A DNA stretch of 64,000 nt, taken from contig NZ_LN651373.1 in the NCBI RefSeq assembly GCF_000826125.2, positions 250,172-314,171 of the forward strand. Direction: 5' to 3'. The notes below the pieces were generated by a model. It saw only the letters and a program-made list of their open reading frames with translations. It had not been told where the DNA came from and did no database searches. Below are positions 1-64,000 of the stretch, in pieces. Position 1 is the first letter of the stretch, and each line of letters opens with the position of its first letter. Source of the stretch: Bhargavaea cecembensis (GTDB lineage: Bacteria > Bacillota > Bacilli > Bacillales_A > Planococcaceae). The position numbers and the translations under genes are program-made.

Positions 1-1736
1 GGAATCCGATCCCGCCGGAAAGCCGTCCGCCGCTTGCGGACCCGATTCCGCCGGCAGAACCGGCCGCACCGGAAAGCCAGGTTGCAGAACCGGCCCCACT
101 GCCACCGGAAGCCGCCGGGGAACTCAACAATCTCCCGGCCGCTGCACCTTCCCGGGAATACTGGCCGGACACCGACGGGGTTGTCGTGCCGACCGCTCTG
201 CAGGGGTCGTCGACGAACGATCATACGAGGCCGTTCCTCTTGTGGGCGAACGGCAACGCGATCCATGCGGCCATGAAGTCGACGCACGCCCTGGAATTCA
301 TGAATCTGAACGGCGTACGGAATTCCGGTGCGGATGTGCATGCGACCGGTGTGCTCATCAAAGTGGGCGGGACGGAGCACAGGCCGGCGGACGGACTGAA
401 GGGGAACACGAAAGACGCCCGGTGGACGGTGTTCAAGTTCGACGCTTCCACGATTCACCTGGAGGACAATGCGCCGATTCCTTTCTTCGTGAAAGGAATC
501 GGCGGCGGCCATGATGTCGGCGGCGATATGATCGCAAACGTGCCGAAGTTCACTGTCACCGGGCATAAAGCCTGGGTCGGCGGAACGGAGCGGCCGGCGG
601 TCGAACTGCAACTGAAGGCGCAGGCTGCGGGTGAAGGGGTGCGCACGCTCGGCACCGCCACCGTCAATGCCCCGTCCTGGTCGCACACGTGGGCCAACGT
701 TCCGAAGTACAACCCGGCCGGCAAGCTGTATGTGTTCACGGCAGATGAAAAAACGATTCCGCCGAATTACAAAAAGTCGATTTCCGGGATGACCGTCACG
801 AACGAGTATGCACCGGATCAGCGCACAATCGAGGTTGAAAAAAGGTGGATCGGGCCGGCTGCGGACTCCGTCACAATCCGGCTCCTGGCGGCCGGGCAAG
901 ACACCGGCAAGACACTTGTCCTGAACGAGGCCAATCAATGGGCCGGCACGTTTGAAGTGAATCAGTTCGACGACAAAACCGGAGATCTGATCACCTACAC
1001 AATCGATGAAGCGGCGGTTCCGGGTTATTCAACCACGATCACCGGAACGATGGACAGCGGATTCACAGTCACCAACTCAAGCACTTCGACAATCGATGTC
1101 CAGGTCGCCAAGCAGTGGGTCGGCCCAAAAGCCGGCCCGGTGACGATCCGGCTGCTCGCGGACGGACGTCCGGCGGGCAAGACCGTCACGCTCGATGAAA
1201 ACAACGAATGGAAAGGCGCGTTCACCGGTCTGCCCGCGCACGATCCGGCCACCGGCAAGCCGGTCACCTACTCTATAGAAGAAACTCAGATTCCCGCCGG
1301 CTACGAAGCGACTTACTCGACCGGCGAAAACGGGGAACTCATCGTCACGAACACGGCGCAGACCGCGTCAATCACCGTGCTGAAAGTGGATGAAACCGAC
1401 AAGCCGCTCGCCGGCGCCGTGTTTGAACTGCGGGGCCCGGACGGACAAGTCCGCACACTCACGTCCGGCGAAGACGGAACCGCCGTCTTCACGGATCTTC
1501 CGCTCGGAGACTACACACTCACGGAAACGAAGGCGCCGGCCGGATACCGGCTGTCCGCCGAGCCGGTCGGGCTCACGTTAAAAGCCGGCTCGCAGAACGT
1601 CTTCCAGAAAGTCGTGAATTCAACACTCGGCTGGGCGCTGCCTGACACCGGCGGGCTCGGCACGGGGCTGTTTTACGGAGGGGGCGCGCTCCTCATGGCA
1701 GCGGGGCTCCTGTTGTTCAGAAAAAGGGAAAATTGA
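1..1736 (+). CDS. LPxTG surface protein with Cna_B repeats (probable minor/tip pilin), 5' truncated
   Basis: The reading frame is open from the first bases of the window, so the N-terminus lies outside. The visible part begins with a Pro/Glu/Ala-rich linker, then an unassigned region, then at least three Cna_B-type beta domains (repeats beginning VEKRWIGP and VAKQWVGP) and a SpaA-like domain ending in the isopeptide E-box YTLTETKAPAGY. It ends with the sorting signal LPDTG, a hydrophobic helix and RKREN. This is the architecture of cell-wall-anchored adhesins and ancillary pilins. The backbone pilin follows 14 bp downstream and two class C sortases after that, so I infer a tip or accessory pilin. 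It could instead be an independent collagen-binding-type adhesin. Family is well supported; the pilus role is inferred from context. Confidence 0.85.
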   Translation, partial: NPIPPESRPPLADPIPPAEPAAPESQVAEPAPLPPEAAGELNNLPAAAPSREYWPDTDGVVVPTALQGSSTNDHTRPFLLWANGNAIHAAMKSTHALEFMNLNGVRNSGADVHATGVLIKVGGTEHRPADGLKGNTKDARWTVFKFDASTIHLEDNAPIPFFVKGIGGGHDVGGDMIANVPKFTVTGHKAWVGGTERPAVELQLKAQAAGEGVRTLGTATVNAPSWSHTWANVPKYNPAGKLYVFTADEKTIPPNYKKSISGMTVTNEYAPDQRTIEVEKRWIGPAADSVTIRLLAAGQDTGKTLVLNEANQWAGTFEVNQFDDKTGDLITYTIDEAAVPGYSTTITGTMDSGFTVTNSSTSTIDVQVAKQWVGPKAGPVTIRLLADGRPAGKTVTLDENNEWKGAFTGLPAHDPATGKPVTYSIEETQIPAGYEATYSTGENGELIVTNTAQTASITVLKVDETDKPLAGAVFELRGPDGQVRTLTSGEDGTAVFTDLPLGDYTLTETKAPAGYRLSAEPVGLTLKAGSQNVFQKVVNSTLGWALPDTGGLGTGLFYGGGALLMAAGLLLFRKREN

Positions 1737-1750
1737 GAGGAGAATGGGAT

Positions 1751-3490
1751 ATGGCGTTGGCCAAAAATAAGTGGGGCAGTTTACTGCTCGCATTCGCGCT
1801 GATCGCGGCGATGTTCGTGCCGCAGATGGCGTTTGCGGAAGAGGCGGAAGAGGCGGAGACGGCGGGCTTTGGCCCGGTTTACAGCCTGACAATCCAAAAG
1901 CATGAAGTCGAGCCCGGTGAATCAGGCGGCGAGGAAGGGACCGGCGGCCCGGGACAGAATGCGCCCGGCAAGCCGGTCGCGGGCGTGAAGTACACGCTGA
2001 AGCAGACGCATTCGTACAATCCCGCAGACGATAAGTGGGAAGAGCTCAAGCGCCCAGTGAAAGACCTCACAGCCGTCACCGGCAAAGACGGGAAAGTCAC
2101 CCTCACAAGCTGGAACGGTCTCAAACTCGGGCGTTATGAAGTGACGGAAACGGACGGCCCGAACCATATTCTCCTGAACCCGGAACCGTTCTACGTCGAT
2201 ATTCCAATGACGAACAAGGAAGGAACGGCACTGAACTACAAAGTTCACGTGTATCCGAAGAACGAAACAATCCGCGGAAGTGCGGAGCTGCTGAAGGTCG
2301 GAGAAGACGGCCAGCCGCTTGCGGGCGTCACGTTCTCGCTTTTCAAGTCAGACGGCACGGAACTCCAGACCGGCCTCGTGACCGGTACGGAAGGGAAAGT
2401 CAGTCTGACAGGCCTCAATGCGGGCAAATACTATTTCAAGGAAACTGCCGTGCCTGCGGGTATCGCGCTGAACGAAACGAAAATCGAGTTTGAGGTGAAA
2501 AGGTCAGGAACCGGCAAAACCGTCGCGGTGGATTGGACGCCGGTCGACGGGTTCGTGAGCGACGGCACCGTGACCAACTACAATAGCCCAGAAATCACCA
2601 AGGACGTGGAAGGCGAGTCAAACCTGATCATCGACCGCGACAAGCTGTTCAACTACAACTTGACGATCAAGGCGCCGAAGGATCTCGACAAATATGCTTC
2701 CATTTCCGTGACTGATGAGCTGGACGGACGGCTTGAGTACGGCGGAACATGGGACGCGCAGGGCACCGGCAAGTCGAACATTGAGTTTTCAAAAACCGGG
2801 CAAGAGCTCAAGTGGACCGTCAAAGATCCGTCCAAGCTGACGCCGGGACAGAACATCAAAATCACCTTCTCGGCGAAGATCAAGCCGGATGCCGTGCTGA
2901 TCGGGGAGGAAACGGGCATCCCGAACACCGCGGATCTGACGTTTGACAACAAGCGAGGCTGGAAAGGAACCGTGAAGCCGGCCGACCCGCCGACCGTCAC
3001 CCCGGCCGATGGCGGACTGCAGGTCATCAAAGTCGATGCGGCCGATCAGAAACGCCTGGCGGGCGCGGTGTTCAAGCTGACCGACACGAAAGGCAAAGTC
3101 ATCAACTCGGCTGCGATGGGCGGCGGCGTGAAGGTGAACGATCAGCCGTTCACCGGTCCGCTTGAAAACCTCACGACCAATGAGGACGGCGAGATCATCA
3201 TCACCGGCCTCAAACCGGGCGAATACCGCCTCCATGAAACAAAGGCACCGACGTATACCGACCAGGACGGCAACCTGAAACCATACCGCCTCCTGACAAA
3301 GCCGGAAAAGGTCATCATCAAACACGGCGAGACGGCGGAAATCACCGTCGAAAACTCCAAATCCGGCTGGCTGCTGCCGACAACCGGCGGCATCGGCACA
3401 ATCCTCTTCACTTCGGGAGGCCTCGCGCTGATGGGGCTGGCGACGGGCATGTACGTCCGCCGGCGCAAGACGGATTCCGGCACTGCCTGA
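1751..3490 (+). CDS. major (backbone) pilin, LPxTG type
   Basis: A 579-aa precursor with an N-terminal signal peptide (hydrophobic core at residues 10-28, cleavage near AFA-EE). A pilin motif VHVYPKN puts a candidate polymerising lysine at about residue 170. SpaA/Cna_B domains follow, with E-box-like strands (RYEVTET, YRLHETKAPT), then sorting signal LPTTG at about 542, a membrane helix and the tail RRRKTDSGTA. In known Gram-positive pili the YPKN lysine is joined by a class C sortase to the LPxTG threonine of the next subunit, which matches the two sortase genes downstream. I chose ATG 1751 because GAGAGGAG lies 8 nt upstream; an in-frame TTG at 1733 is less likely. Co-transcribed with the preceding pilin gene. 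Confidence 0.9.
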   Translation: MALAKNKWGSLLLAFALIAAMFVPQMAFAEEAEEAETAGFGPVYSLTIQKHEVEPGESGGEEGTGGPGQNAPGKPVAGVKYTLKQTHSYNPADDKWEELKRPVKDLTAVTGKDGKVTLTSWNGLKLGRYEVTETDGPNHILLNPEPFYVDIPMTNKEGTALNYKVHVYPKNETIRGSAELLKVGEDGQPLAGVTFSLFKSDGTELQTGLVTGTEGKVSLTGLNAGKYYFKETAVPAGIALNETKIEFEVKRSGTGKTVAVDWTPVDGFVSDGTVTNYNSPEITKDVEGESNLIIDRDKLFNYNLTIKAPKDLDKYASISVTDELDGRLEYGGTWDAQGTGKSNIEFSKTGQELKWTVKDPSKLTPGQNIKITFSAKIKPDAVLIGEETGIPNTADLTFDNKRGWKGTVKPADPPTVTPADGGLQVIKVDAADQKRLAGAVFKLTDTKGKVINSAAMGGGVKVNDQPFTGPLENLTTNEDGEIIITGLKPGEYRLHETKAPTYTDQDGNLKPYRLLTKPEKVIIKHGETAEITVENSKSGWLLPTTGGIGTILFTSGGLALMGLATGMYVRRRKTDSGTA

Positions 3491-3499
3491 TTGATTTGA

Positions 3500-3526
3500 A
3501 CGGGGGAGCAGCGGCTCTCCCGTTTT
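3500..3526 (+). terminator. hairpin with T-run between pilin and sortases
   Basis: A 10-bp stem (ACGGGGGAGC with GCTCTCCCGT, one G-U pair) and a 4-nt loop are followed by TTTT. It lies between the major pilin and the sortases, as expected for partial termination that gives more pilin than sortase mRNA. Read-through is likely because no separate promoter is obvious. Confidence 0.65.
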
Positions 3527-3554
3527 ACATAAGACCCGAAAGGACGATCGCGCC

Positions 3555-4391
3555 GTGAAAAAATATGTGTTCCTCCTCATCTTCATCATCGGCCTGGCCG
3601 TCTTTTCCTACCCGATGATCAGCAACTTCTTCGCGACGAAAGCCCACCAGTCGGTCATCCACGACTACGACGAAGCCGTCCGGCAAATGGATTCCGTCAA
3701 AATCCGCGAAGAACGCAAAAAGGCCGAACGCTACAACGACAGTCTTGCCGGCCTGCCCGTCGGCTTCACCGATCCGTTCGCAGAAGGCGGCAGCACACAG
3801 GAAAACCGCAGCTACTATGACGCGCTCAACATCGGCCCCGCGATCGGCAGCCTCGACATCCCGAAAATCGGCGTCGAGCTCCCGATTTATCACGGCACGA
3901 GCGAAGAAGTCCTGTCGCAGGGCGCCGGCCATCTCGAGCAATCGTCGCTCCCGACCGGACGGCCCGGCACCCACGCCGTCCTCACCGCCCACCGGGGCCT
4001 CCCGTCCGCAAAAATGTTCCGCAACCTGAACGAACTTACGACCGGAGACCAATTTCTCGTCAAGGTCCTTGGCGAAACGATGGCCTACGAAGTCGACCGC
4101 ATCGACGTCGTGCTCCCCGATCAGACCGAATGGCTCCAGATGCCCGAAGGCGAAGACCTCGTCACGCTGCTCACCTGCGACCCGTACATGATCAACACCC
4201 ACCGGCTGCTCGTCACCGGCAAACGCGTCCCGTACGAACCGGAAATCCTGGAGGCGAGCGCCGAACCGAAGGAAGAAAAGCCGGCAACCGGGAACCGCAG
4301 TTGGATCGCACTCGCCGCCGCGCTTGCAGCAGCGGCCGGGGGGCTGTACGTATGGAGGAGGAAAAGGACGGCGGAACGCGATGAAGCATAA
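3555..4391 (+). CDS. class C (pilus) sortase 1
   Basis: A 278-aa membrane transpeptidase with an N-terminal membrane anchor (4-22), sortase beta-barrel, and a second hydrophobic segment near 250-267 followed by RRKR. The catalytic triad is visible: His146 in TAHRG, Cys208 in LLTCDPY and Arg217 in THRLLV. The lid motif DPF (73-75) and the C-terminal membrane segment mark class C, the enzymes that polymerise pilins. GTG start at 3555. The last 11 bp overlap the second sortase gene, showing translational coupling. Substrates are presumably the two LPxTG proteins upstream. Confidence 0.93.
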   Translation: MKKYVFLLIFIIGLAVFSYPMISNFFATKAHQSVIHDYDEAVRQMDSVKIREERKKAERYNDSLAGLPVGFTDPFAEGGSTQENRSYYDALNIGPAIGSLDIPKIGVELPIYHGTSEEVLSQGAGHLEQSSLPTGRPGTHAVLTAHRGLPSAKMFRNLNELTTGDQFLVKVLGETMAYEVDRIDVVLPDQTEWLQMPEGEDLVTLLTCDPYMINTHRLLVTGKRVPYEPEILEASAEPKEEKPATGNRSWIALAAALAAAAGGLYVWRRKRTAERDEA

Positions 4392-5058
4392 ATGGAGCAT
4401 TTTATTGTTCGCCGCCGGTCTCATTATCCTTGCTTATCCTCACATCGCCCAACTGGTGAATAACCGGATCCAGCACAACCAGGTCGATGAATTCCGCACC
4501 GCGCTTGACGACTTGCCGGATGAAGAAGTCGTCCGGCTCATCGACCGCGCACGCGAGTACAATGAAGACATCGCCGAAGAAAGCACCGGTTTCCGCGACC
4601 CATGGGGCGACCAGGAAGAATGGATCACCGCCTACCGGGATCTCGGATTCGACGATAACGAAATGTTTGGCGCCCTGGAAATCCCGAAACTGAACGTGCG
4701 CACCCCGATTTATCTCGGGTCATCGGAAGCGGTGCTGAGCAAAGGAGTCGGCCAGGTAGAGGGAAGTTCCCTTCCGCTGGGAGGACCGGGCACCCATACC
4801 GTACTGGCCGGCCACCGCGGCATGCCGACGATCCCGATGTTCCGCGACCTGGACCGGCTGCAGGCGGGGGATGTGTTCTTCATCCATACCGTGGAAGAAA
4901 CCTTGGAATACCGCGTCATCGAACAAGAAGTGATTTACCCGGACGACACCGACTCCCTGGAAATCCAGGATGGAAGGGATCTGGCGACATTATTGACCTG
5001 CCATCCGTACCGGCATAATTATCAGAGGCTGCTGGTGCACGGAGAGCGGGTGGAGTGA
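4381..5058 (+). CDS. class C (pilus) sortase 2
   Basis: A 225-aa protein starting at the ATG at 4381 (GGAGGAGGAAAAGG upstream), inside the end of sortase 1. It has an N-terminal membrane helix (5-24), lid motif DPW (73-75), His145 in AGHRG, Cys207 in LLTCHPY and Arg216 in YQRLLV. Unlike sortase 1 it ends directly after the barrel with no C-terminal membrane segment. Two non-identical class C sortases in one operon suggest division of labour between backbone polymerisation and accessory-pilin incorporation; which does which cannot be told from the sequence. Confidence 0.92.
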   Translation: MKHKWSILLFAAGLIILAYPHIAQLVNNRIQHNQVDEFRTALDDLPDEEVVRLIDRAREYNEDIAEESTGFRDPWGDQEEWITAYRDLGFDDNEMFGALEIPKLNVRTPIYLGSSEAVLSKGVGQVEGSSLPLGGPGTHTVLAGHRGMPTIPMFRDLDRLQAGDVFFIHTVEETLEYRVIEQEVIYPDDTDSLEIQDGRDLATLLTCHPYRHNYQRLLVHGERVE

Positions 5059-5080
5059 GGGGAAACGCATAGTGAATGGG

Positions 5081-5185
5081 CGAGTGAGACGCTAAGTGCC
5101 GCGAGTGAGACGCAATTGAGTCCGAGTGAGACGCTAATGTCCACGAGTGAGACGCAATCGGGCCCGAGTGAGTCGCTTTTCAAGA
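5081..5185 (+). repeat. 21-bp tandem repeat array R1 (5 units)
   Basis: Five units of exactly 21 bp start at 5081, 5102, 5123, 5144 and 5165. Each begins with CGAGTGAGACGC (last one CGAGTGAGTCGC) followed by nine variable bases. It lies just after the sortase stop codon. Members of the same family occur at 5375, 9468, 9929, 12582, 13900, 15754 and 22623. Confidence 0.95.
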
Positions 5186-5273
5186 CCGCTGCTCCCCCAG
5201 GCAGCCCTCCTCACCTTGGAATAACCGCTCACCCCAAAAACCGCGGAGAATCTACCAATCAACCCCTTAAGGA

Positions 5274-5304
5274 AAACCTTCCGGCCCGCCGGAAGGTTTA
5301 TTTA
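5274..5304 (+). terminator. terminator of the pilus operon
   Basis: A 12-bp perfect stem (AAACCTTCCGGC with GCCGGAAGGTTT) with a 2-nt loop, followed by ATTTAATT. The same hairpin recurs at 9711-9735 in a related block after the ger operon. Confidence 0.75.
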
Positions 5305-5374
5305 ATTGGCTTGGATCATTTGGAGAGGCTATTTCGACCGGGGAGAAAGGGGAGAGAGGGTCTGATCGGACATG

Positions 5375-5416
5375 CGGGTGAGACGCAAAGGGACGGGAGT
5401 GAATCGCTTCTCACGA
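5375..5416 (+). repeat. 21-bp repeat, two-unit copy R2
   Basis: Two 21-bp units (CGGGTGAGACGC... and GGAGTGAATCGC...) upstream of gerA, followed by sequence resembling that after R1. Probably a decayed copy of the family. Confidence 0.8.
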
Positions 5417-5533
5417 CATCCGCACCCCAGGGCACTGCCACTCACTGTTCTCTCCGATGCCACTGATTAACCCCCCGGTTTTTGGACCATCCTGTCACTA
5501 TATAAGTCAATCGGCTTAAGGGAGGTGCGGGGA

Positions 5534-7093
5534 ATGGGCGGGTTTCTGAACAGATTGTTCGGCGGAGATGAAGGCGGGGAGGACAACACGGGGACAGAAG
5601 GCTTGCCGACTTCGTTTTCCGATAGCCTTGATTGCAATGCGGATCAGTTTAAAGCGGAGTTTCGCTATCCCCAGAACAGTGCCCTGAAATTTCGGGAGCT
5701 GCTGATTCCGTCGGTGAATCGCCGGGCGATGGTGCTGTTTGTCGACGGGGCGGCGGACACCGTCCAGATCAACGACTATGTGATCAGGCCTCTTTTGGAG
5801 ACGGACCGGAAGATGGAAGGCCTGCAGAGCCTCCCGGATGGGATCAAGAACAATATTCTCACCGGGTCGGGCAGTGAACTCCTGGAGGGATTTCCGCAAG
5901 CCATCGAAAAACTGATGAACGGAAGCACGATCATCCTGCTCGACGGCGAAGAGCAGGCCATTGCCGTAGCGACTGAAGGCTTTGAGAATCGCTCCGTTGC
6001 CGAACCGACACGGGAAGTCGTGATCAAAGGACCGAGAAGCGCCTTCATTGAATCGGCGGCGATCAACCGCTCGCTCCTCCGCAGGCAAGTGAAGGATCAC
6101 CGGCTCGTGTCGGAGACGATGACAGTCGGCAAGGAATCTCCGCAAGAAGTGTCCATCTTATATATGGCTCACATTGCCGACCCGGCACTCGTTCAAAATG
6201 TGAAAGAGTCGCTGTCCAAGGTGGAGAAAGACGCCATCCTGACGCTTTCCGCAATGGAAGAACTGATTGAATCCCGCCCGTATTCTCTATTTCCGTCCAC
6301 GATGACGACGGAGCGGCCGGACAGGGCGGGGTCGTTCCTGCTGGAAGGGCATGTCGTGATGCTCATGGATAACTCCCCGGATGCGCTCATCGCACCGATC
6401 ACTTTCTGGTCGATGTTCCATACGGCGGAGGATCAGTTCCTTCGTTGGGCGTTCGGCAACTTCGCGCGGATCGTCCGCCTGATCGCCCTTTTTCTCTCCC
6501 TGCTGATGCCGGCCCTGTACCTGGCCGTGGTGACATTCCATCCGGAAATGATTCCGACCGACCTGATGCTGGCGATTGCGGCATCGAGGGAGCGGGTGCC
6601 GTTTCCGACGTTGCTCGAACTGCTGCTCATGGAAATCACATTTGAAATTCTAAGAGAAGCCGGCATCCGGGTTCCGACGCCGCTCGGTACGACAATCGGA
6701 ATCGTCGGAGCGCTCATCCTCGGGCAGGCGGCCGTCCAGGCGAACCTGGTCAGCCCCCTGCTCGTCGTCGTCATCGCGATCACCGGCCTTTCGTCGTTTG
6801 CCATTCCGGATGTCGGACTCAGTGTCATGACGCGGATCCTCCGTTTTATATTCGTGATTGCAGCCCATCTTCTCGGATTTGTCGGGCTGGCTCTTGTGCT
6901 CGCAGCCATGCTGGCCTACGCCACTTCGATCAAATCATTCGGTGTGCCGTTCTTCTCGCCGCTTGCACCTCACTTTCCCTCGTCCCGCGATCTGTTTTTG
7001 AGGCCGATTCTCAAAAAACAGTGGCTGCGTCCTTTATCCATGAGCCCGAAGGATCAGATCAGAGACGAGCCCGAGGGAGGGGACGGCCCATGA
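5534..7093 (+). CDS. gerA: spore germination protein GerA family (receptor subunit A)
   Basis: About 519 aa. A hydrophilic N-terminal half (to about residue 290) is followed by several membrane segments (from about 310: FARIVRLIALFLSLLMPALYLAVV, then about 375-450) and a basic C-terminal tail. This is the GerA/GerKA architecture; the A subunit acts with B and C in the inner spore membrane as a nutrient-germinant receptor. Start ATG 5534 has GGAGG 8 nt upstream; an in-frame GTG at 5525 overlaps that site and is less likely. The stop overlaps the gerB start (ATGA). The germinant specificity is unknown, so the symbol is generic. Confidence 0.93.
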   Translation: MGGFLNRLFGGDEGGEDNTGTEGLPTSFSDSLDCNADQFKAEFRYPQNSALKFRELLIPSVNRRAMVLFVDGAADTVQINDYVIRPLLETDRKMEGLQSLPDGIKNNILTGSGSELLEGFPQAIEKLMNGSTIILLDGEEQAIAVATEGFENRSVAEPTREVVIKGPRSAFIESAAINRSLLRRQVKDHRLVSETMTVGKESPQEVSILYMAHIADPALVQNVKESLSKVEKDAILTLSAMEELIESRPYSLFPSTMTTERPDRAGSFLLEGHVVMLMDNSPDALIAPITFWSMFHTAEDQFLRWAFGNFARIVRLIALFLSLLMPALYLAVVTFHPEMIPTDLMLAIAASRERVPFPTLLELLLMEITFEILREAGIRVPTPLGTTIGIVGALILGQAAVQANLVSPLLVVVIAITGLSSFAIPDVGLSVMTRILRFIFVIAAHLLGFVGLALVLAAMLAYATSIKSFGVPFFSPLAPHFPSSRDLFLRPILKKQWLRPLSMSPKDQIRDEPEGGDGP

Positions 7094-8181
7094 TCCGGGT
7101 TTCAGACGGTAAGATCGGGCCGAGGGAATTCTTCGCCATTCTTTACGGGATGATGGCCATCCGCGTGACCGACTCGACGCCCAGCCTCATGCTGGAAGAC
7201 GGCCTCACTGCAGCCTGGATGCTGCCGCTGATCTCGGCGATCGTCTTGTTCGGATCGCTGATGTTTTTGCTGGCAATCCTTAAAAAGTACAACATGGGCC
7301 TGATCGATATCGTGTTCGAACTGGCAGGAAACGGTTTTGGACGATTGATCATCCTATTTATGTTCGTCACGGTCTTTTCATCGATGTCACTCAACGGCCG
7401 GAGCTATTCGGACATCGTCATCACGATGTATTATCCGAAAAGCCCGCTGCTTCTCATTATGGTGGCGCTTATTCTGGGCGCGGCGCTTTTCATCGCGCAC
7501 AGGGGCCTGGAGGCGATCGGACGCACAGCGTTGCTGGTTGTGCCGATTTTCATGCTGACGTCCGTTCTTTTGATCATCGGCGTTGCCAATCAGCTAGATC
7601 CTCTGTTCATCTTTCCGATCGCCGGGCCGGGCGAACTGGAAGTCATCAAAGGAGGACTCGAATTCAGTGCGTTCTTCGCCGACATCATCATCGTCGGCGT
7701 GCTGGCTGACCAACTGCGGACGTTTAACGCATACCGGACGGCTTCCATCTGGGGGCTTTGGGTCCCGGCAGCCAAGATGGCTTTGTTTTTGGCGGTCTAC
7801 GTCATGATGTTCGACTATCCCGCAGTGCGGAACATCGCCTATCCGTATCATCATCTGACCCGGATGGCGATGGTTGGATCGCTTGCAAACCATATGGAGG
7901 CCCTGTTTCTGGCCCTCTGGTTCGTCGGCGCCGCGATCCACTTTGCCACTTACCTGTACATTTCCGCTCTGCTGCTCGGCAAGCTAATCAATTATCAGCC
8001 GTTCCCGCAACTCCTTTTTCCTCTGGCGGGGCTGTCTGTCCTCATCGGGATGCTTCCCGAAAACCCGCTGATGGGAGACCAATTAAGAAAACTTCTGCTG
8101 CAATCCAGTTCGGGCCTGTTCCTGTTGCTGCCCGTCTTCTTATGGGGAATCGACCGGTTCAGAAAGAGGGGGAAGGAATGA
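7090..8181 (+). CDS. gerB: spore germination protein GerB family (permease-like subunit)
   Basis: A 363-aa polytopic membrane protein with about ten hydrophobic segments, of the endospore germination permease family within the APC superfamily. It begins IRVSDGKIGPREFFAILYG, typical of GerKB-type proteins. In characterised receptors the B subunit binds the nutrient germinant. The start ATG at 7090 overlaps the gerA stop and has GAGGGAGGGG just upstream. The stop overlaps the start of gerC (ATGA), so all three cistrons are translationally coupled. Confidence 0.93.
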   Translation: MIRVSDGKIGPREFFAILYGMMAIRVTDSTPSLMLEDGLTAAWMLPLISAIVLFGSLMFLLAILKKYNMGLIDIVFELAGNGFGRLIILFMFVTVFSSMSLNGRSYSDIVITMYYPKSPLLLIMVALILGAALFIAHRGLEAIGRTALLVVPIFMLTSVLLIIGVANQLDPLFIFPIAGPGELEVIKGGLEFSAFFADIIIVGVLADQLRTFNAYRTASIWGLWVPAAKMALFLAVYVMMFDYPAVRNIAYPYHHLTRMAMVGSLANHMEALFLALWFVGAAIHFATYLYISALLLGKLINYQPFPQLLFPLAGLSVLIGMLPENPLMGDQLRKLLLQSSSGLFLLLPVFLWGIDRFRKRGKE

Positions 8182-9416
8182 AAAAGTACGGATGGCCGAT
8201 CGGGATGCTGGTCCTTGTTTTATTCCTGACGGGGTGCTCGGAGAGACAGGAGTTGGAGAAACAGGCGTTTGTAGCTGTGATCGGACTGGATAAAGGCGAA
8301 AAGGAACATCAGATCGAAGTCACTTTCCAGATTTCCAACCCCCAGGTGAATACGACACAGTCTGCGGAAGCGCAAAATGAAGAACCCTCGAACATCGTCA
8401 CCATCACGGCAGTGGATCTGCTGTCGGCCAAGGAATTGGTGCAAACCTCTCTGTCCAGGGAAATCACCTTCTCCCATCTCCGGACCATCATTGTGGGAGA
8501 AAAGCTCGCAAAAGAAGACCTGTTCCGGCATGTGATCGGCTCCGCCATCATCGATCCGGAAATGCGGCGCGAAGCCATCATGATCGTTTCAAAAGAACCG
8601 GCACAGGACTTCATCCATGCGAACAAACCGACGATGGAAACGCGCCCCCATAAGTACTATGAATTCATGGAGGATAACTGGAAAAACACCGGCTTCGTCC
8701 CCATCTCCAATTTGAATGTCTTTTTTCAACGGACTGAAGGAGAACTGTTTTTGGCCGGCTATGCAACCGCCCAAAAAGATCCCGAATATGAGAAGAATGA
8801 TGACACCTACCTGGCAGGCGAAGTCCCGCAGAGCGGAGGGGATCCTGTGGAAATGATCGGCTCGGCGGTCATGCAGAAAGGGCGGATGGTCGGGACATTA
8901 AACGGCGAGGAAACAAGACTTTCGCTGCTGCTTAGAAGAAAGAACCTGCTCAAGACGATGATCACCACTTTCCCTGATCCTTTGAACGAGGATTACCGGA
9001 TTTCCGTCGTCGTGGGCCAGGGCCCAAAAACCAAAGTGAAGGTGAATACGGACCGGTCGCCGCCCGAAGTCGATGTGGTCGTGCCGATCGTGTTGAAGAT
9101 CAACTCCAACATCGCGCTTGAGGATTACACCGTCAGCAAGCAAAGACAGGAAGCATTGAAGAAAATGGTCAAAACCAAAATGGAACAGGCATCCGACAAA
9201 CTGATCGAAAAAATACAGGAAGAATACAAAGGAGAGCCATTCGTCTGGTACGCCACCGCCCGCAAGAACTTCCGGACGACGGGAGATTTTGAACGGTACG
9301 ACTGGGGAGAGCAATTCAAAAAAGCCGACGTCCACGTCAGCTTTGAAGTCACGATCGAAAGCTTCGGCCAACAACTCCGGCCGCCGACGCTGAATAAGAG
9401 GGAGAAGGATGAGTGA
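8178..9416 (+). CDS. gerC: spore germination lipoprotein GerC family (Ger(x)C)
   Basis: A 412-aa lipoprotein with signal peptide MKKYGWPIGMLVLVLFLTGC and lipobox LTGC (lipidated Cys20), followed by the Ger(x)C N-terminal domain (QAFVAVIGLDKG) and a C-terminal domain with the WYATARKNFR segment. In germinant receptors the C subunit is a lipoprotein on the outer face of the inner spore membrane. GGAAGGA precedes ATG 8178, which overlaps the gerB stop. Last gene of the operon. Confidence 0.93.
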   Translation: MKKYGWPIGMLVLVLFLTGCSERQELEKQAFVAVIGLDKGEKEHQIEVTFQISNPQVNTTQSAEAQNEEPSNIVTITAVDLLSAKELVQTSLSREITFSHLRTIIVGEKLAKEDLFRHVIGSAIIDPEMRREAIMIVSKEPAQDFIHANKPTMETRPHKYYEFMEDNWKNTGFVPISNLNVFFQRTEGELFLAGYATAQKDPEYEKNDDTYLAGEVPQSGGDPVEMIGSAVMQKGRMVGTLNGEETRLSLLLRRKNLLKTMITTFPDPLNEDYRISVVVGQGPKTKVKVNTDRSPPEVDVVVPIVLKINSNIALEDYTVSKQRQEALKKMVKTKMEQASDKLIEKIQEEYKGEPFVWYATARKNFRTTGDFERYDWGEQFKKADVHVSFEVTIESFGQQLRPPTLNKREKDE

Positions 9417-9467
9417 GGAGAAGGGCGGGGGAAGGCGAGTGGAGTGTATAGGAGGGCGAGTGAGGTG

Positions 9468-9614
9468 CGAGTGAGACGGTAAGGGGCGCGAGTGAGACGC
9501 TTTTGGCCGCGAGTGAGGCGCAAAGGGACCCGAGTGAGACGCTTTCTGCCGCGAGTGAGGCGCAATTGGATCCAAGTGAGACGCAATCAAGCCCGAGTGA
9601 GTCGCTTTTCACGA
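9468..9614 (+). repeat. 21-bp tandem repeat array R3 (7 units)
   Basis: Seven consecutive 21-bp units with cores CGAGTGAGACGC, CGAGTGAGGCGC or CAAGTGAGACGC, preceded by a truncated unit near 9455. Variable segments tend to alternate between GC-rich (GGCCG) and A/T-rich (CAAAGG, CAATTGG) types. The array is followed by a copy of the sequence that follows R1. Confidence 0.95.
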
Positions 9615-9664
9615 CACACGTTCCCCTGGCATCACCCTTCACCTTGGAATAACCTCTCACCTCA

Positions 9665-9686
9665 GATTCTCCGCCCGCGGAGAATC
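9665..9686 (+). other. perfect hairpin in the post-ger repeat block
   Basis: GATTCTCCGC and GCGGAGAATC form a 10-bp perfect stem with a 2-nt loop. No T-run follows, so a terminator role is uncertain; half of the motif also survives near 5262 in the block before gerA. Confidence 0.6.
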
Positions 9687-9710
9687 AACCAATAATCCAG
9701 CCCTAAAGAA

Positions 9711-9742
9711 AAACCTTCCGGCCCGCCGGAAGGTTCATTTAA
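9711..9742 (+). terminator. terminator of the ger operon
   Basis: AACCTTCCGGC and GCCGGAAGGTT form an 11-bp stem followed by CATTTAAT. It is nearly identical to the hairpin at 5274 and so belongs to a related repeat block. Confidence 0.7.
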
Positions 9743-9801
9743 TGGGCTTGGATCATTTGGAGCGACTGCATCACACGGAGGATGGCGGATTGCTTTATCC
9801 G

Positions 9802-9918
9802 CCAACTGTTGATTAACTATCCGTTGGAAGTCTTAAGAGAATGCTGACCAGACTGTCGCATTTCCGATATACGGATCAATCTGGATTTATCGCAGTATGC
9901 TCCAACTGTTGATTAACT
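9802..9918. repeat. direct pair of CCAACTGTTGATTAACT
   Basis: The 17-bp sequence CCAACTGTTGATTAACT occurs exactly at 9802-9818 and 9902-9918, in the ger-SLH intergenic region. A third exact copy lies at 20814-20830, with a 13-bp inverted copy at 20719-20731. No gene is seen from 9417 to 10101; the stretch holds repeats and terminators only. Confidence 0.85.
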
Positions 9919-9928
9919 CCTAAAAAAA

Positions 9929-10012
9929 GATGAGTGACGCAAAAAGTCGCAAGTGAGACTTAATCGTCCGCGAGTGAGACGCTATCATCCCCAAGTGAGA
10001 CGCTATCCAACC
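9929..10012 (+). repeat. 21-bp tandem repeat array R4
   Basis: Three clear 21-bp units start at 9950 (CAAGTGAGACTT), 9971 (CGAGTGAGACGC) and 9992 (CAAGTGAGACGC), preceded by a degenerate unit (TGAGTGACGC) from about 9929. Lies downstream of the leftward SLH gene. Confidence 0.9.
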
Positions 10013-10056
10013 CCTGACCCTCACCATGCCAGCTCCACCCACCCCGCACGCACATC

Positions 10057-10082
10057 AAAACCCCCTGCCACCAGGCAGGGGG
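10057..10082 (-). terminator. terminator of the SLH gene
   Basis: On the minus strand CCCCCTGCC and GGCAGGGGG form a 9-bp stem followed by TTTT, 20 bp past the SLH-protein stop codon. Confidence 0.85.
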
Positions 10083-10101
10083 TTCATCATTTCACTCACG
10101 A

Positions 10102-11004
10102 TCACTTCGGCACAACCGGATCGGTGTCTCTCACATCGTCCACGGTCACCTGTACCTCGATCACTTCATCTTCCACGCCGTCAATCGTGCCGACCGCCGT
10201 GTACACTCCCGGGTGATTCAGATCCACGCCGCTCAGATCCCAATCCACGTACACTTCGATCGAGACCCCGTTCGTCAGAAGAAGGAACACGGTCTCCGGC
10301 AGTTCCGGCGCGACGCCTTTCATCGTCTCAACCGGATCCGGCTGCTCGATCTCGGCAATCGGGTAGTTGATCATCGCTTCGAATGCACGCACGAGGAACG
10401 AAGCGAGCTGGCCGCGCTTCACCGTTTCCTGCGGGCGGAACAACGTCTCGGTCGTCACGCCATTTTCTTTCAGGATGAGGATCTTCTCCTGCATATCTTT
10501 CGCGGCTTTGTTCAGGTCATTGATCTTCGGCGTCGGCACGTCCTCGAGGTCCTCCAGCGCAAACGCGTTCACGATCACCTTCGCCATCGCATCCCGCTTG
10601 ATCAGCCGGGAAGGGAACACATTGCCGTTCGGGTCGCCGTTGAAGATCCCCGCATCGCGGACGATCAGCGAAAACTTGTACAGCTCCTGGTCCGGGTGGC
10701 TCTTCGGAATATCCTTGAACGCCGGGATCCCGCGGTAGTCATACGTTTCCAGCGTCTCGCCGGTCAAATTCAGCTCGAGCTTCCCGAGCGCCTTGATCAC
10801 GGTCGCCGTCTGCACGTCCTTCGACGACTTGAACGTTCCGTCCGCATAGCCGGTCAAGAGGCCGTAATCCTGTGCCGCCATGATGTTGCTGTAGTGCGCG
10901 TCGTTTTCGTTGATATCCGTGTAACCTGCCGCGGACACCGCCGACGGAAGAAGCGTGCCGGCAGCCAAAACGCCTGCGAGCACCCATTTCGTGAGTGATT
11001 TCAT
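10102..11004 (-). CDS. S-layer homology (SLH) domain surface protein
   Basis: A 300-aa exported protein with a signal peptide (MKSLTKWVLAGVLAAGTLLPSAVSA) and three SLH modules (YTDINENDAHYSNIMAAQDYGLLTGYADGTF; FKDIPKSHPDQELYKFSLIVRDAGIFNGD; NDLNKAAKDMQEKILILKENGV), then a short Ig-like beta domain (about 225-290). SLH modules bind pyruvylated secondary cell-wall polymer and hold the protein on the surface. ATG 11004 is preferred over ATG 11013 because AGAGGA lies 9 nt upstream. A larger SLH protein with the same order (SLH x3 then Ig-like) is at 44608-46317. It is short for an S-layer subunit, so probably an accessory surface protein. Confidence 0.88.
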   Translation of the reverse strand: MKSLTKWVLAGVLAAGTLLPSAVSAAGYTDINENDAHYSNIMAAQDYGLLTGYADGTFKSSKDVQTATVIKALGKLELNLTGETLETYDYRGIPAFKDIPKSHPDQELYKFSLIVRDAGIFNGDPNGNVFPSRLIKRDAMAKVIVNAFALEDLEDVPTPKINDLNKAAKDMQEKILILKENGVTTETLFRPQETVKRGQLASFLVRAFEAMINYPIAEIEQPDPVETMKGVAPELPETVFLLLTNGVSIEVYVDWDLSGVDLNHPGVYTAVGTIDGVEDEVIEVQVTVDDVRDTDPVVPK

Positions 11005-11197
11005 CCTTTGCATTCCTCTATTCTATTAGGGTTGAGATGATTATAGAGTGCGGCGGGGAGGTTGTCCATACACTTTGAAAATATATTTTATGGAAATAAA
11101 ATCCTTGTGGCTTTCGGGAAGAAAAGCCGTCCATTCCCGCCCCGAGACGCCGTACCCGGACCCCGATGCACCCCCGCCCGGACAGCGAAAAAACCGT

Positions 11198-11302
11198 AAG
11201 AGTCCGATTCGGCCTGCTAAGAGACCGATTCTCTCTTTTAAGAGTCCGATTCCTGTTGCTAAGAGACCGATTCTCTCCTCTAAGAGACCGATTCGCCCAC
11301 TT
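11198..11302 (+). repeat. 21-bp tandem repeat array with a different core (5 units)
   Basis: Five exact 21-bp units start at 11198, 11219, 11240, 11261 and 11282, with core AAGAGACCGATTC or AAGAGTCCGATTC and an 8-bp variable tail. Same period as the CGAGTGAGACGC arrays but a different core. Located between the SLH gene promoter side and the 3' end of the VanZ-RDD gene. The stretch 11005-11346 holds no convincing gene. Confidence 0.93.
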
Positions 11303-11346
11303 AGGAAGGAGAGCGGCGAGCTCGGAGCCAAGCGAGACTCTCACCC

Positions 11347-12498
11347 TCACTCCACATCCCGCTGTTCCTCCACACCGGCCGCACGGTCAAAGTAAAACGC
11401 TCTCTTCCCGCGTCCGATCAAAACGACCAGCATATGCACCACGATCACCAGCCAGATCACGGCCTGCAGGACGAGCGCGCCGACGGTCAGCCACGCCGCG
11501 AACATGTACTCCGGCGTCCCGAATGCCGGTTCGTATCCTTCCAGCGCTCGGGCTGCAATCGTTGCCAGCCACGGCAGATAAATTGCCGCCGTCCGCTTCA
11601 GCAAAGCAATCCAAGACGGGACGCCGCCATCCGCACCGGCAAGCCGGATCCGCAGCACCCGCATGCCGATCGTCCGCCCGCGACCGAGCATTGGCACCAC
11701 AAACAGCACGATCAGCAAGCCGGCACTCATGAACACAAACTCCGACACCACACCCGCCGGCAGCACGAGCCCGTACACGATCCACGCAATCCGCACGATC
11801 GCATAGTCCACCACGATCGCCAGCAACTGCGACAGCGGCGGCACGAACCGGAGCTCCTCGATCCGCTCCGACTTCGCCAGCACATCCGCCCGGCTCGGGA
11901 ACAGCGCCAGCAGCACCGGCGCCATGAGGAACCCGAACAGCGCCCCCGTGCTGTTCAAAATCAGGTCATCGACGTCGAACACCCGGTAAGGACAATTGTA
12001 AATCCCGTAAATCCCCGTCAGCTGCGTCACCTCAAAAAACAGTGACAGCCCGAATCCGATGGCAAACGCCCGCTTCCAGAACTTCCGCTCCCGCAGGAAA
12101 TACCGCAAATACACCCCGAGCGGCAGCAACAGGAAGAAATTGAACAACGCCTGCCAAAACGCACTTTCCCGTAACACCGCCGCGTACGTCCCCGGCCGGC
12201 TCAGCACCACACCGCTGCTCCGGATGACATCCCCGACAAAGAAAAACGGAACAAGCGACACATGCTGCGTCCCCGGCTTCTGGAACTGACACGTATCCCG
12301 AACCGACGGCAGGGGCAACAGCACCAAAAACAACGCCGCGATCAAATAAAACACAAACGAATACACGACAACCGTCGTCCAGATGCTGAGGAACCCATAC
12401 TTCCGGTATGTGTAAACCATCCAAGGCACCGTCAACACGAGCGCCCCCAAAAAGAACACCGCTACCGCCGCCAAAAGCGGCGTCTCATATGCAGCCAC
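11347..12498 (-). CDS. VanZ-like / RDD-domain membrane protein
   Basis: A 383-aa polytopic membrane protein. The N-terminal part (about 1-210) has VanZ-like features: a long extracytoplasmic loop with LPLPSVRDTCQF, then NFFLLLPLGVYLRY and the conserved FEVTQLTGIYG...FDVDDLILNSTGALFG. The C-terminal part (about 225-375) is RDD-like (VDYAIVRIAWIVYG, GRGRTIGMRVLRIRL). VanZ proteins are linked to low-level teicoplanin resistance, but most homologues have no known role. GTG start with GGGGGTGGAG upstream; an in-frame ATG lies 4 codons on. It is monocistronic. Confidence 0.8.
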   Translation of the reverse strand: MAAYETPLLAAVAVFFLGALVLTVPWMVYTYRKYGFLSIWTTVVVYSFVFYLIAALFLVLLPLPSVRDTCQFQKPGTQHVSLVPFFFVGDVIRSSGVVLSRPGTYAAVLRESAFWQALFNFFLLLPLGVYLRYFLRERKFWKRAFAIGFGLSLFFEVTQLTGIYGIYNCPYRVFDVDDLILNSTGALFGFLMAPVLLALFPSRADVLAKSERIEELRFVPPLSQLLAIVVDYAIVRIAWIVYGLVLPAGVVSEFVFMSAGLLIVLFVVPMLGRGRTIGMRVLRIRLAGADGGVPSWIALLKRTAAIYLPWLATIAARALEGYEPAFGTPEYMFAAWLTVGALVLQAVIWLVIVVHMLVVLIGRGKRAFYFDRAAGVEEQRDVE

Positions 12499-12581
12499 AG
12501 CTCCACCCCCAATCCCTTCTTATCCATCTTCCCGTCCATCCCGGAAGGAAAACCGCCACTAGAGTGGGCCAAAAGAGAAAA

Positions 12582-12644
12582 GCGTCTCACTCGGATCCAA
12601 AAGCGACACACTCGCGTCCGATTGCGTCTCACTCGCTCACACAC
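12582..12644 (-). repeat. 21-bp tandem repeat array R5 (3 units, inverted)
   Basis: Three 21-bp units (GCGTCTCACTCG, GCGACACACTCG, GCGTCTCACTCG as read on plus) in reverse orientation relative to R1-R4, in the divergent intergenic region upstream of glycerate kinase. Confidence 0.93.
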
Positions 12645-12703
12645 ACATTAAAGGACTCCGCCCACTCCATGTGGAAGACACATACCGAAAGGAGGCCGTT
12701 TTC

Positions 12704-13843
12704 ATGAACATCCTCATCGCCATGGACTCATTCAAAGGCAGCGTCACCTCGCTTGAAGCGGGCGAGGCGGTCGCCGATGGGATCCGCCAGGCAGATCCAT
12801 CTGCTGTCACTCAAATCATCCCGCTCGCCGACGGAGGAGAAGGCACCGTCGAAGCGCTTGTCCGGTCAACCGGCGGCAAGCTCATCCGTACCCATGTAAC
12901 CGGCCCGCTCGGCCAGCCGGTCACCGCCAAGTACGGCCTCCTCGGCGACGCCCGCACTGCCGTCATCGAAATCGCCGAAGCGTGCGGCCTCACCCTCGTG
13001 CCGGAAGAAAAACAAAATCCGCTGCGCACGACCACCACCGGCGTCGGCGAACTCATCCTCGACGCGATTAAAAATGGCGCCCGCTCGCTCATCATCGGCC
13101 TCGGCGGCAGCGCCACGAACGACGCCGGCATCGGCATGCTCCAGGCGCTCGGCTATCGCTTCCTGGATGTTTCCGGTCAAGAAGTGCCGCGGGGCGGGGC
13201 GGCGCTTGGCGCCATCCGGTCGATCGACGCGACCGCTGTCCACCCGTCACTAAAGGGAATCAACATCCAAGTCGCCTGCGACGTGAACAATCCTCTTCAC
13301 GGAGAGCAAGGCGCCGCCCACATATTCGGTCCTCAAAAAGGCGCTGATCCGGAGATGGTCGAGCAGCTGGACAAAGGACTGAAAAACTTCGCCGAAGTCT
13401 TTAAAGAACACTTCGATCTGGACGTCCAGTCCATCCCGGGCGCAGGAGCAGCAGGCGGGCTCGGCGCCGCTCTCGCCGGCCTTCTCGGTGCCGAACTCCG
13501 GAGCGGCATCGACCTCATGCTGGAAGCCGTCAATCTGAGAGAACACCTCCAAACCGCCGACCTTGTCATCACCGGCGAAGGACGGCTCGACGCCCAGTCC
13601 TCCATGGGCAAAACCGCGATGGGCGTCGCCGGCCTTGCCAAAGAGCGGGGAGTGTCGTGCATCGCACTGGCGGGAAGCGTGACAGCGGACGCCGCCGCAC
13701 TGAATGACCTCGGGGTCACCGCGTACTTCTCAATCTTGAATGAACCGACGACACTTGAAGAAGCGATGAACCCGGAGCGCACAAAAGCCAACCTGCAACA
13801 AATCAGCCGCCAATTGATCCGGCTTTACCAGGCGAGAAGATGA
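12704..13843 (+). CDS. glxK: glycerate kinase (GlxK/GarK family)
   Basis: A 379-aa cytosolic kinase that phosphorylates D-glycerate with ATP. Family signatures: N-terminal IAMDSFKGSVTSLEAG, ADGGEGTVEAL, the glycine-rich IIGLGGSATNDAGIGMLQALG, ACDVNNPLHGEQGAAHIFGPQKGA, PGAGAAGGLGAAL and TGEGRLDAQS. Start ATG 12704 follows AAAGGAGG by 8 nt. It stands alone between two repeat arrays and feeds glycerate to glycolysis; no glyoxylate or glucarate genes are adjacent. Whether 2- or 3-phosphoglycerate is formed cannot be decided here. Confidence 0.93.
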   Translation: MNILIAMDSFKGSVTSLEAGEAVADGIRQADPSAVTQIIPLADGGEGTVEALVRSTGGKLIRTHVTGPLGQPVTAKYGLLGDARTAVIEIAEACGLTLVPEEKQNPLRTTTTGVGELILDAIKNGARSLIIGLGGSATNDAGIGMLQALGYRFLDVSGQEVPRGGAALGAIRSIDATAVHPSLKGINIQVACDVNNPLHGEQGAAHIFGPQKGADPEMVEQLDKGLKNFAEVFKEHFDLDVQSIPGAGAAGGLGAALAGLLGAELRSGIDLMLEAVNLREHLQTADLVITGEGRLDAQSSMGKTAMGVAGLAKERGVSCIALAGSVTADAAALNDLGVTAYFSILNEPTTLEEAMNPERTKANLQQISRQLIRLYQARR

Positions 13844-13844
13844 A

Positions 13845-13877
13845 AAAGCAGCTCCCGCAGATGCGGAGAGCTGCTTT
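13845..13877 (+). terminator. terminator of glycerate kinase
   Basis: AAAGCAGCTC and GAGCTGCTTT form a 10-bp stem just after the stop codon; only a short TTT tail follows. Confidence 0.7.
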
Positions 13878-13899
13878 ATAAGTTAACGCCCAATGGAAA

Positions 13900-14004
13900 G
13901 CGACGCACTCGTACTTGATTGCGTCTCACTCGAGGCCAAAAGCGTCTCACTCGCGCCGGCTTGCGTCTCACTCGAGACCGAATGCGACACACTCGCCCTA
14001 TATA
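13900..14004 (-). repeat. 21-bp tandem repeat array R6 (5 units, inverted)
   Basis: Five 21-bp units begin at 13900, 13921, 13942, 13963 and 13984 with cores GCGACGCACTCG or GCGTCTCACTCG. It lies between the convergent ends of glycerate kinase and the NhaC-type gene. Confidence 0.95.
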
Positions 14005-14005
14005 C

Positions 14006-14037
14006 AAAGAAGGCGCCCCGCGCGGACGCCTTCTTTT
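14006..14037 (-). terminator. terminator of the NhaC-type gene
   Basis: AAAGAAGGCG and CGCCTTCTTT flank a GC-rich loop; a U-run follows on either strand. It is 4 bp from the stop codon of the leftward transporter gene. Confidence 0.75.
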
Positions 14038-14040
14038 CCA

Positions 14041-15414
14041 TCACTTTTTGGACAACCCAATCTGCGTCACGCCGCTCAGGATGGTCAGGAACGGGGAGAG
14101 GAGGCAGAAGAGGGCGAACGGCACGTATTCCACCGTGGGCACGCCGAGCACACCGGCGATGAACACACCGGCTACGCCCCACGGAACGAGCGGGTTGATG
14201 ACGGTGCCTGTGTCTTCCAGGGCCCTCGATAGCGTCTTTTTATTGTACCCCAGTTTCGTGTACTGTCCTTCAAACGCCTTCCCCGTGATCAGGATGGACA
14301 AGTACTGCTCGCCGACGAAGAAGTTCAGGCCGATCGCCGTGCAGGCGGTGGCGGAGATCAGGCGGAAGGCAGTCGTCAATCCATTTTCGATCGCCAGCAG
14401 AATCGTCGGGATGATCCCCAGCAAGAACAGCAGTCCGCCCATGCCGAGCGCCAGCAACACGAGCGAGATGGAGAACATCATGCTCTCGATCCCGCCGCCG
14501 GACAGCACCGAGTTCAGCTGCTCGACGTTGCTGTCCATGACGAACCCGGAAAACAGGATGTCGGCCATCCCTTTGAACGTGAGGGACGGGTCATGGACAA
14601 AGGCGATCACCACGCTGCTCACAATCCCGGCGGATAATGTCGGAATCGCGGAGACTTTCATCATCGCCAGAACCGCCACAATGACAAACGGGATAAACGC
14701 GACCGGGCTGATGTAGCTGTACTCCTCCAAAGCCTTCAAAAATGTCGCAATTTCCTCCGTGTTTTGCCCTTTTTCCGGGGATAACAACACAAACACAACA
14801 GCCGTGATCACAAACGCCGGAACCGTCGTCCACATCATATTTTTAATATGTTCAAAGAGGGGAACACCGACGGTTTCGGAGGCAAGGTTTGTCGTTTCCG
14901 AAAGGGGGGACATCTTATCTCCCAGAAAGGCTCCGGACACGATGGCGCCGGCGGTCACGGCCAACGAGGCGTCCAGCGCCGTGGCCATCCCGATGAACGC
15001 CACCCCGATCGTCGCAGCGGTCGTGAACGCACTGCCGATCCCGATCCCGACGATGGAGGTCACGACAAACACGGAGAAATAAAGCGGCAACCCGGAGAAC
15101 AAATGAAACCCGTAAAACATGAGGCTCGGGATCGTCCCGCTCGCCATCCAACTGCTGATCAGCATGCCGATGAAGAAAAAGATATAGACCGCACCGAGCC
15201 CCGAAGCTGCCCCGTTGATCAGCCCTTTTTCAATTTCATGATGGGGAAGGCCCTTGAACCGGCCGTACAGCATCAAGAAAATGATTGAAAAAATGATGGG
15301 CAGATGCGGATTCATCCCGAGCCCGATAATACAAATGCTGATGGAGGCAAAGACCACCAGCAACACCAACACCGCTTCCCAAACCGGCAATTTCAATTTC
15401 GTCGACTGCAGCAT
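14041..15414 (-). CDS. NhaC-family antiporter, T-box controlled (candidate amino-acid transporter)
   Basis: A 457-aa membrane protein with about 12 hydrophobic segments, of the NhaC Na+/H+ antiporter family (GAFLGDKMSPLSETTNLAS and FIGMLISSWMASGTIPSLMFYG are typical). AGGGGGA precedes the ATG. The gene sits behind a T-box leader whose specifier looks like UAC (Tyr). Amino-acid-responsive T-boxes normally control synthetases, biosynthesis or uptake, and NhaC-family genes under tyrosine T-boxes have been predicted to be tyrosine transporters in Bacillales. I infer tyrosine uptake; the plain family annotation would be Na+/H+ antiporter. Confidence 0.85.
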   Translation of the reverse strand: MLQSTKLKLPVWEAVLVLLVVFASISICIIGLGMNPHLPIIFSIIFLMLYGRFKGLPHHEIEKGLINGAASGLGAVYIFFFIGMLISSWMASGTIPSLMFYGFHLFSGLPLYFSVFVVTSIVGIGIGSAFTTAATIGVAFIGMATALDASLAVTAGAIVSGAFLGDKMSPLSETTNLASETVGVPLFEHIKNMMWTTVPAFVITAVVFVLLSPEKGQNTEEIATFLKALEEYSYISPVAFIPFVIVAVLAMMKVSAIPTLSAGIVSSVVIAFVHDPSLTFKGMADILFSGFVMDSNVEQLNSVLSGGGIESMMFSISLVLLALGMGGLLFLLGIIPTILLAIENGLTTAFRLISATACTAIGLNFFVGEQYLSILITGKAFEGQYTKLGYNKKTLSRALEDTGTVINPLVPWGVAGVFIAGVLGVPTVEYVPFALFCLLSPFLTILSGVTQIGLSKK

Positions 15415-15424
15415 TCGAATTCCC

Positions 15425-15655
15425 CCTTAAAAAAGCGCACAAAAAAAGCCCTTCTCCACATAGGGACGAAGAGGCTTCGCGGTACCACCCTAATTGGCAA
15501 GACAAGCTTGCCCTCTCAAAAGATCATCTGCATTATTCAAGCAGGTGTAATTCACTTTGGTTCCGCTCGGATTCGCACCAACCATCCGATCTCTTTCTTC
15601 TGCAGGAATTCAAAGCTACTGCGTCTGCCAACAGATTCTTGTGCTCATATTTGTG
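15425..15655 (-). promoter_or_regulatory. T-box riboswitch leader, probable tyrosine specifier
   Basis: Read on the minus strand, the leader has the T-box sequence AGGGTGGTACCGCG (15478-15491). It is followed by a hairpin (AAGCCTCTTC...GAGAAGGGCT) and seven U residues as terminator. The distal Stem I element AGAGATCGGATGGTTGG...GAATCC lies near 15570-15595. The 3' side of the specifier loop reads GUGAAU-UAC-ACC, giving codon UAC (15547-15549). The T-box family is certain; the specifier assignment is by eye, and AUU (Ile) in a shifted register is the main alternative. Confidence 0.9.
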
Positions 15656-15659
15656 CTAA

Positions 15660-15688
15660 AGTGTACGGCGGGAGCAGGGATTTGTCAA
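15660..15688 (-). promoter_or_regulatory. sigma-A promoter of the T-box transcript
   Basis: TTGACA (15688-15683) and TACACT (15665-15660) on the minus strand are separated by exactly 17 bp, placing the start of RNA a few bases before the T-box Stem I. Confidence 0.85.
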
Positions 15689-15711
15689 CAAGGGATCCGG
15701 TTCTCCCACTA

Positions 15712-15748
15712 AAACAGGGCATCTGCCGGAACGGCGGATGCCCTGTTT
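15712..15748. terminator. hairpin at the end of the FAH operon
   Basis: AAACAGGGCATC and GATGCCCTGTTT form a 12-bp perfect stem with an inner GCCG/CGGC pairing. It lies between the promoter of the NhaC gene and the end of the leftward catabolic operon and could terminate the latter. Confidence 0.7.
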
Positions 15749-15753
15749 CAGGA

Positions 15754-15876
15754 GTTGCTTACCCTGGAATAAAAGCGGCTTACTCGAGGGCGAAAGCGGC
15801 TCACTCGCGCCGGATTGCGGCTCACTCGAGAGCGAAAGCGGCTCACTCGCACCGGATTGCGGCTTACTCGCTTTCC
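15754..15876 (-). repeat. 21-bp tandem repeat array R7 (about 6 units, inverted)
   Basis: Units begin at 15754 (degenerate), 15775, 15796, 15817, 15838 and 15859 with core GCGGCTCACTCG or GCGGCTTACTCG. Alternate units have tails ending GCGAAA and CCGGATT, giving a 42-bp higher-order period. The core variant (GCGGCT for GCGTCT) is private to this array. It runs up to the stop codon of the FAA-hydrolase gene. Confidence 0.95.
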
Positions 15877-15878
15877 CC

Positions 15879-16781
15879 TTACTTCACCCGATTCCTCAGC
15901 ACCCCAAGCCCTTCAATCTCCAGCTCCACTTCATCCCCAGCTTTCAGCCATGGCTGGACGTCCGGGCCGGCTTCGAGGATGCAGCCGGTTCCGACGGTGC
16001 CGGAGCCGATGATGTCTCCGGGGTAGAGGGTGGTGCCGGATGAGGCACGTTCGATCATTTGGCCGAAGGAGTAGTAGATGTCTTTGAAGTTGCCTTCGGA
16101 TAATTGTTTGCCGTTGATGTGGGCGGTCATTTTCAGGTCGTACCGGTCGCCTGTCCGATGGGCCTCCAGTTCATCTTTCGTGACAATGTACGGTCCGATG
16201 GAGGTGGCGGCGTCTTTTCCTTTGGCGGGTCCGAGGCCGACTTGCATTTCCTGCATCTGCAAGTCGCGGGCCGACCAGTCGTTCAGGATGGTGTAGCCGA
16301 AAATGTACTCATCGACATCCGCTGCCTTGATGTTGCGTCCTTCTTTACCGATCACGGCGGCGATCTCTAGTTCGATATCAAACATCTCGCAGCCGGGCGG
16401 AATTTCCACTTCCTGATCCGGGCCGTGGATCGACTGGTGATTGGAGAAGTAAAACACCGGGATTTCGTACCATTTCGGATGGACTGTCAGCCCGCTTTGC
16501 TTGGAGGCGTTGAGCAGGTGCTGCTCGAAGGCCATGAAGTCCCGGACGCTGGCCGGGTTCGGAAGGGGAGCGAGGAGCCGGACATCTTCCAGGTCGTACC
16601 CTTCCTCCGTACTGCTCTGTTCCTTCAATGCAGGCAATGCCTCGCCGCTATGGCGAATGAACTCAAGCATCGTTCGGATCTCCGTCCCGTTCACTTCATG
16701 TGAGACCGGATAAACCTTTCCGCCGTCCGTCCATCCGGCCTGCGGTTGGTTGTCTTGGTATACAAACGTCACGAATTTCAA
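15879..16781 (-). CDS. fumarylacetoacetate hydrolase (FAH) family protein
   Basis: A 300-aa member of the FAA hydrolase family. Motifs: VRDFMAFEQH, the metal-binding acidic run CEMFDIELEIAAVIGKEGRNI, FGYTILNDWSARDLQ and YPGDIIGSGTVGTG. Such enzymes cleave C-C bonds of acylpyruvates or decarboxylate oxo-acids using Mg2+/Mn2+. TTG start at 16781 with GGAGGAG 6 nt upstream. It is the last gene of a leftward operon with a symporter, a cyclase-family hydrolase and a TrmB-type regulator, suggesting degradation of an imported organic acid. The substrate cannot be named from the sequence. Confidence 0.9.
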   Translation of the reverse strand: MKFVTFVYQDNQPQAGWTDGGKVYPVSHEVNGTEIRTMLEFIRHSGEALPALKEQSSTEEGYDLEDVRLLAPLPNPASVRDFMAFEQHLLNASKQSGLTVHPKWYEIPVFYFSNHQSIHGPDQEVEIPPGCEMFDIELEIAAVIGKEGRNIKAADVDEYIFGYTILNDWSARDLQMQEMQVGLGPAKGKDAATSIGPYIVTKDELEAHRTGDRYDLKMTAHINGKQLSEGNFKDIYYSFGQMIERASSGTTLYPGDIIGSGTVGTGCILEAGPDVQPWLKAGDEVELEIEGLGVLRNRVK

Positions 16782-16801
16782 ATGCGTCTCCTCCTATGGC
16801 G

Positions 16802-18793
16802 TCATGGTACTTGCTGCAGGGCAGGGGAGGCTCCCGAAACCCCGCTGTATTTCTGAAGGATCCCGTTGCCTTTTGGACTCAAGATGACTTGGCGTCTCCA
16901 TAGTCCCTTTTCGACCAGGAACCCTTGCTTGATCAGCTTTGAAAGAATCGCGGATGCATGCAGGGAGTCAAACTCGGTCTCCCGGACGTACTGATTCAGG
17001 GCGCCCATGCCATGGCGGAGCTTTTCGAGGAACAGGAAGTCTACCTCTGTCAGCCGGTCATCGGCAAAGCGTTGGCTGCTTTCGGTTAAATACAGATCAG
17101 GCGTGAGACCTTCTTGGATGTGGAACGTGTAGAAGCCCGGCCCCGAGTATTTTTCCCTTCGGATCAGGTGGCGTTTATCCAGGCCTTCGATGATTTTATT
17201 GCTGACAGACGAGTCCACGCCGAGCATGTCGCTGATTTCTGCCATCGTGTCGTATCCGTAATGGATCAGCATCATGACCTTTTTCTCTTCCTCGGTCATC
17301 GTGTTCGCCAGGCCGATCGTTTCATTGAAGCCTTCCAGCGCGTAATAGTCCGGTTTCGTCAGGAGACTCACGATCACAGTAGTCAGGACGGTGGCGACGA
17401 GTCCGACCACACCCACGTGAGTATACGCTCCGAGGGGGAAGATCTTGGTGAGGTCCAGCACAGTGAAAATCGCCGTTGCCGAAATTCCGACGACCGCTCC
17501 GTAGAACGCGCCTTTCTTCGTCGTGCGCTTCCACCACATTCCGAGGAATACGAGGATGGACGGGGCACCAAGCCAGGCGGTGGAGAAGGCGAACAAGTAG
17601 AGCGGTCCGCCCGGATAGAAACAGAGCAGCCAGACGATCAACCCGAGCGCGAGTGTGATCACTTTCGATGGAATCGTCAGCTCCTTTGAAGTTGCGTTCG
17701 GCCGGACGTAGCGCTGATACAAGTCACGGACCGCAGTGCTGGAGGCCCCGATCAATGCCGTTGTGGAAGTGGAGATCGAGGCGGCCAGCGCACCGAGAAG
17801 GGCAAATGCCGCCACGACGATTGGCAACGCTTTCAAAACGACGCCGAATGCAGCGGTCGGATCGATGGTTCCGTAAGGGAGGAATTGATCGCCCATCGCA
17901 GAGCCGGCGTACAAGCCGGTGAAGGCCAAGATCAGGATCGGGACGAAAACGAGCAGCAGGGCACCGTAAACGAATGAAAGCTTGGCGGTCCGCTCGCTCC
18001 GGGTCGAGGACACACGCAGCCAGTAGTAGTTGTTCCCCCAAACGAGGAAACAGGCAAACAGGATGACGAAAGTCAGGACACTCGGATACTGCATCGACAG
18101 GACCGGCAACTGGCCGCCGCCGATGCCGCTCGTCCAGTAGCTTCCCGGGCCTGCCCAGTTGGACGAGATGAACGACATGCCGCCGAACTTTGAGATGATG
18201 GTGATGAGCATGACCGGCAAGGCAATCAGCCCGATGCACATCTGGATAAAATCAGTGAGGGTGACCGCCCAAAATCCGCCGACGTAAGTGAACAAGAGGA
18301 ACATGGCGAAGATCGCCGAAAGCGTCCCGAGCAACGACCAGCCCGTGAAGCTCGTGGTCACGATGGCCATGGACATGACGTTGTTCGCCATGATTCCCAA
18401 GAGACCGAGAATGGTGGCCACCGTGACGAGCGTCCTCGTCCTTTTGTCAAAGCGCATCTCCAGCCACTCAGACAGCGTATGGGCACCGGAGCGGCGGATA
18501 TAAGGGGCAAACAACAAACCGTACAAAGCGAGCCCGCCGATCCCGTAAATCAATCCGAAACCGAACGATCCCCAAAACCCGGTCATAATGGCAAGCCCCG
18601 GACCGAGCGTGATGATGGTACCGGCGAACCCGATGGCGGCGACGCCGAAGATATTCACGAGCAGACCGACTTCGCGTCCTGCAATGAAATAATCATTCGA
18701 ACCGGTCACCCACTTGCGGGTGATCCATCCGCCCCCGATGAGGATGGCGACAAAGGCGACGAAAAAGAGCAGGAACACACTGTTGAAGCTCAT
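16802..18793 (-). CDS. sodium:solute symporter with C-terminal winged-helix-like tail
   Basis: A 663-aa protein. Residues 1 to about 490 form a sodium:solute symporter with about 13 membrane helices (SNDYFIAGREVG start, GFAGTIITLGPG, ALLGALAASISTSTTALIGASSTAVRDLY near helix 9). The last ~160 residues are hydrophilic and resemble a winged-helix module: TMAEISDMLGVDSSVSNKIIEGLDKRHLIRRE reads as helix-turn-helix plus wing, and a second similar stretch (SAILSKLIKQGFLVEK) follows. Typical SSS proteins are about 480-560 aa, so the tail is extra. The transported solute is unknown; operon partners suggest a carboxylate. The tail could sense solute or regulate transport. Confidence 0.88.
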   Translation of the reverse strand: MSFNSVFLLFFVAFVAILIGGGWITRKWVTGSNDYFIAGREVGLLVNIFGVAAIGFAGTIITLGPGLAIMTGFWGSFGFGLIYGIGGLALYGLLFAPYIRRSGAHTLSEWLEMRFDKRTRTLVTVATILGLLGIMANNVMSMAIVTTSFTGWSLLGTLSAIFAMFLLFTYVGGFWAVTLTDFIQMCIGLIALPVMLITIISKFGGMSFISSNWAGPGSYWTSGIGGGQLPVLSMQYPSVLTFVILFACFLVWGNNYYWLRVSSTRSERTAKLSFVYGALLLVFVPILILAFTGLYAGSAMGDQFLPYGTIDPTAAFGVVLKALPIVVAAFALLGALAASISTSTTALIGASSTAVRDLYQRYVRPNATSKELTIPSKVITLALGLIVWLLCFYPGGPLYLFAFSTAWLGAPSILVFLGMWWKRTTKKGAFYGAVVGISATAIFTVLDLTKIFPLGAYTHVGVVGLVATVLTTVIVSLLTKPDYYALEGFNETIGLANTMTEEEKKVMMLIHYGYDTMAEISDMLGVDSSVSNKIIEGLDKRHLIRREKYSGPGFYTFHIQEGLTPDLYLTESSQRFADDRLTEVDFLFLEKLRHGMGALNQYVRETEFDSLHASAILSKLIKQGFLVEKGLWRRQVILSPKGNGILQKYSGVSGASPALQQVP

Positions 18794-18805
18794 TCAGATC
18801 CCCCT

Positions 18806-19576
18806 TTAGTCAAAGATGGCGACAGGCCTGGCCCAGCCGGCGCTGGCCCCCTTGATGTTGATCGGGAAAGCAGCGACTTTAAAGCCGTGTTTCTTCGGCA
18901 GCTTGTCCAAATTCGCGAGCTTCTCGATCTGGCAGTATTCCGCTTCCTTCCCGACGTAGTGGGCGGCCCATAGGATATCGTCCTGCGGATTTTCGCGGTA
19001 CTGCTGTGCCTGGAGCGGCAGCGGGATATCCCAGCCCCATGCGTCAATCCCCATTACCTTGATCCCCTTATTGATCAGCCAACGGGTAGCATCCGCCGAG
19101 ACACCGGCATGACAGAATGCGTAGTCTTCCTCGTAAAATCTCTTGTCGGCATCTGTGCGGACCAAGACGATATCATACGGCTTCAGTTCATACTCCATCT
19201 GCGCAAGCTGTTCCTCGAAATCTTTCACTTGCAGTTCATAGCCGGTTTCCTTGTCGCTGAAGTCGAACAGCACCCCGTCGCCGTAAAACCACTCGACAGG
19301 AAGTTCATCGATCGTGCGGGAACGCTCTCCAGCCGTTTGGTCGGCATAATGCCAAGGCGCATCCACGTGGGTGCCCGTGTGGGTGGTCAGCGTGAGCGTT
19401 TCCACCGCCCATGCCTTGCCGTCCGGGAAGTTGTCTTTCTCCAGACCGAGAATGGAAGCAGCCTGCTCCGCCCCCTGTTCATGCGTCTCATATTCGATCT
19501 TCGGCGGGAACGGCTCCTTTGCCAATGCATCCATCGGTACGCTCAAGTCGATGACAGTTCGTTTGTTTTCCCCCAT
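18806..19576 (-). CDS. cyclase family protein (kynurenine-formamidase-like metal hydrolase)
   Basis: About 256 aa with the family signature HTGTHVDAPWHY near residues 88-99 (metal ligands) plus DLSVPMD at the N-terminus and GIDAWGWDIPL. The family includes arylformamidases and polyketide-type cyclases, usually Mn2+/Zn2+ dependent. Two in-frame ATGs (19582, 19576) follow AAAGGGGA; 19576 has the better spacing. It lies 12 bp upstream of the symporter gene in the same operon. Tryptophan-pathway genes are absent nearby, so kynurenine formamidase activity is not assumed. Confidence 0.85.
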   Translation of the reverse strand: MGENKRTVIDLSVPMDALAKEPFPPKIEYETHEQGAEQAASILGLEKDNFPDGKAWAVETLTLTTHTGTHVDAPWHYADQTAGERSRTIDELPVEWFYGDGVLFDFSDKETGYELQVKDFEEQLAQMEYELKPYDIVLVRTDADKRFYEEDYAFCHAGVSADATRWLINKGIKVMGIDAWGWDIPLPLQAQQYRENPQDDILWAAHYVGKEAEYCQIEKLANLDKLPKKHGFKVAAFPINIKGASAGWARPVAIFD

Positions 19577-19666
19577 GTTCATTCCCCTTTGCAGTTTGAT
19601 AAGTTGATGCCCGAGATCCTGCCCTCCTTTGCATGCTGATTCTATGAAATCCTTCATTGTTGCCGA

Positions 19667-20473
19667 TCAAAAGCGGTCGAGAAGCTTCTCATATTGCTCC
19701 CCGTAAATCTTGCTGAGTTCTTCAGGGAAATCCTGAACGACCTGGTTGATGTATATGTCATGCCGGATATAGTTAACCGTCGTCCGGACCAGTGCCGTAT
19801 GGCTTGAAATGACGGCATGCGTGTCATCACCCGCCGAATGGAGAATGAACACCCGCTGATCATCCACCACGCAGGAGAGCTCCCCGAGATGCCGTTGATC
19901 CGAGAAGGGACCTTCATGATGCTTGTAGTGCTGCCAGGGGAGATGTACATCTGCTTTGTCGAAAGTGATCGACACGATTTTCACCCCTCGTTCATGAGCT
20001 TCACTCAATTCCGTCTTCAAATGGCCCATCTCCTCGGCCCAGCAGCTGATATAAATATTCGTGGAAGACCCGCTGATCATCTCGCGCAACGCCTCAAGAG
20101 AAGCCGCATAGCCGGAAATATGATAAAGCTCCGACCAGCCCACATTGTTGTTTGTGGAAAGGCTTTTGAAATAGCTGTTCAGCAATTTGTGGTCCTCTTC
20201 AAATTCTGTTTCCATCGCCACCAGCAATTCATCGTAAGGAAGCGGCGTATACAACTTCTTATTTGAGGACGAGCCGTCCGCCACGTTGAAGATGACATGC
20301 CGATCAATCAGGCGCTTCAGCGTCTCATACACCTTGGCATTTGGAACCCCCGACTGATTGGCAATCTCATTCCCGTTCAACGGATGACGCTGCAAAAGAG
20401 CGATATAAATCTTCGCCTCGTACTCCGTAAAGCCATATTTCTTTAATGTGGTCAACACCGAATTGGTTTTCAT
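19667..20473 (-). CDS. TrmB-family transcriptional regulator
   Basis: A 268-aa protein with an N-terminal winged helix (TLKKYGFTEYEAKIYIALLQRHPLNGNEIANQSGVPNAKVYETLKRLIDRHVI) typical of TrmB regulators, a helical linker (about 85-110) and a C-terminal effector domain with PLD-like fold features. It is the first gene of the operon and is probably autoregulatory, since a perfect palindrome lies between its -35 and -10 boxes. The presumed inducer is the substrate of the downstream symporter or an intermediate. Confidence 0.88.
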   Translation of the reverse strand: MKTNSVLTTLKKYGFTEYEAKIYIALLQRHPLNGNEIANQSGVPNAKVYETLKRLIDRHVIFNVADGSSSNKKLYTPLPYDELLVAMETEFEEDHKLLNSYFKSLSTNNNVGWSELYHISGYAASLEALREMISGSSTNIYISCWAEEMGHLKTELSEAHERGVKIVSITFDKADVHLPWQHYKHHEGPFSDQRHLGELSCVVDDQRVFILHSAGDDTHAVISSHTALVRTTVNYIRHDIYINQVVQDFPEELSKIYGEQYEKLLDRF

Positions 20474-20491
20474 TTATCTCACCCTGCCTCC

Positions 20492-20520
20492 AACATACTA
20501 CTAAGGTAGTAGTTAGTCAA
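20492..20520 (-). promoter_or_regulatory. promoter with palindromic operator in the spacer
   Basis: On the minus strand TTGACT (20520-20515) and TATGTT (20497-20492) are 17 bp apart. The spacer is almost filled by ACTACTA-AGG-TAGTAGT (20497-20513), a perfect inverted repeat with 7-bp arms. A repressor bound there would block RNA polymerase. The adjacent TrmB-type gene is the natural candidate. Confidence 0.75.
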
Positions 20521-20570
20521 TGAAGTATTTAAAATTTCAGTCAACAAAAACCGTTCATTTTGTAAATGAA

Positions 20571-20606
20571 AAGAGACGCATGGGCATATTCGCCAATGCG
20601 TCTCTT
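20571..20606. other. perfect hairpin in gene-free region
   Basis: AAGAGACGCAT and ATGCGTCTCTT form an 11-bp stem. It is not clearly downstream of any gene; the stretch 20521-21205 contains no convincing coding region and may hold remnants. The loop arms include the GAGACGC string that is also the core of the 21-bp repeats. Confidence 0.5.
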
Positions 20607-20718
20607 CTTGCTGAGTCACCTTTAGAAAACTTGAAGAAAATCAATCTTGCTTCTTTCCGTCCCAATTGGCGGATGATTAGGTTGGTCACAGTCATCCGGA
20701 CTGGGGTCTTCAGAGGAT

Positions 20719-20830
20719 AGTTAATCAACAGCTTGTTCCTACTCCCAAATCACACATTGCCAAAATGCCAGTGGACATAGGCTTTCAGTGAAACACCAAC
20801 TTCAAAGTTTCCGCCAACTGTTGATTAACT
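20719..20830. repeat. inverted pair of the CTGTTGATTAACT motif
   Basis: AGTTAATCAACAG at 20719-20731 and CCAACTGTTGATTAACT at 20814-20830 face each other about 85 bp apart. The same 17-mer is found twice at 9802-9918. Confidence 0.8.
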
Positions 20831-21075
20831 CATTCACCAACAGAGGCCTTGGAGCAAGTATAAGACTCACCTGCGCAGACTGGTAACCTCTGCACCGACC
20901 TCCAAAGGTCGTCTCAACAATCTTTCTGCCCAACTGCCAAGTTTCAATTTTGCCTCCTCCCCAAAAACTTAAATTAAATCCATCCGCCCACTCACTGCCA
21001 GAAGACAGCCAAACTATGATGCCTTGCGGTTTTGCTGCATTACATAAAGCCATTCCACCCTCATATAACTATCCC

Positions 21076-21098
21076 CCCGGACGCAAGTCCGGGCCTTT
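21076..21098 (+). terminator. terminator-like hairpin
   Basis: CCCGGAC-GCAA-GTCCGGG followed by CCTTTT. No obvious gene ends just upstream, so it may protect the NERD gene from upstream transcription or mark a lost gene. Confidence 0.55.
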
Positions 21099-21205
21099 TC
21101 CCCCACCCCTCAAAATCCAATTTTGCCCCCGAAAACGCAGTCAAAATCCAAAAATCGCGATTCGCCAAATGCCCGCCTGTCCTGCTATGGTGTGCCTAAA
21201 AGGGG

Positions 21206-22237
21206 ATGGCCCGATTGAAAGTGTTCCGAAAGTACCCGCTCTACCTTCACGCGCTTAAACGCCTGGAAGCCTACCTGCCCGATGGCCACTGGAAGCTCGA
21301 GGAAATCCAAGAGGAGATCTACCGGCAGGAGGCCGGCTACAGCGGGGAGAAGGCGGTGGACAAGGAGATCCGCCGCACCCGGCTCGAGGGGCCGGCGCAA
21401 GTGCTGACGGATCTGCAGTTCCAGGACGGACCGGACCGGGAGCACCTCATTCAGATCGACACGCTGATCCTCACCGCGAAAGGCATCTGGATCCTCGAGG
21501 CCAAGCGATACCGGGGCAAGCTCCGCTATCAGACGGCGCCAAGAAGGCTGGAGCGCCACGACGAAGACGGCTCTGTCCTCACATTCGACTGCCCGATCCT
21601 GCAGCTCGAGAATCAGATCCGCGCAGTGAAAAATTGGCTGAAAGAGCGCGACATCCATCTTCCGGTCTCCGGCAAGGTCGCATTCGTTTCCCGGAACACA
21701 TGGGAAGGCCTGCCGTCCGACGCCCCGATCATCCCGGCGAAGGAAATCCCGGCCTATCTCGAAGGGGAGTACCAAAAGTGGGGAGAGGTGATCAGTCCCG
21801 GAACATTCGGCCGGATCGCAGTGGAAATGGCGCTGGAACGAAGCCGATTCAACCCGTTCCCGCTCTGCACCTGGTTCAAGATCGATCCGAACGACCTGAA
21901 GCGAGGAATCCTATGCCCGGCATGCAAGGTGAGCACAAACCGGAAATCACAGCGTCGATTCCACTGCCCCGGCTGCCAAGTCATCCTGCAACCCGACTAC
22001 GGCGCCAAAATCCTCGACTGGTTCCTGCTCGTGTACCCGACCATCACGAACTACCAATTCCGCATCTTCGCGGGGATCCAGCGGCAGCAGACTGCCAGCC
22101 GGCTCCTCTCCGAATTCGAACTCGTCAAAATCGGGAACTCCGTCAACACATGCTTCACCGTCAACCTGTTCGAAGACCTCGACAGCAAACAACGGCTGAA
22201 AAAGCGAAGGAAGGCGCAAGAAGACCTGCAAGCCTGA
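21206..22237 (+). CDS. NERD-domain (nuclease-related) protein with zinc ribbon
   Basis: About 343 aa. The NERD domain spans roughly residues 45-160 (YSGEKAVDKEIRR, QIDTLILTAKGIWILEAKRYRGK, FDCPILQLENQIRAVKNWL). A four-cysteine zinc ribbon lies near 235-260 (CPACK...CPGC). NERD is a PD-(D/E)XK-like fold found in predicted DNA-processing proteins; E-A-K in LILTAKGIWILEAK matches the core motif. The start is uncertain: ATG 21206 touches the AAGGGG site, while TTG 21215 has better spacing. The gene overlaps no neighbour and is followed by a small gene 41 bp on. Possible defence or repair nuclease; biochemical role unknown. Confidence 0.85.
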   Translation: MARLKVFRKYPLYLHALKRLEAYLPDGHWKLEEIQEEIYRQEAGYSGEKAVDKEIRRTRLEGPAQVLTDLQFQDGPDREHLIQIDTLILTAKGIWILEAKRYRGKLRYQTAPRRLERHDEDGSVLTFDCPILQLENQIRAVKNWLKERDIHLPVSGKVAFVSRNTWEGLPSDAPIIPAKEIPAYLEGEYQKWGEVISPGTFGRIAVEMALERSRFNPFPLCTWFKIDPNDLKRGILCPACKVSTNRKSQRRFHCPGCQVILQPDYGAKILDWFLLVYPTITNYQFRIFAGIQRQQTASRLLSEFELVKIGNSVNTCFTVNLFEDLDSKQRLKKRRKAQEDLQA

Positions 22238-22278
22238 TCCCCAGATGTGACCGCCTGGACCGGAAAGGAGGTGATCCG

Positions 22279-22542
22279 ATGACAACACCTGAACAAACCG
22301 CAATCGAACTCACCATGAAGGCGATGGACAACGACTACATCATGAAGAAATACCCGGGCGACTACGAAGACCGGGAAATGGCCGCCGTCTACTACACCGA
22401 CCTGAACGCCAGACTTGCCATGGAGTTCCACCGGGTGGTCCTGGCATACCTGAAAGGGGAGAAGGTGCCGGACCGGCCGCCCTATCCCCACAGCCTGTCA
22501 CACAAAATAAGGCATTTTGACGAGTGGGAAGACGGGTATTGA
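22279..22542 (+). CDS. hypothetical protein, 87 aa
   Basis: A small acidic protein rich in Tyr, Asp and Glu (DNDYIMKKYPGDYEDREMAAVYYTDLN) with no recognised domain. Real-gene evidence is the near-perfect ribosome binding site AAAGGAGGTGATC 8 nt before ATG 22279 and the position 41 bp after the NERD gene, probably one transcript. Function unknown. Confidence 0.65.
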   Translation: MTTPEQTAIELTMKAMDNDYIMKKYPGDYEDREMAAVYYTDLNARLAMEFHRVVLAYLKGEKVPDRPPYPHSLSHKIRHFDEWEDGY

Positions 22543-22622
22543 TCATCAAAAATGAGCAGAGGCATCATTGCCTTTGCTCATTTTCTTGCAGCTCCAGAAA
22601 AACTGACCCTGGCAATCAAAAA

Positions 22623-22769
22623 GGTACCCACTCACCCTCGAATGTTACCCACTCGACCGGAAAAGCTACCGACTCGCGCCCGATTGCCACCGACTCGACC
22701 GGAAAAGCCACCGGCTCGCATCTGTTTGCTACCGACTCGGCCTCAAAAGCCACCCACTCGCGCCCAACC
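22623..22769 (-). repeat. 21-bp tandem repeat array R8 (7 units, divergent core)
   Basis: Seven 21-bp units start at 22623 and every 21 bp, with core GCTACCGACTCG or GCCACCCACTCG. The ACTCG end matches the GCGTCTCACTCG arrays, the first half has drifted. The alternating tails (GACCGGAAAA / CGCCCGATT) match those of R6 and R7. The region 22543-23223 holds no other convincing feature. Confidence 0.93.
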
Positions 22770-23223
22770 CCCAATTCCCTTACTCTGCTATGAAGCAACC
22801 GGTAAAACCCGGAGGTCCAGGCGTCTACACCCTGTTGGGTCGGCATGCCCTGGTCGTCCAGGTAGTCGCCAAGCTCCGATATACAGGATGCTCTGTGTTT
22901 CGGCATATGTTTGGAACGGGTTGATCTGGGTGGTGTATAAGTGGGCGTTCGGGATTGGAGGCGGAGGACCAATACTGTCCGAGGACAAAGAAACACTCTA
23001 GACAGCGCTTTCATTGAATGATAGAATCTTATTAAGTTAATAGCCGCAGGGAGAATCAGAGAACAGGCCAAAATCTTTTTTAAGGTTTTTGGTGTGTTCT
23101 TTTTTGTCTTTTTTGGGCTAATGGACGCATTCAGAAGGGGGTGAGGCGTTTTTCAGGTGAGTATAAGCATGGGGTAAGCCTGCTTTTCTTAACAATTGCA
23201 GTGAAACGGAGCGGAGGGGAATT

Positions 23224-25242
23224 GTGAAAAAGTTAAGAAGTCCTGTTAGTTGGTTGATTGTCTCTCTATTGTTGATGTTGGTCGGAAGTCTTCTGGCTTC
23301 TCATTTTAACCGGTCAGGCGGGGATGTCGATGTCTCGCGCGTTTATTTCGAGACGCCGAGCGGCGAGCTTTCCGGTCTGCTGTATAAGCCGGATGGGGCG
23401 GACGGGGAGCCGAGGCCGACCATCATTGCGACGCACGGCTATCTGAATTCGGCGGAGATGCAGGATGCCCAGGCGATCGAGATGTCCAAGAGGGGCTATG
23501 TCGTCCTCGCGCTGGATCTGTATGACCATGGGCATTCCACGAACACCGCGGAGAAGGAGGTCGAGTTCTTCTCTTTTTGGCCGCAGACGATGTATGACGC
23601 GGTGCAGTATATGTATGATCAGGATTTTGTGCTGAAAGATGAGGCCGGCAACGGGATCATCGCTGTTTCCGGCCACTCGATGGGCGGCTTTTCTTCCACG
23701 CATGCCGTCATGCTGGATGAGAAGGATGTTGCGGAAAATGGGTTCCGGAAGATCTATAGTTCCCTGACATTCGGTTCGGACTACTGGTGGCTGACGACGA
23801 TGGGGTACACCCCCGAGCAGATCAATGCCGCCTATGCCGGGCGCCCGACCGGGAAAATTGCCGGCCGGTACGATGAATTCTTCTTCGACCGGGATGCGGA
23901 GTTGGCGTCCCGGACAGTCGTCGAGAAGGATTACGTGAATACGGAGGAAGGCAGCGGGTTCCTCGGGAATCCGGAGAATCCGCAGGCCGGGGTCCTGTAC
24001 GAGGTGGACGGCGGCAAACGGGTGATCTACCAGCCGAATGAAACTCACCCATGGAACCACTTCTCGAAAACGGCCACCGGAGATGCGATTGACTTTTATG
24101 ATGCGGCCTTCCAGGACTACAGCGGCCTTGTAACGATAGGGGAAGACGGGCAAACCTGGATGTACAAAGAGTATGCATCTTTTATTGCGCTCATCGGGTT
24201 CTTTCTTTTCTTCATGCCGTTCATCTTGCTGCTGTCAAAGCTGCCTTTCTTCAAGGGGATCCGTACCCCGCAGCCGCGCATTACGGCAACACCGAAGTCG
24301 GCCGGTGCGAAAGCGGCGAACTATGCGCTCCTCATTTTCGGCGGTCTGTTCCCGGCGCTGTTCTTCACCGCTCTCTATAGCGGGGATCCATCCGGGGTGA
24401 GAATCCTGACCCAGGCTAGTCTCGTCCTGGCTTTCACGTTTGCGGTTGTTCTGATCGTTGGCTTTGTGAAGGGGCAGGAGCGGGATATCCGGTCGTGGGC
24501 TCTGATCATGCTTGTCCTGAGCGTGATCCAGCTCGTCCTCCTGAAAAATCAAGAGACCCTCATTGCGGTCAATTCGTTTTTCGGAGCCCCGACGGTGAAT
24601 CCGATCCTCTACTGGGCGGTTAATGTCTCGATCGTTCTTTTGATGTTGCTGATCAGTTCTCATTACCTTATGAAGAAGCCGGACGGAGCGACGATTGCCG
24701 GTTATGGCGTGAAGGCGAGCGTGAAAACAGTCGTCGCCGCCCTGGGGACCGCGGTCATCGCGGTTGCTGCCGGATACGGAATCTTGTATGCCGTGGATGC
24801 GGTATTCAAGACGGACTTCCGACTCTGGACAGTTGCCGTTAAAACGTTCGAGCCGCAGCATCTGGTCGCTCTGCTGAAGTATGCGCCGCTGTTCCTGATC
24901 TACTACTTCATCGTCGGCGTCTCGGTGAACATGAACACCTCCGGCGAGAAGTTCAACGGATTCAAGGGATACGTCGCGGCGATTCTGCACTTCGTCGGTG
25001 GACTGATCTTATACTTGATCTACCAATATGGATTGCTCTTTGCAACCGGAACAGCCGGTTACCCGTCGGAATCGCTGTCTTCCATAATTGTCATCGGACT
25101 CGTCCCGGTCCTGTCCGTCGCTGCGGTCTTCAACCTGTTCCTCTACAGAAGGACGGGGAATGTCTACACGGGCGCATTCCTGAATGCCGTCTTGATGACG
25201 CTGATCACTCTTGCGAACACGGCGCTGTATACGGTGTTGTAA
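23224..25242 (+). CDS. membrane-anchored alpha/beta hydrolase with polytopic C-terminus
   Basis: A 672-aa protein. A signal-anchor helix (about 8-27) is followed by an extracytoplasmic alpha/beta hydrolase domain (35-310) with oxyanion motif ATHGYLNSAEM and nucleophile elbow SGHSMGG (Ser near 148). At least eight membrane helices follow (from about 320 to the end). The final HPWNHFSK may supply the catalytic His. GTG start at 23224 has GGAGGGGA just before it. The hydrolase-plus-membrane-domain layout is uncommon; lipid or ester turnover at the membrane is possible, but the substrate is unknown. It is monocistronic. Confidence 0.8.
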   Translation: MKKLRSPVSWLIVSLLLMLVGSLLASHFNRSGGDVDVSRVYFETPSGELSGLLYKPDGADGEPRPTIIATHGYLNSAEMQDAQAIEMSKRGYVVLALDLYDHGHSTNTAEKEVEFFSFWPQTMYDAVQYMYDQDFVLKDEAGNGIIAVSGHSMGGFSSTHAVMLDEKDVAENGFRKIYSSLTFGSDYWWLTTMGYTPEQINAAYAGRPTGKIAGRYDEFFFDRDAELASRTVVEKDYVNTEEGSGFLGNPENPQAGVLYEVDGGKRVIYQPNETHPWNHFSKTATGDAIDFYDAAFQDYSGLVTIGEDGQTWMYKEYASFIALIGFFLFFMPFILLLSKLPFFKGIRTPQPRITATPKSAGAKAANYALLIFGGLFPALFFTALYSGDPSGVRILTQASLVLAFTFAVVLIVGFVKGQERDIRSWALIMLVLSVIQLVLLKNQETLIAVNSFFGAPTVNPILYWAVNVSIVLLMLLISSHYLMKKPDGATIAGYGVKASVKTVVAALGTAVIAVAAGYGILYAVDAVFKTDFRLWTVAVKTFEPQHLVALLKYAPLFLIYYFIVGVSVNMNTSGEKFNGFKGYVAAILHFVGGLILYLIYQYGLLFATGTAGYPSESLSSIIVIGLVPVLSVAAVFNLFLYRRTGNVYTGAFLNAVLMTLITLANTALYTVL

Positions 25243-25347
25243 GAAGGAGCGGCATTTGGCTCTGGTTGCAGCTCAGGGTCAGGTGTGATTGCGGTGACTG
25301 TAGGCTGCTGATGGCGATCTCTTTTCGGATAAATCGATTGAAAGAAG

Positions 25348-25376
25348 GCCTTGTTCAGGTTTTGAACAGGGCTTTT
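25348..25376 (+). terminator. terminator of the hydrolase gene
   Basis: GCCTTGTTCA and TGAACAGGGC form a stem followed by TTTTATTG, about 105 bp past the stop codon. Confidence 0.75.
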
Positions 25377-25655
25377 ATTGTGGGGATTTTTAGAAATAAC
25401 CCGTTCGGCATTTTTCGACAAAATTAGCGGTTCTATCGCCGCCTATTATCTTGAAGTTCAGGTTGTTTGTTAAGGGGATTAGCGGTAAAATAACTTTAGC
25501 GTTAGTGGTAGAATGTTCCTAATTTTGATTTTGGGTTTTGGGTATATCGGCTTATCTCCGAGTGGGAATTCTGTTTAACTGAAAAGGAAGAGAAGGCGAA
25601 AAGACATGGAGGATCTTGAGTTTTTGGAGAACGGAGCGGTTGAGGGAGCTCAGTC

Positions 25656-25877
25656 GTGGAGACGGGCCGGGGAGAGGACGGCTTGTTCATCGTCATCCTC
25701 GGTGCTGGGGATGAGGAATCGCTGGAAGGGGCGGAGGCGCAGGAATTCGCCCGGCTGATCGCCGCCCGCAGACGCTACCACCTATGCGTCTCGGCCGACT
25801 GGATCGAGCCGATTGGCGGAAGTCTGTCGAATCAGCGCGCTTTCTGTTTCACAAGAGCTGACGGGAAGCGGCGCTGA
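25656..25877 (+). CDS. hypothetical protein, 73 aa
   Basis: GTG start with GAGGGAG about 7 nt upstream. The product (GRGEDGLFIVILGAGDEESLEGAEAQEFARLIAARRRYHLCVSADWIEP) has no recognised domain. Coding status is uncertain: the GC-rich codon use fits the host and a strong terminator follows 45 bp downstream. Confidence 0.4.
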   Translation: METGRGEDGLFIVILGAGDEESLEGAEAQEFARLIAARRRYHLCVSADWIEPIGGSLSNQRAFCFTRADGKRR

Positions 25878-25920
25878 TGCTCAGATCCCGGCGTTCGCCC
25901 CGCAAGGATAAGAAAAGCAG

Positions 25921-25956
25921 AAAGCCTGTCACCGCCACGCCCGTGACAGGCTTTCT
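25921..25956 (+). terminator. strong terminator hairpin
   Basis: AAAGCCTGTCAC and GTGACAGGCTTT form a 12-bp perfect stem followed by CTTC. It separates the 73-aa ORF from the GGDEF gene. Confidence 0.7.
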
Positions 25957-26013
25957 TCACAGATCAAGCCGCAGACATCCTGTCGTCAACCGCACATTTA
26001 AGGAGAGACAGCC

Positions 26014-26568
26014 GTGAAGAGGTCATTGAAGATCCTGCTCTATGCCTTCGGGCGGCAGTGGGTCAGGAGAGAGAAGGAATTAAGACGGCTTCGCCGGCTC
26101 GCCTACGAAGATGAACTGACGGGAATCGGAAATCTGCGGGCGTTCCGGGAAGGAATGACCCGGTTGATGAATGCGGGGGAGCGGTTTGCGCTGCTGTATC
26201 TGGACCTCGACCGCTTCAAAGAAGTGAACGACCGGTTCGGCCACCTCGCCGGAGACCGCGTGCTCAGGGAAGTCGCGGCTGTGCTAGGTGAATTGGCAAC
26301 AGGCCGCACCCGTGCCTACCGCCTCGGCGGCGACGAATTTGCCCTCGTTGTCCCGGCGGATGGGGATACTGGGGCCGTCATGGAGTCGTTGAGGCGTGAA
26401 TTCACCTCATCGAACCGCCTCCGGATCGGCGATCTGCATGTCGGTGCATCGGTAGGTGTTGCAAGGTTTCCGGAGGACGGGGGGACCTGTGAACAGCTGA
26501 TTGGGTGTGCTGACAGGGGGATGTATGTGGAGAAGGGGATGCGGGGGTTGGGGGAGGGTGTGGGGTGA
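26014..26568 (+). CDS. GGDEF-domain protein (probable diguanylate cyclase)
   Basis: A 184-aa soluble protein with almost only a GGDEF domain. A short basic N-terminus (1-30) is followed by DELTGIGNLRAF, DLDRFKEVNDRFGHLAGD and the active-site GGDEF at 105-109, so c-di-GMP synthesis from GTP is expected. No inhibitory I-site RxxD is seen five residues before GGDEF, and there is no sensor domain, so control must come from expression or partners. GTG start with AAGGAGAG upstream. Confidence 0.9.
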   Translation: MKRSLKILLYAFGRQWVRREKELRRLRRLAYEDELTGIGNLRAFREGMTRLMNAGERFALLYLDLDRFKEVNDRFGHLAGDRVLREVAAVLGELATGRTRAYRLGGDEFALVVPADGDTGAVMESLRREFTSSNRLRIGDLHVGASVGVARFPEDGGTCEQLIGCADRGMYVEKGMRGLGEGVG

Positions 26569-26688
26569 GGTAGAGATTTGGTGGTGAGGTAGGCTAGTGT
26601 GGATTACTTAGCGGTTCTGGTAGCTAGTGCTGAATACATAGCCAGTCACAAGGGAGAGCGAGAAGTGTATGGAAGGAGAATCAGCCTT

Positions 26689-27174
26689 ATGCCAAAGATA
26701 AACAGTAAGATGAGAGTGCCTGACCCGTTCGTCATGAATGAAGACACAGTGAACATTGTGGTAGCTGACTTTTTGATAGGACGGGGATTTGAATGTGAAA
26801 CGCCGCTTAGCGGAAGGCAACCAGGTATCGATGTGAAAGCGAGAAAGGACAGCCTGGAAGTATTCGTCGAGTCCAAAGGCTCTCAGAAGAATGGCGCGAG
26901 TGCAGACGAAGTGTTTGATGGTGCCCAAATTGTCAATCACCTGGCCAGACAGATCCATACACTGATGAAGTACGCAACCAAACACGGGGACGGCCACTTG
27001 TATGTTCTGGCCAATCCCGATATCGAACGGATTCGTAACGAGTATGCGAAAGTCAAAAAGACAGTGGAGAAGCTGAGGTTTGTCTGCATGTGGGTTCAGG
27101 AAGACCGGACGGTTCAAGTGGAAGGGCCGGAAGAGATGGAAGGATTGTTGGTGAGTTGTGGTTTGAGAGGATGA
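26689..27174 (+). CDS. small PD-(D/E)XK-like nuclease, copy 1
   Basis: A 161-aa protein with core motif G-I-D-V-K-A...V-E-S-K-G (GRQPGIDVKARKDSLEVFVESKG), matching the D...ExK layout of restriction-endonuclease-like folds, followed by HLARQIHTLMKYA and a conserved YVLANPDIERIRNEY segment. Start ATG 26689 follows GGAAGGAG and aligns with the N-terminus of the paralogue at 47529-48011; an upstream in-frame GTG (26599) would add an unconserved extension. A third, decayed copy lies near 48430-48560. The family probably acts on DNA; partner and target unknown. Confidence 0.72.
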   Translation: MPKINSKMRVPDPFVMNEDTVNIVVADFLIGRGFECETPLSGRQPGIDVKARKDSLEVFVESKGSQKNGASADEVFDGAQIVNHLARQIHTLMKYATKHGDGHLYVLANPDIERIRNEYAKVKKTVEKLRFVCMWVQEDRTVQVEGPEEMEGLLVSCGLRG

Positions 27175-27533
27175 TGATTTATCCGCAAAGGGAAGAAGGG
27201 CATGGCCTTATAGGGCGCAGATAAAAAGTTGTGGAGAATATGATATTGAGAGAAGTATGCAACAGAAGTAATGGTCTTCTTCGATGAGAGGGAACGGCTG
27301 GAGCAGTTATTTGAATCATGAGGGTAAGGGTAGAAAGGACATTTGCGGCTTTAAGATTCGATTGGCAAGGCGATGTAAACTAATTGTGAGGGCTTGAGAT
27401 GAATTGATATATCGGGCAGTTCTAGGGGAGTAGTAGGAAATTAGCAGGGAAGAGAGGGAATTTGGTGGGCTGGGTTTTCATTCGTTCCGGTGAATTTAAT
27501 AGAAATGTGGAAATCTGAAGGGGAGAGATTACA

Positions 27534-28697
27534 ATGAAGAACCAACAGGCGGTTGAGGCGTTGGTGTTGGATTCAGCGTGGATCAGCAAACTTGAAGGGG
27601 AAAATGAAGAGATCAATATTTTTGAGACGCTGGGCGTTGTTCATAAGGAATTGCAACATAGCAATATGATTGGCTGGTTGTTGTCGCCTAAAGAAAATCA
27701 TGGCTTGGGGGATGTATTCTTAAGAACCTTCTTGTGTAGGGTGGCTGGAGACTTTGTTGCCGACTTAACGGACGAGGAAGAGACAGCATTGAATCTTGGA
27801 TCCTTTACTTGCCGAAAAGAATACAGGCAGATGGATCTCCTGCTGACGTCTGATACCGAGAGAGCCGTTATCGTGATTGAAAACAAAATCTGGAGCGGGG
27901 AGTCAGAGCACCAACTCGGGAAATATCTACGGCAAGTTAAAGAAGAGTTCAAAGATTATCACCAGCTCTGCCTGTTCCTCACTCCAGATGGGCGACCGCC
28001 GAGTGATCAGGTCAATTGGATAGGCATCTCTTATGAGGACATCTTAGAAGTACTGGAAGAAACCTTAGAAATCCAAGAGAGACAGATTAGCCCTGATGCA
28101 AAGTCCATCCTTAGACAATATATCCAGACAGTGAGGAAGCATATCGTGGGAGACGCAAAGCTAAAAAAGTATTGCCAGGAATTGTACTTTAAACATCGCA
28201 AGGCCTTTGATCTCATATTTGAATATAAACCAGACTTAGCCAGGGAGATCTCAGATGCGTTGCAGAAAGAATTGCATGGCAAGGTAGAGTTGGATCAGTC
28301 GACAAAATCCTATATTCGCTTTACAACGAAAGATCTAGACTCTCTTACACCTAAAGGAAGCACCTGGACAAACAGCGGTCGGATGCTGTTGTTTGAAATC
28401 CAAAATAGATCCGGCCGACTTGACCTAAAATTGATCATCGGGCCAGGGGATCCGGAGGACCGGCGGAAACTCTTTGCGTTAAAAAAGAGTAAGCCAGACG
28501 TAATGATCGGTGCGTCGAAAAGCCTTCAAAAGAGTTACACTCAGCTATACAAAACAGAACTCGTCCCGATGGAGTATATTACCGATCATGAGAGCGAACC
28601 TGACATGGTGATTGATGAGGCAGTTAAGTCTGTAAATAAGTTTATCAACATAGAAATGAAGAGAATCGAAAAAGTAATTATTGATTTCTTAGGTTGA
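27534..28697 (+). CDS. PD-(D/E)XK nuclease family protein (PDDEXK_4-like), copy 1
   Basis: A 387-aa protein. The N-terminal half carries a nuclease core: SNMIGWLLSPKENHGLGDVFL, RKEYRQMDLLLTSDTERAVIVIENKIWSGESEHQLGKY, with D and E-N-K in the D...ExK positions (about residues 103-122). The C-terminal half is a helical region plus a domain with FEIQNRSGRLDLKLIIGPG. It is paralogous to 60048-61226 over its whole length. GGGGAGAG precedes the ATG. The OLD-family gene follows 300 bp downstream; the two may form a defence locus, but the gap argues against one simple operon. Confidence 0.82.
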   Translation: MKNQQAVEALVLDSAWISKLEGENEEINIFETLGVVHKELQHSNMIGWLLSPKENHGLGDVFLRTFLCRVAGDFVADLTDEEETALNLGSFTCRKEYRQMDLLLTSDTERAVIVIENKIWSGESEHQLGKYLRQVKEEFKDYHQLCLFLTPDGRPPSDQVNWIGISYEDILEVLEETLEIQERQISPDAKSILRQYIQTVRKHIVGDAKLKKYCQELYFKHRKAFDLIFEYKPDLAREISDALQKELHGKVELDQSTKSYIRFTTKDLDSLTPKGSTWTNSGRMLLFEIQNRSGRLDLKLIIGPGDPEDRRKLFALKKSKPDVMIGASKSLQKSYTQLYKTELVPMEYITDHESEPDMVIDEAVKSVNKFINIEMKRIEKVIIDFLG

Positions 28698-29000
28698 TAT
28701 TATGTTTTAGAAAGAAATGCAACCGCTCAAAAGAATATTACCTGTTTCAAAAAAAGTTTGTTTGTTATTTTCGAATGTTATGAAAAGTTAGAGAAGGATT
28801 ATCATAATTGCCACGCGCTATATCTACCCGAACTAATTATCTAATTCTTTCGGTTAAATAGAAAACTGAGTGATATACTGGTCGTTTGATTGAAGATGGA
28901 TGGAATAGTATCGGATACAAATTTGAAAGGAGGGGTTGTGGTTTCTGTTGGTATAGGTGTAGTGAATTAAAACAGTAATTCCATGAAAGGGGAATCATCG

Positions 29001-30929
29001 ATGAGAATTAAAGAAATAATAATAAGGAACTTTAAAAGTATAGGGTGCATAGAGCCTTGTAAAATCATATTCCCTAATGTTAATGATGAAGGGTCTTCTG
29101 ATTTTATTACAATAATAGGAGAAAACAATATTGGGAAGTCATCCATATTAGAAGCTCTAAAGCTATTTTTGCCTGAAACGGACTTACCTAGCAATCCAAC
29201 AATAGATATGTTTCCTAATAAAATTGTACCAGAAAATGAAGAAGACTATATGGAAGTGATGATCACTTTTGATGGGTTTAATACCGAGGATATGAACAAT
29301 ACTCATATTAAACCGTACGTTCATAGAGGCGAAATGCGTATTAGAAGGATTTGGTCAGGTCCTGATCTAAGAGATAGTGATGTGCCTTTTGAGGCCTATA
29401 TCCCGAAAAGAACCTTAAGTGAGATTAGTCACGAAGCACCATGGAAGGAGGCAGACTTTGCAGTTTGTGATGAAAAACTAATACAATTACATAAAAGTTT
29501 TTGCGTAGAGAAAAAGTTGAAGTCAAAAACAATCACTGCTGCAAAACAAGAAGAATTTATAGACTTCGTATTCTTAAATGACTCAAGTTTAACAGTCGAT
29601 GGAGTAGTGGAATGGCGTAAAAACCCAAACGGTTTATCATCTATATTACGTTCAATCATGCCCAAGGTGATATATGTGCCAGCGGTTAAGCTTACTAATG
29701 AGGAGGCGGATGCAAAGAAAACAAAGTCAGCAGCAAGTCAAATTGTCTCTACATTATTTGAACATCATCTTAATGAGACTGACGAAATACAGAACTTTAA
29801 GAGTTCGCTCTTAGCTATTCAAAGCATTTTTGATGAAGAAAACCGACATACTGAAGTAAAAGGACTAGAAAAACGAATTGGACGTAAACTAAATCGACTA
29901 ATGGACGATATTGAAGTTAACTTTAAGTTTGACATTCCTGAGGTTATGGAAAACCTGTATATGAACTCAGCTATCCAACTAAAGCGAGGTTCCTTGATGA
30001 CTCATCCTAGTCAACAGGGAAATGGGTTGCAAAGGATGCTAATCTTATCGCTATTAGAAATTCTAGCTGAGCAACTTACTAATCATAGTATAGATAGTGA
30101 AAGGCAGCCAGGTTCAGAAGGACAATGGAAAAGGAGTTTACTCTTCTTAATTGAAGAACCTGAAATTTATCTGCATCCTCATTTGCAAAGAAAAATGAGA
30201 GATTCGTTAATACAAATTTCAAAACACTTTCTTTCTCAAGTGATATGTACTTCGCACTCAGAAAACTTTATAGACTTGGCAGATCGTCACCAAGGTCTTG
30301 TGATATTAAGAAAGGGAGAGGACCATTTAACCTCGGTCACTCAGGTCTCTGAAAATATATATAATGGCGAGGCTGCTGGAGAAATGAGAGATCGAATGAG
30401 AATGCTACTAAACTTTAATACATCAACATTAGAAGCATTTTTTGCAAGAAGAGTAGTACTCGTTGAAGGTGATTGTGAAGTCGCAAGTGTATATGCAATA
30501 AAAGAACGTTTGAAACAGAAGTACCCACAAGCGGCAGATGAATTAGAAGCATTGGTGAAAGAGGTATCTGTAATCCCATGTAATGGTAAACTGACTCAAA
30601 AGGCATATTATACTGTTCTTGAAAACTTCGGTATTGACTCTTACTTGGTTCATGATTTAGATGGTATTGAACAAGATCAAGGCTCAAATCTAAATATCCT
30701 AAATACTATTGGCAGTGAGGAATTCCGTCTCACTCATAATAGGAACTTTGAGCATTTTATATTTAATGAAGAATGGGAGAATGACAAGCCATGGAGAGCT
30801 ACAAAAAAAATTAACGATCAGTTCGAATTATACGAGGATAAGCTTTTGCGTTTTTTCAGCTTTATAATTGAAGAGAATAAATTTAATTACTGGATGGAAC
30901 ATGCTAAACAGACATTAGTGGAAGCATAA
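29001..30929 (+). CDS. OLD-family ATP-dependent endonuclease
   Basis: A 642-aa protein with an N-terminal AAA ATPase: Walker A GENNIGKSS at 40-48 and an ABC-like Walker B FLIEEPEIYLHP near 383. A C-terminal TOPRIM domain follows (VLVEGDCEV near 486, HDLDG near 551). This is the OLD layout (P2 Old, class 1 type); such proteins are ATP-regulated nucleases in phage defence. No UvrD-like gajB gene lies next to it, so it is not a standard Gabija pair. ATG 29001 follows AAAGGGGA. The coding region is much more AT-rich than the window average, so recent transfer is likely. Confidence 0.9.
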   Translation: MRIKEIIIRNFKSIGCIEPCKIIFPNVNDEGSSDFITIIGENNIGKSSILEALKLFLPETDLPSNPTIDMFPNKIVPENEEDYMEVMITFDGFNTEDMNNTHIKPYVHRGEMRIRRIWSGPDLRDSDVPFEAYIPKRTLSEISHEAPWKEADFAVCDEKLIQLHKSFCVEKKLKSKTITAAKQEEFIDFVFLNDSSLTVDGVVEWRKNPNGLSSILRSIMPKVIYVPAVKLTNEEADAKKTKSAASQIVSTLFEHHLNETDEIQNFKSSLLAIQSIFDEENRHTEVKGLEKRIGRKLNRLMDDIEVNFKFDIPEVMENLYMNSAIQLKRGSLMTHPSQQGNGLQRMLILSLLEILAEQLTNHSIDSERQPGSEGQWKRSLLFLIEEPEIYLHPHLQRKMRDSLIQISKHFLSQVICTSHSENFIDLADRHQGLVILRKGEDHLTSVTQVSENIYNGEAAGEMRDRMRMLLNFNTSTLEAFFARRVVLVEGDCEVASVYAIKERLKQKYPQAADELEALVKEVSVIPCNGKLTQKAYYTVLENFGIDSYLVHDLDGIEQDQGSNLNILNTIGSEEFRLTHNRNFEHFIFNEEWENDKPWRATKKINDQFELYEDKLLRFFSFIIEENKFNYWMEHAKQTLVEA

Positions 30930-30989
30930 AATATAAGGAATTAGAAAGATGCCGCTGCTCGATATAGTTGGCTAGATTACTCCCTATAA

Positions 30990-31190
30990 CTTTTCGGCAC
31001 CAGAATCCGGAAGGCTAAAGGTCATACCGACCATTTCGGTGATTTTCAAACCTACGAGCAACACTTCACTCATCAGTGCGAAAGTTTGGCAGGGTTTAAT
31101 AAAACAGTAATTGAATTTTATGAAATTCATTTGTATAATAGAATTAAGCTAAGGAAAGTGGATGTAGGCTTAGAAGCGGCCATCATTTAA
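30990..31190 (+). pseudogene. open remnant frame without start codon
   Basis: Sixty-six codons are open between TAA at 30987 and TAA at 31188, giving LFGTRIRKAKGHTDHF...EFYEIHLYNRIKLRK. No ATG is in frame and no family is recognised; the end weakly resembles the C-terminal part of IS3-type transposases. The 3' end runs into the rRNA-like segment. Most likely a gene fragment, possibly chance. Confidence 0.25.
31111..31139 (+). promoter_or_regulatory. consensus sigma-A promoter before the rRNA-like segment
   Basis: TTGAAT (31111-31116) and a perfect TATAAT (31134-31139) are separated by 17 bp. The predicted start near 31146 is about 12 nt before the 23S-like sequence. Confidence 0.75.
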
Positions 31191-31209
31191 AGAGTGCGTA
31201 ATAGCTCAC
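31158..31209 (+). ncRNA. 23S rRNA GTPase-associated-centre-like segment (L11-binding domain mimic or rRNA fragment)
   Basis: From GATGTAGGCTTAGAAGC at 31161 through AGAGTGCGTAATAGCTCAC (ending 31209) the sequence matches the L11-binding domain of bacterial 23S rRNA (E. coli about 1056-1104) with only a few changes. Position-equivalents of A1067 (31172) and A1095 (31200), contacted by thiostrepton, are kept. GATG/CATC and GGC/GCC pairings are kept, and A stands at the 1061 position, a change known to stabilise this RNA. Homology stops on both sides, so this is not part of an rRNA operon. Function is unknown; see findings. Confidence 0.7.
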
Positions 31210-31247
31210 CTTGTTAGCCACACCAAACTAACAGGGAGAGAGTATGA

Positions 31248-31433
31248 ATGTCAATAATGCATAAGAGAATTACAGTCGTGGTCGTAGTCGTTTTGCTAGG
31301 TAGCATTACAGGCTTTCTGCAACCAAAGGTCTTGCTAGAGTTGTTTAACATAGCTAACATGAACCAGTTCATGGTTGTAGGATTGCCGATCATTTACCAT
31401 CATCTCACAGAAAATGAGTTTATGGAAAAATGA
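31248..31433 (+). CDS. small hydrophobic protein, 61 aa, after the rRNA-like leader
   Basis: ATG 31248 has AGGGAGAG about 8 nt upstream. The product has one membrane segment (about 9-28, RITVVVVVVLLGSITGFL) and a hydrophobic patch near 40-50, with no recognised family. A small stem (TGTTAG with CTAACA, 31212-31233) lies between the rRNA-like segment and the ribosome binding site. Presumed single transcript from the promoter at 31111. Coding status moderately supported. Confidence 0.4.
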   Translation: MSIMHKRITVVVVVVLLGSITGFLQPKVLLELFNIANMNQFMVVGLPIIYHHLTENEFMEK

Positions 31434-31616
31434 TTAAAGGATAAATAGAATAGGGTGTCGTAAACTATGATTTATGATGCCTCTATCTATGTCCTCCATC
31501 AAGCTTGGACATTGATAGGTTAACTAAATATTAATTATTAGTTAGTTATTAAAAAAGCTTGCGTTTTGACTGTTCTTCTCTTACAAGCAATTGATGTTCA
31601 CAACTCCTCCTTGAAT

Positions 31617-31649
31617 AGCCGCCATATCTAGTGATATTGGCGGCTTTTG
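31617..31649 (+). terminator. terminator hairpin
   Basis: AGCCGCCATATC-TAGT-GATATTGGCGGCT with a following TTT and T-rich stretch. It ends the transcript region of the small hydrophobic ORF. The stretch 31434-31940 holds no convincing gene. Confidence 0.8.
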
Positions 31650-31941
31650 GTGTTTTTAAATAAGAATGTGGTTATGTTCTTAAATGGGCTGTTTTATAGA
31701 TTCGGAATACAGGTGAGGAAGATAGGCATGGATGACATTTTGCCGATGTCCATGTCCTGAATCTTGTGTTGTCCATTGAGGTGTCTTTAGCACTGTGAAG
31801 AAAGCGATAGTTCCCTCCGTAGCCATTGAAGATATACAAGAGATGAAAATACTGCTGCCCACGCTTAGTAACCACTTTATCCTATACAGTCACATGGCGC
31901 GAGGGAGAGAGCATGCTCGTTCAAAAAAATCTATCATTTTA

Positions 31942-31991
31942 TTGACAACGCTTTCACCAGAATATACACTTTGTTTATATCTTAAACAAAG
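31942..31991 (+). promoter_or_regulatory. xyl operon promoter with cre and XylR operator
   Basis: TTGACA (31942-31947), 17-bp spacer and TACACT (31965-31970). A perfect cre, TGACAACGCTTTCA (31943-31956, consensus TGWNANCGNTNWCA), overlaps the -35 box. The inverted repeat CTTTGTTT-N7-AAACAAAG (31969-31991) starts on the -10 box and fits a XylR operator. So CcpA repression and XylR repression both act by blocking polymerase. Confidence 0.88.
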
Positions 31992-32027
31992 TAAAATTCA
32001 CTTGTCTGTTCAGAAAGGAGCTTTTCG

Positions 32028-33353
32028 ATGTCTTATTTCTCTGATCTTCCGAAGGTGGTTTATGAGGGGCCAACTTCTGATAACCCGTTTGCGTTCAAGT
32101 TTTACAATCCCGACGAGGTGGTCGGCGGGAAGACGATGAAGGAGCATTTGCGGTTCGGCGTGGCGTATTGGCATACGTTCACCGAGGATTTGTCGGATCC
32201 TTTCGGTGCCGGCACGGCGATCCGGCCGTGGAATCATCTGTCCGGCCTTGACCTGGCGAAGGCCCGTGTGGAAGGCGCATTTGAGTTCTTCGAGAAGCTC
32301 GGGGTTCCGTTCTTCTGCTTCCATGACGTGGACATTGCGCCGGAGGGGGAGACGCTCCGGGAGTCGAACGAGAATCTCGATGTGATTGTCGGCATGATCA
32401 AGGATTACATGAAACACAGCGACACGAAGCTGCTTTGGAACACGGTGAATAACTTCAGCCACCCGCGGTTTGTTCACGGGGCGGCTTCGTCGAACAGTGC
32501 GGACGTATTCGCCTATGCGGCGGCGAAAGTGAAAAAAGGACTTGAAGTCGGCAAGGAGCTGGGCGCGGAGAACTATGTGTTCTGGGGCGGACGTGAAGGA
32601 TATGAAACGCTGCTCAACACAAACATGAAGCTTGAACTCGACAATCTCGGCCGGTTCTTCCACATGGCGGTCGACTACGCGAAGGAAATCGGCTTTGACG
32701 CCCAGTTCCTGATCGAACCGAAGCCGAAGGAGCCGACTTCCCACCAGTACGACTTCGACGTGGCGAGCGGCTATGCATTCCTTCAGCATTATGGACTCCA
32801 GGACCGGTTCAAATTCAATATCGAAGCCAACCATGCGACGCTGGCGGGCCATACGTTCGAGCATGAACTGCGCTACGCCCGGATCCACGGGATGCTCGGA
32901 TCGGTCGATGCGAACCAGGGCCACCCGCTGCTCGGATGGGACACCGATGAGTTCCCGTCCGATCTGTATGCGACGACACTCGCCATGTACGAAATCCTCC
33001 AGAACGGCGGGCTCGGCCGAGGCGGTCTCAACTTCGACGCCAAGGTCCGCAGGGGTTCTTTCCAAAAAGACGACCTTCTGATCGCGCATATCCTCGGGAT
33101 GGACAGCTTCGCGGCCGGGCTGAAAGTCGCCCAGAAGCTGATCGACGACCGGGTGCTTGAGCGGGTCGTGGAAGACCGGTATGCGAGCTTCTCCGAAGGG
33201 ATCGGCAAGGACATCGTCGAAGGACGCGCGGATTTCCGGACACTTGAAGAACACGCGCTCGGCCTGAAGGAGATCGGCAACGGGTCGGGACGGCTCGAGC
33301 AGATCAAGTCGACGATCAACCAGTACCTCCTGCGCACGTTCGCAGAGGAATGA
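32028..33353 (+). CDS. xylA: xylose isomerase
   Basis: A 441-aa enzyme converting D-xylose to D-xylulose, full length for the family. Signatures: [24 protein letters not shown] (catalytic His-Asp), [74 protein letters not shown] and [14 protein letters not shown], which supply the two divalent-metal sites. AGAAAGGAG precedes ATG 32028. First gene of the xyl operon; xylB starts 10 bp after its stop. Confidence 0.98.
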
Positions 33354-33363
33354 GGGAAAGACG

Positions 33364-34863
33364 ATGGGTTATGTGATCGGGATTGACCTCGGAACGAGCG
33401 CGGTGAAGGCGCTGCTCGTCGACCGGACCGGCGAAGTCGTCAGCGAGGCGACGCGCGCCTATCCGCTCATCCAGGAAAAGTCGGGCTACAGTGAACAGGA
33501 TCCGGAAGACTGGGTGCGGGCGACGATCGTTGCGCTTGCCGAGCTGACGGAGAACTTTGGAGGCAGCCGCGAGGAGATCGAGGGGCTCAGCTTTTCCGGG
33601 CAGATGCACGGGCTGGTGCTGCTGGACGGGGACAAGCGGGTGCTCCGCAATGCAATCCTTTGGAACGACACCCGCACGACTGCACAGTGCACGGAGATCG
33701 AGGAGCGGGTCGGCCGGGAGCGGCTGCTGGACATCATGAAGAATATCGCCATGGAAGGGTTCACCTTACCGAAGCTGCTTTGGGTGAAAGATCATGAACC
33801 GGCTGTTTTCGAGCAGGCGAAGCTGTTCCTCCTGCCGAAGGACTACGTCCGCTACCGGCTCACCGGCAGCGCCGAGATGGACCTGTCCGACGCGGCGGGG
33901 ACGCTGCTGCTGGATGTCCGGAAAAACGAATGGAGCGGGGAGATGTGCCGGCTGCTCGGCCTGAACGAATCACTTTGCCCGCCGCTCGTGGAGTCGCAAG
34001 ATGAAACGGGCCGGCTTCTGCCGGAAATGGCGGCGATCTTCGGACTCTCGCCGAACACCCGCGTGTTTGCGGGAGGCGCGGACAATGCGTGCGGCGCGAT
34101 CGGGGCCGGCATCCTCGAGGCAGGGAAGACACTCTGCAGCATCGGCACGTCGGGCGTCATTCTCTCCTATGAGGAAGATGCCCGCCAGGACTTCGGGGGC
34201 AAGGTCCATTACTTCAACCACGGCGCGCCCGGGAGCTACTACACGATGGGCGTGACCTTGTCGGCCGGGCACAGCCTGTCCTGGCTGCGCGACACGTTCG
34301 CTGAAGGCGTTTATTTTGAAGAATTGCTGCGGGACGTCGGGTCGGTGCCGGCCGGTTCGGACGGGTTGCTGTACACGCCTTACTTGTCCGGAGAACGGAC
34401 GCCGCATGTGGATGCGTCGATTCGGGGGAGCTTCATCGGGATTGATGCTTCCCACAGGTTGCGGCATTTCACGCGGGCGGTGCTCGAAGGCATCACATTT
34501 TCGCTGAATGAATCGATCCGACTGTTCCGAGATAACGGCAAGACGGTCGACACCGTCGTCTCCGTCGGGGGCGGTGCGAGAAATGCGGCATGGCTCCAGA
34601 TGCAGGCAGACGTGTTTGGAGCGACCGTCGTGAAGCTGAAAAGCGAGCAGGGGCCCGGCATGGGTGCCGCGATGCTTGCCGCGGTCGGCTGTGGCTGGTT
34701 TGATTCGCTGAAGCAATGCGCGGACGTGTTCCTGAAGCCGGATGCGGTTTACCGGCCGGATCCGCAGACGGTCGGGATTTATGAAGAGGTGTTCGACATC
34801 TACCGGGATCTGTACCCGGCGACGGCGCCGATCAGCCGGCGTCTCGCCAAGTTCCGGAAGTGA
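33364..34863 (+). CDS. xylB: xylulokinase
   Basis: A 499-aa FGGY-family kinase that makes xylulose 5-phosphate. Motifs: GIDLGTSAVKALLVD (phosphate loop), LSFSGQMHGLVLLD with the QMHG substrate motif, AILWNDTRTTAQC, LPKDYVRYRLTGSAEMDLSDAAGTLLLDV, GGADNACGAIGAG, GTSGVIL, and the C-terminal adenosine motif VSVGGGARNAAWLQMQADVFG. Catalytic base is the Asp of EMDLSDAAG. Cotranscribed with xylA and probably the porter gene downstream. Confidence 0.97.
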   Translation: MGYVIGIDLGTSAVKALLVDRTGEVVSEATRAYPLIQEKSGYSEQDPEDWVRATIVALAELTENFGGSREEIEGLSFSGQMHGLVLLDGDKRVLRNAILWNDTRTTAQCTEIEERVGRERLLDIMKNIAMEGFTLPKLLWVKDHEPAVFEQAKLFLLPKDYVRYRLTGSAEMDLSDAAGTLLLDVRKNEWSGEMCRLLGLNESLCPPLVESQDETGRLLPEMAAIFGLSPNTRVFAGGADNACGAIGAGILEAGKTLCSIGTSGVILSYEEDARQDFGGKVHYFNHGAPGSYYTMGVTLSAGHSLSWLRDTFAEGVYFEELLRDVGSVPAGSDGLLYTPYLSGERTPHVDASIRGSFIGIDASHRLRHFTRAVLEGITFSLNESIRLFRDNGKTVDTVVSVGGGARNAAWLQMQADVFGATVVKLKSEQGPGMGAAMLAAVGCGWFDSLKQCADVFLKPDAVYRPDPQTVGIYEEVFDIYRDLYPATAPISRRLAKFRK

Positions 34864-35012
34864 AGAGGATTTGCATTCCCGCGGGAGACGGGTCTTCTGC
34901 GGGATGGCTTGCCGGCGAGAAGAAAGCGCTTTAACGGTTTGGGACGCAACAAACGAAGGGAGGAGAGGGGGATGGTCTTTGCCGGGTGCAGGGGCGCCAT
35001 TCTCCGGTTAGG

Positions 35013-36452
35013 ATGAAAAGCCAAAACAGCAACCGATACATTGTGTTCATTACGCTGATCGCCACGCTTGGCGGCCTGCTGTTCGGATATGATACCGCGG
35101 TAATTTCCGGTGCGGAGCAGTCGCTGCAGAAGTATCTGATCGACAGTCTCGGCCTCAGTTCATTCGTCCACGGGTTCACGGTTTCCAGTGCGCTCATCGG
35201 GTGCATCATCGGGGGAGCGGTGTCCGGGCTGTTCTCGAACAACCTCGGCCGCCGGAACTCGCTCATCGTCGCGGCGCTGCTGTTCACGGTGTCGGCACTC
35301 GGCTCGGCTTATCCGGAGCTCCTGTTCTTCACGAAAGATGAGCCGACGATCGGGCTGCTCGTCATGTTCAACATCTACCGGATCCTCGGCGGGATCGGCG
35401 TCGGCCTCGCATCCGCGATTTCCCCGACGTACATCGGTGAAATCGCCCCGGCCGCCATCCGGGGGAAACTCGTGTCGTGGTATCAGTTCGCTGTCATCTT
35501 CGGCATGCTCGTCGTCTACTTCGTCAACTGGGGCATTGCGAGCGGGCAGACCCGCGAATGGATCAACGACGTCGGCTGGCGGTTTATGTTCGCCTCCGAG
35601 ACGATCCCGGCGCTGCTGTTCTTCTTCCTGCTGTTCTGCGTGCCGGAAACCCCGAGATTCCTCGCATCCCGGAACCGGAATGACGAGGCGTTCAATGTGC
35701 TGCAAAAGCTGAACGGCACGAAAGAAAAGGCCGAAAGCATCCTGCTGGAAATCAAGGCGTCGCTGAACGCGCCGAACCGGTCCGGCAAGCTGTTCTCATA
35801 CGGCCGGACAGTCATCATTGTCGGCATCATGCTGTCGATCTTCCAGCAATTTGTCGGGATCAACGTCGCGCTCTACTATGCGCCGCGGATTTTTGAAAGC
35901 ATGGGCGCTGGGCAAAGCGCCTCGATGGTCCAGACCGTTGTCATGGGACTCGTCAACGTCGTCTTTACGGTGATCGCGATCATGACGGTTGAGAAATGGG
36001 GGAGAAAGCCGCTCCTCATCATCGGCTCGATCGGCATGGCGGTCGGCATGTTCGGCGTCGTGGGACTCGCTTCATTCCACGTGATCGGCCCATCGACGCT
36101 CGTCTTCATCATCATTTACACTGCGTCGTTCATGATGTCCTGGGGACCGATCTGCTGGGTCATGCTCGCAGAGATCTTCCCGAACAAAATCCGCGGACAG
36201 GCGATGGCGATCGCCGTCGCCGCGCAGTGGGCTGCCAACTTCTTCATTTCGTCCACCTACCCGGCCATGATGGACTTCAGCGGCGCCCTCACGTACGGAT
36301 TCTACGGGCTGATGAGCGTACTGTCCGCCTTGTTCGTCCTGAAGTGGGTGCCTGAAACGAAAGGCAAGACGCTCGAGGAACTCGAAGGTCTCTGGGGAGA
36401 AGAGGAAGAGGAAGTGGCTTCCGGCGGCATGAGTGAAGCACGCCATAGCTGA
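35013..36452 (+). CDS. MFS sugar porter (probable D-xylose/H+ symporter)
   Basis: A 479-aa protein with 12 membrane helices and sugar-porter signatures: GGLLFGYDTAVISGAE in helix 1, RIxGGIGVGLASAISPTYIGEIAPAAIRGKL, PETPRFL, QQFVGINVALYYAP (helix 7), MLAEIFPNKIRGQAMAI and VPETKGKTLEEL. The context (xylAB upstream, xylR downstream) points to xylose. ATG 35013 is chosen from alignment with family N-termini although its ribosome binding site is weak; an in-frame GTG at 34986 is the alternative. A cre-like GAAAGCGCTTTAA lies at 34923-34935. Confidence 0.92.
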   Translation: MKSQNSNRYIVFITLIATLGGLLFGYDTAVISGAEQSLQKYLIDSLGLSSFVHGFTVSSALIGCIIGGAVSGLFSNNLGRRNSLIVAALLFTVSALGSAYPELLFFTKDEPTIGLLVMFNIYRILGGIGVGLASAISPTYIGEIAPAAIRGKLVSWYQFAVIFGMLVVYFVNWGIASGQTREWINDVGWRFMFASETIPALLFFFLLFCVPETPRFLASRNRNDEAFNVLQKLNGTKEKAESILLEIKASLNAPNRSGKLFSYGRTVIIVGIMLSIFQQFVGINVALYYAPRIFESMGAGQSASMVQTVVMGLVNVVFTVIAIMTVEKWGRKPLLIIGSIGMAVGMFGVVGLASFHVIGPSTLVFIIIYTASFMMSWGPICWVMLAEIFPNKIRGQAMAIAVAAQWAANFFISSTYPAMMDFSGALTYGFYGLMSVLSALFVLKWVPETKGKTLEELEGLWGEEEEEVASGGMSEARHS

Positions 36453-36459
36453 AGGAAAG

Positions 36460-36494
36460 AGCCGGAGAGCGGGTAGTGCGTTCTCCGGCTTTTT
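36460..36494 (+). terminator. terminator of the xylAB-porter operon
   Basis: AGCCGGAGA and TCTCCGGCT form a 9-bp stem followed by TTTT, 8 bp past the porter stop codon. Confidence 0.88.
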
Positions 36495-36553
36495 CTGTCG
36501 GCGGGGGAAACGTGGTATTCTGGTTGATAACAGGCAGGAGCAGGGGAGGACAT

Positions 36554-37795
36554 ATGAGGCAGATTCAGACAGGCAACCAAGCAATGGTGAAAACCATCAA
36601 CAAGTCCATCGTCCTGGACTTGATCATCCAAAACGGCCCGATCTCCCGGGCGGACATTTCCAAAGAAACCGGACTCAACCGCGCCACCGTCTCGACGATG
36701 GTCGCCGAACTGATCGAGGACTCGTTCGTGTTTGAAATCGGAGAAGGGAAATCAAGCGGCGGCCGCAAGCCGGTCATGCTTTATTTCAACGAACGGGCCG
36801 GATTTGCGGTCGGGATTGACCTCGGCGTGAACTATCTGCTCGGCGTGTTGACGGATCTGAACGGAGCGGTCGTCGAAGAAATCTCGGTGCCGCTCTCGGA
36901 CCGGGAAGAAGAACGGGTGATGGAGGAACTGGAAGTGATGGTGCGCAAGCTGATCGGGCGTGCTCCGGAAAGCCCGTACGGCGTCGTCGGCATCGGCGTC
37001 GGCGTCCCGGGAATCGTCGACCGCGAAGGCAAAATCCTGTTCGCCCCGAACCTTGGCTGGCGCGACGTCGAACTGAAACCCCGGCTCGAGCGGACATTCG
37101 GCGTCCCCGTCCAGATCATCAACGAAGCCAACGCCGGCGCAAACGGCGAATGCCTATACGGCGCCGGAAAACTCGCCGCCGACCAAGTCTACATCTCCAT
37201 CGGCATCGGCATCGGCGCCGGCATTATCATCGACGGCCAACTCTACTCCGGCAAAACCGGCATCGCCGGAGAAGTCGGCCACATGACCATCCAAGCGACA
37301 GGCGAACGGTGCCGGTGCGGCAACTATGGATGCTGGGAGCTGTATGCGTCGGAGAAGGCGTTGCTGGGGGAAGTGGGGGAGGGAGAGAGCGGGGTGAGTG
37401 GAGTGAGTGACAGTGCGGGGGACGGAGCGGGCGGTGTTCCGGGTGAGCGTGTTGCGGCAGAGGAAGGCGACCGGCTGGAAGCCATCCTGGCACGTGCCAA
37501 AGCCGGCGACCCGCACATCCTCAAGGCGCTCGAAAAGGTTGGCGCCTCCATCGGCATCGGCCTCATCTCCATCATCCACGCCTTCAACCCCGACACCCTC
37601 ATCATCGGCAACCGTCTCGCCCGGTTCGGCGAATGGCTGAGAGAGCCTATTGATCGGGTGCTGGAAGAACGACTCGCCACCCATCAAGGCGAAACACCAG
37701 AGATTCAATTCTCCTTGTTGGGACGGGATTCATGCGCCGTCGGAGCGGCGGCGTTTCGGATTACCGGGTTTTTGGAGAAGTTGGGGGCGGAATAG
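36554..37795 (+). CDS. xylR: xylose repressor, ROK family
   Basis: A 413-aa protein. N-terminal winged helix (GNQAMVKTINKSIVLDLI, GPISRADISKETGLNRATVSTMVAELI) followed by the ROK sugar-binding/kinase-like fold: GIDLGVNYLLGVLTDLNG, VGVGVPGIVD, NEANAGANGECLYG, IGIGIGAGII and the zinc site GERCRCGNYGCWELYASEKA. GGGAGGA precedes ATG 36554. Expected to bind the CTTTGTTT/AAACAAAG operator before xylA and to be released by xylose. A Gly/Ser/Glu-rich insert (about residues 272-302) after the zinc site is unusual for the family. Own transcription unit downstream of the operon it controls. Confidence 0.93.
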   Translation: MRQIQTGNQAMVKTINKSIVLDLIIQNGPISRADISKETGLNRATVSTMVAELIEDSFVFEIGEGKSSGGRKPVMLYFNERAGFAVGIDLGVNYLLGVLTDLNGAVVEEISVPLSDREEERVMEELEVMVRKLIGRAPESPYGVVGIGVGVPGIVDREGKILFAPNLGWRDVELKPRLERTFGVPVQIINEANAGANGECLYGAGKLAADQVYISIGIGIGAGIIIDGQLYSGKTGIAGEVGHMTIQATGERCRCGNYGCWELYASEKALLGEVGEGESGVSGVSDSAGDGAGGVPGERVAAEEGDRLEAILARAKAGDPHILKALEKVGASIGIGLISIIHAFNPDTLIIGNRLARFGEWLREPIDRVLEERLATHQGETPEIQFSLLGRDSCAVGAAAFRITGFLEKLGAE

Positions 37796-37851
37796 CAAGG
37801 TAAAAGATATTGACACGCTCGGCAAGGGTAATTAAGAGACATAATGAGCGG

Positions 37852-37884
37852 CTCAAAGCATCAGCCAACTGGCGGTGCTTTGAG
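37852..37884. other. perfect two-level hairpin in AT-rich gap
   Basis: CTCAAAGCA and TGCTTTGAG (9 bp) enclose an inner GCC-AACT-GGC stem. It lies about 60 bp past xylR but lacks a T-run. The stretch 37796-38247 has no convincing gene. Confidence 0.5.
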
Positions 37885-38247
37885 GCGTATAAAAGATAGT
37901 CTTATTCATCCGACGAGTAACTGCCATGGGAATTAAAAATAGGCATGACTTGAATATAGAACGAGTAATACAACTTATGTTTTGATGGTTTACCGTCTAG
38001 GTCCTTTTATATGGGACTGAAGCTAAAGGAACATAGAATAGAAAACATGGCCAATGGTTTCTCTAACTAAGTTCTTCTAAGCGAAACCACCACCATAATT
38101 AAGCTGAAAGTGCAAATAAAAAAGTTGAAAAGCCCTAAAAATTCATTGCTATCAACTACAAATTATTTTACTATTAGATATATTTTTGGTATTATAAATC
38201 AAACTGGTGTTCTTAGATTTATGATATATAGATAGGGTGGGATTCCT

Positions 38248-39087
38248 ATGAAGATTACTGAGGCAAGGTATCACGAGAATGGGAAGGTTCATATGATTGC
38301 CCTTAATCAGATGACAGTGCGTAGATATGAAAATCATTACAAAGGAAAACTGTATTGTCCTACACCCGCTTGTTCTGCCCGTGTTACATTCTGTGCTGGC
38401 CGCACTCCGTACTATAAAACATGGAATCTGGATAATCATTCAAACAACTGTCTACATAAGTTCGAGAGAATACCAAAGCAATTTGGAACCCATTCCGGCG
38501 AAGTTTTCATCGTTAATCTCAGCAGGAAGCGTCGTAGCGATGCACTGAATGAGGCATATAGATTATCGCTGATGACAGATGAAGAAATAGATGAAGCAAG
38601 AGCCAGAAGAAAGGCTTCAAGGAAAAACAAACAACAAGAAACAACGAGTGATAAGAAGATAATAAAACCATCTATACAAACTTCATTGTTTGATGGTGAA
38701 GAAGAAGAGAAGTTAAAGGTTCGCGGTAAAAACATCATGAAACGAGACGTTGATCGTATTACGCAGAATGACATAGGTGAAATCCGCTTAGTAACTGGAT
38801 TTGTAGAGAAAATCGACCTGCTTGATAACGTTGCTACTTTTATGGTAATGAAGAATGGGGCTACAATTAAAGTATTATTTGAAGAAGCATTCGTTGCCGA
38901 TCCGGAAAATAAGGCTTATCTTAATAACTTCCATGTGCCTAAGAGATATATCGAGAAAAATGGAAGAGCTATTTTTAATGGTATCGGTGAAATCAGGACG
39001 AGGGAAGATCAGCTTATACTAACGTTATATCATGGAAACGACTTCTATTTTGATGGTCATAACATGCTAAGATTGGGTTTTGCGTAA
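38248..39087 (+). CDS. hypothetical protein with cysteine-rich N-terminus, 279 aa
   Basis: Not recognised. The N-terminal third has a Cys/His cluster (CPTPACSARVTFC...NHSNNCLH, about 33-72) that could bind zinc and loosely resembles competence CoiA-type N-termini. The middle is charged and lysine-rich (RRKASRKNKQQETTSDKK). The C-terminal half (150-279) is a beta-rich region (IGEIRLVTGFVEKIDLLDNVATFMVMKNGATIKVLFEE). ATG 38248 follows GGTGGG. It is isolated, AT-rich and followed by its own terminator, so probably acquired. A nucleic-acid-related role is a guess only. Confidence 0.7.
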   Translation: MKITEARYHENGKVHMIALNQMTVRRYENHYKGKLYCPTPACSARVTFCAGRTPYYKTWNLDNHSNNCLHKFERIPKQFGTHSGEVFIVNLSRKRRSDALNEAYRLSLMTDEEIDEARARRKASRKNKQQETTSDKKIIKPSIQTSLFDGEEEEKLKVRGKNIMKRDVDRITQNDIGEIRLVTGFVEKIDLLDNVATFMVMKNGATIKVLFEEAFVADPENKAYLNNFHVPKRYIEKNGRAIFNGIGEIRTREDQLILTLYHGNDFYFDGHNMLRLGFA

Positions 39088-39093
39088 ACTTTA

Positions 39094-39126
39094 ACCGCTA
39101 CCGGATTAAACGGTAGCGGTCTATTT
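39094..39126 (+). terminator. terminator of the 279-aa gene
   Basis: ACCGCTACCG and CGGTAGCGGT form a 10-bp perfect stem followed by CTATTTAT. It may serve both this gene and the convergent tetR gene. Confidence 0.82.
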
Positions 39127-39727
39127 ATAATTCGCTTCTTTTTAGCCCCTCCAACACCACCCCAAACAGCACTCGCTGCTCATCCTTCAACGAAATCCTC
39201 CCCCGGTTCAAGCTCCAGTTATACAGAACCCCCCGCATGGCATGAATCAGCACGGTGACAATCTCATGTGCCGTATAGCCCGGTTTGAATTCCCCGTTGT
39301 CGACGCCTTCCTGGCACAGTTCCAACAGAATCCCGTACAGCGGCCGGTCCGGATTCAAGAAGTAAGAGGATCTTTCCGTGCTCAGTTCCTGTTCGTAAAT
39401 CGTCCGAGTTACGTCCCAGCCGATGTCATTTTGAATATAGGTCATTTGAAGATCGAGGAACAGGGCGAGCCGGTCCAGGACCGGTTGTTTGGCGTCGAGC
39501 CGGGGGACGATGTGGTCGACGTAGAATTGGTCGATTTCCTTGAATTGCTCGGCGAAGACTTCGTGTTTGCTCGTGAAGTGGTTGTAGAAGGCGCCTTTGG
39601 ATGTGTTGGTTTTGGCGATGATTTCGTCGACGGTGACGTTGTTGAAGCCGCGTTCGTGGAACATTGCAATGGCGGTCTCGGTGATTTTGCGTTTTGTTTC
39701 CTGGCCTCTTTTTTGACGGGCATCCAT
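39125..39727 (-). CDS. TetR-family regulator of the 3-hydroxybutyrate operon
   Basis: A 200-aa protein with an N-terminal TetR helix-turn-helix (RKITETAIAMFHERGFNNVTVDEIIAKTNTSKGAFYNHFTSKHEVF) and a C-terminal ligand/dimer domain. It is divergent from the bdh operon; two AGAC-N4-GTCT palindromes lie in the shared intergenic region. I infer repression of that operon and of itself, relieved by a pathway metabolite such as an acyl-CoA. Confidence 0.88.
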   Translation of the reverse strand: MDARQKRGQETKRKITETAIAMFHERGFNNVTVDEIIAKTNTSKGAFYNHFTSKHEVFAEQFKEIDQFYVDHIVPRLDAKQPVLDRLALFLDLQMTYIQNDIGWDVTRTIYEQELSTERSSYFLNPDRPLYGILLELCQEGVDNGEFKPGYTAHEIVTVLIHAMRGVLYNWSLNRGRISLKDEQRVLFGVVLEGLKRSEL

Positions 39728-39771
39728 ATAATCAAACCTTTCGGAATATTTCTATTTAGTCATTGACAAGC

Positions 39772-39812
39772 AGACTATGGTCTGTCATTTTAATAGTTAC
39801 AGACTGTAGTCT
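39772..39812. promoter_or_regulatory. two AGAC-N4-GTCT operators for the TetR regulator
   Basis: AGACTATGGTCT (39772-39783) and AGACTGTAGTCT (39801-39812) are two 12-bp dyads with centres 29 bp apart, between tetR and bdhA. Adjacent 3-bp extensions (TGT and ACA) form a larger inverted repeat across both sites. Confidence 0.72.
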
Positions 39813-39851
39813 CTTTATTATTTCGGACATTCGGCAAGTTGTAAAGGAGGT

Positions 39852-39865
39852 TGAAAGCGCTATCA
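39852..39865 (+). promoter_or_regulatory. cre site (CcpA) before bdhA
   Basis: TGAAAGCGCTATCA fits the consensus TGWNANCGNTNWCA at every fixed position, 42 bp before the bdhA start. Indicates carbon catabolite repression of 3-hydroxybutyrate use. Confidence 0.8.
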
Positions 39866-39906
39866 TTCATGTTTGTTATGCAGCTGAGTGAATTGGGGGG
39901 AGCTGA

Positions 39907-40662
39907 ATGAAAGAAAGAGTGGTCGTGGTGACGGGCGGTGCGCAGGGGATCGGTTATGCGATCGCCAAGAGGTTTGCGGAGGCGGGGGACTTCGTGGCCA
40001 TTGCCGATCTGAATGAAGAAAAGGCAATGCAGGCAGCACGGCAGCTCGGCGATTCTGCTCGTGGGTTTCGGTTAGACATTACGGATAGCTCGGCTATTTC
40101 GGCGTTCGTGAAAGAGTTGATTGAAGAGAAAGGCCAGATTGATGTATTGGTCAATAACGCAGGTCTGCAGCACCGGGACAAGATCGAGGATTTTCCGGAG
40201 GAGATGTGGCGGCAGCTCATCGATGTGCTGCTGACAGGACCTTTCCTGATGACAAAAGCTGTATTGCCCTTCATGAAGGAGCGAAGAAACGGGAGGATCA
40301 TCAACATTTCTTCGGTCCACGGAGAAGTGGCCACCCCGGAGAAGTCGGCGTATGTGTCGGCAAAGCATGGGCTGCTCGGTTTCACGAAGACGGCTGCCAT
40401 CGAGACAGCGACACACGGCATTACGGTAAATGCCGTACTTCCGGGTCCGGTGGCGACGGACTTGCTGATGCGGCAGATCCACGGACTGATGAATGAACAC
40501 CGGCTGAGCGAAGAGGAAGCATTGGCAGCGGTTATGTACCCTCGGCAGCCGATGCAACGGTTTATTCAGCCTGAAGAGATTGCGAACACCGTGTTCTTTC
40601 TGGCGTCCGAAGGGGCGGGGGCCATCACGGGGGAAGAGATCAGCGTTTCCGGCGGGATGTAA
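39907..40662 (+). CDS. bdhA: 3-hydroxybutyrate dehydrogenase (SDR family)
   Basis: A 251-aa short-chain dehydrogenase: NAD-binding TGGAQGIG (9-16), acidic D36 after beta-2 (IADLNEEKA, favouring NAD+), NNAG, Ser in ISSVHGEVATPEKSAY and the YxxxK pair YVSAK, with PGPVATDL after it. The ISSVHGEVATPEKSAYVSAKHG stretch is the best clue to the 3-hydroxybutyrate dehydrogenase subgroup, and the acetoacetyl-CoA synthetase downstream supports it. It oxidises (R)-3-hydroxybutyrate to acetoacetate. GGGGGGAG precedes ATG 39907. Confidence 0.87.
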   Translation: MKERVVVVTGGAQGIGYAIAKRFAEAGDFVAIADLNEEKAMQAARQLGDSARGFRLDITDSSAISAFVKELIEEKGQIDVLVNNAGLQHRDKIEDFPEEMWRQLIDVLLTGPFLMTKAVLPFMKERRNGRIINISSVHGEVATPEKSAYVSAKHGLLGFTKTAAIETATHGITVNAVLPGPVATDLLMRQIHGLMNEHRLSEEEALAAVMYPRQPMQRFIQPEEIANTVFFLASEGAGAITGEEISVSGGM

Positions 40663-40708
40663 TCGTGTGGGATGGGGTTCCACCATTCAATCATGAGGGG
40701 GAAAATAC

Positions 40709-42037
40709 ATGAACCAGGCGGAGTTCAATAGGATTGAGAAAAGTACGGTTTCCAAGACGATGAAACGGATATTGCCGTTTGTTCTGCTGTTGTATGTGAT
40801 CGCTTATCTGGACCGGGTCAACCTTGGGTATGCGGCGTTGGAAATGAACGCGGACCTGGCGCTGACGGCGGAAGTATTCGGCTTGCTCTCCGGAATCTTT
40901 TTCATCGGATATTTCTTCTTTGAAATTCCGAGCAACATGATCATGAGCAAGGTCGGGGCAAAGCTGTGGATCATGCGCATCATGGTGACGTGGGGGATTG
41001 TCATCGTGCTGACCGGATTTGCCCAGTCGGCGACCCATCTGTATATTCTCCGCTTCCTGCTCGGGGTCGCAGAAGCCGGGTTCTTCCCGGGGGTGATCTT
41101 GTACCTGACGTATTGGTTCCGTTCCTCCGAGCGGGGAAGAGCGACGGCCGTGCTGTTGTTGGCTCTGCCGATCGGCGGAATTATCGGCGCGCCTTTGTCC
41201 ACTTGGATCATCGATAACATCGCATGGGCCGGAATGGAAGGCTGGCGCTGGATGTTCATCCTGGAAGGGATTCCGGCTGTGCTGCTTGGCGTAGTGGTCC
41301 TTTTCTACATGACCAACCGGCCGGCGGATGCGAAGTGGCTGACGAACGAAGAGAAGGATTGGCTGGAGAGCGAGCTTGCTGCGGAACGGAAGATTTCCTC
41401 CTCGATAAACAAAGTCTCGAAGCTGGAAATGATCAAAGATTCGCGGGTATGGAAACTGTCCCTTCTGTATTTCGCCGGCTACAGCGCCGTTTACGGATTG
41501 TCGTTCTGGTTGCCGACGATTATCAAATCACTGTCTGTGAGCACGACGACGAACATGGAAATCGGCTGGCTGGCCATGATCCCGTCGCTCGTCGGCATTC
41601 CGGCCATCCTGTTCTTCGGATGGAACGCGGACCGGACTGGTGCGCACAAGCCTCACCTGCTGTTTGCCTTCCTCATCGCCATTGTCGGGTTTATCGGCTG
41701 TGGGCTGTCGAGTTCCGTGATTCCGGTCGTGTTCATGCTGACAATCACGTCGTTCGGCTTGTACGGATTTACCGGGTGCTTCTTCGCTTACATGACGTTC
41801 TTCTTTACGGAAAGCACGGCGCCGGTCGGCATTGCGCTTGTGAATTCATTCGCCGCTCTTGGCGGGTTCGTCGGACCGATGATTTTGGGGATGGTGTCGC
41901 TGCAACAGGGCATGTTCATCCTCTCCGGAATGCTCATCGTGGGAGCGATCACGCTCATGACATTGAAATTGCAAAAGAACATTGCGAAAAAAGAAGTGAT
42001 CGAGGAAGAACAAGTCAAGGCAAAGGTAATGGTTTAA
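40709..42037 (+). CDS. MFS transporter, anion:cation symporter type
   Basis: A 442-aa protein with 12 membrane helices. ACS-type features: LLYVIAYLDRVNLGYAAL in helix 1, GIFFIGYFFFEIPSNMIMSKVGAKLW, FLLGVAEAGFFPGVILYLTYWFRSSERGRATA. The family carries carboxylates such as hexuronates, phthalate and tartrate. Position between 3-hydroxybutyrate dehydrogenase and acetoacetyl-CoA synthetase implies uptake of 3-hydroxybutyrate or acetoacetate. ATG 40709 has GAGGGGG upstream. Confidence 0.9.
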   Translation: MNQAEFNRIEKSTVSKTMKRILPFVLLLYVIAYLDRVNLGYAALEMNADLALTAEVFGLLSGIFFIGYFFFEIPSNMIMSKVGAKLWIMRIMVTWGIVIVLTGFAQSATHLYILRFLLGVAEAGFFPGVILYLTYWFRSSERGRATAVLLLALPIGGIIGAPLSTWIIDNIAWAGMEGWRWMFILEGIPAVLLGVVVLFYMTNRPADAKWLTNEEKDWLESELAAERKISSSINKVSKLEMIKDSRVWKLSLLYFAGYSAVYGLSFWLPTIIKSLSVSTTTNMEIGWLAMIPSLVGIPAILFFGWNADRTGAHKPHLLFAFLIAIVGFIGCGLSSSVIPVVFMLTITSFGLYGFTGCFFAYMTFFFTESTAPVGIALVNSFAALGGFVGPMILGMVSLQQGMFILSGMLIVGAITLMTLKLQKNIAKKEVIEEEQVKAKVMV

Positions 42038-42052
42038 GAGGGGGTTGTGGAC

Positions 42053-44041
42053 ATGACGGGTTACACACAAGGAGAGGTTATTTGGAAGCCGTCCGCGGAG
42101 CGGGTGGAGCATTCGGTGATGAGCGATTATATGGGCTGGCTGAAAGAAAAGAAAGGCGTGGAAGTGAACGATTATGCCGAGCTTTGGAAATGGTCGGTGG
42201 ATGAGCTTGAGCGGTTCTGGGAAAGCATCTGGGCGTATTGCGGAGTAGTAGGCGAGCCGTCTTACTCCAAAGTGCTTGATGGAGACTCTATGATCGGGGC
42301 GAAGTGGTTTGAGGGCGCAACGATCAATTTCACAGAGAACGTGTTTGCGGGCCGGGATCGCAGCAAGACGGCGCTTTATTTCCGTTCGGAATCGACGCCG
42401 ACAGGGTCAATGAGCTGGGAGGAGCTGGAGAAGCAGGTCGCGTCTGTTGCATGGAAGCTGAAGGAAATGGGCGTGAAGGCCGGGGACCGGGTTGCCGCTT
42501 ATCTGCCGAACATCCCGGAAGCGGCGATCGCCTTTCTGGCGACGGCCAGCATCGGGGCCGTCTGGTCGATCTGCTCGCCTGACTTTGGTTCGAAGAGCGT
42601 AATTACGCGGCTTGGGCAGATTGAGCCTGCGGTCCTTATTGCAGCGGACGGGTATGCGTATAACGGAAAAGTCTTCGACAAGCAGAGTGAATTGGAGGAG
42701 ATCCGGAGGCAATTGCCGACAGTGAAACAGACGGTGGTCGTTCCGTACATTGGGGAAGACGTTCCGGAAGGCTGCATGGCGTGGAACGACCTGCTCGGAG
42801 AAGACGTTCCGCTTGCCGCGGAGCCGTTGCCGTTCAGCCATCCGCTATGGATTGTCTACTCATCCGGCACGACCGGACTGCCGAAGCCGATCGTCCACAG
42901 CCATGGAGGCATCGTTCTGGAAAATAAAAAACTCATGATGATTCAGCACGACCTCAGACCGGATGACGTCGTTTTCTGGTACTCCTCGACCGGCTGGATC
43001 ATGTGGAACCTGCTCATCGGCAGTTGGCTCGCCGGTTCTGCCATCGTCCTGTATGACGGCAGTCCATTTTATCCGGATGAAGGGGCACTGTGGGAACTCG
43101 CCGAAGAAACCGGCATCACCTTCTTCGGCACGAGCGCCCCGTTCATCACCAACTCGGCGAAGATGGGTGCCCATCCTAAGGAGAAGTATGACTTGAGCAA
43201 GCTGAAGTCCGTCTTTTCCACCGGTGCGCCGCTCACCGCAGACGGCTACGAGTGGATCTATGAACATGTAAAGTCCGATGTCTGGCTCGTCTCGGTCAGC
43301 GGCGGTACGGACATCAGCGCTGCATTTGTCGGCGGCGTCCCGATTGAGTCCGTGCGCGTCGGGGAAATTCAAGGAAGATCGCTCGGCGTGGCAACAGAAG
43401 CATTCGACGAAGAAGGGAATCCGTTGATCGGCGAAGTCGGCGAACTTGTCGTCACCAAGCCGATGCCGAGCATGCCGCTCTACTTCTGGGGGGACGAAGG
43501 GAACGAGCGTTACCACGAAAGCTACTTCGATCATTATCCGGGAATCTGGAAACACGGCGACTGGATTAAGATTGATGAGAAAGGCCGGTGCATCATCTAC
43601 GGACGCTCCGACTCCACGATCAATCGATCCGGCGTCCGGATGGGCACGAGCGACTTGTACCGCGTCATTGCAAGTATCGACGAAGTGTTCGACAGCCTCG
43701 TCATCGATTTGGAGGTTATCGGGAAAACCGCGTCGCTCCTATTGTTCGTCGTGCTGAAGGAAGGCGTGGAAATGAATGACGCGTTGGAAGCGCGGATCAA
43801 AGGAGCGATCCGGGAGCAGCTGTCCCCAAGGTTTGCACCGGACCGGATTTATCCGGTTGACGACATCCCGAAAACGCTGAACGGCAAAAAGCTGGAGGTC
43901 CCGATCCGCAAACTGCTGCTCGGATTTGAAGCGGAACGCATGATTAATGCAGACTCCATGAGCAACCCAGAGTCCCTGCCGTTCTTCATGGAACTGGCGA
44001 AGGAGTTGGAAGGGGAGCGGGTGGAGAAGTTGTTTTTTTAA
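42053..44041 (+). CDS. acetoacetyl-CoA synthetase
   Basis: A 662-aa acyl-adenylate-forming enzyme with the ACAS N-terminal region (MSDYMGWLKEKKG, WAYCGVVGEPSYSKVL), AMP-binding signature YSSGTTGLPKPIVHSHGG, and the C-terminal core lysine motif TLNGKKLEVPIRKLLLG typical of acetoacetate-CoA ligases. It activates acetoacetate with ATP and CoA; a thiolase encoded elsewhere would yield acetyl-CoA. ATG 42053 with GAGGGGG upstream is preferred over GTG 42047. Last gene of the operon, followed by a terminator. Confidence 0.92.
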   Translation: MTGYTQGEVIWKPSAERVEHSVMSDYMGWLKEKKGVEVNDYAELWKWSVDELERFWESIWAYCGVVGEPSYSKVLDGDSMIGAKWFEGATINFTENVFAGRDRSKTALYFRSESTPTGSMSWEELEKQVASVAWKLKEMGVKAGDRVAAYLPNIPEAAIAFLATASIGAVWSICSPDFGSKSVITRLGQIEPAVLIAADGYAYNGKVFDKQSELEEIRRQLPTVKQTVVVPYIGEDVPEGCMAWNDLLGEDVPLAAEPLPFSHPLWIVYSSGTTGLPKPIVHSHGGIVLENKKLMMIQHDLRPDDVVFWYSSTGWIMWNLLIGSWLAGSAIVLYDGSPFYPDEGALWELAEETGITFFGTSAPFITNSAKMGAHPKEKYDLSKLKSVFSTGAPLTADGYEWIYEHVKSDVWLVSVSGGTDISAAFVGGVPIESVRVGEIQGRSLGVATEAFDEEGNPLIGEVGELVVTKPMPSMPLYFWGDEGNERYHESYFDHYPGIWKHGDWIKIDEKGRCIIYGRSDSTINRSGVRMGTSDLYRVIASIDEVFDSLVIDLEVIGKTASLLLFVVLKEGVEMNDALEARIKGAIREQLSPRFAPDRIYPVDDIPKTLNGKKLEVPIRKLLLGFEAERMINADSMSNPESLPFFMELAKELEGERVEKLFF

Positions 44042-44098
44042 TAGCCGACGCGCCATTGTGGGTTAAAAAGAATGAACTCCTGAAGTTATAAAACAGCA

Positions 44099-44140
44099 AT
44101 GCCCTTTAGTAGCCTGAACGGTTACTGAAGGGCATTTCAT
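44099..44140. terminator. terminator between acetoacetyl-CoA synthetase and small leftward gene
   Basis: AATGCCCTTTAGTAGCC and GGTTACTGAAGGGCATT form a long stem with one mismatch and TTTC after it. Symmetry lets it work for both convergent genes. Confidence 0.82.
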
Positions 44141-44171
44141 TGATTCGCTGAAATCTAAGTTGCGTCTCCAT

Positions 44172-44411
44172 TTAAATATAGTTTTCCAGAACTCCAAGCA
44201 CGTCTTTATCTGCACTCTTTTGATCCTCTTCGCTCATCTTCCCATAGATATTCCCGAACAGCCCATACTCAATGGCTTCCCGGGCGGGGTCATACCAGAT
44301 TGTGCCGGTGAAGCGGCCGGTCTTTTCTTTCACCCGGATGCCGAGGAGGTTTGCGTTGGTTCTTGTGATGTCGTTCGATACCACTTCGCCGATTCCGTGG
44401 ATTTGATTCAT
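44172..44411 (-). CDS. hypothetical protein, 79 aa
   Basis: A small soluble protein (MNQIHGIGEVVSNDITRTNANLLGIRVKEKTGRF...) with no recognised domain. ATG 44411 is preceded by AAAGGAGAA at good spacing, and the codon use matches the host. It seems monocistronic. Function unknown. Confidence 0.65.
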   Translation of the reverse strand: MNQIHGIGEVVSNDITRTNANLLGIRVKEKTGRFTGTIWYDPAREAIEYGLFGNIYGKMSEEDQKSADKDVLGVLENYI

Positions 44412-44537
44412 GGGGGATTCTCCTTTGTCTTTGGTTTTAATTAAACGGTATCTTCAGTGTAAATCTCCTGCGGTGTCTCAATCCACTGTTTGACTTGACG
44501 ACCGTACTCTAAAGGAATCAACTTGAACGAATAAAAG

Positions 44538-44572
44538 AGAAGCATGCGCGAAAACAAGCGCATGCTTCTTTA
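44538..44572 (-). terminator. terminator of the large SLH gene
   Basis: AAGCATGCGC and GCGCATGCTT form a 10-bp stem followed on the minus strand by CTCTTTTATT. About 36 bp past the SLH stop codon. Confidence 0.8.
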
Positions 44573-44607
44573 TGTTCATGGTCGTAACTCTGTAACCTAC
44601 ATGAAAA

Positions 44608-46317
44608 TCACTCTGTTGGTTTGGTTGGTTCAATAACAATGATGTTGTCTTTGGTAATCTCTTTCGTTGCCGGAGCGACCGCTGGGTTTTTAGCAACGGA
44701 ATTATCCGTAATCACCAGCGCCTCGTTGTTTGGACCTTCCGGGACAATGGTGATGGTGGAAGTCTGCTCGATGTCCATCGGTGGGATGCTGACATAAACT
44801 TTTCCGTTTTCTACATCTACGTCTGAAATTTTCACCTGGGTTCCGCCTGCTTTAAAAATCAGGTCATCTCCAACGTTTTCGACGTTATAGCGGGTTATCC
44901 CATTTAAAATATTTATCAGATCGAAGTCACGATCTTCATCAAGTCCTTGTGTACTAAAATACAAAGGTGCCATCTCTTCGGAGAATGTCAGCTCAAGGGT
45001 ATCTGTGATTTCAGAATCCGAAGAAGGAATGACGTAATGGGCAGAGACCAGGGTTGGGGAGACATTATCACCATACGTACCCTTGATTGTGAAGTTTTCA
45101 GGTTCTTCACCATTATTGGCTGCCCATGCATTATTAACCACGATGGAGCCATCGATGTTTCGGATATTTCTTGTAAACTCCAGTGTATACTCAAAGTCTT
45201 CGGTAACCTCTTGATCCGTTCCCAAAGTGATGATGATATACCCTGTTTTAAGTTGCACTTTTGATCCGGCAGGCATAGGTCCGCCGTTAAACAGATAATT
45301 GGAAAGGTCGAGAGCGGAATCGGTCAAATACGGGATGTCTACTCTGATTTCATTCTGATCTTCATTTTTATAAACAGTAATCGGCTCGGCATAAGTCTGC
45401 TCTCTGACGTCCACTTGAAAAGACGCTTTCAGGTCTGTATCCGCTACAGTCCCGGTAAGAATATATGTACCGATTTCATCCTTCATGAGATTGCTCGTGT
45501 CCCACTTTACCGCCTTGGTCGTTTGTGTTCCATCTTCCAGCATTACTTTGACTGTCTCAGGAAGTACAGGTGTTATCCCAACTGTAATTGGTAGTGCGTA
45601 GTCGGGACTAATGACAGACTTGACTCGTACCGGAAGTGGCTCCTTCGAATCCAGTCCTTCTGACACTTTATAGGCACGGACCAGGAACGAGGCGAACTGC
45701 CCCCGGCTGGTTTTGCTCAGCGGGTGGTACGGATTGGCGTTGGAGACGCCGTTTTCATAGATGATTTCGATCGACTTGGCATAGCCGGACTGTTTTGTGT
45801 CTTTGATGCCCGGATTGCCTTCTTTATCCTTGAAGTCGAACGCCCGCACGAGGACTTCTGCAATCTGGTCGCGCGGCATCAGTTTGGACGCCATCAGCTG
45901 GTTGTTCGATCCTTCGAAGATGCCCGCTTCTTTCACGATCTTCGAGTAAGTGACCAGTTCCTTGTCAGCCCAGCTGTCCGGAACGTCCGCAAAGTTTTTT
46001 ACCTCAGAGATATTGTGCTCCTTGATGTATTCCTCGAGTGTCATCCCGCTCTTTGCGACCACGTACTTGCCGAACGCTTTCGCGACATTTCCGCGGTTCA
46101 GCTTCTGATCCGGCTTGAACGTCGAGTCGTTATAGCCGGTCATGATTCCCAGTGCCTGAGCCTCCAAGATCGACTCATAGTGTGAACTTGTTGCCGGTAC
46201 GTCCGAGAATTTCTTGGATGTTGGCATCGGAGCCGCCGCCACCGGCACAACTGCCGATCCTACGAGGGCAGAAGCTGCCGCGATTGCCGCGGCTCTTTTG
46301 TATGTATTTGCTTTCAA
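44608..46317 (-). CDS. SLH-domain surface protein with Ig-like and long C-terminal region
   Basis: A 569-aa exported protein. Signal peptide KANTYKRAAAIAAASALVGSAVVPVAAA, three SLH modules (KFSDVPATSSHYESILEAQALGIMTGYNDSTF; NFADVPDSWADKELVTYSKIVKEAGIFEGSN; IKDTKQSGYAKSIEIIYENGV), an Ig-like domain (about 230-315) and beta-rich repeats to the end with a calcium-like acidic pattern. TTG start at 46317, 8 nt after AGGAGG. SLH modules attach it to the wall; it is related in layout to the 300-aa protein at 10102-11004. Possible S-layer or accessory surface protein. Confidence 0.87.
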   Translation of the reverse strand: MKANTYKRAAAIAAASALVGSAVVPVAAAPMPTSKKFSDVPATSSHYESILEAQALGIMTGYNDSTFKPDQKLNRGNVAKAFGKYVVAKSGMTLEEYIKEHNISEVKNFADVPDSWADKELVTYSKIVKEAGIFEGSNNQLMASKLMPRDQIAEVLVRAFDFKDKEGNPGIKDTKQSGYAKSIEIIYENGVSNANPYHPLSKTSRGQFASFLVRAYKVSEGLDSKEPLPVRVKSVISPDYALPITVGITPVLPETVKVMLEDGTQTTKAVKWDTSNLMKDEIGTYILTGTVADTDLKASFQVDVREQTYAEPITVYKNEDQNEIRVDIPYLTDSALDLSNYLFNGGPMPAGSKVQLKTGYIIITLGTDQEVTEDFEYTLEFTRNIRNIDGSIVVNNAWAANNGEEPENFTIKGTYGDNVSPTLVSAHYVIPSSDSEITDTLELTFSEEMAPLYFSTQGLDEDRDFDLINILNGITRYNVENVGDDLIFKAGGTQVKISDVDVENGKVYVSIPPMDIEQTSTITIVPEGPNNEALVITDNSVAKNPAVAPATKEITKDNIIVIEPTKPTE

Positions 46318-46531
46318 AAAGAATAACCTCCTAAATAAAGTATGGAAACACAATCCCGCTACAGAAAATAATACCACATAGGTAGTGAGGGGGGTATTAC
46401 CGGTGAGACATTTGTGAAAATTTTATAATAGTAGGACAAGCGGCTGCCGGATGGGACGTTAATGGGGATCTGTGTCCACCTTTTCCTGTGTTTCTCTATA
46501 TCACTGGAAACGGGGAAGGAGAGGGTGCGAC

Positions 46532-46768
46532 GTGAGGAAGGAGTTTGGTAAAGAGCCGGGGCTGGTGAATAGAGTCCTGTTTTTCTATAGTGACTGGATT
46601 GGCTCGCTGGATCTGTTTGCATATGACTACTTGATGGAGTTGATCCGGGAATTCGGAGCGGAGGGAGTGGACCGGAAATTGAGACAGGCGGTGTCGGACG
46701 GGAGAATGGGAGAGTCGGTGCTGGTGGAGATGGACCGGGCGTTATCGGCGGAGTGGGTGGAGGGGTGA
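46532..46768 (+). CDS. hypothetical protein, 78 aa
   Basis: GTG start preceded by GAAGGAGAGGG. Helical, acidic product (VLFFYSDWIGSLDLFAYDYLMELIREFG...) without recognised domain. A terminator-like hairpin follows directly, which supports a real gene. Function unknown. Confidence 0.55.
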   Translation: MRKEFGKEPGLVNRVLFFYSDWIGSLDLFAYDYLMELIREFGAEGVDRKLRQAVSDGRMGESVLVEMDRALSAEWVEG

Positions 46769-46779
46769 GAGGGAAGCAA

Positions 46780-46817
46780 AAGGCTGGACGGGTAGCTAGT
46801 TTCCTATCCAGCTTTTT
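46780..46817 (+). terminator. terminator after the 78-aa gene
   Basis: AAGGCTGGA...TATCCAGCTTT pairs over about 9 bp and ends in TTTTT. Confidence 0.65.
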
Positions 46818-46955
46818 GGTTGCGGAGCAGTAATAGTGCTTTGTGACTGCGGTTTGGTCTTGGTTGAAATGAATGACCGGCAGTATGGTGACTAATTAAC
46901 TAAGTAGTAGTAATATTATAGAAAGGATGTCAACCAACCAAAGGGGGAATTGCGG

Positions 46956-47489
46956 ATGGTGGTATGGGAGGAGCCGGAAATTAAGATTCAGACAGGCACT
47001 TGGGGTAAGGGGAGAAATGTTACGGTTATGTTTGATTCGACGGAAAGGCATCGGTATCGTCTGAATGTGATTTGGGGTGTCTTGAAGCCCTCGTGCCTGT
47101 TCATCATGATTAATCCCAGTACTGCAAATGCTTTAGAGCCAGACCCGACATTAAATCGGTGTGTTGATTTTGCAGAGAGGCACGGATTCGGCTCTTTGGA
47201 AGTGGTGAACCTCTATTCTTACCGGACCAAGGATGTAAAAGCACTTTGGAGTTCGGGAGAGCTTCATTGTCCCGAAAATGACCTGCGCGTCAAAGAAGCG
47301 ATCCGGACGGCTGATCAGGTGATTGTTGCATGGGGGAATGAGGGAGCAAAGAACGGGAAATACCGGTTGGCATTAGACTGGATCCGAGAGGCGGGAAAGA
47401 CCCCTTACTGTTTCGGAAAAACTGCGAGCGGAATGCCGAAGCACCCCCTGTTCCTTTCACGGGATACGGAGCTTGAGGTGTATGAGTAA
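46956..47489 (+). CDS. DUF1643 family protein
   Basis: A 177-aa protein with DUF1643 hallmarks: RYRLNVIWG, FIMINPSTANALEPDPTLNRCVDFAERHGFGSLEVVNLYSYR, QVIVAWGNEG and KTASGMPKHPLF. No biochemical role is established for the family; members are common in phage and accessory DNA. ATG 46956 follows AAGGGGG by 8 nt; TTG 46950 is too close to that site. A small-nuclease paralogue follows 39 bp later. Confidence 0.87.
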   Translation: MVVWEEPEIKIQTGTWGKGRNVTVMFDSTERHRYRLNVIWGVLKPSCLFIMINPSTANALEPDPTLNRCVDFAERHGFGSLEVVNLYSYRTKDVKALWSSGELHCPENDLRVKEAIRTADQVIVAWGNEGAKNGKYRLALDWIREAGKTPYCFGKTASGMPKHPLFLSRDTELEVYE

Positions 47490-47528
47490 GAAGGTTGCAC
47501 AGCTTGAATAGAGAGGAGGTTTGATTGA

Positions 47529-48011
47529 GTGCCGCAATTCAACAGTCGATTGAAAAGTCCTGACCGTTTTTTTATGGATGAAGACACAGTAAACGTTGCT
47601 GTTGCTGAATACCTGGTAAGTCGGGGATTTCAATGTGAGGCTCCGCTTGTCGGCAGACAGCACGGTGTGGACGTGAAGGCGAGAAAGGGGAGTCTGGGAG
47701 TTTTCGTCGAGTCTAAAGGCTCCCGGAAAAATGGAGTAGAAGCAGATATTGTATTCGACTACGCCCAGATTGTCACTCACCTTGCCAAGCAGATCCATAC
47801 ACTGATGAAGTACGCAACTGAGCATGGATCCGAGCAAATATATGTACTGGCCAACCCCGACATCGACCGAATCCGAAACGAGTACGAAAAAGTTGCTCAA
47901 ATGGTGGAGAAGTTGGGGTTTGTCTGCATGTGGGTTCAGGAAGACCGGTCGATTAAAGTGGAAGGACCAAAGGGAATGCGGGGAGTGTTGGAGAGTTATG
48001 AGTGTTGGTGA
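47529..48011 (+). CDS. small PD-(D/E)XK-like nuclease, copy 2
   Basis: A 160-aa paralogue of 26689-27174, with the same core (GRQHGVDVKARKGSLGVFVESKG), HLAKQIHTLMKYATEHG, YVLANPDIDRIRNEY and CMWVQEDRS. GTG start with AGGAGG upstream. The strong conservation of the two copies across 21 kb suggests recent duplication or parallel acquisition. A third copy is decayed at 48430-48560. It is cotranscribed perhaps with DUF1643 upstream. Confidence 0.72.
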   Translation: MPQFNSRLKSPDRFFMDEDTVNVAVAEYLVSRGFQCEAPLVGRQHGVDVKARKGSLGVFVESKGSRKNGVEADIVFDYAQIVTHLAKQIHTLMKYATEHGSEQIYVLANPDIDRIRNEYEKVAQMVEKLGFVCMWVQEDRSIKVEGPKGMRGVLESYECW

Positions 48012-48093
48012 AAGGGAAAAAAGCTTTTCATAAATAGAGATAATAGGATTGCTATTTACGTTGTAATAGGAGAAAGAAAGCGAGGAAGTTAAA

Positions 48094-48372
48094 ATGGATG
48101 AAATTGTTGAATTGCTCAGAGAGATGGTGGATAAGTTAGATCAAGTTGATTCAAGGCTGTTGGAAGTTACAATGGGAATTGATTCTCTTAACGAAGAAGT
48201 TTCATCTATCAAAGGGTACGGGCTTGATAACAGTATCTCCGATGTAGCTCAGGCACTGAATGACGTGAAAGAAAATATCGGAGAATTGTCCGGGGACGGT
48301 CTATACAATTCTCTCACAGATGTCTGCAATAAGCTTGATGATGTTGTTTTTCAGGTTAGTATACTGGATTAA
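48094..48372 (+). CDS. small coiled-coil protein, 92 aa
   Basis: A helical acidic protein with heptad-like leucine/valine spacing (IVELLREMVDKLDQVDSRLLEVTMGIDSLNEEV) and two related repeats, KGYGLDNSISDVAQALNDVKENI and GDGLYNSLTDVCNKLDDV. ATG preceded by GCGAGGAAG. Possibly a partner or inhibitor of a neighbouring protein; function unknown. Confidence 0.6.
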   Translation: MDEIVELLREMVDKLDQVDSRLLEVTMGIDSLNEEVSSIKGYGLDNSISDVAQALNDVKENIGELSGDGLYNSLTDVCNKLDDVVFQVSILD

Positions 48373-48429
48373 GAAGGCTTTATTCCAAGTGACTTTGTAT
48401 CTAATCGCAATTAACGTCTCCTCTTGCCT

Positions 48430-48560
48430 TGATATGGGAATACAAGCATTGATTCGAGTAAATAGTACTGGCCAACCCGGACATTAACCTGATTGGCAAC
48501 GAATACATAGAGGCAATAAAAACCGCGAATTGGATTGTCATGATTAGGTGGCAATCCTTT
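48430..48560 (+). pseudogene. decayed third copy of the small PD-(D/E)XK-like nuclease
   Basis: The frame starting 48462 reads IVLANPDINLIGNEYIEA...WIVMIRWQ, matching YVLANPDIDRIRNEYEKV...FVCMWVQ of copy 2. Upstream, CATTGATTCGAGTAAATAGTACTG aligns base by base with the functional copy but has nonsense codons (TGA and TAA) and a 3-nt loss. Only the C-terminal third is recognisable. Confidence 0.72.
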
Positions 48561-48678
48561 TTTGATGGAAGAACCAGAAACGGCTTTTTTGCGAAACGGA
48601 ATAAACACCCCACTGCCCTTCACATGGAACCCCATTTCTCTTTATACTAAAGAAAAAGATCACCGGGGAGGGCATCAA

Positions 48679-50046
48679 ATGAGTCGGCAGGATTTGATTG
48701 ATTATATCGCTGCGGCGACGGCGTTTTATGGGGTTATTTCGATGGAGAAGATAGGTCAGCTGTTCGAGGGACATACAGGCATCGGCTTCAGCCGCGGGAA
48801 TGTCCGGAAGTTTGCGGAGATGGAAGAGGCGGCTTTGATAGCGCGTTTTGCCGTGCCGAGGGGCAATTGGTTTGTATATGAGTCGATCGATGATTCAGGC
48901 GAACTTGAGACTTATCTCGACCGGACTCACGGGAAACGGTATTACGTTCCCGAGAAGGACGAGATGCTGAGGTACGGAGATCAGTTTTATATTCCGATGA
49001 CGGAGGAAGTGCAAGCGCTCCAGACGTTTCTTACTGACCAATTGGGCGCGGATGAGGAGTTGGCGGAGGATATTCTTCTTTCTGTTAAAGATGCGGCGAA
49101 TGATCCGGAGCGGGGATTGTTTGAGAACTTGGTCCGCGGGCTGGATCTCGGCCGTTTTGAAGAGCATTCCGAAGAGGAGCTGGATCAGTACATCACGCTT
49201 GGAGCAGCCGTGTTCAACCGGAGCCGGAGCTGGCTGCACCGTGGCAAGACGCCGATCGAGGCGGGGGAGCCGCTGCAATTGCCCGATGCTCATCAGCCTG
49301 TCCCGATGAAAGTTCAAAGCGAGTGGATCCGCTATATCCGCGCACTGGTCCGGCTGTACGGAGCCGTGCCGGCAACAAAAGTCGCAGAAATCTATAACGA
49401 GCAGAACCATGCGGAGGTCCAGCCGTCGGAGCTTATTAACCTGACGCATGTGGCGCTGCCCGCGGCGTTGCTGATTGACAGCCGGATTGTCGTCCGGGAA
49501 GGGAAATTCATGGACGCACTCCTGCAAAACGGAAACCGGCTGGCAGAGCTCGAAGCGGATGCATCGGGCAAGCCGTACTATGTCCCGGAGCGGCGTCAAC
49601 TGCTTCGCTGGGCCGAAGAAAACTATTACGAACCGACCCCTCAGGCGGAAGCACTCCGGACCTATGCACGGCGGCATCTGTTCAAAAAAGCGTTCCAGGT
49701 TGATTATTGGATGAACTTTGCCCACCGGCTCATTCTGATCAACAAGCCGCCGGCACAGGCCTTCTCGTCGTTGCTGGAACACGGACAAGTTGTCCCGAAA
49801 GACGAACAGGAAATCCGGAGGCTGGCCGATCTGTTCTTCGCCCTGTATAACCACGGCCGCAGCTGGGCCAACCGGGGACATACTCCTCAGGAGATCAAGA
49901 AGGAGCGGCCTACCCATGGGCGTGCGGGGAGTCGGGTAAGTGACGCTGGTCCGTCCAATTCCGTCAAGACAGTGGAAAAAGTCGGCCGCAACGAGCCGTG
50001 CCCTTGTGGGAGCGGGAAGAAGTATAAGAAGTGTTGTGGTGGCTGA
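48679..50046 (+). CDS. SEC-C motif protein with internal duplication
   Basis: A 455-aa protein. Two related ~190-residue halves: [30 protein letters not shown]...[13 protein letters not shown] in the first and [30 protein letters not shown]...[13 protein letters not shown] in the second. The C-terminus is a zinc-binding SEC-C motif [16 protein letters not shown]. Start ATG 48679 follows GGGGAGGGC. SEC-C motifs occur in SecA and many uncharacterised proteins that interact with nucleic acid or other proteins. The function of the repeated domain is unknown to me. Confidence 0.83.
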
Positions 50047-50371
50047 TGGCGGCGGAATGGTCTGTTAAATGCATTTAAGGCTGCTATATTAAGGATTACC
50101 CGGCCTCTGGCTGCCTTATGATTTGAGGCTAATACGAAAGAGAAAAAGAACTTCCATGTGCCGTCTTGAGACTTCGCTAGTATCTCTTCATACCGGTATA
50201 CCCTAAGAGGACGTTCTGCTTGGGTAATGTTTCTGAGGCAATAAAAAAGGGTAATCATAAATGAAAAATGGGGAGTGAAGTGGTATAATTTAGTCTACAG
50301 GCGCATATACTAATTGTCACTTTAATTTATAGGTGGTGATTGGTATTTTTAAAAAGGAGGAGGATGTTGAA

Positions 50372-50548
50372 ATGACGACAGAAACACTTTCCAAAAAGTA
50401 TGCTCTTGATGAAGCGGCCGCTCAAAAAATTCTTTCATCCCCTCGCACTAAAGTTAATCAAACAAATATATTTAGCGATCTAATGTTAGATAAAGATGAA
50501 AGAGTTGCCAATGCTAAAAGGATATTGAAAAGCAGAAAATGCAGGTAA
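50372..50548 (+). CDS. small partner protein (candidate antitoxin), 58 aa
   Basis: ATG 50372 follows AAGGAGGAGG. The product (MTTETLSKKYALDEAAAQKILSSPRTKV...DERVANAKRILKSRK) is helical and basic at the C-terminus. Its last 10 bp overlap the GNAT gene, as in toxin-antitoxin operons. Not assigned to a known antitoxin family; identified by context. Confidence 0.55.
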   Translation: MTTETLSKKYALDEAAAQKILSSPRTKVNQTNIFSDLMLDKDERVANAKRILKSRKCR

Positions 50549-51075
50549 TCAGTTTATCTAGCTTAATTGAGGCATCGCATGATGATGAAGAAGTGCATAG
50601 GTATATCTCCACTTTTTCCAGTGAAAGGAATGAAGAAGTACAAGGTTTTCTGCATGATAAAGCCATTTATTGTGAAAGAAGATCTTTAACTCGTACGAGT
50701 CTTATTGTCGATGAAGAGAACAATAATGAAATCATCGGGTACTTCGCGCTTCTTATAAAACCATTTAAGCTTATGAATGATGTATCAGGCAGTACTAGAA
50801 ATAAACTAACCGGAGATAAAACTGCCACTGTCTTTAATTCAATCTTAATTGCTCAATTGGGAAGATCCGACTTATATAAAGGCAAGGTGAGTGGAGATGT
50901 TATACTAAATCTTGCTTTGGAAAGTTGCCAGTTGGCATATGACTTGGTTGCATTAAGAATTGTTTGCGTGGAATTTGATGATATCCCCGTGCTTAAAGAA
51001 TTTTATCAATCTGGTGGTTTTAAGATTTTGCAGTTTAACAACAATCAAAAAGTCTTGGCTTATTTTAGGTTCTAA
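50539..51075 (+). CDS. GNAT-fold acetyltransferase (candidate toxin)
   Basis: A 178-aa protein with GNAT features: IIGYFALLIKP (beta-4), a motif-A-like NSILIAQLGRSDLYKGKVSGDVIL for acetyl-CoA, and a C-terminal ALRIVCVEFDDIPVLKEFYQSGGFKIL. The layout and ILIAQLGRSDLYKGK resemble GNAT toxins (TacT/AtaT type) that acetylate aminoacyl-tRNA. It overlaps a 58-aa upstream gene and is AT-rich relative to the neighbours. It could also be a housekeeping N-acetyltransferase. Confidence 0.65.
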   Translation: MQVISLSSLIEASHDDEEVHRYISTFSSERNEEVQGFLHDKAIYCERRSLTRTSLIVDEENNNEIIGYFALLIKPFKLMNDVSGSTRNKLTGDKTATVFNSILIAQLGRSDLYKGKVSGDVILNLALESCQLAYDLVALRIVCVEFDDIPVLKEFYQSGGFKILQFNNNQKVLAYFRF

Positions 51076-51128
51076 GGATCATTAACCATAAACCGCTCGA
51101 AGAGGAACTTGTATGGCCACGAAGAACT

Positions 51129-51176
51129 AACCCCCAAACTATGGACGCTTTAAAAGTCCGGGTTTGGGGTTTTTTG
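51129..51176 (+). terminator. terminator of the GNAT operon
   Basis: ACCCCCAAAC and GTTTGGGGT flank a loop and are followed by TTTTTT. The next 210 bp up to 51386 hold only weak dyads (TGCAT...ATGCA near 51334). Confidence 0.8.
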
Positions 51177-51386
51177 CGTTGTAAACTAGGCGGATATTGC
51201 GACTTAAAAGATTTTCAAAAGTGGGTAGAGGAGCAAACGCTACGCCCGTAATCCTTGGGAGGGAGCCATGGGCGCTTCGCAGGGACTTAAGAGGGTTAAG
51301 TGGGAGGTGCTGATCTGCTGAACCTTTGTGCATGGGGATGCACGAGAACGGGTACGGTATGTGCATAACCCAAATGAGGTGAGCAG

Positions 51387-51866
51387 ATGAAACAAGAAGA
51401 ACTGGAAACGCTCAGAGCCCTGATCAAAGACGTCGACACAGCGATGCTGACGACGGTGTCCGATGAAGGACTCGTCTCCCGCCCGATGAAGACGCAGGAA
51501 GTGGAGTTCGACGGAGACTTGTGGTTCTTCACGAAGAAGGAGACGGACAAGTACCGGGAGATCCTCCATGAGAAAGACGTGAACGTCGCCTACGTCGGCA
51601 AGTCCTATGTGTCTGTCCGGGGCCGCGCCGAAATCGTGGACGACCTCGCGAAGAAAAAGGAGCTCTGGAGCAAAGCCTACGAAAAAATCATGCAGACGAC
51701 CTACGACGACCCCGACGTCATCCTGATCAAGATCGAGGCAGAGGCCGCCGAGTACTGGGAATCCGGCAGCCTGATCAAGAACATCGCGTTCATGTACAAG
51801 CGGATGAGAGGGAAGGATGCGGAGTCGGCGGAGATTAATGAGACGGTGGAATTGGATAAGGAATAG
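51387..51866 (+). CDS. pyridoxamine 5'-phosphate oxidase family protein (general-stress-type)
   Basis: A 159-aa split-barrel flavin-binding protein (DTAMLTTVSDEGLVSRPMKTQEVEFDGDLWFFTKKETDKYREI, VNVAYVGKSYVSVRGRAEIVDD, ILIKIEAEAAEYWES). This pattern belongs to the Ydag/GSP26-like group, FMN-binding proteins often induced by stress; true PdxH activity is unlikely. GAGGTGAGCAG precedes the ATG. It is monocistronic. Confidence 0.85.
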   Translation: MKQEELETLRALIKDVDTAMLTTVSDEGLVSRPMKTQEVEFDGDLWFFTKKETDKYREILHEKDVNVAYVGKSYVSVRGRAEIVDDLAKKKELWSKAYEKIMQTTYDDPDVILIKIEAEAAEYWESGSLIKNIAFMYKRMRGKDAESAEINETVELDKE

Positions 51867-52010
51867 TGAGAGTGGATTGTCCGTTGAGGGCAGTCCTTTT
51901 TTTATGGAAGGAAGTGAGTTGGGGAGCAATCTGGTGCAGATACTTCCGTGCAATATCCTTTATTTAGGATTAAGCATCAAAAGTCTTCATGTTTTCTATC
52001 CGCACATAAA

Positions 52011-52027
52011 TTTCACTCACAGTGAAA
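52011..52027. promoter_or_regulatory. palindromic operator TTTCACT-CAC-AGTGAAA
   Basis: A perfect inverted repeat with 7-bp arms, 7 bp before the -35 box of the TRAP operon; a half-site AGTGAAA recurs at 52050-52056, in the spacer. Candidate site for the XRE-cupin regulator encoded at the operon end. Confidence 0.65.
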
Positions 52028-52033
52028 ATTCCA

Positions 52034-52062
52034 TTGACTTTGATTCTTAAGTGAAATACCAT
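52034..52062 (+). promoter_or_regulatory. promoter of the TRAP operon
   Basis: TTGACT (52034-52039), 17-bp spacer and TACCAT (52057-52062). A direct repeat of GTTTAAAT (52075, 52091) lies between promoter and dctP. Confidence 0.65.
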
Positions 52063-52116
52063 CTCAATTAGAACTGTTTAAATAATTCAGTTTAAATGGA
52101 TCGAGGGGGCAAATGA

Positions 52117-53196
52117 ATGAGAAGAAAAGCGTGGGGACTGCTTGTTGTTGCTGTCATGTTATTGCTAAGTGCGTGCCAGCCGTATCAGACGATTCCTGAT
52201 GGGGAGAGCAAGGTCTATAAATGGAGGATGGTGACTCACCAAATTCCGGGGACTGCCCGCTATGAGGGGACTGTCGTGCCGTTTGTGAAAGCGGTGGAAG
52301 AGATTACGGGCGGCCGGCTGGTGATCGAGCCATTTGGGGCAAACGTTCTTTTCCCGAACGATGAGACGTTCGATATGGTGAAAAACGGGGTCGTGGAGTT
52401 GGCCGCGATTTACACGGGCTTCTGGACAGGAAAGGACCCGGTCTTCGCACTGGGCGGCGGAACGATCCCGGGAGATCCCATCACCGGCTTTGATGAACAC
52501 TTCTACCGATCGGATCAGCTAAAACCCATCATTGATAAGGCCTATGAGGAGCATGGCATCAAGAACCTGGGGGCTTTTGACTATGCTCCTGAAGAGATTT
52601 TGATGTCCAAAGTTCCGATCCGGTCACTGGAGGACTTCAAAGGGAAGAACATCCGGGCGGCGGGCGTTGCCAGTTTGTATTATGGGAAGTTGGGAGCTTC
52701 GGCTATTTCTCTTTCCGCACCGGAAATTTATACGGGTCTGCAATTGGGAACAGTGGATGCAGCTGAATACAACGACTATCTCGTCAACGGGGAAATGGGC
52801 CTGGATGAGGTGACCAAATATATCATCGAACCCGCGATGCACGTCGGCCCAAGTACGGATAAGGAATTGATCGTCAACCCGAAGGCGTGGGATGAACTCC
52901 CGGATGACCTGAAGGCCGCACTGTATGTAGCCCGTGATAAGGTACGCTACGAATCGGCTATTGCATACGGCGTGGAAAGCCGAAAAGCGAAGAAAGAGTG
53001 GGAGGAAAACGGAAACATCGAGTTCATTCAACTTCCTGAGGAAGACGTGGATGAAATGCGGCGTCTGGGCGTTGAGTTGTTGAATGACTATAAAGATAAG
53101 AGTGAGCTGAGCAGGGAGTACGTAGAGGGCTACGCCAAAGTGTTGGCAGAGCTTGGATACACGGAAGAAGCAAAAATACTAGGCTATGAAGAGTAA
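52117..53196 (+). CDS. TRAP transporter solute-binding lipoprotein (DctP family)
   Basis: A 359-aa lipoprotein with signal peptide RRKAWGLLVVAVMLLLSAC and lipobox LSAC. The mature part has DctP features (WRMVTHQIPGT, FVKAVEEITGGRLVIEPFG, GKNIRAAGVASLYYGKLGASAISLSAPEIYTGLQLGTVDAAEYNDY). The Arg of NIRAAG is expected to bind the substrate carboxylate. GAGGGGG precedes ATG 52117. First gene of an operon with dctQ, dctM and a DHDPS-family lyase. Confidence 0.92.
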   Translation: MRRKAWGLLVVAVMLLLSACQPYQTIPDGESKVYKWRMVTHQIPGTARYEGTVVPFVKAVEEITGGRLVIEPFGANVLFPNDETFDMVKNGVVELAAIYTGFWTGKDPVFALGGGTIPGDPITGFDEHFYRSDQLKPIIDKAYEEHGIKNLGAFDYAPEEILMSKVPIRSLEDFKGKNIRAAGVASLYYGKLGASAISLSAPEIYTGLQLGTVDAAEYNDYLVNGEMGLDEVTKYIIEPAMHVGPSTDKELIVNPKAWDELPDDLKAALYVARDKVRYESAIAYGVESRKAKKEWEENGNIEFIQLPEEDVDEMRRLGVELLNDYKDKSELSREYVEGYAKVLAELGYTEEAKILGYEE

Positions 53197-53208
53197 GGCG
53201 GTGATTGG

Positions 53209-53706
53209 ATGAACGTATTACTGAGAGGAATTGAAGCTCTTTCGTCAGCAGTGGGAAAACTCGCAGGACTATTGATGATCCCGCTGACTCTTGTCATCGT
53301 CTATACCGTCATCATGCGCCGTTTCCTTTCCAGCGCGCCGGACTGGGGGTTTGAAGTGCCGATTTTTATATTCGGCATCATGATTTTACTTTCAGGTGCC
53401 GATACATTAAGGGTCAAGGGACATATCGCGGTAGATATCATTCTGCAGTATGTATCTGAAAAAGCGGGGAAGCTTTTGATCACCTTCGGGCTTTTGGTTG
53501 TTTTGTTTGTAAGCGCATTCCTGGTGTTCAAAGGGGTTGATTCAGCGGTAGAGTCGACAAGGATCATGGAAAGATCGTCCCATCAAAGTTCATTCAATCC
53601 GCAGATCTGGTGGTTCAAATGGTTCATTCCGATTGGCGGCTTGCTGATCTGGTTGCAGGCATGGGTGGAAATCTACAAAGTCTGGCGCGGAGGTGACGCG
53701 AAATGA
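53209..53706 (+). CDS. TRAP transporter small permease (DctQ family)
   Basis: A 165-aa protein with four membrane helices and the DctQ pattern (VYTVIMRRFLSSAPDWGFEVPIFIFGIMILLSGADTLRVKGHIAVDII). It associates with the large permease. AAGGCGGTG precedes the ATG. The stop overlaps the dctM start by 4 bp (ATGA). Confidence 0.9.
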   Translation: MNVLLRGIEALSSAVGKLAGLLMIPLTLVIVYTVIMRRFLSSAPDWGFEVPIFIFGIMILLSGADTLRVKGHIAVDIILQYVSEKAGKLLITFGLLVVLFVSAFLVFKGVDSAVESTRIMERSSHQSSFNPQIWWFKWFIPIGGLLIWLQAWVEIYKVWRGGDAK

Positions 53707-55022
53707 TGTTCATCTTCGAATACGCGCCGATCGCGATGTTTGTCCTGCTGCTCCTTCTGTTGTTCCTTGGCGTGCCGATCGCATTTGCGCTTGCTTCTGT
53801 CGGGATCGTCTTTGCTTTGATGATGTGGGGAATCGACAGTACTGCTTTATTAACGAGCGCCACATGGGGGATCATGAATAACTTCACGCTCATTGCGATC
53901 CCCCTGTTCATCCTCATGTCGGTCCTTCTGGAGAAAACGAATATCATTTCCGACCTGTTCGATGCGGTATATAAGTGGTCAGGGGGGCTGCGCGGCGGGC
54001 TGGCCATCACTGCGATTGTCGTCGGTGCAATCATTGGCGCAATCTCGGGGGTCGTGGCAGCCGGCGTGATCGGCCTCGGACTGATCGCACTTCCGCAGAT
54101 GATGAGATACAAATACAACGAGACGCTGAGCCTCGGTTCGATCATGGCTGGAGGAACACTCGGCCAGCTGATTCCGCCGAGCCTGAATATGGTCGTCTAC
54201 GGGGCGATCACGGGTGTCTCGGTATCAAGCCTATTCGCAGGAGGGCTCAGCTCAGGAATCCTGCTGATCCTTCTGTTCGTGGCCTATATCCTTTTCCAGG
54301 CTTACCGGAAAGATGACATGGCGCCTGCTCTGGCAAAGGATGACCGGGCAACGACTGAGGAGAAGTTTAATTCATTGAAATCCGTCTTCCTGCCGATGCT
54401 CCTTATCGTGCTCGTACTGGGCTCGATCTTCACCGGTGTCGCGACGCCAACAGAAGGGGCGGCCGTCGGTGTGCTGGGCACCGTCATCATCGGTGTGGCT
54501 TCCAAGCGGCTGAACTGGGTGAAGATGAGAGAATCCATCTATGAGTCAATGAAGATGACGGGCATGGTCGGATGGATCTTGATCGGTGCCGCGGCTTTCA
54601 GTGCAGTTTTCTCAGGAGTCGGCGGCAATCAGTTTGTTTCTGAAATGGCAGCCAGCGCACCGGGCGGCAAATGGGGCGTACTCTTCTTTGCCCTCGCGTT
54701 CATCATCCTTCTCGGGATGTTCTTGGAGACAATGGCCTTGATCATGCTCGCAGCGCCGATCATTACGCCGGTGGTCGTCGATGCGGGGTTCGATCCTCTG
54801 TGGTGGGCAATCATCTTCATGGTCGTCTTGCAGATGGCGTTCCTGACGCCGCCGTTCGGTTTTGCGATCTTCTATCTGAAGAGTGCCGTCGGAGAGCGCG
54901 TCAGCATCGGGAAGATTTACCGGGCCACGGTGCCGTTCATTATCATTCAATTGATCGCGGCGATCTTGCTGATCGTATTCCCGCAGCTGGCAACTTGGCT
55001 GCCTGAACTGTTAAGAGACTAA
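53703..55022 (+). CDS. TRAP transporter large permease (DctM family)
   Basis: A 439-aa membrane protein with about 12 segments, DctM signatures FTLIAIPLFILMSVLLEKTNI, GGLAITAIVVGAIIGAISGVVAAGVIGLGLIALPQMMRYKY and GGTLGQLIPPSLNMVVYG. It is the sodium-coupled transport pore. GGAGGTGACG precedes the ATG and lies in the end of dctQ. Confidence 0.93.
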   Translation: MMFIFEYAPIAMFVLLLLLLFLGVPIAFALASVGIVFALMMWGIDSTALLTSATWGIMNNFTLIAIPLFILMSVLLEKTNIISDLFDAVYKWSGGLRGGLAITAIVVGAIIGAISGVVAAGVIGLGLIALPQMMRYKYNETLSLGSIMAGGTLGQLIPPSLNMVVYGAITGVSVSSLFAGGLSSGILLILLFVAYILFQAYRKDDMAPALAKDDRATTEEKFNSLKSVFLPMLLIVLVLGSIFTGVATPTEGAAVGVLGTVIIGVASKRLNWVKMRESIYESMKMTGMVGWILIGAAAFSAVFSGVGGNQFVSEMAASAPGGKWGVLFFALAFIILLGMFLETMALIMLAAPIITPVVVDAGFDPLWWAIIFMVVLQMAFLTPPFGFAIFYLKSAVGERVSIGKIYRATVPFIIIQLIAAILLIVFPQLATWLPELLRD

Positions 55023-55042
55023 AATTAATGGAGGTTATGAAA

Positions 55043-55942
55043 ATGGTAGATTTTAAAGGCGTTTACCCTGTACTTGTAACACCGATGCATGAGGACGGAA
55101 CTGTGAACTGGGAAGGCTTTGCAAACAATATTGAGTATTATATCGGAGAAGGCGTGGATGGACTTGCCATCAACGGAAGTACCGGAGAATTTGTCAGCCT
55201 GACGAAGGAAGAACGTTACAAAGCAGTGGAAGTGGCGGTCAAGCAGGTGAACGGACGTCTGCCGTTGATTGTCGGAACCGCAGCCGAAACAACAGCCGAC
55301 GCCATTGAATACACCCGGCAGGTAGAAGAAGCAGGCGCGGACGGGGCGTTGCTGATCAACTCTTACTATGCTCATCCGAAGGAAGAAGAAATCTACGAGC
55401 ATTTCAAAGCGGTCGCAGAAGCAGTCTCGTTCCCGGTCATGATTTATAACAATCCATTCACAAGTGGAGTCGATATCTTGGTTGAAACGATTCTCCGTGT
55501 GGGAAGGGATGTCAGTAACATCACCCATATCAAAGAATCCAGCGGGGAAATCCGGAATGTCCGGGATATCTCGAGACAGGGCGCAGGATCCATCAAGACA
55601 TTCTGCGGAGCGGATGACATGGTGCTGGAATCATTCCTCGTAGGAGCAGTAGGCTGGATCTCGGTCGCCGGAAATATCTCCCCGCGGACAGCGAAAGCCG
55701 TATACGACGCTTTCGAAGCAGGAGATCTTGCGAAAGCGTGGGATGTATACGACCGCCTACTGCCGCTCTGCAACTTCCTCGAAGGATCCGGCAAATACGT
55801 CCAGGTGGCCAAGCGGGCAATGGAACTGAAAGGACTGGCAGGCGGACCCCCGCGCAGGCCGCGACTCGGACTTACAAAGGAAGAGGAAGAAACGTTGAAG
55901 AAGCATATGAGAGAACTGGGTGAGTTGAAAGAGAATAGATGA
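55043..55942 (+). CDS. dihydrodipicolinate synthase/N-acetylneuraminate lyase family aldolase
   Basis: A 299-aa (beta/alpha)8 class I aldolase: GVYPVLVTPMHEDGTVNWEG, GLAINGSTGEFVSLTKEERYKAVE (phosphate-like GSTGE), FPVMIYNNP (catalytic Tyr) and THIKESSGEIRNV with the Schiff-base Lys near residue 164. The TRAP genes immediately upstream suggest a catabolic lyase for an imported sugar acid or keto-acid rather than lysine synthesis. GGAGG is 8 nt before ATG 55043. Confidence 0.9.
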   Translation: MVDFKGVYPVLVTPMHEDGTVNWEGFANNIEYYIGEGVDGLAINGSTGEFVSLTKEERYKAVEVAVKQVNGRLPLIVGTAAETTADAIEYTRQVEEAGADGALLINSYYAHPKEEEIYEHFKAVAEAVSFPVMIYNNPFTSGVDILVETILRVGRDVSNITHIKESSGEIRNVRDISRQGAGSIKTFCGADDMVLESFLVGAVGWISVAGNISPRTAKAVYDAFEAGDLAKAWDVYDRLLPLCNFLEGSGKYVQVAKRAMELKGLAGGPPRRPRLGLTKEEEETLKKHMRELGELKENR

Positions 55943-55948
55943 ATGATG

Positions 55949-55978
55949 TCCCGGAGTGCGAGTGCTCCGGGAATTTTT
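55949..55978 (+). terminator. terminator of the TRAP-lyase operon
   Basis: TCCCGGAG and CTCCGGGA form an 8-bp stem followed by ATTTTTG. Confidence 0.85.
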
Positions 55979-56048
55979 GTTGAGAGTGGAAGAGTTATGT
56001 GTATAGTGGAGATACAGATGATGAAACACGAACGGGAGTGGATGCTAA

Positions 56049-56576
56049 ATGACTGATTCAATCGGAGGAGAGTTCAGAAGGATCCGGAAAGAGAAGAAAA
56101 TGACCTTGAAAGAACTGAGCGAGCGCAGCGGCCTGTCCATGAGCTTCCTGTCCCAAGTGGAGCGGGGCATCAGCACCGTGACATTCACATCGGTCAGGAA
56201 GATTGCCGAAGCCCTCGGGGTAAGCGTGAACTTCTTTTTCGAACCCGAAGAAGAATCCCCAATCAAAAGAAAATCCCTAAAGAAAAGTGCAGATCAACCG
56301 AACTTTACATACACGAGCCTCACAGGAAATCTGGATCAACCGCAATTCACACCTGCCAGGATCGAACTGAAAGCAGGCGAATCCCAAACAGCCCCCTACT
56401 CCCACCGCGGACAGGAATTCGTCTACGTCTTGGAGGGAGAACTGAAAGTGATGCTCGAAGGACATGAAGAGACGCTATATCCCCATGAATCCCTGCATAT
56501 TGACTCCTCCAAGGAACACACCTGGTACAACGAAACAGACAAGCCGGTCATCCTGCTGGTGGTGAGTACGAATTAG
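56049..56576 (+). CDS. XRE-cupin transcriptional regulator
   Basis: A 175-aa protein with an N-terminal XRE helix-turn-helix (IGGEFRRIRKEKKMTLKELSERSGLSMSFLSQVERGISTVTFTSVRKIAEALGV) and a C-terminal cupin (GQEFVYVLEGELKVMLEGHEETLYPHESLHIDSSKEHTWYN). Such regulators sense small molecules in the cupin. It follows the TRAP-lyase operon and is a likely controller of it through the palindrome at 52011. ATG 56049 follows GGAGTGG. Confidence 0.88.
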   Translation: MTDSIGGEFRRIRKEKKMTLKELSERSGLSMSFLSQVERGISTVTFTSVRKIAEALGVSVNFFFEPEEESPIKRKSLKKSADQPNFTYTSLTGNLDQPQFTPARIELKAGESQTAPYSHRGQEFVYVLEGELKVMLEGHEETLYPHESLHIDSSKEHTWYNETDKPVILLVVSTN

Positions 56577-56880
56577 GGGCGGGAGGGATGAGGTTGTTGT
56601 GTTCATTAATGATGAACTTGGTCGGATAGATCTTAGAAGAACGACTTAGCGTGAGTCTGGCAGGAGGATCTGCAACCTGGACTTATCGATACATAGCAAG
56701 TCCATTCAGGAAGAAATTTTTTAAATCAGTTGTAAATATATCGCCCCCACACAGCCTAAAGGCGTATAGGGGCAGTTTATTGTCTTCTCTTTATTGCTGT
56801 CCAAGCACTTTTGTTAGAAACAGTTTGTCAGGGTTTTCTTTTAATGTAGGCGTAAGGTCCCTCTCTCGAAATTAATATAA
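56577..56880. other. intergenic stretch, no gene seen
   Basis: About 300 bp between the convergent XRE-cupin and pepD genes. It contains no supported ORF; a weak dyad (GCCTAAAGGCG) near 56755 is the only structure seen. Confidence 0.5.
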
Positions 56881-58353
56881 TCAGATGTGTTTCAGAACTT
56901 CTTTCAAAAACCTCCAGAAGTTCTGGACGGAGGAGATGGAGACATACTCGCCGGGGGTGTGCAGATTGCGTGATGTTGGACCGGCAGCAATCATGTCTAG
57001 CGGTTTGGTTGATTTTTTGGCAAAAACACCGCATTCGAGACCGGCATGAAGAATGTGGAATTCTGGTGCGATACTGAACATTTCTTCATAGACCTCATGG
57101 AAGATCTGTTTCAAGCGTGAATCAGGATTGTATTCCCATTCGGGGCAATCTGCCATGATATGTATTTCACCGCCTGCATGCTTGGCGAGGAATGCGACCC
57201 GGTTGTACATCTCGCGATAGACACTTTCGACGGAGCTTCTTGTCATGACTTGGATGACTGCTTTGTGTTCCTGAAGTCGGATGGTGCCGAGATTAATGGA
57301 GCTTTCGACCGTGCCTGGAATTTCTGCGTCCATCCTGATGATGCCGTTATCGGACAGATAGAGGTAGTCGATAAGACGTCCCGAAGAATCGGTGGAAAGG
57401 ACATTGGCGGGGCGGTCCTTGTTTTCCAGAACTACTATTTCGAGGGTAGGTTCGGTCGAACGATATTCATTTCGGTAAATTTTTTCGTAAGTCAAGATGA
57501 GGTTGAGGACGGTTTGCTTGTCGTTTGCATTCACAGTAATCAATGCTTCTGTCTCTCGCGGGATCGCATTATACTGGAGGCCACCGCTTAAACTGGCAAG
57601 GGCTAAGTCTGTTTCCCGGCGAATCGCCTGGAGGAGCCGAGACATTAGCTTATTGGAGTTGGCGCGTCCGCGATGGATATCTTCGCCGGAATGGCCGCCG
57701 GTGAGTCCGCGGACAGAGATGGAGAGCGTGACGGTGTCCGCAACAGCCTGGACCCTCTCGATCGGAATTTCGACCCTTATGACTGGACCGCCTGCACAGC
57801 CGACGACAAACGAGCCTTCGTCGTTTGCATCCAGATTGATGAGCATTCGGCCTTCGACTCGGTTCATGTCAAAGTGCTCTGCTCCGACGAGCCCTCTTTC
57901 CTCGTCACTGGTCAAGATGATTTCGACGGCAGGGTGTTCAGCCTCCTTGTCGGCGAGAAGAGCCAGTGCGAGCGCAACTCCAATTCCATCGTCCGCGCCG
58001 AGCGTCGTCTCCTTCGCAATGACTTTATCGCCTTCGACTTCCACGTTTATCGGGTCTCGATCAAAATTGTGCAGTGTGCCCTTGTTTTTCTCGCAGACCA
58101 TGTCGGTGTGCGCTTGCAGGATGACGGGAGGCTTTAATTCGTATCCTTTAGTTGCAGGTTTTTTTATGACGAGATTGAGGTGGTCGTCTTTCTGCCAATC
58201 CAAGCCGTGGGATTCAGCGAAATCGATCAGATAGGCGACGACCTGCTCTTCCTTTCCAGAGCAGCGGGGGATTTGTGTCAAGTCCTCAAAGAAGTGGAAT
58301 ACTTCATAAGGCTCAATGTTCTCTAAAACTCGTTCTGTTTCCAATTGACTCAT
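56881..58353 (-). CDS. pepD: aminoacyl-histidine dipeptidase (PepD, M20 family)
   Basis: A 490-aa dizinc dipeptidase. Motifs: VILQAHTDMVCEKN (His80 region), LGADDGIGVALALALLAD (bridging Asp), LTSDEERGLVGAEHFD (catalytic Glu), LINLDANDEGSFVVGCAGG, and the C-terminal HAGLECGVF with a metal-binding His/Glu. It hydrolyses Xaa-His and other dipeptides in the cytosol. Second gene of an operon with a YfcC-family carrier 6 bp upstream. Confidence 0.94.
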   Translation of the reverse strand: MSQLETERVLENIEPYEVFHFFEDLTQIPRCSGKEEQVVAYLIDFAESHGLDWQKDDHLNLVIKKPATKGYELKPPVILQAHTDMVCEKNKGTLHNFDRDPINVEVEGDKVIAKETTLGADDGIGVALALALLADKEAEHPAVEIILTSDEERGLVGAEHFDMNRVEGRMLINLDANDEGSFVVGCAGGPVIRVEIPIERVQAVADTVTLSISVRGLTGGHSGEDIHRGRANSNKLMSRLLQAIRRETDLALASLSGGLQYNAIPRETEALITVNANDKQTVLNLILTYEKIYRNEYRSTEPTLEIVVLENKDRPANVLSTDSSGRLIDYLYLSDNGIIRMDAEIPGTVESSINLGTIRLQEHKAVIQVMTRSSVESVYREMYNRVAFLAKHAGGEIHIMADCPEWEYNPDSRLKQIFHEVYEEMFSIAPEFHILHAGLECGVFAKKSTKPLDMIAAGPTSRNLHTPGEYVSISSVQNFWRFLKEVLKHI

Positions 58354-58359
58354 CCTTTC

Positions 58360-59787
58360 TCAATTCATGATCAACGTCGTGCCGACGAGCACAACGATTG
58401 TTACAAGGCCGATGAAGAGCGCGAATTTCCAGATGAACTTAATCCATGTAAGGTACGAGGTTTTAGTCATGACGAGTACCCCCATCAGGATGGCAACCGT
58501 CGGCGAGATCAAGGATAGCATCGCGTTGGCCGACTGGTATGCAATGACAACAATTTCACGTCCGACACCCGCAAAGTCTGCGAGTGGTGCCATGATTCCC
58601 ATCGATAGCGTGGCCAGTGCCGAACTGGACGGGATGAAGAATGATAGCACAAGATAGATGATATACGATGCAGCTGCGAACACGCTGGATGATGTATTGG
58701 ATAAAACCGATTCTCCTGCGTGCAACACAGTATCGGTGATCATCGCATCATTCATGACGACCGCCACGCCACGTGCAACTCCGATGATAATTGCCACACC
58801 GAGGAGGCCCTTTGCTCCGTCTATGAACGTATCAATGAACTCCTCCTCTTTAAACCTGGCAACGAATCCGACAAGGAGAGATGCGACAAGGAACACCGCA
58901 CTCAGCTCGCCGAACCACCAGTTCATTGTGGGAATGAACGAAATTCCAAGTTCTCCCCACGGAAGAACGCCCCACATCATGACGACGAACGCGAGAATGA
59001 AGATTGCCAGTACAGCCTTTCGCTTCTTGGTGAAATCGAGCAGGTTGTCGAGATTGACGTCCTTCAGGAAAAACTTCTCGTTCTCTTCCTTTTGTGCGTA
59101 GACAAGTGACTGCGTTGGATCCTTTTTTACTTTTTCGGCGTAACGCATTGTGAATAGAATGCCGGCAGGTATGTAGATAAGCAGCAGGACAATCCGTATG
59201 ACAATTCCGTCGCCCATGGAAATTCCCGCAAAGCGGCTCGCAATCGCAACCGCGAATGGGTTCGCAAATGATGCCATCACCCCCAGCGCCGCTCCCAGTT
59301 TGATCACCGCTATCCCGGTAAGCGTGTCATATCCTGCCGCAAGCAGGACCGGGATTAACACGAGGAAGAATGGCAGCGTCTCCTCTTCAATTCCAAAACT
59401 TGCCCCTGCCAGGCTAAACATGAGCATCAATGCCGGGATTAGAAGCTTCTCGCGCCCTTTAAGCTTTCTGATCGCATGCCCGATGCCTGCATCAATCGCG
59501 CCGGTCTTCATGACAACAGCCAGAAATCCACCGATGACAAGAGTGTATAAAATGATGTCGACTGACTCCATGAACCCATTGATCGGTGCCATGATAACGC
59601 CGCCAAATCCTTGGGGATGTGACTCGACCGTGTGATAGGTATCCGGAATCGGACGGTCTGTCCCATTGTTCGATTCGTACTCATACGTTCCGCCTGGTAT
59701 TACCCAACTCAATAATGCGATGCCAATAATGATACATAAGATGATCGTATAAGTGGATGGCATTTTGAACTTCTGTTTCTTCTCCAT
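58360..59787 (-). CDS. YfcC-family transporter
   Basis: A 475-aa membrane protein of the YfcC family (about 12 helices; MPSTYTIILCIIIGIALLSWVIPGGTYEY start, FSLAGASFGIEEETLPFFLVLIPVLLAAGYD, FIPSSSALATLSMGIMAPLADFAG). Start ATG 59787 (AGGGGGCAAC upstream) is preferred over an upstream in-frame start near 59862. YfcC-type proteins are poorly characterised; pairing with PepD suggests peptide or amino-acid uptake or exchange. A near-palindromic TGTGAAAGCGCTTCACA lies upstream at 59848-59864. Confidence 0.87.
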   Translation of the reverse strand: MEKKQKFKMPSTYTIILCIIIGIALLSWVIPGGTYEYESNNGTDRPIPDTYHTVESHPQGFGGVIMAPINGFMESVDIILYTLVIGGFLAVVMKTGAIDAGIGHAIRKLKGREKLLIPALMLMFSLAGASFGIEEETLPFFLVLIPVLLAAGYDTLTGIAVIKLGAALGVMASFANPFAVAIASRFAGISMGDGIVIRIVLLLIYIPAGILFTMRYAEKVKKDPTQSLVYAQKEENEKFFLKDVNLDNLLDFTKKRKAVLAIFILAFVVMMWGVLPWGELGISFIPTMNWWFGELSAVFLVASLLVGFVARFKEEEFIDTFIDGAKGLLGVAIIIGVARGVAVVMNDAMITDTVLHAGESVLSNTSSSVFAAASYIIYLVLSFFIPSSSALATLSMGIMAPLADFAGVGREIVVIAYQSANAMLSLISPTVAILMGVLVMTKTSYLTWIKFIWKFALFIGLVTIVVLVGTTLIMN

Positions 59788-60047
59788 GAGTTGCCCCCTT
59801 GTAACGTGTAATATGAATATGCGATATAAAGTCGCATATTTGCGATTGTGAAAGCGCTTCACATAAAAGTAAACGCTAATATCGCAAAGAAGTCATTATA
59901 CAGTCTGTCTATATAAAGTCAGGTTGAGTAGACAGGGGGAGGGAAGAGGATGTGACTACTGATTGTGCAGCCGTGGACGTCTTAAGTCTGAAAAAGTTAA
60001 TAAATAGAGTCAGGTAGAAGAACTGAGAGCAAGAGAGGAGCCTGCCC

Positions 60048-61226
60048 ATGACCGACCGTGAATCATTGGAACAGCTGCTGATGGATACTGAGTTACTTGA
60101 CCGATTGGAAGCAAGAGTTAGCGGCTTTAATATGTTTGAGACGCTGGGGTTGGTGAATGCCGAGATTCGGCATAGCAATATGCTGGCCTGGCTGATGTCG
60201 CCTAAAGAGAATCATGGCTTGGACGATGTGTTTTTAAAGCGGTTGATGCAAGAGGTGTTTTACTTGAATCCCGGATCGTTCGGGTATTCACAATTGAGTC
60301 TGTTTGATATCTCCCTGATGGATTACGGCACGTTCACCGTACGGCGGGAGTATCGGCATATGGATCTGTTGCTGGTGTCGGACGTCGAGAAAGTGGTGAT
60401 CGTCATTGAAAACAAGATTTGGAGCTCTGAGTCCGATCACCAATTGGGTGATTATCACAGCAAGATCCAGCAGGAGTTCTCGGATTACCACCAGGTCTTT
60501 CTGTTTTTGACGCAGACCGGTGATGAGGCGAGTGATGCGGAGAACTGGATTAGCGTCACGTACGAGGATGTTTTGCGGGTGCTTGAGAAGAGCGTGTCGT
60601 TGAAGAAGAATGAACTTTCGCCGGCGGTCACGTCATTTATAGAGCAGTATCAGGAAGTGCTGAGGAGGTATATCGTGGGAGACGAGGAACTCGGTCGCAT
60701 TGCAAGGGAGATCTATTCAAAGCATAAGCGGGCGCTGGACTTGATTTATGAATACAAGCCGGATGTATATTCAGAGGTGACGGACGCGGCTGAGGAGCGG
60801 TTGAAGGGGACTGACGGAATCATCATTGATTCGAAAACGAAAAATCGGGTGCGTTTCGTCACAGAAAAGATGGATCCGTACATCGACCGGGTCAGCACTT
60901 GGACGGAGAGCGGTCGGATTCTCTTATTTGAACTAAGGAGCCGGAACGAAAAAGTTGTCCTTAAATTGCTTGTCGGGCCAGGACAAGAAGAAGTGCGGGA
61001 GCGGTATTTTGGGTTGAAAGACAAGCACCCGGCTATTATGAAACGGGCACTTGGACAGTTGACCCCGAAAATCACTCAAGTGTATGCTACAGATCTCGTG
61101 CCCCGAAAGACCTTTAGAGACCTGGAGGAGGACACCGGTGCCATTGTCGACCGGGCACTGGAGAACTTGGACAGGTTCCTGAAGGAGGAGCTGCCGAAGA
61201 TTGAGCGGGTGGTGGAAGAGGAGTAG
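60048..61226 (+). CDS. PD-(D/E)XK nuclease family protein (PDDEXK_4-like), copy 2
   Basis: A 392-aa paralogue of 27534-28697: NMFETLGLVNAEIRHSNMLAWLMSPKENHGLDDVFLKR, RREYRHMDLLLVSDVEKVVIVIENKIWSSESDHQLGDY (D and E-N-K core near 111-129) and a similar C-terminal domain. GC content is higher than in copy 1. AGAGGAG precedes ATG 60048. No defence partner is adjacent; the LysR gene is convergent. Confidence 0.82.
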   Translation: MTDRESLEQLLMDTELLDRLEARVSGFNMFETLGLVNAEIRHSNMLAWLMSPKENHGLDDVFLKRLMQEVFYLNPGSFGYSQLSLFDISLMDYGTFTVRREYRHMDLLLVSDVEKVVIVIENKIWSSESDHQLGDYHSKIQQEFSDYHQVFLFLTQTGDEASDAENWISVTYEDVLRVLEKSVSLKKNELSPAVTSFIEQYQEVLRRYIVGDEELGRIAREIYSKHKRALDLIYEYKPDVYSEVTDAAEERLKGTDGIIIDSKTKNRVRFVTEKMDPYIDRVSTWTESGRILLFELRSRNEKVVLKLLVGPGQEEVRERYFGLKDKHPAIMKRALGQLTPKITQVYATDLVPRKTFRDLEEDTGAIVDRALENLDRFLKEELPKIERVVEEE

Positions 61227-61242
61227 GAACTTTTGCTCCTCC

Positions 61243-62115
61243 TCACTCCACCATCCCCCAAAACCGTTCCGCCGCCCTCGTAACGGGGGCGTTTTTTAAT
61301 TTCACGAGAATGGGTTCGACGTGGTATTCGATCTTGGGGAGTTCGTAGATTTTCAGGTTGTTGAAGAACATGGATTTGTAGTGCATGCCCGGGATGATGG
61401 AGACGCCGAGGCCGCGGTTGACGAGGGCGACGGCGAGCGGAACGTCTTTGCATTCGGCGACGATGTCGGGTTTCAGGCCGAGCGTTTCGAATGCGCGAAG
61501 GACGGCGGTGGAGAAGGAGTAGCCTTCCATGGCGCTGAGCAGGATGAACGGGAGCCGGGCGATTTCTTCGAATGACGGTTTGTCGGACAGTTTGTCGGAC
61601 CAAGACTCGGGGGCGAGCAGGACAGCCGGCTGGGTTTTCAGCTTTTTTGTTTCAACTTCTTCCAGTTTGGCGGGGCTTAGGATCAGCGCGAGATCGAGAT
61701 CCCGCTGGCGTAGCTTGGCGAGCAGTCCTTCCGAGTCCCCTGTGGTGATTTCCAGGTGGGTTTTCGGGAATTCATCGCGGAAAGAGGCGATGAATTCGAC
61801 CAGCAGGTTGTAGCAGGCGGAAGAAACGCCGATTCGCACGGTCCCCGCGGTGCCGGATTCGATTTCCCCGATGCGGCGCTTGATGTCGTCCATCCCGCTC
61901 AGCAGCTGCTCGGCGTATTCATAGAGCAGCCGGCCGGACTCCGTCACTTCCCATTTCTGGCGGTAGCGATGGATCAGCACCGTGCCCAGCTCCAATTCGA
62001 GCTTCTTCAATAGCTGGCTCAGCGGCGGCTGTGCGATGTGGAGCGCTTCCGCCGCTTTGGAAATGTTCCCGTGCTTTACGATTTCCCGATAATATTGTAG
62101 TTGACGGATATCCAT
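61243..62115 (-). CDS. LysR-family transcriptional regulator
   Basis: A 290-aa protein with an N-terminal LysR helix-turn-helix (MDIRQLQYYREIVKHGNISKAAEALHIAQPPLSQLLKKLELELG) and a C-terminal periplasmic-binding-like effector domain. Divergent from the YitT-like gene by 115 bp, which is AT-rich with ATATTATTAGTATAA dyads. It likely controls that gene and itself. Confidence 0.92.
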   Translation of the reverse strand: MDIRQLQYYREIVKHGNISKAAEALHIAQPPLSQLLKKLELELGTVLIHRYRQKWEVTESGRLLYEYAEQLLSGMDDIKRRIGEIESGTAGTVRIGVSSACYNLLVEFIASFRDEFPKTHLEITTGDSEGLLAKLRQRDLDLALILSPAKLEEVETKKLKTQPAVLLAPESWSDKLSDKPSFEEIARLPFILLSAMEGYSFSTAVLRAFETLGLKPDIVAECKDVPLAVALVNRGLGVSIIPGMHYKSMFFNNLKIYELPKIEYHVEPILVKLKNAPVTRAAERFWGMVE

Positions 62116-62230
62116 TTAATCAGCTCCGTTATATGTTATTGGATATAATACTACTACCAAATAGATATTATTAGTATAACGAGGATTGTGATAACATAGA
62201 AAGCATAGTCTTAGAACAGCGAGGGATGTA

Positions 62231-63028
62231 ATGAATCATATTCATGTAACGATCAAACGGCTTTCCTTGTACGTGGTCGGCCTGTTTTTCCTGTCACTTG
62301 GCGTCAGCTTCTCAATCCTGGCCAGCTTCGGCGTCTCGCCGGTGTCTTCGCTCGCCTATGCATTCTCACTGACAACGGGCCTGTCGGTCGGCATGATGAC
62401 CATCGTCGCCAATCTGTTGTTTATTATCCTGCAAATTATAATCAGCAAACGGTTCAACCCACGCGAAGCAATCGTTCAATTGATGATTGCCTTTTTATTT
62501 GGCTTCTTTATGGACCTCACTCTCTATCTTCTGCAACTCCTCCCCGTCTCTGAAACCCCGGCGGTCCGCGTGCTGTTCCTGATCGTCAGCCTCTTTGTTG
62601 TGGCCGTCGGACTGCTCGGCTATACGAGCGTGAAGCTCCCGCTCATGCCATACGATGAACTGACCGCCGTCATCGCTACACGGTTTAAATGGGCCTTCGG
62701 CAAAGCCAAAATCACGAGCGACCTCCTGAACGTCGTCCTCGCCGGTCTCGTCTGCCTGACCTTCATCCGGACACTCGGCTCGATCGGCATCGGCACTGTG
62801 GTGGCTGCTGTCTTCATCGGCAAAATCCTCGGCTGGCTGATTGTCCACTTCCGGGAACCGATGTTGGCCTGGGTGTACCGGGGGCGTGAAGACCTCCAGG
62901 TCACGACCATCGCCATGCAAGCAGAACAAGCAGTACTGGAAGAAAAAGAAATAGCCGAACGCGAACGTCTGGATGCGCTGAAGCATGCAGCTTCGGTGCA
63001 AGTGAAGGATGAGGACTGGTCGGTTTAA
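62231..63028 (+). CDS. YitT/YczE-like membrane protein
   Basis: A 265-aa protein with five or six helices (RLSLYVVGLFFLSLGVSFSILASFGVSPVSSLAYAFS, LMIAFLFGFFMDLTLYLLQLLP, LPLMPYDELTAVIATRFK, GIGTVVAAVFIGKILGWLI) and a cytosolic tail of about 50 residues. Belongs to the YitT/YczE/YyaS group, function not established. GCGAGGGATGT precedes the ATG; divergent LysR gene upstream. Confidence 0.83.
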   Translation: MNHIHVTIKRLSLYVVGLFFLSLGVSFSILASFGVSPVSSLAYAFSLTTGLSVGMMTIVANLLFIILQIIISKRFNPREAIVQLMIAFLFGFFMDLTLYLLQLLPVSETPAVRVLFLIVSLFVVAVGLLGYTSVKLPLMPYDELTAVIATRFKWAFGKAKITSDLLNVVLAGLVCLTFIRTLGSIGIGTVVAAVFIGKILGWLIVHFREPMLAWVYRGREDLQVTTIAMQAEQAVLEEKEIAERERLDALKHAASVQVKDEDWSV

Positions 63029-63040
63029 ATTAATAATTTA

Positions 63041-63102
63041 AGGAACGGTTATCCGTTCCCAAATGCAAACACACGCGCATCTCACTTGAGGTGGGCGTGT
63101 TT
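63041..63102 (+). terminator. hairpins after the YitT-like gene
   Basis: GGAACGG-TTAT-CCGTTCC (63041-63059) is a perfect 7-bp stem, and ACACGC...GCGTGTTTC (63071-63103) a second, T-tailed one. Either may terminate the gene. Confidence 0.5.
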
Positions 63103-63271
63103 CATTATCCCCTAAGCGAACCAAAACTGCGTTCTGTATGGAAGGTGAGCTGGAAGAGAAGTTCAGGAATAAATGGTTGACTGGTATTCATAAATTTTGA
63201 TAAGCAGTGTCAGAGAGTGCTAAGATAAGAAATAAGGAGTGACACTACACATGGTGCGGATGTGATTCATA

Positions 63272-63523
63272 TTGGGCAAAAGCGATAAGTTGTATGAGCT
63301 GATAAAGAGAAATCCGAAAGACCACTCTTTCAAGGCTTTGAAATCTTTGTTAGAGAAATACGGGTTTATCGTCAAACCAGGAAAGGGTTCTCATCATTCA
63401 GTTCGACATCCTGTATACAAAGATCTGACTTGGACCCTTTCTGAGCGAAAGCCGATGAAGGTTTTTCATGCGAAAGAAGTGGTTAGACTGGTTGAGGAGG
63501 TTATGCAGCGTGAAAACCATTAA
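63272..63523 (+). CDS. hicA: HicA-family toxin (mRNA interferase)
   Basis: An 83-aa protein with HicA features: SFKALKSLLEKYGFIVKPGKGSHHSVRHP, where the His of GKGSHH is the family's catalytic residue, and the dsRBD-like fold. The start is unclear; TTG 63272 gives the family-like N-terminus but has no strong ribosome binding site, which would keep toxin synthesis low. It overlaps the start of hicB by 14 bp. Confidence 0.85.
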   Translation: MGKSDKLYELIKRNPKDHSFKALKSLLEKYGFIVKPGKGSHHSVRHPVYKDLTWTLSERKPMKVFHAKEVVRLVEEVMQRENH

Positions 63524-64000
63524 TATGACACTTGATGAATTCCTGGACCAGGACTATCAAACCGTAATCACTCCGTATCACGATCGGGAGTATGATGAAA
63601 AAGGATTTGTCATCACCTGTCCCGAACTTCCGGGAATTAAAGTCTTTGAAGAGTCGATTTCTGAAGGGATGGAAGAACTGCGTGAAGCCAAAATTGCATG
63701 GTATGAAATGATGGAGGAAATGCACGCTTCAATTCCTCTGCCTAAAGTAGAAGAACCGCCTTCAGGAAGGTTGACACTTCGGTTGCCGGTTTCTCTGCAT
63801 GAGCAAGTGACCCGGTATGCAGATCTCAATAAACAATCCCTCAACAATGCAATTAATTCATTGATCGCAGAAGGTCTGCATTCATTCGATAACCGGGCGA
63901 TTGTGGCTCAGTTAAAACAAATTAATGAACAAACTAAACGTTACCAAGTCACCGTGGCATTTAAAGATGAAGGTATTCGTCCCTATGACTTGCCCTCCAA
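63510..64000 (+). CDS. hicB: HicB-family antitoxin, 3' end beyond window
   Basis: GTG 63510 follows GAGGAGG. The visible 163 codons contain a HicB domain (EYDEKGFVITCPELPGIKVFEESISEGMEELREAKIAWYEMM) and a C-terminal ribbon-helix-helix-like segment (RLTLRLPVSLHEQVTRYADLNKQSLNNAINSLI). It should neutralise HicA and repress the operon. The frame is open to the window end, so longer than usual HicB proteins (about 130 aa). Confidence 0.87.
   Translation, partial: MKTINMTLDEFLDQDYQTVITPYHDREYDEKGFVITCPELPGIKVFEESISEGMEELREAKIAWYEMMEEMHASIPLPKVEEPPSGRLTLRLPVSLHEQVTRYADLNKQSLNNAINSLIAEGLHSFDNRAIVAQLKQINEQTKRYQVTVAFKDEGIRPYDLPS

Follow-up and report, generated by a model that had tools for sequence, protein, structure and literature searches.

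A detached copy of the 23S rRNA GTPase-associated centre beside defence genes in Bhargavaea cecembensis and a class of phage RNAs on the same core

A GAC copy beside defence genes

The stretch of DNA analysed here, which we refer to as the window, is 64 kb long and carries a 50-base copy of the GTPase-associated centre (GAC) of 23S rRNA at 31160-31209 on the forward strand. The Rfam model LSU_rRNA_bacteria matches exactly these bases (52 bits against a gathering score of 50, E 1.4e-12), and this is the only Rfam match at gathering score in the window. Upstream of the copy, genes at 27534-28697 and 28983-30929 match the PADLOC PDC-S26 model, a PD-(D/E)XK nuclease, and the Old/GajA-like model, an AAA ATPase with a TOPRIM domain. 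A defence island therefore likely lies just upstream of the GAC copy, as a reading of the sequence alone (the sequence-only reading) had proposed in describing adjacent defence genes. The features surrounding the copy are listed below.

31111..31139, + strand: sigma-A-type promoter-like site TTGAAT-17-TATAAT, 10/12, from a promoter scan
31112..31129, no strand: operator-like palindrome TGAATTT-TATG-AAATTCA inside the promoter, from a genome scan
31148..31158, + strand: 5' strand (GCUAA, AAG) of a possible GAC closing stem, with its partner at 31210-31218
31160..31209, + strand: GAC copy, E. coli 1055-1104, from the Rfam match, relatives and base-by-base reading
31209..31236, + strand: hairpin CCUUGUUAG/CUAACAGGG, which would cover part of the Shine-Dalgarno and competes with the closing stem
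31233..31242, + strand: Shine-Dalgarno-like AGGGAGAGAG, read from the sequence
31244..31264, + strand: alternative 6-codon ORF MNVNNA in another frame, overlapping the start of the 61-codon ORF, read from the sequence
31248..31433, + strand: 61-codon hydrophobic ORF, no relatives found

We take window positions 31160-31209 to correspond to E. coli 23S 1055-1104, closing base to closing base. Compared with the GAC of ordinary 23S rRNA (helices 43/44; Rfam RF02541 positions 1096-1145), the copy shares 48 of its 50 bases with the nearest relatives, including A1067 and A1095. Its two differences are U1061A and A1073G, with the relatives' 23S as reference, its own assembly having shown no 23S gene. 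Both substitutions spare the helices, and U1061A is a change that stabilises the GAC fold. The likeness reported by the sequence-only reading thus stands, with two differences rather than about three to five, and so does its end at 31209, the start being 31160 rather than 31161; the intact A1067 and A1095 equivalents, the paired GATG/CATC helix and the A at 1061 are all as described when read base by base.

The copy is detached from any rRNA operon and ends where the domain ends. When positions 31000-31640 were compared by BLAST with plasmids and phages, only the 50-nt GAC piece matched among the records listed (20 for each), at 96% at best, and these listed matches stop at the same two GAC borders. 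Flanks of 40 and 60 nt showed a likeness to the surrounding 23S no better than that of shuffles (p 0.24-0.56), which places the start and stop of the copy at the closing base pair of the domain, in agreement with the earlier claim; an apparent extension of the match in the 5' flank to 23S upstream of the GAC (GCTAAG...GGATGT) did not rise above shuffles and was rejected. Among 60 relatives, 22 gave a GAC match, nine of them at 48/50 and none higher, and every one of the 19 relative loci examined around the match is a 23S gene. A search for a second stray 23S piece in the own assembly and seven genus mates, scoring eight candidates per genome of 48-70, found none, so that the stray rRNA pieces that the sequence-only reading would have taken as a sign of random capture did not appear among the candidates scored in these eight genus genomes.

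No 23S gene was seen in any of the eight genus assemblies. Some of these are in few contigs, and their rRNA operons are missing or were left out.

A mis-joining of 23S reads into a unique contig during assembly would account for the copy, and rRNA reads may have lacked a place in an assembly that showed no 23S gene and whose contamination is estimated at 6.7%. We consider such an artefact very improbable, in that the copy differs at two or more positions from the 23S of every relative with a full-length GAC match, ends exactly at the domain borders and lies in a 2.07-Mb contig with continuous context.

Candidate leader features around the copy

The promoter-like site lies upstream of the GAC as the sequence-only reading had claimed, but with its -10 element ending at 31139 the gap to the copy is 20 bases rather than 18. 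Promoter-like sites are not enriched in the region (2 found, 2.7 expected). The palindrome has 7-bp arms and no second site in the genome, even when one mismatch is allowed; against shuffles it is weak (p 0.14). Directly around the GAC, 31148-31152 could pair with 31214-31218 and 31156-31158 with 31210-31212, giving a closing stem of eight interrupted pairs that is not significant against shuffles (p 0.12-0.25) or genomic flanks (p 0.24-0.66).

Downstream, the ribosome binding site and hydrophobic mini-protein noted earlier are both present, as the Shine-Dalgarno-like element and the 61-codon ORF. The ORF has a hydrophobic N-terminus and is longer than expected in 430 nt of the same composition (p 0.035). 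The hairpin at 31209-31236 takes the 3' partner of the closing stem as its own 5' strand, and both pairings are possible; its predicted energy of -10.3 kcal/mol is unusual against mononucleotide shuffles (p 0.007) but does not stand out against genomic 37-mers (p 0.13). In the computed fold of the leader, helix 43 and the Shine-Dalgarno hairpin form, and helix 44 and the closing stem do not; the fold as a whole is not unusually stable (z -1.25, with 28 of 200 shuffles folding as well). A simple scan of 30930-31700 gave no terminator-like site. Collectively, there is no clear gain over chance for the closing stem, the promoter or the palindrome, and the Shine-Dalgarno-covering hairpin and the ORF are mildly unusual.

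Recurrence of the unit

Across 398 sampled genomes of the class, a window-type GAC copy occurs in one, its own. A species-wide search with a DNA pattern for a GAC without the usual A1054-U1105 closing pair returned 82 stretches, all 82 inside true 23S; this pattern demands exact interior letters, a base other than A at 1054 and a base other than T at 1105, and copies that break these rules would escape it. Equivalent patterns gave a single contig among the viral contigs of IMG/VR, a true 23S, and no window-type copy. No relative of the 61-codon ORF was found in the genome_contigs collection, the 397 other class genomes, plasmids, phages, Pfam, PADLOC or PHROGs. Exact patterns in the sampled genomes did not recover the promoter-GAC-ORF unit in more than one genome. 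The sequence-only reading had staked its proposal on a homologous unit elsewhere, and that unit was not found again in the collections searched; what does recur is a detached GAC in general, as phage RNAs with a 1055-1104 core.

Neither the phage nor the defence neighbourhood supplied a second case of the window type. Paenibacillus phage Pd_22F (MZ092003.1) was considered and dropped, its match being about 2.7 kb of ordinary 23S; in this 86-kb phage record that 23S is unannotated and is perhaps host DNA at a prophage edge. The possibility that the GAC unit belongs to the neighbouring defence system was rejected, as none of five loci with OLD homologues (63% and 50% identity for the best two) has a GAC within about 1.5 kb on each side.

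These results bear on a rival account of the locus, in which end joining or illegitimate recombination close to a defence island took up a 50-bp piece of rDNA that has no function, the promoter, hairpin and ORF being coincidental. The uniqueness of the copy in the collections searched, the orphan ORF and the weak statistics of promoter, palindrome and stem all speak for a captured fragment and against a functional leader, and the helix-44 part of the copy is plain 23S sequence rather than phage type. Against capture, the copy ends exactly at the closing pair of a domain that folds independently, the own and seven genus genomes hold no other stray 23S piece among the candidates scored, and the 19 relative loci examined are all full 23S context, not isolated pieces. 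The sequence-only reading had held capture to be the simplest explanation; it is indeed close in likelihood to a leader, and the exact domain ends and the missing stray pieces count against it.

A phage RNA class built on the GAC core

A 150-base 23S query against phages and plasmids (60 of 538 plasmid records listed) returned, besides ordinary rRNA, matches of 37-38 nt in Cronobacter phage GAP32, Pectobacterium phage CBB, Aeromonas phage 4_4572 and Xanthomonas phage XaC1 and, among the 60 plasmid records listed, one of 36 nt in a 910-kb replicon of Pseudomonas sp. FeN3W (CP136011.1). All five detached matches lie outside annotated genes, the gene table of the plasmid being incomplete. These phage-type sequences agree with the GAC over its helix-43 half, as far as TTTAAAGAGT; an insert comes next, and behind it TTTGGCGTANNAGCACAC or a close variant. 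The phage GAC RNA is thus a GAC whose helix 44 takes up an extra domain between positions 1090 and 1091.

Three overlapping patterns found such sequences in 35, 23 and at least 120 contigs of IMG/VR. Both the 5' and 3' elements were present in 104 unique sequences, which fall into 97 clusters (97 distinct sequences). This phage set was drawn by exact patterns, and 23 places with the 3' element and no 5' element within 800 nt were left out, a few of which sit at the edge of the available stretch. A query of 44 bases (48 records at E up to 1) listed as further candidates the phages Milchi, Astolliot, UNO-G1W1, XacN1, XbC2 and Serratia BF, as well as six Erwinia pEa_SNUABM records, Kaldavass and Vibrio 2.275.O. 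Some of these matches have an E value of 5e-3, and those of Milchi and Kaldavass lie under an annotated hypothetical protein.

The pairing pattern of these sequences points to a structured RNA. Of the 97 representatives, 74-98% form each of the eight pairs that adjoin G1055/C1104 on the outside, and pairs two to eight each occur as five or six pair types; shifting the partner by one base lowers the proportion to 22-45%, shifting it by two bases to 32-64% and re-dealing partners in a single shuffle to 32-73%. The insert is hypervariable in sequence and length (median 128 nt; 36-334 nt in 40 listed), yet its first three pairs hold in 97, 96 and 88% of 95 sequences, compared with 16-60% with shifted partners. 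Position 1055 is G in 95/97 and 1104 is C in 97/97, the C in part because the search pattern prescribes it, and the next pair outward varies. A1067 is A in 87/97 and A1095 in 95/97, again partly by pattern construction; conservation at pattern letters is built into the search in this way, whereas the pairing of the stem is not.

ARAGORN identified tRNA or tmRNA genes in 67 of the 97 phage loci. Such a gene lies within 1000 nt of the RNA in 61/97 loci, against 45% for positions drawn at random from these loci, and in all 61 the RNA and the nearest gene share a strand. In Pseudomonas phage pf16, the match occupies the gap between tRNA-Asn and tRNA-Pro. The FeN3W 910-kb replicon, filed as a plasmid, carries its phage-type RNA among more than 10 tRNA genes.

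Towards their 3' ends, some inserts have a motif in common, like either CACCCCGUAAAUGGUAAGG or AGACCCUUAGAG, which suggests subclasses of the insert domain. Rfam 15 scans of 13 loci (twelve phage and one replicon filed as a plasmid), some at gathering scores only and some at E up to 1, assigned no family and gave one sub-threshold LSU match at 30 bits. No published description of the phage GAC RNA was found in the literature searched, which took in a minority of subscription journals. The stable RNAs C and D of T4 were considered as relatives and rejected, neither sequence containing a GAC.

Judged from covariation and context, phages encode, often in tRNA clusters, what is a free-standing structured RNA class on the GAC core, with a covarying 8-bp closing stem. 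This is a stronger result than the window copy's own case. The core of the phage GAC RNA has the same ends, 1055 and 1104, as the window copy, and these ends are therefore those of a module that is detached in nature.

The shared ends favour a further possibility that the sequence-only reading had raised, that the window copy yields a decoy RNA acting in trans to titrate L11, a translation factor or a thiopeptide, the ORF being irrelevant, and the intact key residues fit it as well. We nevertheless regard a decoy as quite unlikely, given the lack of a terminator-like site in the simple scan of 30930-31700 and a closing stem that is weak, unlike that of the phage RNAs.

Interpretation

The reading that we prefer, at a probability of roughly 40%, is that the window GAC is a detached module that serves a small transcript, which would start near 31146, as its 5' leader. 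Seen in the locus itself are the module with its exact ends, the ORF and the fact that both pairings can form; from these we infer transcription, a ligand, the direction of a switch and a role for the protein. The leader transcript would fold like the 23S domain and be held in that fold by ribosomal protein L11 or a thiopeptide. The ligand-held fold would favour the closing stem 31148-31158/31210-31218 over the competing hairpin 31209-31236, and binding would thereby free the Shine-Dalgarno so that the hydrophobic 61-residue protein is translated. Without ligand, the Shine-Dalgarno would stay hidden.

Speaking for a leader are the exact ends, the intact key residues, the hairpin over the Shine-Dalgarno, the promoter-like site upstream and an ORF longer than chance. 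Weighed against the points that favour capture, the two accounts come out near even. The features on which the sequence-only reading had based a sensing leader or a decoy are thus present as claimed, no second promoter-GAC-ORF unit was found in the collections searched, and the window copy is so far unique, with a putative use.

Translation GTPases, RelA-related factors and thiopeptides, thiostrepton among them, act at the GAC. Detached GAC modules clearly exist, and a broader reading, which we put forward as somewhat unlikely, is that the GAC is a portable RNA module off the ribosome. The widespread phage class would then probably act in infection by binding or titrating L11 or a factor that depends on the GAC, for instance to blunt L11-dependent (p)ppGpp synthesis or to bind thiopeptides, and the window copy would be a chromosomal use beside defence genes, a leader sensing the free ligand of the GAC and governing a small membrane protein. 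If it is a leader, the window copy would be an L11- or thiopeptide-sensing RNA. Independently of the window, the phage class shows that viruses have detached the site of these translation factors and antibiotics, and it opens a direct test of whether an RNA decoy of the GAC is used by phage. The Rfam scans of the window and the 13 loci gave no described GAC mimic outside the ribosome, and neither did the literature searched, which took in a minority of the subscription journals.

Comparison with known systems

The window copy differs from a 23S rRNA gene in having no rRNA operon around it and no 23S sequence on either side. Mimicry of rRNA is established in the leaders of ribosomal-protein mRNAs (PMC10931766, PMC4538822) and is the nearest known principle to the proposed mechanism; the leaders of L1, L10(L12)4, S8 and L20 resemble the proposed leader in principle, with an rRNA-like protein site in an mRNA leader controlling translation or termination. 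As far as the available text of these two papers goes, such leaders recur and precede their own ribosomal-protein genes, whereas the window GAC precedes an orphan ORF, and none of the leaders described there uses the GAC.

GOLLD and ROOL are large phage RNAs found near tRNA islands, according to the accessible part of PMC12286853. Their tRNA-island setting resembles that of the phage GAC RNAs and not that of the window copy, and the 13 phage-type loci scanned gave no Rfam match to either.

A further likeness is to the phage GAC RNA, whose core from G1055 to C1104, with its ends, is common to the window copy. The phage RNA carries the helix-44 insert at 1090/1091, where the window copy has none and reads GAGTGCGTAATAGCTCAC; its 3' element is TTTRGCGTANNAGCACAC, where the window copy has AGCTCAC; and its strong 8-bp closing stem abuts the core, in contrast to the eight interrupted and non-significant pairs of the window, for which a phage-like closing stem was accordingly rejected. 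Neighbouring tRNA genes are frequent, not universal, around the phage RNAs, whereas the 64-kb window has no tRNA at Rfam gathering score. Because it lacks the insert, the altered 3' element, the strong stem and the tRNA neighbours, the window copy does not belong to the phage class, and a phage origin was rejected on finding the phage-type 3' element in 0/398 class genomes, its own included. What the phage RNAs do show is the 1055-1104 unit in use off the ribosome, and they make it more probable that the window copy is a module rather than debris.
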